This document shows, in pieces, positions 1 through 64,000 of a stretch of 64,000 bases of DNA. The notes beneath the pieces are model-generated. The model was given only the letters and a program-made list of their open reading frames with translations. It was not told the DNA's origin and did no database searches. The position numbers and the translations under genes were made by a program. The stretch comes from Syncephalis plumigaleata (lineage: Eukaryota > Zoopagomycota > Zoopagomycetes > Zoopagales > Piptocephalidaceae): assembly GCA_025201365.1 (NCBI GenBank), contig JAIXMF010000001.1:558001-622000 (forward strand). The letters are read 5' to 3'. Positions within the stretch are counted from its first letter, which is position 1. Each line of letters starts with the position of its first letter.

Positions 1-248
1 CTAAAAACATGCATTCTAGCATATCACTTACATGGCTGGTTCTTGAGCTACTTCTGATTCTACTTCCATCTTAGCAAGTGCAGCATCTCCACGGCATAAT
101 TTCGCAAATTCCGCGTAGCGTTTCAGTAATCGACGAAGTAATCGTTCGTCAACCGCTAATCGATTAAGCACTATAGCTATTGCTACTTGTTAGCAAGTTA
201 GATATTCACTGGTAAATACACACACTTACCTGGATTCAACGTTGCCAT
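1..248 (-). CDS. 5' end of an unidentified gene, truncated by the window edge
   Basis: Read on the minus strand, an ATG at 246-248 opens a short first exon (MATLNP) with a GTAAGT donor. A second exon after about 45 bases of intron encodes an Arg/Leu/Ala-rich helical stretch (VLNRLAVDERLLRRLLKRYA) followed by an acidic segment. It ends at another GTAAGT donor near position 34, so the gene continues off the left edge. I do not recognise the family. The spacing, strand and open frame across the intron support a real small or multi-exon protein, but the evidence is only about 58 residues. It lies just downstream of the hydrolase gene, on the same strand. Confidence 0.45.
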
Positions 249-460
249 ACTGATTACTATAAATAATAACAAGAATAATATGCAGTGGTGAAAGTGGAAT
301 TGCTTTGGAAAGAAAAGCGAAATGCTAAACAATCAGGAATTTATACCTGTGCTCTTGTGCACATTTGTTATTCATGCCAATAGCATCTACATTGAACTAA
401 TAAAGCAGAATTACAACGTACTATAGTAATTAGATATCACATATGAACGTATTTATTAGG

Positions 461-2306
461 CTACAAAGCACACTGACCGTTATTAATGGTCTCTTGGTAG
501 CGATTCAGTATTTCCGCTACTCGTTCACGTACAAACAATCGACCATTTTCTTTTGAATGAATCGATTCAATATATCATTGAGTACGGATGAGTTGATAGG
601 CATGCTTGCTCTCTCCGTTGGCAAATGCTCGCATACGTCGTATTCATTGGGCAATGCTACATGTCTATGTGGATACTCCATGTAGTCAATATGGTTCAGT
701 AGAGAAAGTACGCTTGGTGACTTTTTGACAAAGTACTCGTTCTTGATATCATCCAGCGATAAATCCTCTATGTTGGCTGGCGACCAAACAGGCTGACGCC
801 TCTCGACTAGTAGCGCGGTAATTCCTTCATGAAAGTCATTATGAAACTAATAGGACCATTTAGCTGTATTGCAACTTGCATAGAAATGTAGTCACTTCTT
901 ACCGCACACTTTTGCGCCAAATCATACTCGCCCCTAATTGAATTTGCTAAACTCATACCGCGAGCGGCACGTAGATGCAGCAGGGAAACCTTAGATTTAC
1001 GTTAATGACTACTCATTAAGAATATCATTATGACAAATACCTGTGTACTAGTCGGTGACATTTGTCGCAATGTATTGAGAGTTTCCTTGGACCATGCGGT
1101 ATTTTCTTTCTCCAACGCAATACACGTTTCTTTGAGACATTCGAACTTGAAGCAGCTACATGTATCCATGTAGTTGTTAGTGCTGATCGGCATTTGAATT
1201 ATCCAGATGATATCGTGCTCACCGATCGATTGCCTCACGATGAACACCGAGCGAGTATGGCCTTCCAGATGGCGTGGCCGAGAAACGCTCGATGGTGGCC
1301 TTGATCATTTCCAGATCATTTGTCTCTAGCCTCATTAGTTCGTCTTCCAACTCGGGCAATCGATTCGAATGAACATAATGCGTTGCAAATCCAGCATATC
1401 TAATTGTAGGATTAGTGGCCAACTCTACGTATATTCAGTCGTTTTGCTTACAATACATCCTCGCCCAAATCCTCTTGCCCGTCAAACCGAGATATATACC
1501 AGTCTCACCGTCCATTCGTGGCAAGAAGAAACTGGTGCCAACATCGGGAAAGTAGCCGATCTTGGTTTCAGGCATTGCAACCACTGTATTCTCGGTACTG
1601 ATCCTGAATGGGGCATGAACGGATAGACCCACGCCCGCACCCACTGATCATTACGTATTAGAACAAAATAATCTCGTAATAATTATTCACCTACTTGTAC
1701 ATCCATTTATAATGGCGACATAGGGCTTTTTCAGCGTGGCAATGAAATGCATCAATTGATACTGCTTCCTGCCAAACTCAAGCAGCGCTGGATCTCTTGT
1801 TTTCAGCTTATTAAGCGTATCTTTATTGTTGTTAGTCGATGATACCACACCCTTGTATAGTTATTGCCTACCTTTCATGTCACCACCTGAGCTGAATATC
1901 TTGGGATGGCTAGATTTGACGAGTACAATCCTCTTGTCGTCCGATTGCTCGAATTTCTATCATGTACGGGAATTAGCAATAATGTCTTGTTTTTACTATG
2001 AACATGTACCTCCAACTCTGATCTGAATTTATTATTCATTTCTAGACTAAAGGCATTGAACACTTTGGGACGATTGAGCACGAATACTTGATGCCCGTTC
2101 TTCCTATACGCTAGTAAATCCGACTAGTTCCGATAATATCATATTTGTAAACGGCATTGATTGTTAATGGCAATAATAATAATAATAAAAGGAATAAGAA
2201 TAATCACTATACCTGTGACTCGCTTGTTGTACTCATCATGATCTTTTGAGCAAGAATGACATTTTGCCATCCTGGGAATAGAACCGATACGAATTGAACG
2301 ATACAT
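461..2306 (-). CDS. 3-hydroxyisobutyryl-CoA hydrolase, mitochondrial
   Basis: This enzyme of valine degradation hydrolyses 3-hydroxyisobutyryl-CoA in the mitochondrial matrix and belongs to the crotonase superfamily. Several exons can be read. The N-terminal one starts with a basic presequence (MYRSIRIGSIPRMAK) that suits mitochondrial import, and I chose the ATG at 2304-2306 for that reason. Next come VFVLNRPKVFNAFSLEM, then GGDMK (oxyanion region), then GAGVGLSVHAPFRI and PETKIGYFPDVG. The last holds the Glu and Asp expected to be catalytic in HIBCH. The C-terminal exons carry the family-typical HNDFHEGITALLVERR-like segment and end RYQETINNGQCAL. Introns are short, with GT-AG ends. The whole length of the family is covered and no break was seen. 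The assignment is firm; exact borders of the middle exons are less so. Confidence 0.9.
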
Positions 2307-2730
2307 CGTATTAGATTGGATACACTGGCTACCGAATAATGATTTCGCTTGTATGGAATGTTTGTATACAAAGTGTATATTGCTTGTGGAAGTATATTTC
2401 AGTTACTTGCCGCTAAAAAACTAACACTGCTATACAGTTGAGCTTACAATAATAATAATGATAAGAAGATGATTGCGTAGAGGAGAGATAATGAGGGGCC
2501 AAGCCATGTTGATAGTACAACTCGCTTGCATTTTATAAAACCAGTATGCTAAGAAGCACTTTTAGTTATGCATCCAGTTAATTTAGCTGCTGTATAAGCT
2601 GCATGAATGACAAGTATTCTGTAAATGCAGATTATCCATGTGATGCATCATAGGCAAAGAAATATGCAAGAATGCAATGCATCACATAGAGAGCGATGAA
2701 AATGAAATAGCTTGTCAAACAGTTTGTAGA
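2307..2730. other. Intergenic: promoter side of the hydrolase gene
   Basis: AT-rich DNA between the hydrolase start and the duplicated block. A small plus-strand frame begins at 2677 and runs into the duplication, but it has no recognisable domain and I do not count it as a gene. No other feature seen. Confidence 0.5.
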
Positions 2731-2899
2731 AATGGATTGTTCGTAGTAACTAATAATAAGACTCTAAAGTTATATAATCATGCTAATGTGTTAGTATTGA
2801 AGTACACGATTGGAGTAGAGCAATCAATGATTTATTTATTTGTCAAACGTATGATTCGGACAAAATGACATTGATGCTGCGAACAGGACGCCTGCAATA

Positions 2900-3352
2900 T
2901 TATCCGATAACATTGTGGTTGGCATTGCTCACGCAGTTGTTATTGGCATTGAGATTGCTCGCGGTAGTGAAGGCGTTCACATCCGAGTTAGCAATGTGAT
3001 CGGCCTGATTCTGATGACTACTGAATGCACTGGTCACTGCATTGGCATTGACTGCGTTGTTGTTCGCGTTAAAGCGATTGTCGTTGGCGGAAAACCATGG
3101 ATAGCAGCCGTATCCGCCATAATAGCCATTGTAGCAGTAGGGATCGTACGAGCCACAGCCATAGCCGTAAGGGTAGCAGCCAATGTTATACGCGCCACAT
3201 CCCCATGGACTCATTGGTTGGGCATCGGCTGGTAGAACGGCTACCGTTGCGGCAATGGCAACAATGGCAACAGTAGCAATGGTGGCGGCGGTGTTCGATA
3301 GGGAAGGCATAGTTGATGTTGGTGAAGGTACGTTGGTATCAATCGTGGTCAA
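2900..3352 (-). CDS. Small secreted Tyr/Gly/Cys-rich protein, copy 1
   Basis: A 150-residue intronless protein. The N-terminus holds a strongly hydrophobic Ala/Val/Thr segment ending ...AVLPADAQ, a good signal peptide with a likely cleavage site. The Met at residue 15 (about 3310) may be the true start, since it places that segment nearest the N-terminus. The mature protein opens with a compact Cys-Gly-Tyr-rich domain (WGCGAYNIGCYPYGYGCG and more, five cysteines in about 35 residues), then an Asn/Ala-rich repetitive tail. Such proteins are typical of fungal cell-wall or effector-like secreted proteins. I do not recognise a family. The second copy at 24365 encodes the identical sequence. Confidence 0.7.
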   Translation of the reverse strand: MTTIDTNVPSPTSTMPSLSNTAATIATVAIVAIAATVAVLPADAQPMSPWGCGAYNIGCYPYGYGCGSYDPYCYNGYYGGYGCYPWFSANDNRFNANNNAVNANAVTSAFSSHQNQADHIANSDVNAFTTASNLNANNNCVSNANHNVIG

Positions 3353-3493
3353 ACAAGGTGTATTCTATATCCGATGATCAGATAGTGTTCTATAGCGGTG
3401 CAGTGAGTGTTCAAGCTTGAGTGAATGTCGTTGAGATGTTGATGAGACGATAGAATGATGATATTGCAGACTACTCGAGACGTAAACAACCGG

Positions 3494-3506
3494 CGTATTT
3501 ATACTC
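3494..3506 (-). promoter_or_regulatory. TATA-like box upstream of secreted protein, copy 1
   Basis: The minus strand reads TATAAATAC about 145 bases upstream of the first ATG of the secreted protein. The same box is kept in the second copy (around 24959-24971). Position and sequence fit a core promoter; function is inferred. Confidence 0.5.
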
Positions 3507-3847
3507 GAAATGCTTCATGTTCGATATCAGTAACTCTTCCATGATCATTGACAATGCTGCTGATGGCTGTCAACGATGTTGATGTCATTGACATACCATT
3601 ATCCATTGCGCTGATGACATCCTATCATTGCTTACGCTATCCAACACCGATTGTAATAGTGTGGTTCTTTTTATTATACACATAATGATCTGAATATTGC
3701 CAATGAAATCAGTAGTTGATTGCTTTCCTTCATGCTTACTTGTATATCATTCACTAGTAAGTATTGCATTAAAGATGACACTCCACATAGAACATTAGCA
3801 AGATGATGATCATTCCATACAATTCAGAACAAGATGACATGTCATTA

Positions 3848-6103
3848 GATTTATTCGTATAATAATTATTACTATTCCCATTAGATGAATACATTACATG
3901 GGTCTTTTGAAATGAGTGATACCTATCTTTCCGGTGCATTCTCAAATACGTGCACGAACTCTGCAATACTTGCTTTTTATGCATAACCTTGCATTACCAT
4001 AGCCACTCTATCAACTTATCATTCAAGTCTGCTGTTTATGCTGCATTAGCGGTATTATTTGATGCAATATAATCCACTACTCGGTGGCAGACTTGTCATT
4101 AACCATCAATTGTCCTTGTAGAGTGTAGCATGCTACATTTATTTAAGTTTAAACTCAGTGACTAATCACACTAGACCTGGCCTTTCCTCGTTTCTTCGCA
4201 CTAGGCCAATCTCTCGATCGGAGATGCTCGCCTTATCGCTTAATCTAGCAAAAGTGATTGCCTGTTTAATGCTTTCCGGTTTTGCTTAAGCTCGCTATTG
4301 GCATGCGGTTCCATTAATAGAAAATCTTTTACTCACCGCATGGCATCGTCTACATGTATATGCGTCTCGTTCGTGCCATTGCTTTCTTCACCCCCACTCG
4401 CCCTCGCACACTTGCACAGTCGTACGCTCGTTCTCTTTCTCTTCTTAACACACCCTAACTAATCGACGTGCGTAGGTCGCACGTTTTCTTTCCTTATCGA
4501 CTCTCGTTACCTCTAGTCTATTACAACTATCATTATCTCTATCTATTACCTCTACTACTATTTACTATTAGTAGCATCGCTACCTTTATCCTCAAGTCTC
4601 GTTTCAATTAGTCTCGTATTAACTTCCAACAGGACTTGTCCTTTATCAAGCCAACTCTATTCCTCTCGTTCCTTTCGCTTCCTTTCATCACTATTACGGC
4701 TACAGCTGGTGCAACACTCCGTAATTGTCAACGTCTCGTGAATTCTGTCACTTGTCAACAACCCTTGAAGGGAACCACGTAATTATCTATTCGTCTCCTC
4801 TAGTGCTGGTGCATTTGCCTGTACCGGTGGCTCTGTTCTATCTGTATCTCTGTTTGTATTTTGTGACATTTTAACCTTACGGTTAACCCTGTTTTATTGC
4901 TTCAATGTAAGTGGAATATATTTGTCGGCAAATTGGCTCGTTGGAGTGGAAGCGTTGCCTGATGTGCGCGTCACAAGAACGAGGCCTCTCCCAATGCATT
5001 CTCGATGTAACCTTGAACCGGTTCAACAATGATGTAGCGGTAGCAACAATAGTCGTCAAGGAATAATGACGATACCGATTCCGAGTTGTTTACCTTTTCT
5101 CTTTCTTTCTATTTATCCGTCTCCATTTCCTCTATTTCTATCTCGATTATCGCTTCATACCTCTACTACCGCTACCATTATTTGTTGCCGAACAAACAAC
5201 AACAAAAAAATTGAATGACTAACCAGTTTGTTTTATTATTTATTACTATTTATTTATGTTTATTATTGTAGCTACTGAAGCATACGCTTACGTTCAACAT
5301 TTCTAAAGCTTGACACACACACACACACACACGCACACTTATTGTTCGTCTACATAGCTAGCGCGTAAAAAACACACACGCTTAGTTGTAGTAACAATCG
5401 TAATATCCAACCCATTTGTTGGGGGCAAGCTTTGTTTACTTTTGCTCGCTCGTATTTAATCCAAATTGTTTCTACTATCGTTCGACTAGTGTGCAAGTTA
5501 AACGGATCTGCCATCTGCTGTTTTGTTTCTTGCTACTTTAAGTGACGACTGTTTCCTGGTGGGACATATTAAAGTAGCAATATAACGGCGTTTATAAGGC
5601 GCACATTCCCTCCCACTCTCCTACTTTCTCTCTTCAGTTGTCAACGCTGATATTTGAATTGTTCATATACCAGTATTTTACTTGAATTTAATTCGACTCA
5701 CCACACGAATCCACATTATTTTTCGACTATTCGCAGTCGATAATAATTGTTTCCGTGACTGTAGTTACTCGCCAATAATCACTTGTAGCTTTATAGCAGC
5801 TATTGCTCTTACCTACCTACCTGCTTACTTTCCTATTATATCAATCTCTAGTTTCTCTTCTTCTGCTTCTTCTTCCTTTTCTGAAGAAGTTACCAATCTT
5901 TGTTTATTTCCAGTACGGTCAGTTTATATCAAGCTTTTGAAATCGTTGAAAGCTATCGATATTCCACGGCCATTTTGCTCTTCCTCTCGAATCTTTTACT
6001 TTGGATTTTTACGGATATTTTGATTAATCTCAATTTTCACGTGCGAGTAATCCATCGACCAAAGTTTCTTCCATATTTACTTGTCGTTACACATTGTTAC
6101 AAT
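3848..6103. other. Long intergenic region and 5' leader of the next gene
   Basis: About 2.2 kb without a convincing gene. It becomes very pyrimidine-rich toward 5100-5900, as do several other leaders in this window. It contains a CA microsatellite near 5309-5332 and upstream ATGs, including a 113-residue frame from 5682 that looks non-coding. I read the distal part as promoter and a long transcribed leader for the membrane protein at 6104. No tRNA-like fold was found by eye. Confidence 0.4.
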
Positions 6104-7627
6104 ATGCCTTCTCTTACCAATATGGTCAAGGCCACTGCGTGGTTACTCATTGCCGCGGGCGCCCTCAATGGTGTCGCCAGTCAACCGCAAACCAACACCA
6201 ATATCGTACCCGCATCAGGTAATGATGGCAGCGCGAATGATGTCACTATTGCGGCAGCTGTATCCAGTAGCAACGACAACACCAAATCAAGCAATGAATC
6301 TACCACTGGCAATTCGGGCAGTAATACCACCCTAATTCTAAGTTGTGGAGGTGCTGCCGTTGGTGCTGCTCTCATTGTAGCCGGTTTCATTCAACATCGT
6401 CGTGTGCAGAATCGCAAACTCGCCGATCAGAAGCCATCTGCCGAATCTGCACGTGAACTCGATATGATGACGACACACGGCCATGCCGAGAAATTCCACG
6501 GTCCATCATTGACCATTCCGGCGGACACGATGATCGATATTACACCGCCTAAAAGCCCACGTCGTAGTGTTAGTCGCGATGATGCGAAGCCCGAGCATAA
6601 CTGGCTCGCACGTGTATTCACAGGCAATGCCTCATTAAGTCCTAGTGCTGCCCGGTATATGTCCAAGGATCGTGGCACGGGACCACAGTTTAATAGGGAT
6701 GTATATCCTCCAGAGGAGGAGTTCGACGATGCTGCCTCCATCAGCTCCACCGGCTATGATCAAGGATCGACGAGTCATCTTGCCGTGCAAATATCACCCC
6801 GAGTAATGCGTGTACCGGCTGCGGCCAAATTCGATAAGGATGGATTTGACGATGCCATGGTGCAAGCGCCCGGTTTGCCCAATTTTAATACTGGTAGTAT
6901 TTACGGTGGTAATGCGGCAGATTGGGCGGCCTCGGTTAATGCTGCCGGTCAGGAACTGGCGAATAACTATGGTCGTACCTCTCCGCTACCGGTGATCAAT
7001 CGTTCGCGTAATAATCGATCACCGGCCGCTGCAGTTGCAATGGATCTACCCAACTGGACTGATGATGACGCACACGCCACGGATACTACAGTTGTATCGC
7101 CAAAAGCCATCCTAGGTCGAAGTGCTTATGTTCGCAATAATCACAATGGTAGTCAATCGGCCATCAACATGCACAGCATGAACGTGGATGACTACATTGA
7201 TGACGAGGAAGACGATGACGAGGATGATGACATCTACGATAGCTGCTCGGATTCCGATGGCAATTCGATAATTATCGATGTTGATCAGGCAATTGAAGCT
7301 GCGCTTCCTCCCACTCGTCGTCGTCGTCGTAGCAGTGCCATGTCAAAGATGGCGGCCAATGCCGCTGCCTCAAGTGCCGCTGCATCCGGAAAACCGCCTG
7401 TACCGCCACGTCGCGTAGTTAGACTGGCCAGTGCACCGTCAGCCACCGTCAGCATCGCTAATCCCACCTCTAAATTTAACGACACTCATGAATCGTCCTG
7501 GCGACAACAACAATGGAATCTTCCTCAGATGAATCATCATCAACTCAATGAGACTGGTGAAGCAGAAGAGGAGAATGACGACAATATATCATTGCCATCC
7601 GATGAGAACACCTATCGAGTATGGTAA
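6104..7627 (+). CDS. Single-pass type I membrane protein with a long acidic/basic cytoplasmic tail
   Basis: 507 residues, one exon. I chose the ATG at 6104 because it places a signal peptide first (KATAWLLIAAGALNGVAS); the open frame extends further upstream but without a credible start. A short Ser/Thr/Asn-rich ectodomain (about residues 28-73) is followed by one membrane segment (about 75-97, LILSCGGAAVGAALIVAGF) and a basic stop-transfer QHRRVQNRK. The tail of about 400 residues has an Asp/Glu block near residues 361-385, an Arg run (TRRRRRSS) and a proline motif KPPVPPRR near 429 that resembles an SH3 ligand. The layout recalls Ser-rich wall-stress sensors, but the ectodomain is short and no family is recognised. 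Confidence 0.65.
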   Translation: MPSLTNMVKATAWLLIAAGALNGVASQPQTNTNIVPASGNDGSANDVTIAAAVSSSNDNTKSSNESTTGNSGSNTTLILSCGGAAVGAALIVAGFIQHRRVQNRKLADQKPSAESARELDMMTTHGHAEKFHGPSLTIPADTMIDITPPKSPRRSVSRDDAKPEHNWLARVFTGNASLSPSAARYMSKDRGTGPQFNRDVYPPEEEFDDAASISSTGYDQGSTSHLAVQISPRVMRVPAAAKFDKDGFDDAMVQAPGLPNFNTGSIYGGNAADWAASVNAAGQELANNYGRTSPLPVINRSRNNRSPAAAVAMDLPNWTDDDAHATDTTVVSPKAILGRSAYVRNNHNGSQSAINMHSMNVDDYIDDEEDDDEDDDIYDSCSDSDGNSIIIDVDQAIEAALPPTRRRRRSSAMSKMAANAAASSAAASGKPPVPPRRVVRLASAPSATVSIANPTSKFNDTHESSWRQQQWNLPQMNHHQLNETGEAEEENDDNISLPSDENTYRVW

Positions 7628-8607
7628 TGTAATACTTGCATTGCCACTGATTGATTAGTTACGTAGTAGTGTGCATTCTCTTTCTTTCTTCCTTTTCTGA
7701 AATAGTCAAGTGTATGATACTTGCCATTGGCACTATTTATGATTGTTTAATCTGTGTTGAACACAGTACTGATCAAGTCTAGTCGGTGACTATACTTGCA
7801 TTATAACCTTCTAATAGTTGCCATATGTGCTCGTGTTATTTCTGACAACGAAATGCACTACCCTACGTAATTAACTTGTTGCGTACTTTTGTCATTGTTT
7901 TTCCGTGCGTATTTCCTTTATGGAAAACACCTATTATTATTATTACTAGCTATTATCAATTAACGTTTAATATTTAGTTCTTCGCATCGATAGCAAGGTA
8001 AATACAATGCTATTTGATATGAGGAAATGGATATACAATTTCTAGTTAATATTCTTGGTGTTTTATGTTAATGTATACGTGTATGCTTTGTTCATTATAA
8101 TAATTATGGTGCAATAATCGAAAAACATCACTAGATAGATGGATAGATAGATGGTAAAATGAGAACAAACAGTCCAAATACCATACCAGTCTATTAAGCC
8201 TCTTGATTGTCACATGAACCATCTACATATCTAGTCAGGTGACACAAGTCTTCATTCATTCAGCAGTAGTATATACAATAATTAGTGCTATAATGCAATA
8301 TACAAGTATAATCTATATGTAGAGATCTATATCAGGTTCTGTTGGGCTTGACTTCCATCTATATACCTGTATGGCTATATATTGTAGCTACTTCACGCAT
8401 GCATGCCATCCATCCCTTCATCGATGCACGGCACCAATTGAAATGGCTGATTTCGTTCTTTTTGCCGTCTTCTATTAACGCGGCCATTATCACCTTCAAC
8501 CTTTGTTCTAATTTATAGAATCAACTTGTTCCCGTAGATAACTTACTCCTCCATCCTTTTAATCATCCTCTACACTACGTTCCGTGCTATAATCCACATC
8601 CATATTA
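7628..8607. other. Intergenic, about 1 kb
   Basis: AT-rich sequence between two plus-strand genes. The first part is presumably the 3' UTR of the membrane protein. A short GATA/GATG run occurs near 8137-8152. No coding or RNA gene seen. Confidence 0.4.
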
Positions 8608-9803
8608 ATGCATTTTTTATTTATTTTGATATGGATTTTAATCATCCAGATCAGTCACAGTTATGGCAAATTGACCATTAGTAATGGCAATGATACCATG
8701 ACAGTATCCACCCTAGACTACTTTAATTATCGTCAGCCGTACTACTCTCGTCGCGGTATTGGTATTCTATGGCCATGGGCCAACCGTACCACCGCCACCA
8801 CCACCAATACTACTACCAATACTACTACTACTGCTGCTGCTGGACAAGACTGTACACTGATGACCGTCAACCTTAAACGGCCAATCATTGTGAATACCGC
8901 GAAACGAGCGGCCAACTACCCCGACACTGCACTCTTCTTCTACAGAGAGCCGGCATTGCAGGCGGGCTGTCAAACAGTAGCACAGGTAGGACGAGCTGCT
9001 CAAAAGTTGTCAGAGCAATTAGAGTCAGTCGGATTCCCCGCTATTACCCTCCTGATATTCATGGTACTTATTAATAATACGGTTCCGGCATGGGGACCCG
9101 ATGCACGGATGTATACCTCTCGTAACTCGCCCAATATTCCTGATGGACCACCCGCTATCGACACGATGTTTCTGGAGCAAACGAGCAGCTATGCATTCTA
9201 CTCGTCAGCGATAACAAAAGAATTCGGCATCTACTTTGAAGCGGAAGAAGGTAAGTAGTAAATAAATGCGAGCAAGGAAGCTTAGTCTTCTTTCATCGCT
9301 TAGGAAAGGAATGAGAATACTCATGTCGTGTTAACGTCATTTGCTCACAATTACATAGAACCTGGTCCGTGGAATGACGTTTTCCTATCTCATGGATTTA
9401 TCGCGTATTCATGGATTCTATTTGCCCTAGTACGTGTATTGCATGAATATTACGAGCTTGTTGACAAACTAACTTTTTAATACCAATCAGATTCTATTGG
9501 CGTTACTCTATTTGTGGGCGCGAGTAATCAAGTTCATACAATTGAAAACATTGCCACGCGATCTCAGGTTGACTATTTTTATCATTACATCGATTAATGC
9601 CATTCGTAAGTTACATACCAATGTCATCATTATTGATTGCCACCGTTCATACATACTGATATTGACATAATCAATGATATAGTTGTATTGGTGTGCCTTA
9701 AAATAGATACGGATAGGTATCAAGGGTATATTGTTCAAAATACGGCTATCGTAATATCGGCACTATTATTCGATTTATTGCTTATTCATTGGTAGGTGCT
9801 AGC

Positions 9804-9866
<63 letters not shown>

Positions 9867-11020
9867 CGCTTTCTATGCAGGTCTATTCGTGGTCGTGTTG
9901 CTTTTTCAAGATGGTCCATTTTTTGTTTCCGTGCCATTATCCTACTGGATATCGTATTCCTATTAGCGAGTTTTGGCGTTGGTATATTCATCTTCAACAT
10001 AGGCGGTAGTCTAGATTACGACTGGCTAATCGAAGGATTGTATCAATACTTTTTATTTCCACTGCCCGTATTTGCTATACTAGTGTATGGTGGATTTGGT
10101 AAGTGATTACTGCGCAATATCTCTATGAATACACCGGCGTTAACCAGGCAATCTGCAAATACAATAATAGCAACGTGGTTCTATAGAAGTGCTTATCGTG
10201 TAAGAAATCACGAGGAAGCTAAAAACAAGTTTATCATGGTAAGTGAGCAATATCTACGGCAATTAATGCGTGCTTGCTAACGATATCAATAATAACGTGG
10301 TTGCTGTTTAAGCTTGCCGTATTCTCTATGGTTGCCTCGTTCACTTTTGTGGTTGCCGTAGTGGAGAATTACATCATCGGCTTCCAATCGATTCGCCATG
10401 AAGATATCGGTATTGACGGTGTGGCTGCATTGCACATTATTACATCGTGCAAATTATGCGTGCGCACACTCATTTGCCTAACTATCTTGGGCGTGGACTG
10501 GCCTCGGAAAATCAAGAAACGCGGAACACGCGTGTCGTTTAGCGCATTTACCAACGATGGTAGAGTCATGTCTGGTGGCACCGTTCAATGGCATGTACGC
10601 CTTCGTGACTGGGTCACCACCACCACCGCCGCCGCCGCCGGGTTTAGTCGACAGCAAACGACGACCGTGAACACATACGCCGCATCACGGGCAGTGTTCC
10701 TTCCGAGAAAGCGCGGATCAAAGTACCAACCACAAAGTGAGACATCTGATACACGAGTTCGAAACGAGAATAGCACGATAGACTCGTGTCTTGTGGATCC
10801 AGCGGGTCCACCACAGCCGATACATTCTTCTACTACTTACGATGCAATACCACCTGCAGTGTCTCAACACTCATTGACTATCACGTCCAATTCTACGTCT
10901 ATTATCACGGAAAGTAATGTCACTACCACTGATATATCATCGTCATCCTCATGGATTACCAACAGCAATACTGGATCAAACAGATCTGAGAAAAGCTATC
11001 GAAATAACTACAACCACTAG
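8608..11020 (+). CDS. Seven-segment membrane protein with GPWN ectodomain, paralog 1
   Basis: Seven exons (8608-9250, 9359-9429, 9491-9605, 9683-9791, 9881-10098, 10171-10238, 10313-11020) join in frame to 643 residues. A signal peptide is followed by an ectodomain of about 210 residues with paired cysteines (DCTLM... AGCQTVAQ) that ends in EEPGPWNDVF. Then come seven hydrophobic segments. The last ends with GVDWPRK and leads into a Ser/Thr-rich cytoplasmic tail of about 180 residues. The same order, and the same 71-, 115- and 218-base exons, occur in the paralogs at 17952 and 40366. The topology is receptor-like. The ectodomain faintly resembles a protease-associated (PA) fold in its Cys/hydrophobic pattern, which is only an inference. 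Ligand and function are unknown. Confidence 0.75.
9804..9866. repeat. (AAT)n microsatellite, about 21 units, inside an intron
   Basis: A perfect AAT run in the intron between exons 4 and 5 of the first seven-segment protein. Apparent poly-Asn or poly-Leu frames over it are artefacts of the repeat. Confidence 0.95.
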
Positions 11021-11251
11021 GAGGCATGACTGCAAGCTGTATACAGCATTGGCTCGTTGTACTAATGTAACAATAATAACAATAGCAGTATTTGTTCCAT
11101 ATATTAATATTGGTCATCATTAATATCTTGCTATATTATCAGTATATATCACTATTTATGTATGCATTTGTTAGTTAATTAGCTATAATCATGTTCATTA
11201 ATAAAGGTATATATAACTATTGACAGCTGTAGTATTGATGTTTATTCGAGA

Positions 11252-11695
11252 CTATTCGAGTCTAGTAAACTTCATTCGTCGTATTTCAATGTTGTTCCAT
11301 ACTCGACCCGTGACGTAGGGATCCTCGGCAAGCCAACCACGTAGCTCTGCTTCATCGTTGGCCTCGTACACTATGATAGAACCGTTCATTTTGTCGTCAT
11401 CCGTAAGAAGCGGCCCACCGAGAATTATTTGACCACGTCGTTTCATAGTTTCGGCACGGTCCAAATGGGCTTGTCGCGCATTCATACGACGATTAAGTGC
11501 TTCGTCATCCGTAAAGTCGTGAGCAATCATGAGGAACTGACGAGCCACTATATCATCAATATATGACGTATGTTTATCGAGTGAAAAGAACAACCAAGGT
11601 GCAATCTACTTACCAACTGGTGAATTCGAAAAGTATCGAGCAGATCCCACGAATAAGCGTGGAATAGTTGCAAGACGACGGTGTAATGAAAGCAT
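11252..11695 (-). CDS. YCII-domain protein with mitochondrial presequence
   Basis: Two exons (11614-11695 and 11252-11547) joined across a 66-base GT-AG intron give 125 residues. The first exon encodes a basic, Ser/Leu-rich leader (MLSLHRRLATIPRLFVGSAR) typical of mitochondrial import, so I chose the ATG at 11693-11695. The second exon is a YCII (dimeric alpha/beta barrel) domain: FLMIAHDFTD, an ARQAHLDRAETMKRRGQIIL helix, GGPLL, and SIIVYEANDEAELRGWLAED. YCII proteins are small dimeric proteins, mostly of unknown function. The domain is complete with no break. It lies immediately downstream of the Fanzor gene, on the same strand. Confidence 0.8.
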
Positions 11696-11895
11696 ATTAG
11701 TATCAAAAGAAAGAAAAAGTTTGACGATGATGACGTGGTCACTTTGCGAACATCGTGAGAAATGACAATTTAAATTCTAACAGTCACTACAGACTTTTTC
11801 CATCCAATTTGCGCAGTTAGCCTTCAGTTTTATGAATAAATAATAGTTATAATAACACTTACGTATTTTGTGGTGTGGCAGCGATAACTCCACGG

Positions 11896-14800
11896 TTAAT
11901 TTGATTTTTGTTGTTTGGACCCCCGTTGTCCTTGTCCTTCTTTCTTTGAACGCTTAGAAGGAACGGCACCTCGTTGAAATTGTGTTGGAATACGACTTCC
12001 ATTGCGAAGACTGCGAATAATTTGAATGAAGTTCAGACATGCAGCCATATCCCGATTCCACAAACGATGCTCGAATTCTTTAATTGGCTTGCCGTCTTTA
12101 TCCAGCTCGACCTCCTTGTCCTTCGTGCCCTTCGTACCCTCTTGATCCTTCTCGTCATCCACGTCCATCATATCTTCTTGATTCTTCTTGTCATCCTCGT
12201 CATCTACGTCCATCATATCCTCTTGATTCTTCTTCTTCTCCTTGTCCTTCTTAGCCTTTATATCTTTCATGGCCTCTTTACAATTTCGATGTGTGCATCT
12301 AATAAAATAATTAATTAATATATTGTAATAAATTGCAAAGTGTAATAAATTGTACTTACCTTAAGAGACCATGTCGAATAATTTTATGGCTGTCTTCATG
12401 TTTCTTGGGTCGAGGATTTGTGACCATCTTGAACGTCTCGAGCGTGGGTTTGTTGCACTCGGGACAGCACTTGCTGGTCTTATGCTCATCAATTAGAAAG
12501 ACTTTAAAATGATGTCGTCGTAAAAGTCTTCTAAAGCCAATACCACGTATGGGCTCGTGATATCTGGCGTGAGGAGCGGACCAGTTCCCCATCACAAAAA
12601 CCGCATCCTTCTTGAACTTATCAGTCAGCTCATGAATCAGCTTTTGATCACTCTGTTGCTTGCTGATGTAGGCTGACAGTTTCAACTTCCTAAAGAGAGG
12701 ATGTTGGGTAGGATGGTCGGTGGTGGTATCTCGGTAAAAGGTGGTGAGAACATCTGTGTGCTGTGCTCGACACCTCAGATAGTCCTCATATTCCGGTAGA
12801 GATACAGAGTTGCCCTTGGTTCTTGAGAGAGCCACCTCGGCCTGCTGCACCGCCAGATTCCCCTTCTTGCAGTCCTCGCGAATCTTGCGGTATTTCTTCG
12901 TCCTCCGCGTCTTGTCTTGACATGACTTTGTGTACCGATATTTGCGCTTATCTTTCACTGTCGAGTTTTCGTGTACACAAAATAGCAAATCCCTTCTTCC
13001 TGGGTCCACGGCCACGCATTTGTCTTTGAACTTCTGTTGTGCCGTAACACTTAAGTCGGTGAGATACTTGAAGGGCTTCTCTGTTGGTTTTGCTGCTGGT
13101 GACTTTGTTTCCCCTTCCTCGGTGTCCTCGTCGTCGTTCTCGTCTTCGTCATCATTCTCGTCGTCGTTCTTCTTTTCGTTCTCCTTTTTGATCTTCTTGA
13201 GGACTGTGACACCAACGCCATCGGTGTCAATCGAGCCAGAAAACTCGAGCTCACCTTCCTTTTGAGTATCGAACGGCTTCAACTCGAGCTTCACGGCATC
13301 CTTCCAATGTTCCTCCATATGATCTTTACCCTTATACGCGCATCCTAATATGTTGTGACAAAGAATAACGGTGTCGATATGGACGTAACACGGTGAGAAG
13401 GAACGGCGCAGAGGAAAGCAGTTGAAACCCTTTAAGTCGAGGTCCTTAAACAGGCGCGCAAGTTCAAGGAACGCCTTAAAGTGCTTCACCGGGCGCGCTA
13501 CACAGTCGTAATAACGGCCGTTTTTACCGAATTCATAGCCATCAGGGTAAGCACTTAAAACAGGCTCGAAAATGTTGAATGCCTCAGCAAGCTTAGGCTC
13601 TTTCTTAAATGTCGTTTTACGTACACCTTGCTCGGCTATTGCCACCTTGAATCTCCTTACTTCCTCAGTGATTTCCTTACTGATTTTGTTGCGAAGCTTA
13701 GTTTCGGTTAATTTCTTGTAGAATTGCTTCCTCATATCCTTTACCCGCTCCTTGACCTTGAAGTGCTTGTTGACGGCACGCCGAAGGAACTCGCCAAAGC
13801 GCAGCCTGACGTTGTTGGTGTAAGCAACGTACATCTTCCTTGCCTCATAAGTTGCTGATTGCTGAGCATAGAGTAACACCAGCGGTTGATAGCGAGCAAT
13901 GCGAAGGTAATCATCCAAATGGCTGTAGATGACTGCGCGAAATTCTGCTGTTGTGCCTTTGGTGTGCTGTGTTTCCCGCTGGATTAATGCAAGCCATACT
14001 TCTTTGAAAAAGCCTACACTTACAGTGAGGGAAAGAATTGTTCACGTGTTTCAATTTTTTTTACTTTTCCAATCATTACACAATTAATACACAACATATT
14101 GCTTAGTACTTTTACATGTTAATAAAGCTATTAAACCTCTATCTAATGATATAAAATATGTGCATACTTTATTATAAAATTCTTAAGATATTAGCGTTGA
14201 AAGTCACGTGGTGCACGTGAACAATTTTTTCCATGACGAAAATATTTTCTAATTTCTAACATTAATCAATTTTTATTTAATAAAAACGTGTAATAATGTA
14301 TATAAATGGTTAAATGTAAACAGCTGTGCACTTTAAGGGTAAAAAGAACTATAAAGAGGCTAACTTTATTACATAAAATGATTACATTTGTTCTTTCTAT
14401 TATTCTTCGAATATTTCATTATAAAATGGTACGTCAACTCCCCGCTGATGTGTGTATGGACATGAAAGTGCTGCTGATGAGCGATACACCCGTTGCAGTT
14501 ATTGCGAAAAGATTGGAAGTGTCTAAGGGGGTGATTTCAAAATACTCTCGCAAGTGGTTCCCGAACCGCAAGCGTAATGCAGCTGGTAGACCTGCTATTG
14601 TGTCTGATTGTACCAAGTCAGTCATCCGTAGGAAGGTACTACAGGGGGAACTACTTACCGCTGTGGATGTTCATGAAGAACTAGCGAAGATGGGATACAA
14701 ATTGTCAGTTAAAACAGCAGCAAATGTACTCAAATCAATGAACTTCCAGAGTGCTATAAAAAAGAAGAAGCCATTTTTGTCTGTAAAGCACAGGGCAGCG

Positions 14801-15902
14801 CGACTTGCCTGGGCCAAACGCCACGAGCACTGGACCATTGATGATTGGAAGAGAGTAGTGTTCTCTGACGAGACAAAAATCAATGTTTGGGGCTCAGATG
14901 GCTGTAAATTCTATTGGAGTAGACCTGGTGATGAACTTAAACCTCACCACATTGATTTTACAGTTAAGCATGGCGGTGGAAGCTTGATGATGTGGGGCTG
15001 TATGACTTACGAGGGACCAGGCTATGGATGTCAGATATACGATGGAACTATGAAATCGGAAGACTACATCTATATTCTTGGTTCAACGCTTAAAGAAACC
15101 ATGATATTCTATAATATGGATTGGAAAGAAATGTATTTTCAAGACGATAATGACCCAAAACACCGTTCTAACGCAACAAAAGCGTGGATAAAGGAGATGG
15201 AGATCGGCGTGCTGGAAGACTGGCCTGCACAGAGCCCGGATTTAAACCCAATTGAACACTTGTGGCATCATTTGAAACTCAAACTCGCTGCCTATCCTAC
15301 AAGAGCTAAAGGAGTGCATGAACTCTGGGAAAGATGCGACAAAGAGTGGACTTCTTTCACCAAGGAGGAGTGCCAACGTTATTACAACAGTATGCCAAAA
15401 AGAATTCGCGCTGTCATAGACGCAAAGGGAGGTCCAACGCGATATTAAATTTTTTATAGTGCTTGGAAAAAATTGTTCACGTGCACCACGTGACTTTCAA
15501 CGCTAATATCTTAAGAATTTTATAATAAAGTATGCACATATTTTATATCATTAGATAGAGGTTTAATAGCTTTATTAACATGTAAAAGTACTAAGCAATA
15601 TGTTGTGTATTAATTGTGTAATGATTGGAAAAGTAAAAAAAATTGAAACACGTGAACAATTCTTTCCCTCACTGTATATACTTTTCGAACCTAAAGTTTG
15701 GCTTATCAAGTTCTTTGAGTAGGATATGTTTCGCGAAGGAGTAGGCGTGGAAGGTCGTGGTGTGTACGATGTTTACGAAGTCGCGTAAAACACCACGACG
15801 CTCCTCCTTCCAACCAATGCCGGAGATAGAAGACTTCACAGCCAGAACTCGTTCACTGTTGGCAGAAGTAGACGAGCCATGAGTGCCTGGCCGTGGCATC
15901 AT
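11896..15902 (-). CDS. Fanzor (eukaryotic TnpB-like RNA-guided nuclease), interrupted by a Tc1/mariner insertion
   Basis: Minus-strand coding segments lie at about 15677-15902, 12360-14020 and 11896-12298. The last two are separated by a 61-base GT-AG intron (12299-12359). A Tc1/mariner copy separates the first two, and the frame is the same on both sides of its TA target; counted without the insert the length is about 763 residues. Motifs in order: a basic helical N-terminal half; RuvC-I CVAVDPGRRDLLFCV; a GNWS element; RuvC-II VFLIDEHKTSK; a zinc ribbon (CCPEC, then CTHRNC, whose second half lies in the last exon); and RuvC-III LWNRDMAACLN. The Asp, Glu and Asp expected for catalysis are present. 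Two acidic blocks are inserted, one before RuvC-I and one between the ribbon and RuvC-III. The family is known for guide-RNA-directed DNA cleavage and for spreading with transposons; activity here is inferred and would be lost or reduced by the insertion. Confidence 0.9.
14023..14232. repeat. Left 210-bp terminal inverted repeat of the Tc1/mariner element
   Basis: Identical by eye to the reverse complement of 15465-15674. It holds an outer motif TTGTTCACGTG (near 14039) and an inner copy in opposite orientation, CACGTGAACAA (near 14215). These are candidates for two transposase-binding sites per end. Confidence 0.95.
14426..15448 (+). CDS. Tc1/mariner transposase
   Basis: 340 residues, one exon, starting at the ATG at 14426 (MVRQLPADVCMDMK). 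An open extension upstream to 14306 lacks family similarity. The N-terminal half holds the paired helix-turn-helix DNA-binding region (VAVIAKRLEVSKGVISKYSR, then a GRPA-like linker). The catalytic half shows VFSDETKINVW (first Asp), FQDDNDPKH (second Asp) and SPDLNPIEHLWHHLK (Glu). I count 35 residues between the second Asp and the Glu because of an added residue in EDWP, so this is DD35E by my count rather than the common DD34E. No stop or frame break is present, so it may be functional. Confidence 0.95.
   Translation: MVRQLPADVCMDMKVLLMSDTPVAVIAKRLEVSKGVISKYSRKWFPNRKRNAAGRPAIVSDCTKSVIRRKVLQGELLTAVDVHEELAKMGYKLSVKTAANVLKSMNFQSAIKKKKPFLSVKHRAARLAWAKRHEHWTIDDWKRVVFSDETKINVWGSDGCKFYWSRPGDELKPHHIDFTVKHGGGSLMMWGCMTYEGPGYGCQIYDGTMKSEDYIYILGSTLKETMIFYNMDWKEMYFQDDNDPKHRSNATKAWIKEMEIGVLEDWPAQSPDLNPIEHLWHHLKLKLAAYPTRAKGVHELWERCDKEWTSFTKEECQRYYNSMPKRIRAVIDAKGGPTRY
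15465..15674. repeat. Right 210-bp terminal inverted repeat of the Tc1/mariner element
   Basis: Reverse complement of 14023-14232 with no mismatch that I could find. The inner boundary is at GGAAAAAATTG (15465). It starts 16 bases after the transposase stop codon. Confidence 0.95.
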
Positions 15903-17951
15903 GGATGAAATGGAATAGTATTCAATATAATAGTAGTATGTTAAAACGAGCACAGTTACAATATGAAGGACTAAATAATTTTTTATTTTATTGTAGTATA
16001 GACGCTTCTTTATATACGTGGCGTGTTGGTAGTACTAACTGCGCGGATCTGATGACGTAGGGGTGAAACGCTCGTGCAGACACATACAGGAAGGGTGAAT
16101 CTATTATGGTAAGTAGTATCATTTACAGCGCAACACAGTAAGACTCGTATCATCTAGTGTCATTGTAGCAATGGTATAACGCCGATGATAATTTAGCAAT
16201 CGGTAAGCATTAATAATCTTGTTAACACTTTATTAATGAAAGATTCGTTATTAATAAATGAATAGAGTCTTGTAAGGGATGTTAATATATTCATCTGCAT
16301 TCTACTAATGCCTCCATTAGCAACTTCTCCTTATCTATTTGTTAACACTACTAACTGTTGTTAATGGTCTATCAATTCATTTCCAAGTATCCATCTCATC
16401 GTTGCTTCTCTTTCCCCTTTCCCTTTACTTCGTTACCTACACTATTTCCTCCTCCTTTACTTCGTTACCAATGATAATATATTTCCATTCCTCATTATCG
16501 ACTGATGTATAAATTGTTAATTTTCTTTATTAATCAATAAAATCATTCTTTCTCTCTCTCTCTTTACTATTGCTGTGTTCTTCGTGCTAATCTCTTTTTT
16601 CTTGTCATTCTATAACACGCGTCTTCTTTGTGTCAACTACATTCCACTTGTCAGTAAACAACACACGTCCACTTCCTCTTCTCTATATGCTAAGTATTCC
16701 TTTTCCTTTCTCAGTAATACGCGTCTTCTTCGTGTCATTCACATTCCACTTACTTCCTCTTCCACTTTAGCATACACATTCCCAATAACAGCTATTCTGC
16801 CATACTATCTCTATGACTTTTATTTATCTTTGTTTTCCTCTTGCTCTAACCTATCTACATGCTCACCTGTCGTTATTATTACTATACCAATAAGCCTTGT
16901 TTATTGTTTGTTCTAGTCCTTTGTTTTCTATCACTGCCCTGCTTATTTATCAATGTTTAAGCATTTACTGCTCTCGTTGTAATATGTACCTTTTACTTTA
17001 CCACTCTTTTCCGTCATCTGTTTGTATGCCACCATTACGTCATGCTTTTATTTGTATTTTCATTTGTTTACTGCCATCTACATACTCTATCTACCTACAA
17101 GCATATGCTACTTCTTCAAATAAACTGGCATACGTGTTCATGCACCCTTCCTCGCTCATTCCTTGCTTCTTCGTGACAAGTCAGTCATTCTACTAGTTAC
17201 TGCTTGTTTATTACATTGTTTATCATATATTCACTTTGTTCACTCGTTGCTACTCCTATGCAATCAATCGTAAGCATTATCATAATGATTTATCTACCAT
17301 TCTAGTTTATTACTACTTGTAAGTACATGACATGGCAATATTCAACTATACTAGTACACTTGTATCGTATACCTTATAGAATTGATGATGATAGTTATCG
17401 CTATCAATAAATGATCCATTACTAAACATGGATTGTTATTATTATTATACTGTATCAATTGGCATTTCTATGGTGCTAATGGTGTTAACAATTGTGTTAA
17501 TCTATCTATTAATAAACAGCAAATGTTAAAGGATAAATGCGCAAAATGGATGGAAAAACACTGTATGGCTACGAAATATTGCATTCGTGTATAGGTCCTT
17601 ACTTCAGTATGCTTTGTCATTGATCATAGAGTCAGTGCATCCTTGCCAAAAGCAAAGATAGACTAGCTGGAGCGACAACCAATATAGCTATATTTATGCT
17701 AAATAATCGCTTTGTGTGTCTTTATAATCGTATCTTTGTCATGCCATGTCTACAAATAGAAAACAAGTATTTCTACCTGCCATTCTGCTTGTTACAATAG
17801 CCGTAATGATTGTTTGATGCACCCATGCTTGTTATTCAACAATCGTGTACATGTCGTCTTTGTTTCCAGTATTTGCGAATTAGCCATGGCATACACTTAA
17901 CAATCTTATAAAGCGAATTATGTATCAGCGACAATTACTCGGATAGCCTTC
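15903..17951. other. Intergenic, about 2 kb, between the Fanzor gene and paralog 2
   Basis: Pyrimidine-rich on the plus strand between about 16380 and 17200, like other leaders here. Two short, Phe/Ser/Leu-rich frames (from 16575 and 16897) look like composition artefacts. An imperfect direct repeat with the core ACGCGTCTTCTT and following CATTCCACTT occurs near 16617-16650 and 16720-16750. A 10-base inverted match to the far side of the Fanzor gene lies at 16035-16044. No recognised gene. Confidence 0.4.
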
Positions 17952-20109
17952 ATGTTGTCGCTTATTCGCATTCTTTTCTGCATCATCGTATTCTTCTTCT
18001 TCTTATCAAGCATTCATTATTGTCAATTTAGCATGATCATCCAATCTATTCTTCTGTATATCTTAGCATGTCTTTTTTCCTTCTCATTCATTTCAAGAGA
18101 CAGCATTGTTGTCGCTCATTTACTCGTTCGCACCGATACTAGGATTTCACTATCGTTAAATACCCTTGATTATTTCCGATATCCTACACCGTTCTACACC
18201 TATGAAGGTACGGGCATTCGTTGGAGGTGGGACACGAAAAGCGCCGACTGTTCATTGCAATCATTCAATGCATCGGATGCCACATTTCACCCTATGCTAC
18301 GTCGTTCATTCTCTTTCCCCGATGTAGCCATTGTACTCGATATGGATGACGCTCGCAATGCTGGTTGTCACACACTGGCTCAGGTAATTCGGTGAATGAT
18401 GATTTGCTTATTTCATTGCTGACACAATTGACTATACCGTCATTCCGAATTAGATGGGCATCGAGGTCGATGCTCTATCGCGAGAGTTCATTCGAGCCAA
18501 GGTACCGCCCGTTAAACTTATGATTGTCACGGTGACGACTAATGGATCCACACCTTATTGGGGTTCTAATGCCTACGGCTATCAAACATCGAATCCATCA
18601 AGTGTACCGGATGGTCCACCAGTAGTAGCCACAGCTTTGCTTGATCAATCGGCAAGCCAAGTACTTTATCATGCAGCTATACCTGCCTATAGACGCTTTT
18701 ACTTTAAAGCTACTGAAGGTACGATACTGTCATCATCATCATCACCATTACCTGCTAATGGCTATGCTAATACAATTAATATAGAACCTGGTCCATGGAA
18801 TGACATGTTTTTATCGAGCAAGTTTATAGTTGCTCAAAACATTGCTTTCTCATTGGTAATTATTAGGATAAGCTATCCTATTGCTCCATTACTAATCGTT
18901 TACATATACACAATAATCTAGACATTAGTATCACTTTTGTATGTATGCGCTCGAGTTTACCAACAAATCAAACTTAGGGTATTTTCCCGTGATTTATACT
19001 TTATTATTTTCATCATGTTCGTCATTCAATCGGTTGGTAAGTAAACAAAAAAAGCAATTCATGCCTATACTGAATTGCATTCATTAACATTGACAAAATG
19101 GCTTGTCGCTACGATTAGTGCTACTTGTATATTGGAAGACAATAGAGGTATCTTACTGCGGACTCATCATCAAAGAAATGACCGTGTATCTCTCTCGATT
19201 TACTTATAGCGTGGCATTATTGTACTGGTAAGCTATACGGTATATATATTATTAATATAAAATATTAATGTCATTGTTGTTATTTGCATCCCATAGGGCT
19301 ATACAGAGTAAAAATCTGATTGGTCGTATTGCTTCAGTTCTATTTCGTCTCGTGATCGTCCTCGATATCGCTAGTGTTAATGTCATCTTTATACTCAATA
19401 TGTGCTTGATCAATTATGACGAAATGCAACGTATCGAAATGGACAACAATGTTATTTGGCAGAATATAATGCCATCATTACCAATTAGCGGTATGATCAT
19501 CTTTAATGTATTCGGTAAGTGACGATTAAGCAATGCATCATTATATCAAGCCACCAACCGACTAGTATGTTCATCGTCATCATAATAATAATAATAGGCA
19601 TTTGGTTTATGTGGTATGCTTATCAAATGCGTATTTACAAAAATCACTGCACAAATCTGCTCAAGCTGGTCGTATTCATCGAATGGACCTGTCTCGTCTA
19701 CACGGCATGTTCCGTTAGGTTCTTTATGCAATCCTTCACCAATTATGTCTACAATCAGGAGACAATTAACGAGGCTGCCATCATTGAAATTGCCGAGTAT
19801 ACCGCGCTCCTACTACGTACATTCGGATGTCTGGCCACAATGGGATTGACCTGGCCGACATCTCGAGTGAACGATACAACAGGCTCCACGCTAAGCGGTT
19901 CCACAATGGTGGATACTACGTCGATCTTGTCGGAAAGCAACTACAAACGCGACTCTCATCGAGGCTACTCGATCCTTGCACCGCCGCCCAAGGCTCGTCC
20001 AAGCTTAATGGTATCGGAAGTATGGGAATCGAGCACGAGTGATTTGTCCAGTTCAGATAGTTCATCGAATCGTTGCAGTGATCGGACAGTTCTTTCCTAT
20101 GATAACTGA
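17952..20109 (+). CDS. Seven-segment membrane protein with GPWN ectodomain, paralog 2
   Basis: Seven exons (17952-18383, 18454-18718, 18785-18855, 18922-19036, 19119-19227, 19297-19514, 19598-20109) give 573 residues in one frame. A hydrophobic N-terminus is followed by an ectodomain with TLDYFRYPTPFYTYEG, close to the matching TLDYFNYRQPYYSRRG of paralog 1. It shows the same cysteine pattern (DCSLQ, AGCHTLAQ) and the same terminal EEPGPWNDMF. Seven hydrophobic segments and GLTWPTS after the last one are conserved; the cytoplasmic tail is shorter (about 85 residues). It has an intron after LAQ that paralog 1 lacks, and lacks the intron paralog 1 has before its last segment. Function unknown; receptor-like topology. 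Confidence 0.75.
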
Positions 20110-20276
20110 TGCATGTCATTTGAGTATATATCGAAACAAGTAAAACACTAGTATAATAACGATTACTCGCATGGAAATATTACGTTTATTAATCGATTAG
20201 TATAATACAACTACTCTAGTGTTATTAGTCTGTATCTTCGGGCATTAACAGTTAAAATAATTTATTAAGATACTTG

Positions 20277-21902
20277 CTATAACGCGCCATATTCTTGTAT
20301 AATTCGCTTGTTATTCTCCAAGAGATTGCTTATCGTACCCACCATCGCATAGGTTTCTATGTGCATCTCTGGATTTGGAATATCGAGTTCGCGTATCACC
20401 TCTTTCGTATTGATATCAACGAGATACCATGATCGTACGGAACTTTCTTTTGCAGTTATCAAATAGAGATCGCCTATGACATTTATGCCTAGCATTGCAC
20501 CGGGTATTTGTAATATTTGGTCGTCGTTATAGTCCGCATCGGTCCACACGTTCACGGGTAATCCTCCGAGCATTAAATAATTGAAGCCAGCGCGTAACAG
20601 CGGTGCTGGCAAATATCTATCAAATATAGGAATACAGTTTCTTGGAGTACTGCCCTGGCCGCCTGATGCTACACTATGAATTACATGCGAGGAATGGCCA
20701 AACTGGCTGTACAGCTCGATTATCATTTGTGAGTCGCACGATTTATAAACAAGGATCAATGTTGTCGTTTGAATTTCCGGTAACTGGAACCAACCGCTTC
20801 GCAATCGCTTAACGGACTTGTTGTTCGAGAATCGGTATAACGCCCATTCAATACGATCCGTGTCCTCTTTGACTAGCCTTGCCGTATATACTATTGCCGC
20901 TCTCTCTGTTGTTTTGTAAAAGCATACCACGTGCCACACTTCGTTAAGCTCGCCTGGACACATAACCTCATTGTCTATATCGAACATCATTAAGCTGTCT
21001 AGATTCATTAATAATCAGTATTAGTTCTATTAGGCATATATATATATAAAATACTCTTTGCCCTTACTTGTTTGGAAAACTTTCGAACCATTTATTACAT
21101 CTACCGATCTCATCTCCAATAATATCCAATTCCCCTCGACTGCTTTCAACCTTTGCGACCTCGGAATACTAAACATGTTTAGCACGTTGCCGTATTGTCG
21201 GGAGAGTATCGTTATATTGAGGTCGGCATTACTATCGATCGCGCCATGGCATGTAACTATATATTGATCACCCGGAATAAAATAGCAAAGCTCGCCGTTA
21301 TCGCTATCCAAGAATATCATGTTAGACGAAGTGGATAGCGAACTATTCTGCACGATATCGTCAGCTTGTCCGAGATTTGAATGCGCAGATAGCTCTAGGC
21401 CGTAATAATGACGCGATGTAGTGGTGTCGGCATACTGAGTTTGTTGCGTTGCAAGAATAAATATACTATGCTTGCCAGACTCTGTATTGCAAATTGATTC
21501 GCTCTTTTCGAATTCCATATCGATATGCGTGGTGTTGCATCGTCCAAATCGCCAATTATTCTCGGTGCTCACTCGTCGACGATATACGTTGTACCAGTCT
21601 ACCTTCGCTAGTAGATCGGCTCTTTTCTCTGATGTACACGGATTGTTGACATCCGTGCGTATACACCACAATACGAAATCCATTTCTTTAGCGTAATAGG
21701 TTCCCGATAGGAAATCCCTCTGGTATAATTTTTGCCATAATTCTGGGTCATCTCGTATACTGCTTCTTAACGAGCGACAACATACTGATAAACGCACTAA
21801 TTCTCTATAACTAAATAAATTACGAAAGTGACGCTGGTAATCACGTGGAAAGCTATTAAGACAATCCAGTAATTTACAAGATGAGTTGGAATTGCTAAAC
21901 AT
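20277..21902 (-). CDS. F-box protein, tandem paralog A
   Basis: Two exons (21068-21902 and 20277-20998; intron 69 bases) join in frame to 518 residues. The N-terminus carries an F-box: LLDCLNSFPRDY, then LFSYRELVRLSVCCRSLR and DPELWQKLYQRDF. F-box proteins usually link substrates to an SCF ubiquitin ligase through Skp1. The remaining 420 residues hold short beta-rich, Asp/Ser-spaced segments (FIPGDQYIV, AVEGNWILLEM) that could form a propeller-like substrate domain, but no repeat family is recognised. The neighbour at 22229 is a clear paralog in the same orientation with the intron at the same place. Confidence 0.8.
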
Positions 21903-22228
21903 TTGGGCAGCAGTAATAACGGAATAGAATAAAAGTAATAAGGCCGCTTATTTTATTCGTAGCGTGCTGGATAATCCTTGAAAGAGTTCAGATAACAGGT
22001 TCCAATTATCCAAATGTAATGATGAACGTTGTACACGTGCTACCGAGCTACATCCTCTATGCATTGAGAAGCATTCATCAGTTTGTACAGCTTGATGTCT
22101 CAATTGCTATTATAATTGATTTATTCGATTAATCATCCAGTTCATAGAACGTATTAGCATGTCCTATGGTTTAATGATGTATAAACATTACTCTTATTAG
22201 CTAGTATAGTATGATTTATTGATGCTTG
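21903..22228. other. Intergenic between the F-box paralogs
   Basis: About 325 bases of AT-rich DNA, presumably the promoter of paralog A and the 3' end of paralog B. Nothing else seen. Confidence 0.4.
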
Positions 22229-34696: not shown

Positions 34697-36743
34697 TTAA
34701 GGATCACGTATTGTATGCTTATGATGTTGGTTCACCTGGCGTGTACTCATATTCGGTGATGATACACGATCGTCATCCGCTTCCGTTCCCTCATTCCAGT
34801 CATTCCACGTCCATTGTGAGTCGTGTTTCTGCGATGCTATCAAGGGATCATGACGCGTATCATGGATGGCAGCAGGTTCGAGCATTGGGATGGCCTCGCT
34901 TTCGACTGCATCATGCTTGTCGGCCAGTTGATCAATTCGATTATAGTTTGCGTTACCCGTAGTAATCGGTGTGTCGTCCTTTCCATCGCCACCAACTGTC
35001 AACATGATAAACCCGATGCAAATACCGATACTTCCCATTGCTAAACCAAATGTAATCGCCTTACCCTGCACGAACCAGTCGGTAATGGCTACCATTGGAA
35101 TGATCAGCATCGAGCCTACCGAAACGAACAGCGGAGATATTAACGCGATAATCGGTAGGAAACACGCGTTAGACGTGGCACTAAGTAGACCGATAGAACA
35201 CATGAATCCGAATGTCTCGAGATCTGGCAGTTCGAATGGTTCCCATCCAATCCAGTGTAGTATCGGTAGTGGAATCCAGCAGACGGTCAGCGTGAATACA
35301 CCCATCATGGCTAGGGTCGTTTGTGCGAATAGGACAGAATTATGTCGACTGGGTACTACGTGATGCTTATACAACACTTGATACAGACCATTAAACACCG
35401 CGGTTAATAAGCTGACTATATCCCCTAGAAATGATCCGGAATGATGAGAAGCATCAGGTGGTGGCGGTGGCAATGACACGATATCATTATGAGACGACAC
35501 GAGCACATTAGATGCTACAGTAGTTGCCGTACTATTGACAGTAGCAGCAATGATACTACTAGTGGCAGTGGCAGTGGCAATAGCAATGGCACTAGCAAGA
35601 GTGGCAGTAGTAGCAACAGTATCAGTAGCATTAGTAGCGGCAATAGCCGTACCATTCTGAACAATAGATGGTAATGGGTGCTCCAATGGTGCCGTCATTC
35701 CATCAGAGACTGCCATGAACACAACACCCGCCACACTAATAATGACGGCGGCAATCATACGAGCGCGTATAGGATCTCCCAATAGTAGAACCGAGAACAG
35801 ATATACAAAACAGCATGATGTATTACTGATGGCTGTCAATGCTGCTGCCGATGTCATACCAGCTGCCAAGTACCAGCCGTAACTTGATCCATTGAACACG
35901 GGACTCATCCAAAGCGCTTGCTGTATCATCGGTTTCCAACTCCAATTAGAGGCCATGGCCACATCGTGTATTGGATCATCTTCATTAATGTCATCCTCGT
36001 CGTGGTCGTCGTGGTCGTCGTCGTGAATATTCGTTTTATGCTCGTGCATATGGATAGGATCTGTTCTACGACGTTCTATCACAGATGATTTAAGATATGC
36101 CGCACCACGACCGACACGTCGTTTAAATCGTGTCAGATTACCCGCACCGAGATACTCGATAAAGGCGATAACAGGCCATAGAAATATAAACATACTGTGT
36201 GCCCACCATCTAGAATAATAAACAATAATTAATATACAAAGAGACATGCTCTAACTACTATTACTATTACTACTTACAATATGAAATATGGCTTTTTATA
36301 ATTCTTTCTCGATTGTAAGACTGCGGTAATTTCCTGGAATTGTCGTATTATATCGCGAATAACAATGTCAATCATTATTATACTGTTGTAACGGATACTC
36401 CATCATATACTTACCGTTTGTATAGTAGTAAGTATAAGACCAATAGCTAGTAGCATGAATCCAAACATCATTTTTTGTCGTTCCCGTGCCTTTAAGGCAA
36501 TTCGACGCGTATTCCCAGTGCTACTATCTAATGAGCGCTTTGACGATTTCGGCTGACTACCCTTGGGTGTGAGACTGGATGTTGCAAACGGATTACGCTG
36601 TCTGGACTGACGTGCATTGCAGTGATATCGTTGTCGTCATCACTATAGTCACCAACGGCACGAGTTCTTTCTCTAATACTACCATTGCCGGTACCCCGCG
36701 GCATAGTATCAGACACCGAGGCTAGTTCGTATGACGCTGACAT
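34697..36743 (-). CDS. DMT-superfamily (EamA/SLC35F-like) membrane transporter
   Basis: Three exons (36415-36743, 36278-36333, 34697-36209). A Ser-rich cytosolic N-terminus leads to the first membrane segment (MMFGFMLLAIGLILTT), and about ten segments follow in all. The conserved core includes AALTAISNTSCCFVYLFSVL, VAGVVFMAVSD and a last pair of helices (FGLAMGSIGICIGFIMLTV). A long Ala/Thr/Val insert sits between segments 5 and 6. The layout fits SLC35F5/YML018C-type vacuolar carriers; the substrate is unknown. Exon 1 has a one-base frame change near 36600: the frame before it and the one that enters NPFATSSLTPKG and the first membrane helix differ. This is probably an assembly error. Confidence 0.8.
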
Positions 36744-37675
36744 TGTGTGCTATAGGGGCAGGATGAACAAGTTCGACTACGAAATAGCCCTAAGAAGTAA
36801 GAAAAGAAGAAGAAGCGACCACAATATGTATATATATATATCGGTATAGGTATAAGTATATATGTATATCAAGAGCAACAGCAGTAGCAGTAGCAGCAGC
36901 AGCAATAAAAGTAAAAGTGCCACCAAATAAAGAAAGAGCCAGGCATAGACTAGGAAACGTATGCTTCTACTCGTATTAATATGAGGGATAGTCAGCAAAC
37001 GATGCTAATGATAGGAGAGGTGGCGCGGTAATAATACGGTTGTATGGGTATAAAAGAAACAGTGGTGCAATGGCGGTGTTGCGTGTAGTGGAAATTGAAT
37101 TTTACCCGGCCTGAAACGTGGTACACAATTCCCATATATCCTTCACTTTACGGAGGCAATTGAGCAATGTTTACGGGTTTCGTCTACCTCACTGGATGAT
37201 GACGGTTAATACGCTCTCACCTTTCAATTGAACGGTCTAAATTCCAAAAAGAATACTCGGACGTATAATTCTCGTTCGATCTGACGTTCTGATTGGAATG
37301 GTCCATTTTGTAGATGATCTTGTATGTCAATACCAACTGTTTACCCGCTATTTTGTTTCCAATAATGGTAGTGACTATTGTCAATATCGAATCCATAAAC
37401 GGTAGAACGTAAATAAATGTACAATAAATATGAAACACAATTCAACTAGAGTGGAATAACTGATGAGATTATCATTGTGTACGTGATATAATAGCAACAT
37501 GAATTATACTAGATATGTGGGCACTTATGTTTGTGATAATATTTGACAATATTTTATTATGCTGCTGTAATATGTAGTCCATTAGCATGAACAAAAAGAT
37601 GTCAAATTTATATGACGTTATGTACTAATTTATAGATTCATAAAATTTGTTGATGATATCGCGATGGTGTCATCA
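36744..37675. other. Intergenic, 0.9 kb
   Basis: It contains TA/GTATA repeats (36823-36870) and a CAG-type run (36880-36905) in the transporter leader. A short minus frame at 37217-37438 has no recognisable features. No gene supported. Confidence 0.4.
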
Positions 37676-39542
37676 CTAGAGACCTAAATCAATCTTTGCA
37701 CCACCAAGATTAACGTTAGCATCTAGGAGCTTTTTCTCTTTATCACCGCCACTATTGACTTGTCTGCTTCCATTTTCCTTAGAGCCGCCACTTTCTCCTT
37801 CAGCTGGATCAGATAGTGGTGGTAGTGAAGTAGATGGAGCAGGGGTAGGAGCAGGAGCAGGAGGAGACTCAGGAGCAGGAACAGGAGCAGGAGTAGGACA
37901 GGGCAGGGCAGGAGCTGGGTAGCAGGAGCAGGAGGGAGGAGACTCAGGAGCAGGAAAGGAGCTGGAGGATCAATAGGAGCGGGTACTGGAGCTGGTTGTT
38001 CACTGCTGGAGCAGATTGAGGAGGAGGAGGAGACTCAGGAGCTGTGGTAGGAGCTGGAGGAGAAGGCTCAGAAGTAGGAGCGGGTACTGGAGCTGGTTGT
38101 CCAACTGCTGGAGCAGCAGCAGGAGGAGTGGCTGGTGCAGATGGAAGAGGAGCTGGAGGTTGCTGAGGAAGTTCAGTAGGAGCAGCTGAAGGAGTTGGCA
38201 GCTGAGCTACAGGTGGTTGAGCAGGTTCCGTAGGAGTAACTGGTGGAGCTGGTTGCTGGGGAGACTCATTAGGAGAAGTGCCAGGACCAGCCGGATTTGG
38301 CTGTGTTCCTGGAGGCGATGGAATAGCTGTATCTTGCTGTGGAACTGACGGGTTGCTTGGTGATGCAGAATTAGCAGGGTTAGGCAGAGAAGCTGGTGGG
38401 TTTAACACTGGTGGCGTCACTACTGGGGTCGTAGGAGTGGGCACAGCTACAGGAGCTGAGGTGGAAGTTGACGTCGTCGCTGGTGACGAGACAGCAGGAT
38501 TAGTGGTGTTGGTTGGCGTGACTGGAGGATTAGAGGTCGAAGTAGCGTTATTCGACGGGATGGCAGGAGCCGGTGCGGAATTATAGGGAGCTGGCTTTGG
38601 AGCTGATACTGGATAGGCAGTCTCAGTGCGATACGATGATTTAACGGTGGTATACTTTGGATAGCTGTTAGGTTTCGAGGGTGCTGGCACTATAGGCACA
38701 TCGTGCTTGTCTGGCTTGGATGTCGTGGCATACGTCTTGTAGACTGGCGGTGAGGTACTTGGTGTCACAATTGGAATATCGTGAGTTTTAGTTGTGACTG
38801 TGCTTGGCTCATATGCAGCTTGAGAAGGGACAAAAGTAACATCTGGGGATGGAGCTGCTGGGGCCACAACAGGCGCCGATGGTGTAACTGGAGCAGCCAC
38901 AGGAGCAGGTGCTGGCATTACTGGCGCAGGCATTACTGGAGCTGCTGGAACTGGAACTGGCGCTACTGGTGCATCATTGCGTACAATACAATGAGCATAC
39001 GGCTCGCTACGATTGCCAGTAGGAGTGCGGCGCTTTAATTGTTGTCGATCCCATGCGCCACATGAGAAATCGGAGGCTGTGGACAGTTTCATCTCTAGAC
39101 CATACTGTCCTGTCCATGTCCAGCGAGTGGCACAATGTGCAACGTCCTTACACTTTTTCTTTTCGCACTCTTGACAAGCACACTCAAGAAAGGCGTCGTC
39201 GCAGCATTCTTTAGTGGTGCCACATGTCGTATAACAATTGTGATGGTGGCGAACACATGACTGATATACGGCGGGCCAGGTGGCTTCAATAAGATCCCCC
39301 GCAGATGGAGTAACCGTGTAGTCTTGCGAGTTAGCCAAGCATTGGATGGGCGGTCGAGTAAGCGGGTTATTACTTGGATTAGTTGATTGTGTGCTATTAG
39401 TAGCGGCAGTGGTAGTATTAGTAGTAATAGAAGTAGAAGTAGAAGTGGTGGTGGTGGTGGAATAAATGGTGTGAGCACGACCAACAGCGCTGCTTGAAAA
39501 GACAAGCAACACCGTTGCAATAATTAATTGTCGGGGATGCAT
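37676..39542 (-). CDS. Secreted PLA2-like protein with a long Pro/Ala-rich tail
   Basis: Signal peptide (RQLIIATVLLVFSSSAVG), then a Thr/Ser/Asn linker, then a Cys-rich domain of about 110 residues (about 70-185): SCVRHHHNCYTTCGTTKECC, DDAFLECACQEC and further cysteines. The layout is that of fungal secreted phospholipase A2, but the usual His-Asp pair of the catalytic loop is not evident: the loop reads HHHNCY. It may therefore be a non-catalytic wall or adhesion domain. The rest is a low-complexity Pro/Ala/Ser/Thr tail with PAP-type repeats and a KxxDVPIVP-like repeat. One long frame ends at 37944. A second tail piece in another frame ends ...GGAKIDLGL at 37676 and is probably the true C-terminus, with small frame breaks in the repeat. 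Confidence 0.65.
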
Positions 39543-40365
39543 AGTGAATTAATACACCAGCATCAAAGGCAGGATAATAATAGTAATAGAAATAGTAATA
39601 ATAGTAATAATTGTATAAAGTATATTAATATAAATAATAGTGTTGTTGATTATGTCAAACAAGATTAATTATCGCAAAGCCACCGGTCTAATAGTGCTTG
39701 TATTGCACAATTAAAAGAAAGAGAAAGAAAGAGAGAAAAGAGATAGATAGATAGATAGATCGATAGGAAGAAAAAAGATACGAATTAGAAAGAGGGAAAG
39801 AGAACTATCATCGTCTGGCAAAGCTATTTGACGAAATAGCAAACGTTTATTAGCATATCTGAATGGCCTCGACGCCCTGTTCCATTTTTCATTGCATAAC
39901 ATGTTATTGGTGCCTATCATGGTAGAGGGTCCAAGTGGTGATATGCATGAAACACGCGTATGAATCTATGAACCAATGAACAAACGTGCCCGCGTGGTCC
40001 ATTTTCAGTCTCCATTTCTCCATTTCTCCATGTCTCCTATGTCTCTATCTCTCTCTATATCTATCTCTCTGGTAGATACGACTTCGTTTTCCCGTCTATC
40101 ATTCAATGGCATTTCCAGTATACAGTTGCGTGTTACTAGTTCCTTTTTACGATTGGTGCAAGTAAATGCAAGCATGGCAAATACCTGTTACGGTAAGGTT
40201 TATTGAGTGGTGATGACTTTCGTGTGACCGGTCTCTGCAGAGATTTTGCACTAGAGGCCTAAAACGAAATGAACAATCACGTTCGCGCCATACCATTGTA
40301 CATTTCAACTCTTTGTTTCATGTGCCTTTCAAAAACGGCACTTTTCGTTTCTTCAGCCTTTTTTT
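39543..40365. other. Intergenic between divergent genes, 0.8 kb
   Basis: Divergent promoter region. It has purine-rich DNA with a GATA run near 39743-39760 on the left and a CT-rich run near 40016-40070 on the right. No gene seen. Confidence 0.4.
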
Positions 40366-42727
40366 GTGGCATTCTTCTATCTTGCATCAAATATCATGTT
40401 ACCAAGCATTTTGTTATATCTCACTCTTTTCATTTCAGTGACCATCATCGGGTCAATACAACTGCATAGTGTACAAGCTAAAATCACTATTTCTGACGAG
40501 AAATGGGATCCTATCGTTACTACATCCACTTATGATCGCTTCCAAACGTATACAAGCCATTATGACAAGTCTGGAGCGCTTCTAACTCTAGTATTTGATA
40601 CTAGCGCAGAAGGCTGTGTGTTTAAGCGACTAAACGCTGGTATGGCAGGTGTTTCTGAACTTGCCACTAATGCTTCAACGTACAATAGCTTTGCTTATCT
40701 GATCAATTGGGGATTGGCAGTGTCGCGTAAATGCGGCACAGTGGAGAACGTAAGTACTCGCTACTAATAGTCTGTATTGACTAAGCACGCGGCACATTCA
40801 ATAACCATTATTACTTCCTCTTCTTTCTTCTCTCTCTCTTTCTCTTATATATATATATATAGGTGATGCAATTGGCTTTGGAAGAATCGGCACATCAGCA
40901 AACCATTGGTTTTCCCCCCGTTGACTTGATTGTATTCTACACTGCCAAGCAAAATGGTAGCGCAGAGTTATGGGGTCCCACATTCGATTCGTGGGGTACC
41001 GACGAGGAGTATGCCAAAGTCAGGCGACTTACTCCGACATTCATAAGTCGAGAAGGAGCTAAAGAGATTGTAGATAAGAAAAAACGTATTCAAGTCTATA
41101 CACTACGCTTTCATGCTACACAAGGTATGTCGAGTGAAATGGCTTGCTTGTTAAATCAATGATTTACCTATTCACGCGTGTTTATATTTCAACAGAGCTT
41201 GGACCATGGAACGAGTATTTCTTCGACACCGGATTTCAAGTTAAAACATGGATCTTATTTGCACTGGTAGGCTAATTCATCCCGCTTACCATGTTATCCA
41301 TTGTTGTTAACGCTTTACATTGATCGACATTTAGGCAATCATATGTTTGCTCTACGCTGTAATCCGCTTTGGATGGTTAATCTACCTGGGCGGTGTACGC
41401 CGTGATTTACGCCTGACCATCATGATATTGGCTATAGTGAGCACAGCACGTAAGCTACTTGTTTGATATCAATTTAACGGATGATTCTAATACGTTGCTA
41501 CCATCGATCGCTATTCATAGTGTTTTGCTACAGAGTACCTACATACAATACCGCTAGTATCGTGATAGATCATATCAGTCAATTGGGGGCTATAGTAGCA
41601 TTTGAACTACTCCTATGGCATTGGTAAGTGTTCGCATACCGATGAGTATAGGGATAGGCATATGACATTGTTGTTAACGCACATCAATCAGGTCTGTTCG
41701 TGGCAAGACGATATTTCCACGTAGATCGGTAGTGGGATTCCGGATTTTTATCGTTATCCATCTACTACTCGAGCTAGTAATGTGTGTCTTTTACATCCTA
41801 AGGCGAGGGGCGGAAGTAGAGGGTGTATTAGCCAGGGATCGCTTAGTGTTCACCGGTATCGTGGCACCGATTGCCGCGTTCACCGGTGTCCTCGTATTCG
41901 GTGGTTTCGGTAAGTGTCTACCTCATGTTTATCATCATTGGTTAACAATTTCCATGACATGTCATTGCATCGCTAGGTATCTGGTTTTTCATTTGTACCT
42001 ATCGTGTTAGACGTCACTCGCAAGCCCGTTGGCGATTCGTTCAGGTAAGAATTGATCCCTCGATATGATATCGGAATGTGTGCATGTGTCCCATGACATA
42101 TAACTAATATCTATTTCATTTATTTAGCTGTCCATTTTTTCGTTAATCGCGTCGTTGACATTTATACTGGAATCGACCACTACCTTCGTGGGTGGTTATG
42201 GCACGGTGGGCAGTAATAATGCCACGTCATCCGAGATAAACTATATCAATGTAGTGACGCTTATTCTCGTATTCATACGAAGTGTTATCTGCTTGGGCGT
42301 ATGGGGTGTTGGCTGGCCACGTCGCGGCGACACTTTCGACACGCCTACATCGATGAACCAACAGTCGAACAAGGGAAAGAACGCGAAAGAGAACAGTAAT
42401 AGTAACAGCAACAACAATAACAATAACAACAATAACAATAACAGCAATAGCAATAACAATAATAATGCCACCTTCGACTCACGATCGGAGAGACGATGGA
42501 GCACGTTCGGTTGGGTTCGATTGGCATCGGCACTCGGTCATAATCGCGATAGTCATCATGGTAGCGTGTCCAACAACAGTTCTAGGCCAAGGGTAGATCC
42601 ACGTCGTTTGAATCTACTAGAGGAGAATAGTGTTTGCGAAGAGGAAAGCATGCAAGTAGAAGCTATGGGCGAGACGATTGATATTAAGACAGTTTTCGTT
42701 ACCGACCAATACGAGATGGAACACTAG
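40366..42727 (+). CDS. Seven-segment membrane protein with GPWN ectodomain, paralog 3
   Basis: Eight exons (40366-40749, 40863-41124, 41196-41266, 41335-41449, 41521-41623, 41692-41909, 41977-42044, 42128-42727) give 606 residues; the Met at 40396 is an equally good start. A signal peptide (LPSILLYLTLFISVTIIG) precedes an ectodomain with GCVFKRLN and SRKCGT cysteines. The junction motif is QELGPWNEYF. Seven hydrophobic segments follow, the last ending GVGWPRR. The 71-, 115-, 218- and 68-base exons match paralog 1 exactly, and 71, 115 and 218 match paralog 2. The tail carries an Asn/Ser homopolymer tract (about 42392-42468). Probably a lineage-specific receptor-like family member; ligand unknown. 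Confidence 0.75.
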
Positions 42728-43222
42728 CTAGCCAGTTAGTTAGCTAGATAATAGATGATGATGTGAACAAACAACACACGTATATATATATATATATACA
42801 CGTAAACACATATACACATACACATGCATCTTTTATGATGTACAACAATTAATTTTAAGGAACGCTAATGCAGGTTCCTGATGTTTTATTTTAATATTTG
42901 ATTGGTTTTAAATCTTGAAAGAACGGGGATAATGTCACTAGCACATTTCGTACGTATGACAATAAAGTAGATGATTTATAGTATAAACGGATTATAATTA
43001 ATGAAAGTAGATGAGAAAGAGGTAGAAGAGGTAGAAGAGGAAGGATGAGAAGAAGTAGTAATAACAAAACAAAGCGTATTAAACCGATTGAAATCAGGGA
43101 ATTCGTTATAAAGAACTAATAATGTAAAGCACCAATATCACTAACGACAATTACTACTACTGCTACTACTACTGCTACTACTACTGCTACTACTACTATA
43201 GTATATATATGTACGGATATTA
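42728..43222. other. Convergent intergenic region with microsatellites
   Basis: 3' ends of two convergent genes. It has a TA run near 42781-42797 and a (CTA/CTG)n run at 43151-43200. No gene. Confidence 0.4.
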
Positions 43223-45625
43223 TTATCGCCATAGGCCGCCTTTAGGTACTTTACGTGCACGTTCCATTGCTTTTGCGTAAACACGACTATACGTGTTAAC
43301 CGGACCACCCTTCTGATCCCATCCCAGTGCAACCGAGGAACTGACCAGTCCCTCGAGGAATGCCTCGTAAATGGCGGAATCCCGTCTTAACCGATGGAAA
43401 TCCTCTATTGCGTCATTGAGTGCACGTCGTAACGAGTTACTCGTACGTGTCGAGTCAGGTTCGAATAGATACGCGTTATACGAGGAGTAGAACTCGGCAT
43501 CGGTATTTTGCTTAACCTTGATGATGTCAACATCTGTCGTCGGTTTATCGTCCGTTGTTTGTTGTTGTATTAGATTTGCTGATGTATTTTTTATATAAGG
43601 ACTTGGCTTGCTCGACGATAAAACCGGTCGATCAACGAGGAATTCGCGGAGTCCGCCAACACCCGTGGAAATGACGGCCGCACCGAATAGTAGACCCTCT
43701 GCGGCAACAAGACCGAAACTCTCGGTTCGACTTGGTACAAAGGCGAAATCGGCAGCCGTACGCAGATAGATGCCCCAACGTTTCTGCTCCATCTCCTCGT
43801 CGATCAGTAGCACGTTGTTCGGGTATTGATCACGTAGTTCAACCACTCTGTGATGAGCGTAGTTATTCTTCTGCCCCATCATTACAAAGCGTGCATTACG
43901 AGATACAAGTATTCGGTTGCCTCGTGGAAGAACTCCAATCCCTTGTTGTATTGGAACCGACCGATGAACAGGATGATCGGTCGATTCAAGTCCTCAATAG
44001 TTAGTAGTTTGTTGCGATACAAGTATTCCTTGGCGGCCTGTTTCTTGTCGGCGATAAGTGCCCCGTCAGGCGCACTACTCCATGGCCATTCGGGATAGCG
44101 TCGCGGGAAGGTAAGATGCTCGCGTGATAGTTCCGGCGATGCAAATGGATTACGCGCGTATAAATCGATACCATTGGTGATGCCGATGAACGACTATCGC
44201 GTGCCTTGGTCAGAATGGCGTCCATGGCGATCTCTTTCATGTGGAATTTTAATCGACCCTCTACCAAATCAGCCGTAAGACTACGCGATACGAATGTTAC
44301 CATATCGGCGTGATTGATGCCCAATGGCGACATGAACACTTCGTTGCCGTAGCGATACTGATTGAGTTGACGACGTTCAGTCGACGGGAAATCGAGGAAC
44401 TTATCGACATTACCCGCTTCATTCAGATAGAGTACTTCGTCCGAATAATCATGAAGTGTATACACGATACCTGGACGTCCACCGACATCGAATGCACCCG
44501 CCGTGATACGTTGAGCGAGGAAATGAGTAAGGAATGCAATGGTCGCCCCGTGTATATGAACCACACCGATACCATTGGTTGACTCCACCATTGATGCAGA
44601 TGATGCAGGGGATGCTAATGATGTTTCATTGGTAGGAATATGTTGTCATGTTCAGACGATTCAATGCGGGTGTGGATGATATTGATTCTTGGTGAATGTG
44701 TTCAATAAGTCGAGCAGTGGCCTTCTGAAAGTAAAGATCTCTCCATTCTTGTGGTAAATCTCTGGGTGAACTATAGATATCTAGTACACTTTGTGCGTAG
44801 AAAGCCTGATTGAACGGGTGTACATTGCCGGTCCCACTAAATAAACGGTAATGGCACTCGTGTTCGTATTATCGATCCAGTAAGGCATCGTGTATACGCT
44901 GAATTTTATCTCTTGCATCTCCCGTTCAGATTGAGCGTGTGGATTCTGGGAGGCAGCGGCAAACCTGGCCTGATTAACTTGCCAGTCACCGCCATATCCT
45001 TTACCTGGATATACCGATACGCTTAGATTGGCATAGGGTGTAATACTTGCCGCTATCGGTAGCTGACGTGTCAACGAATAAACGGCAATATAACGGATAC
45101 ATCGACGTTGCCATCGCGTTGTTGCTGTTTAGCCAGTGCTGTTAACACGGCACCTAGTCCACCCATAGAAGAAGGACCGAATTCTTTCGCCACGTGAAAT
45201 ACACGTGTACCTTGTGCGATTGTAGCGGTACTCGACATGTTAAGATGCTTATAGGGAACAGGCGGAAATATTTTGAGATCTGACATTGAACCAGAGGGGA
45301 ATGCGCATTGGTTAGCCGAACATAGTAGCATATGGAATAATGACAGTAACATCGTCGTCTTCTTGTTACTTACCGACTCTTCCCGGTTCCCATCGATGGA
45401 ACATTAACGTGTAGCCGACAAAGACGACAATCGATTCGACCAAGGAAAGTAGCAAAATGAGTAGACTTAGCTTTTGCCAAAGTTGACGCCATTACGATTG
45501 CCATTTGATCGATGGAACATATCGTTGCTCGCGCGACGATTACTTCGTTGATATCGCGAAGGCATCGTTGGATACAATTCGATAGGCTGTTCACGAGGAG
45601 CCGTATAAGTTGTATTGCCAAACAT
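43223..45625 (-). CDS. Membrane-anchored GT5 (glycogen/starch synthase-like) glycosyltransferase
   Basis: The N-terminus (MFGNTTYTAPREQPI) is cytosolic and basic. It leads to one membrane anchor (LLILLLSLVESIVVFVGYTL) and, after an intron (about 45280-45373), a full GT5 catalytic region. Motifs: RVFHVAKEFGPSSMGGLGAV (nucleotide-sugar loop), VHIHGATIAFL, GIVYTLHDYSDEVLY, ITNGIDLYARNPF, PIILFIGRFQYNKGLEFF, RNARFVMMGQKN, PSRTESFGLVAAEGLLFGA and GGLREFLV. The family transfers glucose from a nucleotide sugar to make alpha-glucan. At least six one-base frame breaks occur along the gene, mostly a base missing from a short homopolymer (for example TTT where TTTT is expected). All motifs are otherwise intact, so I treat it as one functional gene in imperfect sequence; a young pseudogene is the alternative. 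Confidence 0.82.
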
Positions 45626-46985
45626 TTTCTAAATGAAATCTAGTAGTTGTAGTTGTAGTAGTAATAGTAAGGAATATAAGACGTAAAGTTGTGACAAGAA
45701 GTTGACTACTACTACTACTATGCCAACACTACTATAAATTCTCCAATCGATGGACAAGTATGTCGGTTAGAAATGAGACAGTAGCACTGGAGAGAATAGC
45801 CAAGTGTCGTGCTTGTGCCACGTATACGCATATACACACGACGTACACGTACACTGAACACAAATAGTTGGAATGGTCTACGACAAGTTAATTATAAAGC
45901 GTAGTAAGTAGACCAACGACAAACAAATACTAAAAAGAAAGCAAGTAAGCAAGAAAGAGAATTAAAAAGTATATAATAATGATAGTAGTAATAGTGTAAT
46001 AATAAGACTGACGACGACGACGTATTTGTGTTTATGTGTTTGTGTGTATTTCAATAAGTAAGTCAAATGTGCCGGCAACAATATATGGGAAAGAAGAAGG
46101 AAGAAGCCAGGTTGATAAACATGTGTGTGTGTGATGCCATGCAAATCAAAGGCTCTTAAACATTGGCGGAGTGTTAAAGGAAAAAGGCTTCTCATTTTTT
46201 TACGGATGGAATTCGTGCAGTATCCGCGCCACAGGAGAATATCAGACACGCACACAAACACGCCCATACAATGAAGGATAACAGCTACTCTTTTCAAAGG
46301 AAAAACCTGAAAGTAACAGGAACATTACACTTCCTTCGGAGGATATCAGGTAGTACAGGTGCTATGAAGGCATCCGTATTTCAATCCATCTAGACTGCGC
46401 GTTATGTAGCTGTGCTTTTTGAGGTATCATCAAGCATGTGCCAATAAGGGCAGAGACTGAATTCACCAAGGTTACTATCCGTATTTGGCGACTGAATTTC
46501 TAGCAACATCTACATCTACATGTACATCTACATGTATGTGTATGTGTATACTTTGTTCTACAACATTGCCAATGGGTATTCAGGTAATGTAAATGGAATT
46601 CTTAGTATATCGGAGAATCATCATTACTCTATATTGGTTTAATTCATTACAATGAAATGATAAGTGATGTGGCTGGAGCAAACAATCTTGTGCTGCATAC
46701 TGCAGTATAGAACCAATAAGATCTAGCGCTCCATTACAGCTATATAGTAGTAGACTGCGCTTTTCTTTGTACACGCTGTATGTTCTAGATAGATTATCAG
46801 AGCAATACAACACATGCAATGGCATCATTGACACTCATGGTAGCCATATGGCATTTGCTATGATTTGATTTGATTGATTTTTTTCTTTTTTTTTACTTTC
46901 AACTTTTTCAACTTTTGTCCTTGAATTCCTTAACGTACATACAATCTATATATACACGAGGCAGTTTACTATTTCTTTCAATATA
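45626..46985. other. Divergent intergenic region, 1.36 kb
   Basis: Shared upstream region of the GT5 gene (minus) and EMG1 (plus). CA/TG-rich stretches occur near 46025-46050 and 46115-46132. A short minus frame (46580-46834) has no domain and is not counted. A T-rich tract directly precedes the EMG1 start region (46870-46915). Confidence 0.4.
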
Positions 46986-47899
46986 ATGGCGGAATTCATA
47001 CCAAAAGCACCAAAGATCCCACGTACCGTTATTGAAAAGGAGAACGCTTGTCGTCTTATTGTAGTGTTGGAGTCGGCTTCACTTGAAACCTACAAGATTG
47101 GCAAGAATAAAGAGGCACGCTACCAACTGTTGAACTGCGATGACCACCAGAACATTCTACGTAAAATGGACCGTGATGTTGCAGAGGCAAGACCGGATAT
47201 CACACATCAAGTGAGTGAATCGATTGTTATTACTAATACTGTTACTAACGCACTATGGCTAGTGTCTCCTCACACTGCTTGATAGTCCGTTAAACAAGGC
47301 AGGTCGACTACAGGTGTACATTCATACGGCCAAGAATGTACTCATTGAAGTGAATCCACACGTACGTATTCCACGTACATTCAAACGATTCTCGGGTTTG
47401 ATGGGTAAGTGATTGAATAATGATAGTTACAATATGCTAGCACTATTCAAATACACGATACTAATCTAGCATGCTATAGTACAACTACTACACAAATTAA
47501 GTATTCGCTCTGTCAATGGTACAGAACGTCTATTGAAAGTAATCAAGAATCCAGTAAGCGATCATTTCCCATCTAACTGCAAGAAGATTTGTAAGTAGTA
47601 ATTGTAAAGTGATCATAATCATTCATAGTTTTCATCCTATAAATACTAACTCGCCATTATTCTCGTTGTGGTAAAGGTCTTTCCTATGATGCCGACGTTG
47701 TTCACCTACCTACATGGACACGTACTCTGCCTAAAGATCAAACTATCGTGGTGGCAGTGGGTGCACTAGCACATGGTGCCGATACATTGCTGATGCCTAC
47801 GTAGAAGAAAAGATCTCAGTGAGCGAGTATCCATTATCAGCCTCAGTGGCTTGTGGTAAAATTTGCTGTGCTTTCGAAGACTTATGGAATATTCTATAG
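46986..47899 (+). CDS. EMG1: EMG1/Nep1 rRNA pseudouridine N1-methyltransferase
   Basis: This SPOUT-family methyltransferase methylates a pseudouridine of 18S rRNA and is needed for small-subunit assembly in the nucleolus. Four exons (46986-47210, 47263-47404, 47480-47590, 47677-47899). Motifs: [74 protein letters not shown], and the knot segment [11 protein letters not shown] one-base break lies near 47793, in a TT run: the expected continuation, with the family C-terminus [20 protein letters not shown], is in the next frame and ends at 47899. This is probably an assembly error. Confidence 0.9.
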
Positions 47900-48031
47900 T
47901 CATCATTTATTATTTTAAATACAAAATAGTAATTTATACAATATACAAATGAATGAGAGAGAGATATACGCAATCTCCATCAATGTAAACATCATGTAGA
48001 ACACACGCATATACATGATATCATTGTCATA

Positions 48032-49311
48032 TCATTGACTACTGCTACTGCCATTATTATTATTATTACGTAAATTACGATGTCCAGTCCATTTCTGTAA
48101 TTCAAATATCATACGACGACCATCCAATGTTTGCGGTGACATTGTAACCAGTTGACGCATGTCATTGACAACTGTACTATCACTCAATGATGACACTTGA
48201 GACGATGCTGTACCAAGTAGATCGGGTAGATTAGACATATCTAGCTTTGCATCCGTATATGCTTTATCTAATTCAGAAATGTCATTCAATGCATCTACTG
48301 ACAATGCATCTACCTAATAGTAATAGTAATAGTAATAGTAAGCAATAGTAGTATTGATAAGCAATGATAGATTATTACCGTTGGTTGTTGTTGTTGTTCC
48401 ATACGTTGTACTTGTTCATGTAGTAGATCCTCCCATCTAGTCATTTATATTAGCGTAATTCACTATGAATGACATCTTCTTACTGTAACATATCATCTTG
48501 TTCCGGTTTATGATTCAACCATTGAGGTGGTGTCTGTATCACTACGAGATCCCATGCATCCTCCATTCGTAGTCGATACAATGCATATCGTATGTCTTCC
48601 TTTATGGCAATAGAAAGTATGTCTAATGGCTCATTAAGTAATTGTCGAATTAGGGTAATTAAGCATTGCCAAAGTCCTAATCAATAATTACAAAATGATA
48701 TGAGGAACTCTATCCCAAATACTTGTCTATATTATTCATTCATTGCTTACGTAGACTGGTACGAATACGAATTGTAGGTGTAAATTTGGCTGGTGGTTGT
48801 GTAAAGTAAAGATGATAAAGTGCGTAAATAGCCGCTATTCCTTCAGTACGATTATTGCTACCTCGTAGAATATAAGCTAGTCATTATATAATGTTATAAG
48901 TAAGTATACTATATACACTACATACTATGATTCTTTTACTACTTACGAAATAACGCATTGTAGAATCCTTGCATAAATCGACCGCGTGCATCATTAATCG
49001 GACATGCTAGATGGATATGCGACCAGCCTAGTTCATTCCATGTCTCGGTGAACACGGCTATTTTCAAACTATTCCTCTATAATTATCACATACTTGTTAA
49101 CAACAACATTATTACAACAATAATAACATATTACCTTTTTGAATTCATTAATCAATAGTGCAATATCATCACGAATGACACGTAGTGGTATACCCGTTCT
49201 ACCAAATGTAATTGCTGATTCAGGTAGAAGAGACACGGCACTACTAGACGATTGCTGACCTTGTCCACTACTATTCTGATAAGAAGAGGTTGACTCCACT
49301 AGGTTTGACAT
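48032..49311 (-). CDS. SNAPC1: snRNA-activating protein complex subunit 1 (SNAP43-like)
   Basis: Six exons (49135-49311, 48947-49076, 48751-48876, 48484-48676, 48379-48436, 48032-48313) join in frame to 321 residues. The central region fits the SNAPC1 family: IAVFTETWNELGWSHIHLAC, FMQGFYNALF, IAAIYALYHLYFTQPPAKFT, RIRTSL and IKEDIRYALYRLRMEDAWDL. SNAPc binds the proximal sequence element and recruits RNA polymerases II and III to snRNA genes in the nucleus. The C-terminal 110 residues are low complexity with a short Gln run and end in Asn/Gly/Ser. The gene appears intact. It is converged upon by EMG1, with only 132 bases between their ends. Confidence 0.8.
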
Positions 49312-49960
49312 GACGTAGTAGTAATAGTAGTAATATGAAAAATGGAAAAGGCCGTAGAATGTGAGAGTGAATTGACATCGAATTCATCCGTATTCATCAT
49401 TCACATTCTCACTCGGTATCGTCATTTCCGTTGTTTGTACCCGTATTCGTGACACCATCACTGTTTATTTCCGTTGTTGCCGGTTGGGGATATTGACTAG
49501 ATCGGTTGATTAAGCCGCCGACATAGCCTAAGGCCATATCGTGTATGAGTATTGAAGCCCATTTCTGCTCTAATCTATACTATTATCAATACGCATGTTC
49601 ATTACAAATGGATAGCTAGATACTAGCATGTGATTAATAGATGATGTATGTATGTACACATGTATACATGCAATGTTTAAGCATGTCCTTCGGTAGAAGC
49701 ACTCTCTAATCTCGTTGTCGGTCATACATGCAACGGATACGACCATATGCACATGTACACACGAGTGAGAATAGGACGATGATGACAATATTTAACTGCT
49801 CAAGCGTGAGTTGAATGCGTTTATTTTCTAGTATTTTCCTCGCCAAGCTTCATTTGCCTTTCTTTCTATTTTATTGTTGGTTACAGTTACGAATTGTTAT
49901 TGTTTCTCTCCTCTTTCTCTTTCTTTCTCTCTCTCCTTCTTCTCTCACATAATATCAATC
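49312..49960 (-). other. Spacer with a possible small unidentified exon
   Basis: On the minus strand at about 49412-49561 an open stretch after an acceptor-like AG reads KWASILIHDMALGYVGGLIN followed by an Asn/Thr-rich end and a TGA. It looks coding in composition, but I could not find a credible upstream exon, and no family is recognised. The right part (49830-49950) is a CT-rich leader of the acyltransferase gene. Confidence 0.25.
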
Positions 49961-51080
49961 ATGGTTGCTCCTCTTATTACGGCTTTATTGTCAATGTCGC
50001 CACTCTACGCAGCACTACTCGTGGCCACGACAGTATTTTTAATCCGTTATCCATTCTATCGTAAATCGATTGGTCTTTTACTCACCATTACGCTTACAAC
50101 TGTTTATGGCGCAATTCTATGTCTAATTATGGCACCTATGGGCAAGCGTGCCAATATCAACTACTATGCTGGAAGATTCTGTAGTTTTGTTGGTACAATT
50201 CTAACAGGTATTCAAGTGGAGATAGAAGGTGCTGAGCACTTGGCAGATGAACTACCGCGTGTGGTGGTAGCAAACCATCAAGCTTCACTGGATGTCCTGT
50301 TATGGCGTCAATTATGCCGAGGAACTGCGTTGTAATTGCTAAGGAGTCATTACGCTATGTGCCATTACTTGGTACTTATAGTAAGTTGTATAATACCATA
50401 TAGATAGATAGATAGTATTGACTAACCATGATGATGATATATCATTATTATTTGCATATAATAGTGAGACTATCACGGGCTATCTTCATTAATCGTGGCA
50501 ATCATGAAAGTGCCACCAATGCATTGAGAAAGGCAGCCGATGATATTAAAGCTAGTAATGTAAGTAGTAATATTTCCTCTTTCTTTTGATCTATATCAAT
50601 GAATATGTATATATTTCTATTGTTGTCATTTTATTTATTCGTTATCTCATTTAACTAACATACATATTCATCTCTATTCTATTGGGATGGAATATCATCG
50701 ATAGTTGAGTGTATTCGTTTATCCTGAAGGTACACGAGCACGTCTTGCCGATGCTAGTATGTTGCCATTCAAGAAGGGTGCATTCCATATGGCACAACAA
50801 GGACAAGTACCTATTGTACCAGTGGTATTCGCCAATTACAGTCATCTCTACAGTGGACGTAAGCGTTTCTGGATTAATGGTGTTATTCGAGTTAAAGGTA
50901 CGTAGCAAGCATAGTAATTTTCAATGACATGATATATTCTAACTGTACTATTCTACTATAGTATTGCCACCCATTCCCACTACTGGTTTAGAGACATCGG
51001 ATGTCGATACACTTACACAGAAAACACGCACTCTAATGTTGGAAAGTTTGAAAGAGCTTTCTACGCGTAAAGAGCAGTAG
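49961..51080 (+). CDS. 1-acyl-sn-glycerol-3-phosphate acyltransferase
   Basis: This ER membrane enzyme acylates lysophosphatidic acid to phosphatidic acid (Slc1/AGPAT type). Four exons (49961-50380, 50465-50559, 50705-50897, 50962-51080). Two N-terminal membrane segments precede the catalytic box NHQASLDVL (canonical NHxxxxD). Then come IAKESLRYVPLLG, RAIFINRG, the substrate motif YPEGTRARLADASMLPFKKG (EGTR) and QQGQVPIVPVVF. The ATG at 49961 is the first that starts directly with the hydrophobic region. A one-base break lies near 50303 just after LDVL: the frame entering IMPRNCVVIAKESLRY needs one more base at an A. Otherwise complete. Confidence 0.9.
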
Positions 51081-51394
51081 AAGACGAGTCTACCAATTCC
51101 ATTGTAATCGCGTCTAGACAACTATGACAATGACCACTACTACTACGACTACTACGAATCATCATTGTTTGCATGTTTCTTTCTATGAACTATTTCTACT
51201 ATACTTTTATACTTATTATTATTAGTCACTGGCTATTATCCTTCCATTGTCCCTCTATCTATAAATCATATACACAATCTCATATCGTATGATAAAAGAA
51301 ACTGATTTAAAACGCAGAAATAGATTAACAGAAATCGGTGATTTACTCTTCAGTTCCACTTTAACCTTGTTCACTTTCACTTTACCACAACACT
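51081..51394. other. Intergenic, 0.3 kb
   Basis: AT-rich region between the acyltransferase stop and the cofactor C start; no feature seen. Confidence 0.4.
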
Positions 51395-52794
51395 ATGACA
51401 CAATCTGACAATAATACGAGTAAGACTACAGCTTCGGCTAGTTTCTGGACGGAATTCCATAAGGAACAGGAATGTAAGTGTTTCCGTATAGACAACTGAA
51501 TAGCGTAAGTCACTGTACTAAGTAGCGAGTAAGTGATTCAAGCGTCGCTAGATGATATACGAAGTAGTGGGCGTGGACTAGAAGCACAACTTAGTCAGAT
51601 TCTACAGCGTATTAATACATTACGGGCAAAAGTGACAGATGCAGTAGTCTATTTGCCGACGTATGATGAGCAACAATACATGAAGGTAAACACAATGAAT
51701 ACTGCTATGCTTTGCTTTGTACATATCAGTAACAACATTGATGCTATTATCAAAATAGGGATTGACACATTTATCGGAGCAACTTAATCAGAAGCGTGCA
51801 CAATTTGCTCCACGTAAGAAATTCGCATTTCGATCTCGTCCAGTCACCGCGGTAGCAAGTACTAAATCAACCACGGCTACAAGCAATAATAGTCAATCAA
51901 CAACGACTAATGTAGTGACAACATCTACATCAGTAGAGACGAGTAAGCATTTATTAATGTTAAGCTGGATAGCATAGTCCGTGTAATTAACGTATACTTC
52001 TAGCTAAAACATTTGAACTACGTGATCGATCCAATGAGTATGTCACATTGACGCGTTATTTATCGGATCAATCCGCGAGTGCGATAGCCACCATGAATGA
52101 TGGTGCCTTGACTAATATCACCGATTGTATTGTTGATCTACGCTTACCCGCGATGATGGAATCCTCGGACAAAGTGGCCTATCGATCATTGTCCGCATTA
52201 CATATACGTCAATTGAAGCGATGTATCGTATTGCTGGGCAATATCGAGGGTTCAGTTATGCTACACGATTGCGAGCAATGCATACTTATTATGGCATGTC
52301 GACAAGTAAGAAGTTGATCAATGAGCATGTTGAAGTAATATAATAATTGTAGGATGTTGACATTACTCGTTTAGTTTCGTATGCACACCTCAAAACAATG
52401 TGATATTTACATTCATTGCAGTAGTCAGCCGATTATTGAACATTGCGAACAGATTCGATTTGCACCATCCATTCCGGCATTCTTTGATGAACAAATCAAG
52501 GTGAGAGTATACATGTGTATAACAAGGATAATATCCCGTATTAATCTGGATTATAATTAGGGAACACCATTTGCCGATGAGACCAATCGATGGCATGAAG
52601 TTAATGATTTCCTATGGATTAAGCGACATCAAGCATCACCGCACTGGTCGCTCATAGATGAAGAGGCCAAGGAACGGACAGAGGCACATCAGATGACAAT
52701 ATGGAAGATGGTTACATCCCCATCTATATCCTCGGAGGAAACAACAAGTCAAATAGATACAAGTAAAATGATCATGTCGGTTATTCCATCGTGA
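51395..52794 (+). CDS. Tubulin-folding cofactor C
   Basis: Six exons (51395-51473, 51534-51685, 51759-51942, 52004-52305, 52375-52500, 52561-52794) join in frame. TBCC is the GTPase-activating member of the cofactor complex that assembles alpha/beta-tubulin heterodimers. The N-terminal half is a helical spectrin-like region (SFWTEFHKEQE; LEAQLSQILQRINTLRAKV) and a Ser/Thr linker. The C-terminal half is the C-CAP/TBCC beta-helix: LTNITDCIVDLRLP, LHIRQLKRCIVLLGNIEGSV, HDCEQCILIMACRQFRMHTS, QPIIEHCEQIRFAP and WHEVNDFLWIK. QFRMHTS is where cofactor C carries its catalytic arginine in other species, and the Arg is present. No break seen. Confidence 0.9.
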
Positions 52795-53117
52795 ATTATC
52801 GTTTACTCTCCACGATTGTTATAATTGATTATTAAAATAAATGGTATAGCTCATGTCATAGAATATACATTCGTATCATCGTGTCTACTATCTTCTTATA
52901 GTGTGTACATGTTCATGGACGTGGGTATACTAATGAGTCAAACGCTTGCTGTTACACAGCATTCTAAAAGAAATGGCCTTTGAATTTAGAAATAATCCTA
53001 TTTCTTGGCAGTTTATGAAATAAATGCCGCTTCATTTGTTCGCTCTTTCAATTCCAGCTTATTCGTTCATATTGTTATACTTGTTCGTCTATACCAGACA
53101 CACAAAGCTTATTCACT
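52795..53117. other. Intergenic, 0.3 kb
   Basis: Promoter-length spacer between the two cofactor C-like genes; no feature seen. Confidence 0.4.
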
Positions 53118-54672
53118 ATGCAAATAAGTAACCTTACTGAAAAGCAGAAAGAGAAGGAGGAAGCGATGCATGACGAAGAAGAAGAAGGGGTGGCATCGAC
53201 ATCCATGTCCGTGGACATTCCACCAAGTTACGACGATGCTATCAGTAATTCTGGCATGTCCCCATCCGTAGAACGTGCCCTACCACCAATGCCATCAACA
53301 ATGACTGAGCGTGTTCTACCGCATAAGCTACACTGGAAGTTGAATCATTTACGTAAATGTCAAATTCAGCTGGGACTCTTCGATTGTAGTCACTCGTCGA
53401 TGCCACAAGCCACCGTGCGTATGCCTTTGGAGCATTTGTCGGGCGTATCATTGAATGGAATATCAAATGATATCAATACTAAACTGAAGCACATAAAACG
53501 ATGCTCGTTAAACCTTGGCATACCAGTGTCCGCCTCGACAACCATCCCGTCCATTAAATGTCATCTAACTCATGTGGCGAATTGCAATATTGACATGGCC
53601 GGATCACCATTGAATTTATTCGGTGAACTAGAATTGGAACACATTAACGATCCTGTATCGCATTAGGACCCATTCATGGTGGTGGTGGTGTAAATGTATC
53701 GCACACACGTCGAACCACCATTGTACGAGCATTGAATCCATCCACCACCACCACTACTGCTACTGCTATAAGACCAATACAACCATACAATGCCACATCG
53801 TATTTCGAGGCAAACAAACTTTCACGTTGCACTATTGATTTACGCGCTAATGGGGATGATCCACCATTGACTAAAGTAATACTATCGCACCTATCGCATT
53901 GCGTCGTTTATCTAGATCGAGTGAATGGTCCCGTAACCCTTAATCAATGTAAACGATGTATTGTAGTTATACCAGGTCAACAGGCACTATTCCGAAAATG
54001 TTCTCGTATTCGTGCGTATATTTACCCACTACAATTATTGGAACGGATCGTACCAAACGATTACAACTTACGATGTTGCAAGTGAATCATACACTAAGAG
54101 AAGATCAGGTATGGTATATAATCAACATGCTATACTCATACTAATAGTAACAATGATATCCACTTCTAGATGCATGTAGATATAGCAACCACTTGTATTG
54201 GTAATAGTAGTAATCCATCGCTAATACTACAATGAATGATGGTACTATGGAAACAGCAATGCCTGCCCTGCCTCCTCAATATCACGAACTATTTCCTCAT
54301 GACGAGACATTGAATAGTAATACTAGTCGTACTAGTGGTATACCAATGGCAACACACGTGAAATTCAGTACCCGTGTCAACGACCAAGCAGATCAATGGC
54401 TGGGACGCGCAATTAACGCAGAGACATGGAAGGATACTTGTGTTCAAGGGAAGGCAAGAGGATCGTCATCAGTTTCGTCATCGTCATCATCCTCCTCCTC
54501 CTCCTCCTGTTCTGTCTCCTCACTATCATCGATAGGCTCACATAGTGACCGGAAATACGAGAAACGTGCGATAAGAGAAGAGCGTAAACAAGCAAAGCAC
54601 ACACAGAAACTAATACGAAAAGCCGAGAAATACGAACGTAAGATGCAGAAACTAGCAATGAAGCTCAGTTAG
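53118..54672 (+). CDS. Second TBCC/C-CAP-like beta-helix protein with PPxY motifs
   Basis: It follows the cofactor C gene in the same orientation. The N-terminal region is acidic with IPPSYDDAIS (a PPxY). The core has repeated beta-helix rungs built like cofactor C: LNHLRKCQIQLGLFD, LKHIKRCSLNLGIP, LTHVANCNIDMAGSP, ANKLSRCTIDLRAN and LSHLSHCVVYLDRVNGPV, then NQCKRCIVVIPGQQ. After an intron (about 54108-54169) a further segment carries ALPPQYHELFP (second PPxY), a Ser run and a basic coiled tail. I see frame changes near 53663 and 54018 (T runs) and 54232 (A run). The tail from 54232 could instead be a separate small gene. The catalytic Arg motif QFR is not evident. Function unknown; probably a divergent cofactor C relative. 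Confidence 0.6.
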
Positions 54673-55326
54673 ATTAGATAGATGATTTATGCTATACTCG
54701 TATATATGAATATGAATAAGAGTCAATTTAAGAGTAATGACGTGTTATCATACAAGTGCTGATTTCTTATCAGATGAACATAATGGAGGATTGCCTCTCC
54801 TTAATATGAATAATAAAGGCCTTGATTCCATTTACATGTTCGTTTGAATTCCATTTATTAAAGGGGAGAACAAGAGTGAAAAAAACTATAGAATTCTCAC
54901 GGCTACCATTAATGGTAGTGTTTCAAACTGAACACAAATGGACGGGAACGGCATTTGGTTGGACGGATAGACAGTGCAAAAGTCCGACTACGCAACATCC
55001 AGGTCTACTGATATACACACGTACGCACGCGCGCAGTGGTAACGAGCACTTGTCTATCGGTGTGCGTGTGTGTGCGTGTTATCTCGCCTGCGTTATTCCG
55101 TGTCGCTTCTACTCATAACGACATTATCGTTATAAATATCATAGCATCGTATATCTCCCCAAAAGCGGCACTTTACTCCTCATTACTAATACATACTCAC
55201 TTTCACTCACTTACTTACTCACTCACTCACTCACTCAGACTTGCTCGTATACGTTGCGTACTCCTCGTTTATATTCACTAGTCTGTGTGATTACTCTCAG
55301 TTATCCTTCTATCCTTCTTTAACACC
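54673..55326. other. Intergenic, 0.65 kb
   Basis: Arginase leader. It has CA/CG-rich and GTGTG stretches near 55015-55080 and an (ACTC)n run at about 55200-55235. No gene seen. Confidence 0.4.
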
Positions 55327-56649
55327 ATGACTCAAGATTATGTACGTACGGAACCTAGCTATAAGCGTATACGTTCTCCACGTACAGTAGGTATCGTTGG
55401 TGCTGCGTTTAGTGCGGGTCAGGTAAGAAGACAAGCTAGCTAACTAACTAGCTAGTATGGTCCTATCTTCCATTATTACTAACACTCGTATTCTTGGTCG
55501 ATTGTACGTTCATTACTTGTGATAATTAGCGAAAGTCCGGTGTGGACACGGCGCCTATTCTTTTGAACCAGTATGGTCTATCAGTCCAGCTTGAGCAACT
55601 CGGCTGGCAAGTCAGTGTCAACGACACGCTACAGAGCTGCAAGCAATGGAGGCCCGAGTCCGACCCGGATGTAGGGGTGATTAAGGAGCCTCGATACGTA
55701 GGAGCCGTCAATAAAGTGCTCGCCGATGAAGTACGTCAGCACTGCGAACGTGGCGAATTGGCCCTCACTCTCGGTGGCGATCACAGCTTGGCAGTAGGCA
55801 CGATAGCCGGTAGTACCTCAGTATACGGCGATGATCTGTGTGTTATCTGGGTCGATGCACATTCGGTAAGTTGATTCAACAGCATCTATATCTATGATAA
55901 TAACCCATATATAAATATATATATGTATATGTATATGTATATTTAGGATATTAATACATTCGCATCATCGCCATCGGGCAACTTACACGGCTGTCCACTT
56001 GCCATCTTACTTGGCATATTCGACGATAAACCATTGGTGGGATTCGAATGGGTTAAACCTATTCTAAAGAAGGAACGTCTCGTGTATATCGGTCTACGTG
56101 ATGTGGATGCCGGCGAGAAGCGTATATTACGCGAGAATAACATCCGAGCCTTTAGCATGTACGATGTTGGTAAGTGATGACTAATGAACTACCACCGAGC
56201 GAGTACATGATGTTAATTACGCGCATTCCATGTATTTATTACTAGATAAATATGGTATTAGTAAAGTTGTAGAAATGGCGTTGGATCATGTGAATCCTCA
56301 GCGCAATCTACCCATTCATCTTAGCTTTGATGTTGATGCTCTCGATCCCACTGTAGCACCAAGTACAGGTAGGCATATTTGTTAACAACAGCAATAATAA
56401 CTTGCCATAATTGAGTATGATATTAACGCATGATGAATTACAACTACACTCTTAGGTACGCCGGTAAGAGGAGGCTTGACATTCAGAGAGGGCCATTTCA
56501 TTTGTGAGGAAATTGCGGCCACTGGACAATTGGTGGCTATGGACATGGTCGAGGTCAACCCGTCATTGGGTGATCTTGTAGCTCTCGAGCAAACAGTCAA
56601 GATCGGTTGCTCCTTGATACGTTGTGCTCTTGGTGAGACACTTTTGTAA
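55327..56649 (+). CDS. CAR1: Arginase
   Basis: It hydrolyses arginine to ornithine and urea using a two-manganese centre. Five exons (55327-55422, 55530-55865, 55947-56169, 56246-56368, 56456-56649) give 323 residues, the usual size. The metal and substrate motifs are all present: [23 protein letters not shown] (split by the second intron), [19 protein letters not shown] and the C-terminal [11 protein letters not shown]. The start [10 protein letters not shown] is the first ATG in frame and follows a CT-rich leader. Cytosolic by homology and by lack of a presequence. Gene intact. Confidence 0.95.
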
Positions 56650-57881
56650 GCAGCGCTCTTTGATAACTACATACAGATACATACACATACGTATACATGT
56701 TTAACGACATATTTACAGTTACTATATGGCAATAAAATCATTCATTAATTGTCATTTCATTTGTATTTCTTGACCAATTGTGTTTATCTGTCATGATCAT
56801 TACAGGATGTGACGTGATTTTTTGTCATTTTAATGAATAGCCTATGATTCTATGATTCTATAGTGCTTGTTTACTTCACTACACATGTTCCACCTACTTC
56901 TCTTGCATTCTAATATGACGTCAGTAGTAGTAATAATAGTAGAAGTAAACTAGTTGACTTTATGACATTGAACAGTAATGATCATTGGGATTGTTACCAT
57001 TCGTACAACCAGTCAACACATGCATACAACATGAATAATGCTAACATTAGTTTAATTTGTTAATAAAGAGTACGATTTAGGAATGCCAATCGCACTTTTA
57101 CTACCGAATAGACTGTATCTACAGGACCAGTCCTGTCGATTCATGTGACTATTTCACCTATGCTTATCGTCGTACGATTGTACATTTTGCCAACGACAGA
57201 TTATATTAATATATCGAATGTCTCTCTCTCTTTCTTTCTCTCGCGCGCGCTCTTTCGTTATTGGCGGCTTTCATCGAAATATGGTTCGGTAAAATCAGTA
57301 GTAGGTGGTACCCCAGTTGTTATGGTGCACTTTTGCATTCACATCGATGATGTGTTAATTCCCTCAATGACATCAATTATTTTTTTAGTGTACACCGCTC
57401 ATCTTGATGTACGATGCAACTACTGAAATAGAGTGCATCAAGTATACTCTTGTAATAATACTAAACAAATGTGATACAAACGTGTAAATGCTACCAGGTC
57501 ACTTGATGCGCACTAGTTGGCCTAGTCCTTCCAACCAACTATTCGATTGTTTGCGACAACAAGCGCGACAATGCTGATTCATCTTCCTAGCCTGTTAGAA
57601 GTTGTATGAATAATAGTATAGAACAGGCTGTATTGAACTATACGGAAATCATTATTCTTTTCTTCGTCAACCTCTCATTTACACAGAAATAACGAACCAC
57701 CTCATATCATTGTCATTTTTCCATCGTGTCATCATTGTATCTAACGTGTTTATTCTTCTCACGAACTTAGCAAACAACACCTTATAAGTTTGAATATTCA
57801 TCATCCTTATTCTACTGCAAGCTTATTCCTCGATTACTCTAGTGTTATCATTTTATTTGACGGATTTGCATTTAGTTTGAC
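56650..57881. other. Intergenic, 1.2 kb
   Basis: It contains a CT/CG-rich patch (57222-57252). A plus-strand frame at 57145-57426 has no recognisable features and overlaps that patch. No supported gene. Confidence 0.4.
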
Positions 57882-59671
57882 ATGAAAATAAATCAATTGA
57901 CTTATCATAGTGCTATCCTAATAGCACTACTATTACATTGCCATGTCGTATCGGTGATTGCAGCTGCCGTGAAATCCAACACCATCAATCTCGATTCGAT
58001 ATCACAACTGGTACGCGAACGTATCGATCATGTAGTACTGATGGTGCTGGAGAATCGTTCTTTCGATCATGTTTTAGGAAAGTTGAACACGGTCAACTCG
58101 GAGGTAGATGGGCTCACCGGGAAAGAGCGTAACTACTGGAATGTAGCGGATGAATCCAAAGGATACCAGTCTGTCGTGACCGATTCACGTTATTGGCGTG
58201 CACCGATAGATCCCGAGCATGAGCTCCCAGGTGTCACGGAGCAGATATTCGGCACGAAAGCCGAGCCTAGCACGTATCCTGAGGTGGCGCCCATGAATGG
58301 ATTTGCGCAGAACTCCCTCAGTGTCGTGACCAAGGGCGACAACATCACGGAACGTCGTCAGTACAGCATGTCCACCTGGCCGTTGGGATCGTTGCAGGCC
58401 ACGCATACGCTCGCCCAGGAATTTGGCGTATTTGATCGCTGGTTCTCCGCTGTTCCCGGACCTACCATGCCGAATAGGCAGTACATCTACTCGGCAACCA
58501 GTCATGGTCATACGGCGAACAATGTGGGTGACATCCTCCTCGGCTATCCCCAGGCTACCGTGTACGACTCGTTGAACAAGAAGGATATCGATTGGCGCAT
58601 TTATTTCCATGATGTGCCCACGTCGTTGATCATGCGTGAACTACGTTCGCCGAAGAATCTATTGAAGCTTCGTTTGATTAATCGTTTCTATCAGCATGCT
58701 CGAGAAGGTCGACTACCGCCTTTTTCCTTGATAGAACCAAGGTACAGCGACACAAGCCTATTCCCGGCCAATGATAATCATCCACCGGTAAGTAGACAAT
58801 TTATGAGCAATACATGGCGTCGACACAATTGTGTAATGCTAATGCTCAATCGTAGCACGATTCTCGTTATAGCGAGAAATTGATCAAGGATGTATACGAA
58901 GCATTACGCGCGTCACCTAACTGGAACAAGACACTTCTTATTCTAACGTACGACGAGCATGGCGGTTACTACGATCACGTACCAACTCCATTGACCGGTG
59001 TTCCATCGCCTGATGGTATTGTTGGCAATGCCGGTGAACGAGGAGAGGGTTTTCGTTTCGATCGTTTAGGTATTCGAGTACCAACGTAAGTTACCATCAT
59101 TATCATTATATTTATTCATTTACTAATGATTGATTATTGCATGACATGCTAGTATCCTCATATCACCATGGATTAGTCGTGGCAGTGGTAAGTGCAATTG
59201 CCTGTTATGCCTGTCTTGCTGCTATACCCGCTAACAATTCCTATGCAAATAGTATTCCATGAACCAGCTGGACCACAAGCGGCGTCGCAATTTGAACACT
59301 CGTCGATTCCCGGATTCCTTAAGCGTCATTTCAAATTGGACAACTACCTTACAAAACGCGATGAATGGGCGGGTGCCATTGAACCGGCACTCGTGCAACT
59401 CAAGTCGCCACGTATGGATTGTCCATTAAAGTTGCCCGATATACCTTTGCCGCAATTCTGGCAACCATCCTCGCCACTTGGTGGTCAAGGCGATGGTGAT
59501 GATGCTGATACTGCCGGAACATCCGATATCTCAATAATAGGGGAGATAAAAGACAATGAGGATGAAACTACGGGATACTTCACGAGTGAGGCAAGGACAC
59601 TGGACAGCGTCATTGGCTCAATAGTCAGACAAGTTCGAAAGCGTGACCATTCCGGTGAAGCAGGTCTCTAA
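57882..59671 (+). CDS. Secreted phospholipase C-type phosphoesterase
   Basis: Four exons (57882-58787, 58856-59085, 59153-59187, 59253-59671) join to 529 residues. One exon is only 35 bases. A signal peptide ([18 protein letters not shown]) indicates secretion. Family marks of the bacterial/fungal phosphatidylcholine phospholipase C and acid phosphatase group (phosphoesterase, PF04185-like): the metal motif [62 protein letters not shown] and [15 protein letters not shown]. The C-terminus adds an acidic, Gly/Asp-rich extension. It probably hydrolyses phospholipid head groups or other phosphoesters outside the cell. No break seen. Confidence 0.88.
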
Positions 59672-60262
59672 CATGGTGCTATATATGGCAAGGAATTCTT
59701 TCACGTATTATGTATGATCATTATACAATATAAACTAAATAATCTGCTTGATTGTAATGCTATTAAGCTATTGTTGCTATTGTTATTATAACTGAAATGA
59801 ATATCTTATTATTACATGATTGTTGAGAATGTATCGCGAATCGACTGTATCGAATGGTTGTTGACTTGCAATAGTCAACTAAATATAGACTGATGATGAT
59901 CGTATTTTGTGGTCTATCGCTAGTGTCGCCATTTCAATAGGGTTTAATACCGCGTAGCATACTATACAATAGAGGCAGCGTAGCCTATTCGTTCCGATAA
60001 TGTTTCAAGTAGGGCTTGAGTCATGGAAGTGTATACACTCGCAATGATTAGTGGAAATCCAGTTTGAATTCTGGTTTCTCCTCACCGCGTGCAGGCATGC
60101 ATAACCAGAAATGACAAGTGACAGATATATTGAGCGTGGCTATAGAGTCATAAATACTGGCTGTCGCGATACAAGCGGACCTTGCTCGACAATTAATCCT
60201 TTTCTCTAGTAATTTTTTCTCCTTTATTAATCATAGTATCGTGCTTAATTACACAATCTACA
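59672..60262. other. Intergenic, 0.6 kb
   Basis: Promoter-length spacer between two secreted-enzyme genes in the same direction; nothing else seen. Confidence 0.4.
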
Positions 60263-62781
60263 ATGTTATCAAAGTATATAGGAAGTCTACTCACCACGAG
60301 TAGCGCGCTATCTGTGATAGCTCATAGCATACCCGCTAGCATGGGTGGCACGCAGTCTGTATCACATATCTATCCGATTGCCAATCATGTGCCGAGTACA
60401 CTGCTACGACGCCAGCTAAGGGAGTCGTCATCGGAAGATAGTAGGCAGAATAATGATGATGGCAACTATACTGGTCGTGGCATAAAGATAGGAATCGTCG
60501 ATGGCGGTATTGATTATAGGCATCCAGCATTGGGCGGATGTTTCGGACCTGGATGTAAAGTTGCCTATGGCTACGATTTCGTCGGCAGTGACTATAATGG
60601 TGAGAACACGCCCGTAGAAGATGAGGACCCGTTGGATGATTGCGATGGTCATGGCACACATGTGGCGGGTATCATTGCCGCGAGATCCAATAGAGGCACG
60701 GGTGTCGCGCCCGATGCCACACTAGGCGCCTATCGAGTGTTCGGTTGCGTGGGAGGTGCATCCTCACAGGTTATCATGAAAGGCCTGGATCGTGCGGCCG
60801 AAAATGGCATGGACATTATCAATCTGTCGATAGGTACCCGTCAGTTCTTTGACACTTATGACGATGCCATGAAAGTGCAGGAATTGGTGAAGCGAGGCAT
60901 TATAGTGGTGGCTGCTGCCGGCAACAATGGAGGAAGCCATCTTGGCGGAGTTGCTAGCCCGGCCACGGCACCGGGTGCCATCGCTGTTGCCTCGCTCGAC
61001 GTGCACGAGGTCGTGACGTATCATTTCTCGATAGGAAATAGTAAAACGAAATTCTATTATATATCCGGATCGCACGTCACTGTACCGTCTGACGCGCCCA
61101 AAGTTGTCATGCGTATCAAGTCGGGCGACTCGAAGGGATGCGAGCCATTGGAGAAACAATACCGTGGCGTATTCGTGCTCCTGAAACGAGGCGGTTGTCT
61201 TGCCGAGCAGAAGGCGGTGAACGCGCAAGAAGGCGGTGCAGCCGGTGTGATTGTAGTTCACGACAAGAGTGAACTGGAGTATTTCGAGGTTGATCGAAGG
61301 AAGATCCACATACCGGTATTGTTGATTACCGACAAGCAAGGCGATCAACTAGAGGAACTCATGGGCAAATCGAAACAAGACGATCGAGCCAACGTTCGTT
61401 GGTATAATACACCCACCATGATGAGTTATCCCAAGCCGGGATTCGCGTCGTTCTTCTCGTCATACGGGCCATCGAACAACATCCTTAGTACGAAGCCGGA
61501 CATCTCCTGGAATGGTAACCAAATTCTTAGTACATATATCAATGGTGGCTACGCCATTCTACCAGGTACAAGTATGGCGACACCGGGTATTACAGGACTC
61601 GCCGCTCTTGCCCTTCAGAAATACGGCGGTAGCATTCACGCGAACAAAGACCGGCTGCGATTCGTCGTGCTATCGTGCAGACCGCCACCACGCTTACCTG
61701 GCCCAAGTGGCAAGCGGCCAATGATATTGGCGGTCCTCGTACCATTCCAATCGCCTATTGCGGCGCCGGTCTAGCTCGTGCCAATGCCACCAACGAGCCT
61801 GGATGGGGAACTGAACCGCAAGCCATTACATTTAAGCCTACTCGTTTGGAGGGTGGCTACGTCCACAAAGTGCAGGTAACCCTAACTGGCACGATACCGG
61901 CTGGCACTATCACCTTCCGTCATCGTCCATCAGCTACGGTGTCCGACTGGGGTGCGATCGGTGAACTGGACAACGACGTGATTTCCAAGAAGGTTGTCGA
62001 TGCTAAGATGACACCAGAACGCCTAACCGTGGATGGTGGTTCAAGCCAGGACAACAACAACATTAACACGCTAAGAAGGGAAGTGTTCACGGTGGAGCTT
62101 AACATTCCCGTTTGGAGGGAGAATAGACTCTGGGTAGTATCCGGTATGATTGAGGTGATACATCAAGATGCGAACACCAAAACTACCATGATACGTAACG
62201 TGCCATATCAAACGGTAGTAGGCACCGGTAGACATATCGACGTTCTCGTACGTAATGGCGAGTTCCCTCGTATCGAGAATATCGATAAGGACAACAAATT
62301 GATTCCCGAGAAATCAGATGGCACGCCTCTTACCGGCAACTATCGAATTCGACTAAGGTTCTATTTGCATTTACCGAGCGAGCTCGTATTCGCTGTATTC
62401 GAGGATGCAAAGACACGCGTACGACACGGTGTTGCTCAAGGATTCATAGGAACGAACCTGAGTCGTTCGCCAGACGATAAATCCTATGCCTACGAGAACA
62501 TCTGGACCGGTCAAGTAGTACCAATGCAGAAATTTGGCAGACCACAGGGTCGTTATCAGCCATTGCCTCGCGGTACTTATCGTGTATTATTCTTCGCGTT
62601 GCGACCATTCGGCAACAAGTTCGACGAAAGAGATTACGACTCGTGGTTCTCCGCAAAGGAAATAATAATCAAGGAGGATTCGATCAAAGATTTGCCCCGT
62701 GATCGTAGTCAAAATGATATGGCACAGAAGACCGAATTCTCTACTGGTGAACGTGCCAGTCAAATGGGTCATAGAATATAA
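60263..62781 (+). CDS. Secreted subtilisin-like serine protease with PA domain
   Basis: About 840 residues if read through. A signal peptide and short propeptide are followed by the S8 catalytic triad: Asp80 in IGIVDGGIDYRHP, His130 in DGHGTHVAG and Ser437 in LPGTSMATPG. The oxyanion Asn lies in VVAAAGNNGG. A protease-associated insert sits between His and Ser (GVFVLLKRGGCLAEQKAVNA). C-terminal beta domains (Fn3-like) follow, giving a Vpr/pyrolysin-like layout. The frame changes by one base near 61668, next to a TT: the first frame would end at 61774, but the family sequence IVQTATTLTWPKWQ continues in the next frame to 62781. Probably an assembly error; no intron is evident. Confidence 0.88.
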
Positions 62782-63660
62782 TGAATGTTGCTCGTTTGCT
62801 CGTTTGCTCGTTTGTTAATAGTAGTAGTAAATAAGAAGTTTTATTATTAAAGTAATCCATAAATTATATGAGCAACTTGATCCAATTACATGCTTGTATT
62901 GCTTTATGTATATAATTGATAGCTGGTGTTGTTGTTGTTGATGTTGCTGTAGAGTAGGCATTTGAATACTGGCCAATGAAGAATGAACTTGCTTAATTAG
63001 GCCATCCAATTTGGGTCGGAAATTTCCGGAAGTAGTGATCAGTAGTTATCTGATGGTGTTCCATCTCAAATGGCGCCACATTTGTTTTGCCCGATCATCA
63101 TTTCTCTATTATCTTAATCTGATGGAACAATAAGTGACAGGCGTCTTTTCTTTCCTTTCCTTTTTTTCCTTTCGTCGTCTGTCGTCTTTATTCATTACTC
63201 ATTATTTAACGGAATATTATGCTTCTATTTATTAAGGTATGCAGGATTTAAGAAGTGTGTTCACGCGTTACTTTTTGTGTTTTCCTCCCTCCTTGTATCA
63301 TGCGCGTTGTCTTATGATCGCTTCCTATTATGTCGCTAGCTAGTCCTACTCACTGATGCCGAGCTACTCTATCCTGGCTACATGTGAGACACTACGCTAG
63401 CTCATTCCATTGCCCTTGGCATACTTCCGAATTCCGCCGATATAATTAATGGTGCTCCATTAATTATAGCATTGAAATAAGGAGTCGGGCTTTATCGCAA
63501 GCATACGACTACCTTATTCTCTTCTTTGCATACATTCTATAACTCGCATAACTTACTTTAGAACCAATACATGCACGCACTCACTCACTCACGCACGCAC
63601 GCACTTACTAACTTATTCATTCTTTGCATTTGTCCAATTGCTCTTCTCTATAGCTATTAC
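62782..63660. other. Intergenic, 0.9 kb
   Basis: It starts with a small direct repeat (GCTCGTTT three times, 62790-62813). It ends in a CT-rich leader with a (CACT/CACG) run near 63573-63605 ahead of the last gene. No gene seen. Confidence 0.4.
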
Positions 63661-64000
63661 TATGACTACTGAAGCCAAACCAGCGAGAGGAAAGGACGAG
63701 TTGGACCTGACCGATGATATTGTTGAAAGGTGGCCGATGAATTCAAGCAAAAAGCAACGCTATACACCGTCTATCTAGTGTCACGCCGGATAACAGCGAT
63801 GTTGAATCGAGTCAGGTCCCGCCCTATTAGATGAAACTAATGAAATTTCATCGCAGCTACCCGGTTTATTTGCAACTGTTCTCGGAGATGGTAAAAGCGG
63901 CACGACACCGATAAATGACTATTTCTCTTTGGCGACAAATCAATTCGATGGTCGTCTTCGTCGTCGTAACCTAATTGACACGGATATCAATGGACTGGCC
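63661..64000 (+). CDS. 5' end of an unidentified gene, truncated by the window edge
   Basis: The ATG at 63661 opens MTTEAKPARGKDELDLTDD. Coding-like sequence then continues in other frames to the end of the window (for example LPGLFATVLGDGKSGTTPIN and FDGRLRRRNLIDTDINGLA), so the frame breaks more than once. This is probably the same short-deletion problem seen elsewhere, one site being a GG just after DDIVE. No family is recognised. It follows a pyrimidine-rich leader, as do other genes here. Confidence 0.4.

Follow-up and report, generated by a model that had tools for sequence, protein, structure and literature searches.

A transposon-borne Fanzor1 gene interrupted by a young Tc1/mariner insertion in Syncephalis plumigaleata

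Related elements and the overall structure of the locus

Fanzor1-only elements with TA target duplications and mariner-like terminal inverted repeats (TIRs) but no transposase of their own, such as PUl-4, have been described previously (Bao and Jurka 2013, PMC3627910); the fungi in Table 1 of that paper include Spizellomyces, Rhizopus, Allomyces, Phycomyces, Mucor and some yeasts. For SpuFz1 of Spizellomyces, experiments established both the omegaRNA and CATA as the TAM (Saito 2023, PMC10432273). The TAM of PpFz1 from Parasitella is ATN (PMC11423790). For the reRNAs of SfAV and other Fanzor1 systems, the TIR and target duplication of non-autonomous elements were predicted to lie within the scaffold, and expression was measured (PMC10711439). 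Fanzor genes in such elements, ghosts (TIR-bounded loci with no intact Fanzor) and nested insertions are already published, and the present locus is an unusually legible new case.

The locus lies in a window of 64,000 nucleotides of the Syncephalis plumigaleata genome, which is the whole stretch of DNA analysed. The window element resembles the PUl-4 type: it carries Fanzor1 only, has TA duplications and mariner-like TIRs, and lacks a transposase of its own. However, an allelic empty site, a nested mariner and the genus Syncephalis were not found in the accessible part of PMC3627910; all three are present here. The SpuFz1 elements, as far as the accessible text of PMC10432273 describes them, share with it many copies, ghosts with the same termini and a right end conserved over about 75 nt. 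Gypsy/Ty3 transposons were reported in or near Fz at those loci, whereas the nested insert here is a DNA transposon; the TAM and omegaRNA are predicted here, but both empty sites are visible. A right-end scaffold that would include the TIR and TA is likewise proposed here, from sequence conservation, in line with the accessible part of PMC10711439.

We consider it very probable that the locus arose by two nested insertions. A TA-flanked Fanzor1 element of the Tc1/mariner type would first have landed on one haplotype, just upstream of a gene with a YCII domain, while the TA stayed empty on the other; an unrelated, very recently amplified Tc1 element would then have entered a TA inside the Fanzor coding region and inactivated this copy. 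Mobilisation of the Fanzor element in trans would probably come from a Tc1-type transposase family of this genome whose termini are related. The nuclease, which is open in many other copies, would probably use an RNA from the right end with adjacent host DNA as its guide, and would cut the empty site beside an (A)TA motif; the element would then be copied back or across during repair. The features are collected in Table 1.

Table 1. Positions of the annotated features in the window
Feature	Position	Strand	Basis
Fanzor element body, ~4.1 kb when the nested insert is not counted	11790..17563	-	homology of other copies ends there; ends and TA; empty allele
TA target duplication, 3' (right) end of Fanzor element	11788..11789		single TA in the empty allele (contig C85)
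TA target duplication, 5' (left) end of Fanzor element	17564..17565		
5' non-coding module of Fanzor element	15903..17563	-	
Conserved 74-nt right end with TA, candidate omegaRNA scaffold	11788..11861	-	shared by Fanzor copies with ghosts
Fanzor coding, N-terminal piece, 76 codons, ahead of mariner	15675..15902	-	
Fanzor exon 1, main part: RuvC-I, RuvC-II, first half of zinc ribbon	12360..14020	-	
Predicted GT-AG intron, 61 nt, in zinc-ribbon region	12299..12359	-	from sequence
Fanzor exon 2: RuvC-III (WNRDMAACLN) and stop	11896..12298	-	
Nested Tc1/mariner element, 1652 bp, identical 211-nt TIRs	14023..15674	+	
Mariner TA target duplication, 5' side	15675..15676		
Mariner TA target duplication, 3' side	14021..14022		
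Tc1 transposase, 340 aa, open	14426..15448	+	Pfam; 340-aa relatives
Neighbouring host gene, YCII domain	11252..11695	-	E 5.9e-14

The Fanzor1 gene, its sister copies and its relatives

The Fanzor1 gene spans 15902 to 11896 on the minus strand, with the mariner inside. In the ORF listing, an open frame of 561 aa (12356-14041) is followed by another stretch of coding sequence; a short GT-AG intron probably joins the two. The 5' coding piece runs from the ATG at 15902 for 228 nt, and the frame continues from 14020. The earlier note had described a TnpB-like protein with all motifs, in one reading frame on both sides of the TA and free of any further defect, and each of these points held: AVDPGRRDLLF, LIDEHKTS, CCPEC and WNRDMAACLN were located in the coding pieces, in which no other stop or frameshift was seen. 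The RuvC D, alternative E and D residues and the zinc ribbon are therefore represented; the catalytic residues were assigned from the accessible text of PMC10432273 and from alignment to characterised Fanzor1 proteins.

The main piece matched PpFz1 (9cf0, PMC11423790), the nearest solved relative, at E 8e-91 and SpuFz1 (8gkh) at E 2.8e-31, so the identity is not due to chance; the match to GtFz1 reached only E 0.018. By this homology the interrupted protein is a Fanzor1, and does not fall outside Fanzor/TnpB, the outcome that the note had named as counting against its reading. As is typical of Fanzor1, its gene is carried by a eukaryotic transposon other than IS607, here one with TA duplications and TIRs. 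Among the curated Pfam and NCBIfam models, none scored above its own cut-off (Cas12f1-like_TNB, 14 bits against 26.3; NCBIfam, no match); PF26935, precomputed on most database relatives, was absent from our Pfam-A scan results. About 105 PpFz1 residues are skipped in the alignment where the window protein has 4, and these appear to include the extra FRI domain, which would be absent here.

The first-exon frame is open for 600 aa or more in 19 of the 26 other fetched Fanzor copies. The RuvC-I D is kept in 19/19 and the RuvC-II E in 18/19 of these frames, and the RuvC-III motif in 26/27 copies. Across 171 pairs, each of the six clade comparisons gave a dN/dS ratio of 0.36-0.47; the nuclease is under purifying selection.

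The 32 database matches listed (7998 candidates scored) include 11 from this species and 18 from Mucoromycota, and all named relatives outside this species among them are Mucoromycota. In a midpoint-rooted tree built from 8 of the 19 open copies and 14 of the 32 matches (22 sequences), Syncephalis formed one clade beside Bifiguratus, which is compatible with horizontal transfer of Fanzor from Mucoromycota. Syncephalis probably lives on other fungi, and Mucoromycota are known as its hosts. Host contamination of the contig was considered and rejected: the best named relatives of a phosphoesterase frame in the window include sequences from S. plumigaleata (100%), S. fuscata (73%, 52%) and Piptocephalis (43%).

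The nested mariner, the empty sites and the ends of the Fanzor element

The nested insert has the TA duplication, TIRs and DDE transposase of a Tc1/mariner element. Its arms (14021-14233 and 15464-15676, 213 nt with the TA) are 100% complementary, and its transposase contains HTH_Tnp_Tc3_2 (E 7.5e-11) and DDE_3 (E 6.1e-11) domains in Pfam; the start was picked to fit the length of relatives. The complete TA-flanked element that the note had placed in the N-terminal coding region is thus confirmed. The closest relative among the matches is 74% identical. The best-scoring named one is a Tc1-like element of Rhizopus delemar (62% identical), and such Rhizopus elements likewise encode a 340-aa transposase with both Pfam domains. 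Four full copies, including that in the window, are 100% identical (C1, C316 and two on C112); a fifth on C318 is split by an insert, and its aligned parts are also 100% identical. Since both the arms and the sister copies are identical, the insertion is very young, as the note had supposed. It had also asked whether uninterrupted copies exist. The insert is absent from all 21 Fanzor copies that could be placed at the site (26 others were fetched), and the TA is still bare in the five closest (89-96% identical).

The note had recognised the nuclease gene and its mariner, but missed that the gene itself is cargo of a TA/TIR element (11790-17563) that is absent from another contig. This contig, C85, fuses window positions 11041-11789 directly to 17564-17917 at one shared TA (99.5% and 99.4% identical), with exactly one TA and no footprint, and its flanks match the window at 99% over 2.5 and 2.9 kb. 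Judging from the assembly contigs, C85 is most simply the other haplotype at this locus, without the whole Fanzor element.

The element has the TA duplication and TIRs of Tc1/mariner; the latter, written inwards from the respective end, read CAGTGTTTTTCCATCCATTTTGCGCA (left) and CAGACTTTTTCCATCCAATTTGCGCA (right). It lies about 93 bp upstream of the likely ATG of the YCII gene (read by eye). No transposase of its own was found: apart from the nested mariner frame, the longest frame of the 5' module in the ORF listing is at most 131 aa and the rest is Fanzor. The element is non-autonomous, and Fanzor1 is its sole recognised gene. Rfam and tRNA scans across the window found nothing. The 5' module has a mean identity of about 92% among the 24 copies compared, whatever the nuclease clade; it is common to clades that differ by 24%, and therefore points to recombination. 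The terminal motif has 477 + 473 matches genome-wide, against 0 + 0 for the reversed pattern. Eight short or interrupted loci were chosen by spacing among 100 listed motif places; all eight are ghosts that keep both ends, four of them with degenerate 3' coding and one with a large insert.

A Tc1-type transposase family of 383 aa in the same genome probably mobilises the Fanzor element in trans. Its terminus is identical to the left end of the window element at 37 of 48 positions, a score matched by 0/2000 shuffles; the controls did not resemble that end, the scores of the nested mariner and of the C42 family being reached by 1009/2000 and 118/2000 shuffles. One end of this putative mobiliser was found, and the 5' terminus was not seen in the fetched stretches. 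A search for a Pogo-type transposase (DDE_1) gave no match, and neither did its controls.

The base ahead of the TA is an A in 32 of the 48 left flanks examined, but in 10 of 42 on the right (p=6e-5); this ATA bias is compatible with the ATN motif of PpFz1. The guide of the candidate omegaRNA would be the host flank below 11788. For the right end, consensus folding of 26 rows with alifold scored -2.59, while column-shuffled controls averaged -1.50 (sd 1.60). The rows were 19 Fanzor copies and 7 ghosts; ghost L060 and 8 copies whose fetched stretch has no recognised right end were omitted. As 38 of 200 shuffles scored as low, a conserved RNA structure is unsupported.

Alternative readings and biological meaning

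The single TA on C85 might also mean that the element was once present there and was precisely lost. Excision is known for Tc1-type elements, and the site can be restored when the homologue serves as repair template, so such a loss is conceivable. However, C85 has exactly one TA and no footprint, and a site that was never filled requires no extra event; loss is unlikely. An antagonism in which the mariner strikes Fanzor genes above chance seems very improbable. It could draw on a second copy (L054), in which a related fold-back element sits in the intron, so that two of 27 fetched copies are hit. But these are only two cases, insertions into repeats may simply be tolerated, and the 20-nt flanks differ among the four full mariner copies. 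The idea, raised as a question in the note, that the site was used by one mobile system against another is unsupported; the target is a plain TA, which among the placed copies is confined to the clade of the window copy.

A more serious alternative, to which we give somewhat less than even credence, is that Fanzor is passenger cargo: the transposase alone would spread the elements, and the A bias would reflect an orientation preference acting on two unequal TIRs. The left and right termini do differ (CAGTG against mostly CAGRC), the 950 terminal motifs appear far above the Fanzor copy number, and the folding of the right end gave no clear signal. Ghosts and short-spaced ends share the flank bias (19/30 left, 7/29 right). 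Yet purifying selection and the kept catalytic residues argue against a mere passenger, the bias agrees with the ATN of the nearest solved relative (PMC11423790), and the ghosts, which retain the right end, could be served in trans.

Within the two-step reading, a wider homing network is a tentative and rather doubtful extension: Fanzor copies and hundreds of same-ended elements would each supply a right-end guide, sister Fanzors would act in trans, and the left-side ATA bias would mark those insertions that the nuclease was able to protect or spread. If so, the mosaic 5' modules and patchy allele differences would be accounted for by recurrent repair with sister copies as template, and the window locus, where a nuclease-dead copy faces an intact target allele, would offer a naturally heterozygous test. 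Against the cutting and homing proposed in the two-step reading, the locus is still heterozygous with the predicted target present on its other allele, so homing has not taken place here.

One genome holds the element, its empty site, open and broken nucleases, a candidate mobiliser and hundreds of terminal-motif matches; both 'before' states, the mariner-free Fanzor and the element-free allele, can be read within it. One idea of what Fanzor might do for its transposon in nature, namely cut the empty site so that the element is copied back, is directly testable here.

Interrupted Fanzor1 gene and nested mariner element

The genome surveyed comprised 32.6 Mb in 383 contigs, and the window corresponds to C1 558001-622000. 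The earlier note described the interrupted gene as TnpB-like, and homology identified it as Fanzor1 (PpFz1, E 8e-91; SpuFz1, E 2.8e-31; GtFz1 only 0.018). In the profile search it proposed, Pfam-A and NCBIfam scans of the Fanzor pieces found no model above the cut-off; the homology to PpFz1 and SpuFz1 assigned them. The nested element proved to be a complete TA-flanked Tc1/mariner as claimed: its inverted arms (213 nt counting the TA) are 100% complementary, and its Tc1 transposase frame is uninterrupted. The genome search gave four full mariner copies including that of the window (L009-L012, L012 being the window's), identical (100%) across 1656 nt; all have TA at both ends, and their flanks differ over the 20 nt compared per side. 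A fifth copy has identical aligned parts but is split by about 190 nt. On C318, the two parts overlap briefly around this insert. The best-scoring named relatives of the nested transposase (among the best 120 of 6933) are from Rhizopus delemar, at 62%. The intron of another Fanzor copy carries a TA-flanked fold-back element, with arms of about 770 nt (98.7-99.0% complementary) and ends related to those of the nested mariner.

The nucleotide search revealed at least 102 matching Fanzor pieces (40 of 505 candidates scored), and 26 other near full-length copies were compared with the window's own. Uninterrupted copies, whose existence had been asked about, are present: the mariner site was placeable on both sides in 21 of the 26 copies (not in G, M, P, U and X), and in each of the 21 the site is exactly 2 nt long, without any insert. 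The five closest copies (89-96% identical) keep a bare TA, whereas the remaining 16 read TT or TC; thus, among the placed copies, the target TA is restricted to the clade of the window copy. In 19 of the 26, the first exon has an uninterrupted frame of 600 aa or more. Purifying selection has acted on the nucleases in the past, judging by dN/dS values of 0.36-0.47 across 171 pairs in the six comparisons of clades. The RuvC-III motif, the sole feature checked in exon 2, occurs in 26 of 27 copies and is missing in S. Copy M (L040, C1:1615k) has an open frame, with the RuvC-II spelling LIDKYMTS, in which the expected catalytic glutamate is lost.

Element ends, ghosts and a probable empty allele

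Homology between copies ends near window positions 11788 and 17566, at TA-flanked TIRs beginning with CAG, which are altered in some copies. Genome-wide, the TIR core (up to 2 mismatches) had 477 + 473 matches, versus 0 + 0 with the reversed pattern. Eight TIR-bounded loci were picked from 100 places listed among these matches, and all eight are ghosts, with both ends and no intact Fanzor. These elements look like the 'ghosts' of Spizellomyces described in excerpts of PMC10432273.

Features located in the window and in fetched stretches
Feature	Position	Size	Content
L058, ghost		~0.5 kb	left end 253 bp, right end 289 bp
L059, ghost		~0.6 kb	left end 253 bp, right end in two pieces of 190 and 62 bp
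L060, ghost		~0.2 kb	172 + 63 retained
L055, L056, L057, L062, ghosts		~1.0-1.2 kb	left end 83-92 bp, degenerate 3' coding, right end
L061, ghost with large insert			1163-aa frame, reverse transcriptase-like by eye
Insert in fifth mariner copy	L013 1308-1500 (C318)	~190 nt	
Fold-back element	L054 3741-5374 (C318:706k)	1.63 kb	
Two tandem frame pairs	window 20277-23890, minus strand		305 aa + ~245 aa each
Phosphoesterase (phospholipase C family) frame	window 57876-58883		served to check that the contig is Syncephalis

Both outer flanks of the window copy match contig C85 (26,688 bp) at 99% and lie side by side there. C85 runs from window 11789 to 17564 via one TA and without a footprint (749 nt at 99.5%, 354 nt at 99.4%). 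Since both flanks are joined through this single TA, the Fanzor element would be present on one haplotype and missing from the other, provided that C85 represents the homologous locus. C85 also has an intact copy of the target predicted for the window's Fanzor (left flank ...CCATA, directly followed by the right flank). Other haplotig-like pairs have the element on both members. W and Z share both flanks (99.4% and 99.0% identical, about 2 kb each); O and T match in the left flank alone (97.8%), and no right end is recognised in T. Such haplotigs fit with the non-haploid state of three of four Zoopagomycota in a single-cell sequencing study (excerpts of PMC6784888).

Candidate mobiliser, flank asymmetry and mosaic copies

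The 31 Tc1-type DDE_3 matches of the genome profile search represent several families. Termini were compared with the two ends of the Fanzor element as spelled in the window, the shuffle scores omitting the shared TACAG. The 3' terminus of C90, from the 383-aa transposase family, is identical to the left Fanzor end at 37 of 48 positions and to the right end at 32 of 48, and neither score was equalled in 2000 shuffles (0/2000 each). Similar termini also occur in the C35 family, a mostly degenerate relative (0/2000 left, 1/2000 right). The control termini of the nested mariner (1009/2000 and 835/2000) and the C42 family (118/2000 and 771/2000) are dissimilar. Because of this terminal resemblance, a transposase of the C90 kind is likely to mobilise the Fanzor element in trans; the nested mariner, judged by its ends, is not kin of the mobiliser. 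The 701-nt stretch beside C1:1859478 had no Fanzor-like end, and a search of the fetched stretches for the 5' terminus of the C90 element gave none.

The flanks of Fanzor copies, ghosts, four 10-kb stretches and 40 short stretches gave 48 distinct left and 42 distinct right flanks, sorted by terminus pattern with ends altered beyond it excluded. An A precedes the TA in 32/48 left versus 10/42 right flanks, the right being read from outside (Fisher p 5.6e-5). Split by hand, the proportions were 13/18 versus 3/13 in the Fanzor copies (p 0.011) and 19/30 versus 7/29 in the ghosts and short-spaced ends (p 0.0038), including L097, a single end whose interior is not known. An RNA-guided nuclease that recognises its target motif in the left flank would yield such asymmetry, and ATN is given as the PpFz1 motif in excerpts of PMC11423790; a symmetric transposase choice would not produce it. 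Alternatively, a transposase with unequal ends may pick the orientation and thereby give the same asymmetry.

Divergence was compared among 24 copies; D, AA and the pieces from the window were set aside. In the 5' non-coding module (element 60-1680), copies of the same nuclease clade differ by 8.1, 8.4 and 7.8% in the three clades, and copies of different clades by 8.2-8.7%. The corresponding figures for the nuclease part are 7.5, 6.6 and 12.5% inside clades and 23.7-24.7% across them. The break lies near codon 31-40, and the short N-terminal coding stretch upstream takes values in between (2.8-7.4% inside clades, 8.8-12.2% across them). Distances agree between the two nuclease halves (Mantel r 0.72), barely between the first and second half of the 5' module (r 0.20, p 0.06), and weakly but not at zero between module and nuclease (r 0.30, p 0.001). 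The W/Z and O/T copies diverge patchwise, one O/T patch being nearest M/P in one allele and S/R in the other. The RuvC-II of the window copy reads DEHKTS, the spelling of another clade, whereas its open clade-mates B, C, D and F have DEYMTS. Inter-copy recombination is the simplest reading of these mosaics. The L042/L047 and L050/L053 pairs (haplotigs or duplications) have common flanks and internal patches like other copies, which suggests ectopic gene conversion.

Organism, relatives and significance

Syncephalis plumigaleata is a parasite on other fungi. Host DNA as the origin of the contig was ruled out, because the named relatives of the phosphoesterase frame in a protein search were topped by S. 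plumigaleata itself and next by S. fuscata (73%), while Piptocephalis ranked lower (43%). The tandem frame pairs elsewhere in the window resemble a local gene duplication. Syncephalis is placed in Zoopagomycota by the taxonomy record, and the title of a cited reference terms the genus ubiquitous mycoparasites. Among the 32 protein relatives of Fanzor listed (7998 candidates scored), 11 are from the same species, three are without a name, and 18 are from Mucor, Rhizopus, Bifiguratus, Umbelopsis and Cokeromyces (32-52% identity). In a tree of 22 of the sequences, the Syncephalis copies form a single clade. It is reasonable to propose, as a hypothesis, that transfer may have occurred between this parasite and Mucoromycota.

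Excerpts of earlier papers already report Fanzor1-only TA/TIR elements (PMC3627910), ghosts, right-end RNAs and Ty3 insertions within Fz loci (PMC10432273), and TIR plus duplication as parts of the RNA scaffold (PMC10711439). In a diploid alga, a Fanzor repeat is the most abundant repeat and other transposon insertions vary between haplotypes (excerpts of PMC12633428). The titles and abstract openings of the listed open-licence PMC papers gave no match for Fanzor in Syncephalis or for an allelic empty Fanzor site. The structure is certain at the sequence level and well past chance, and the class of element is already known. The value of this locus lies in a readable series of states within one genome, together with the flank asymmetry.
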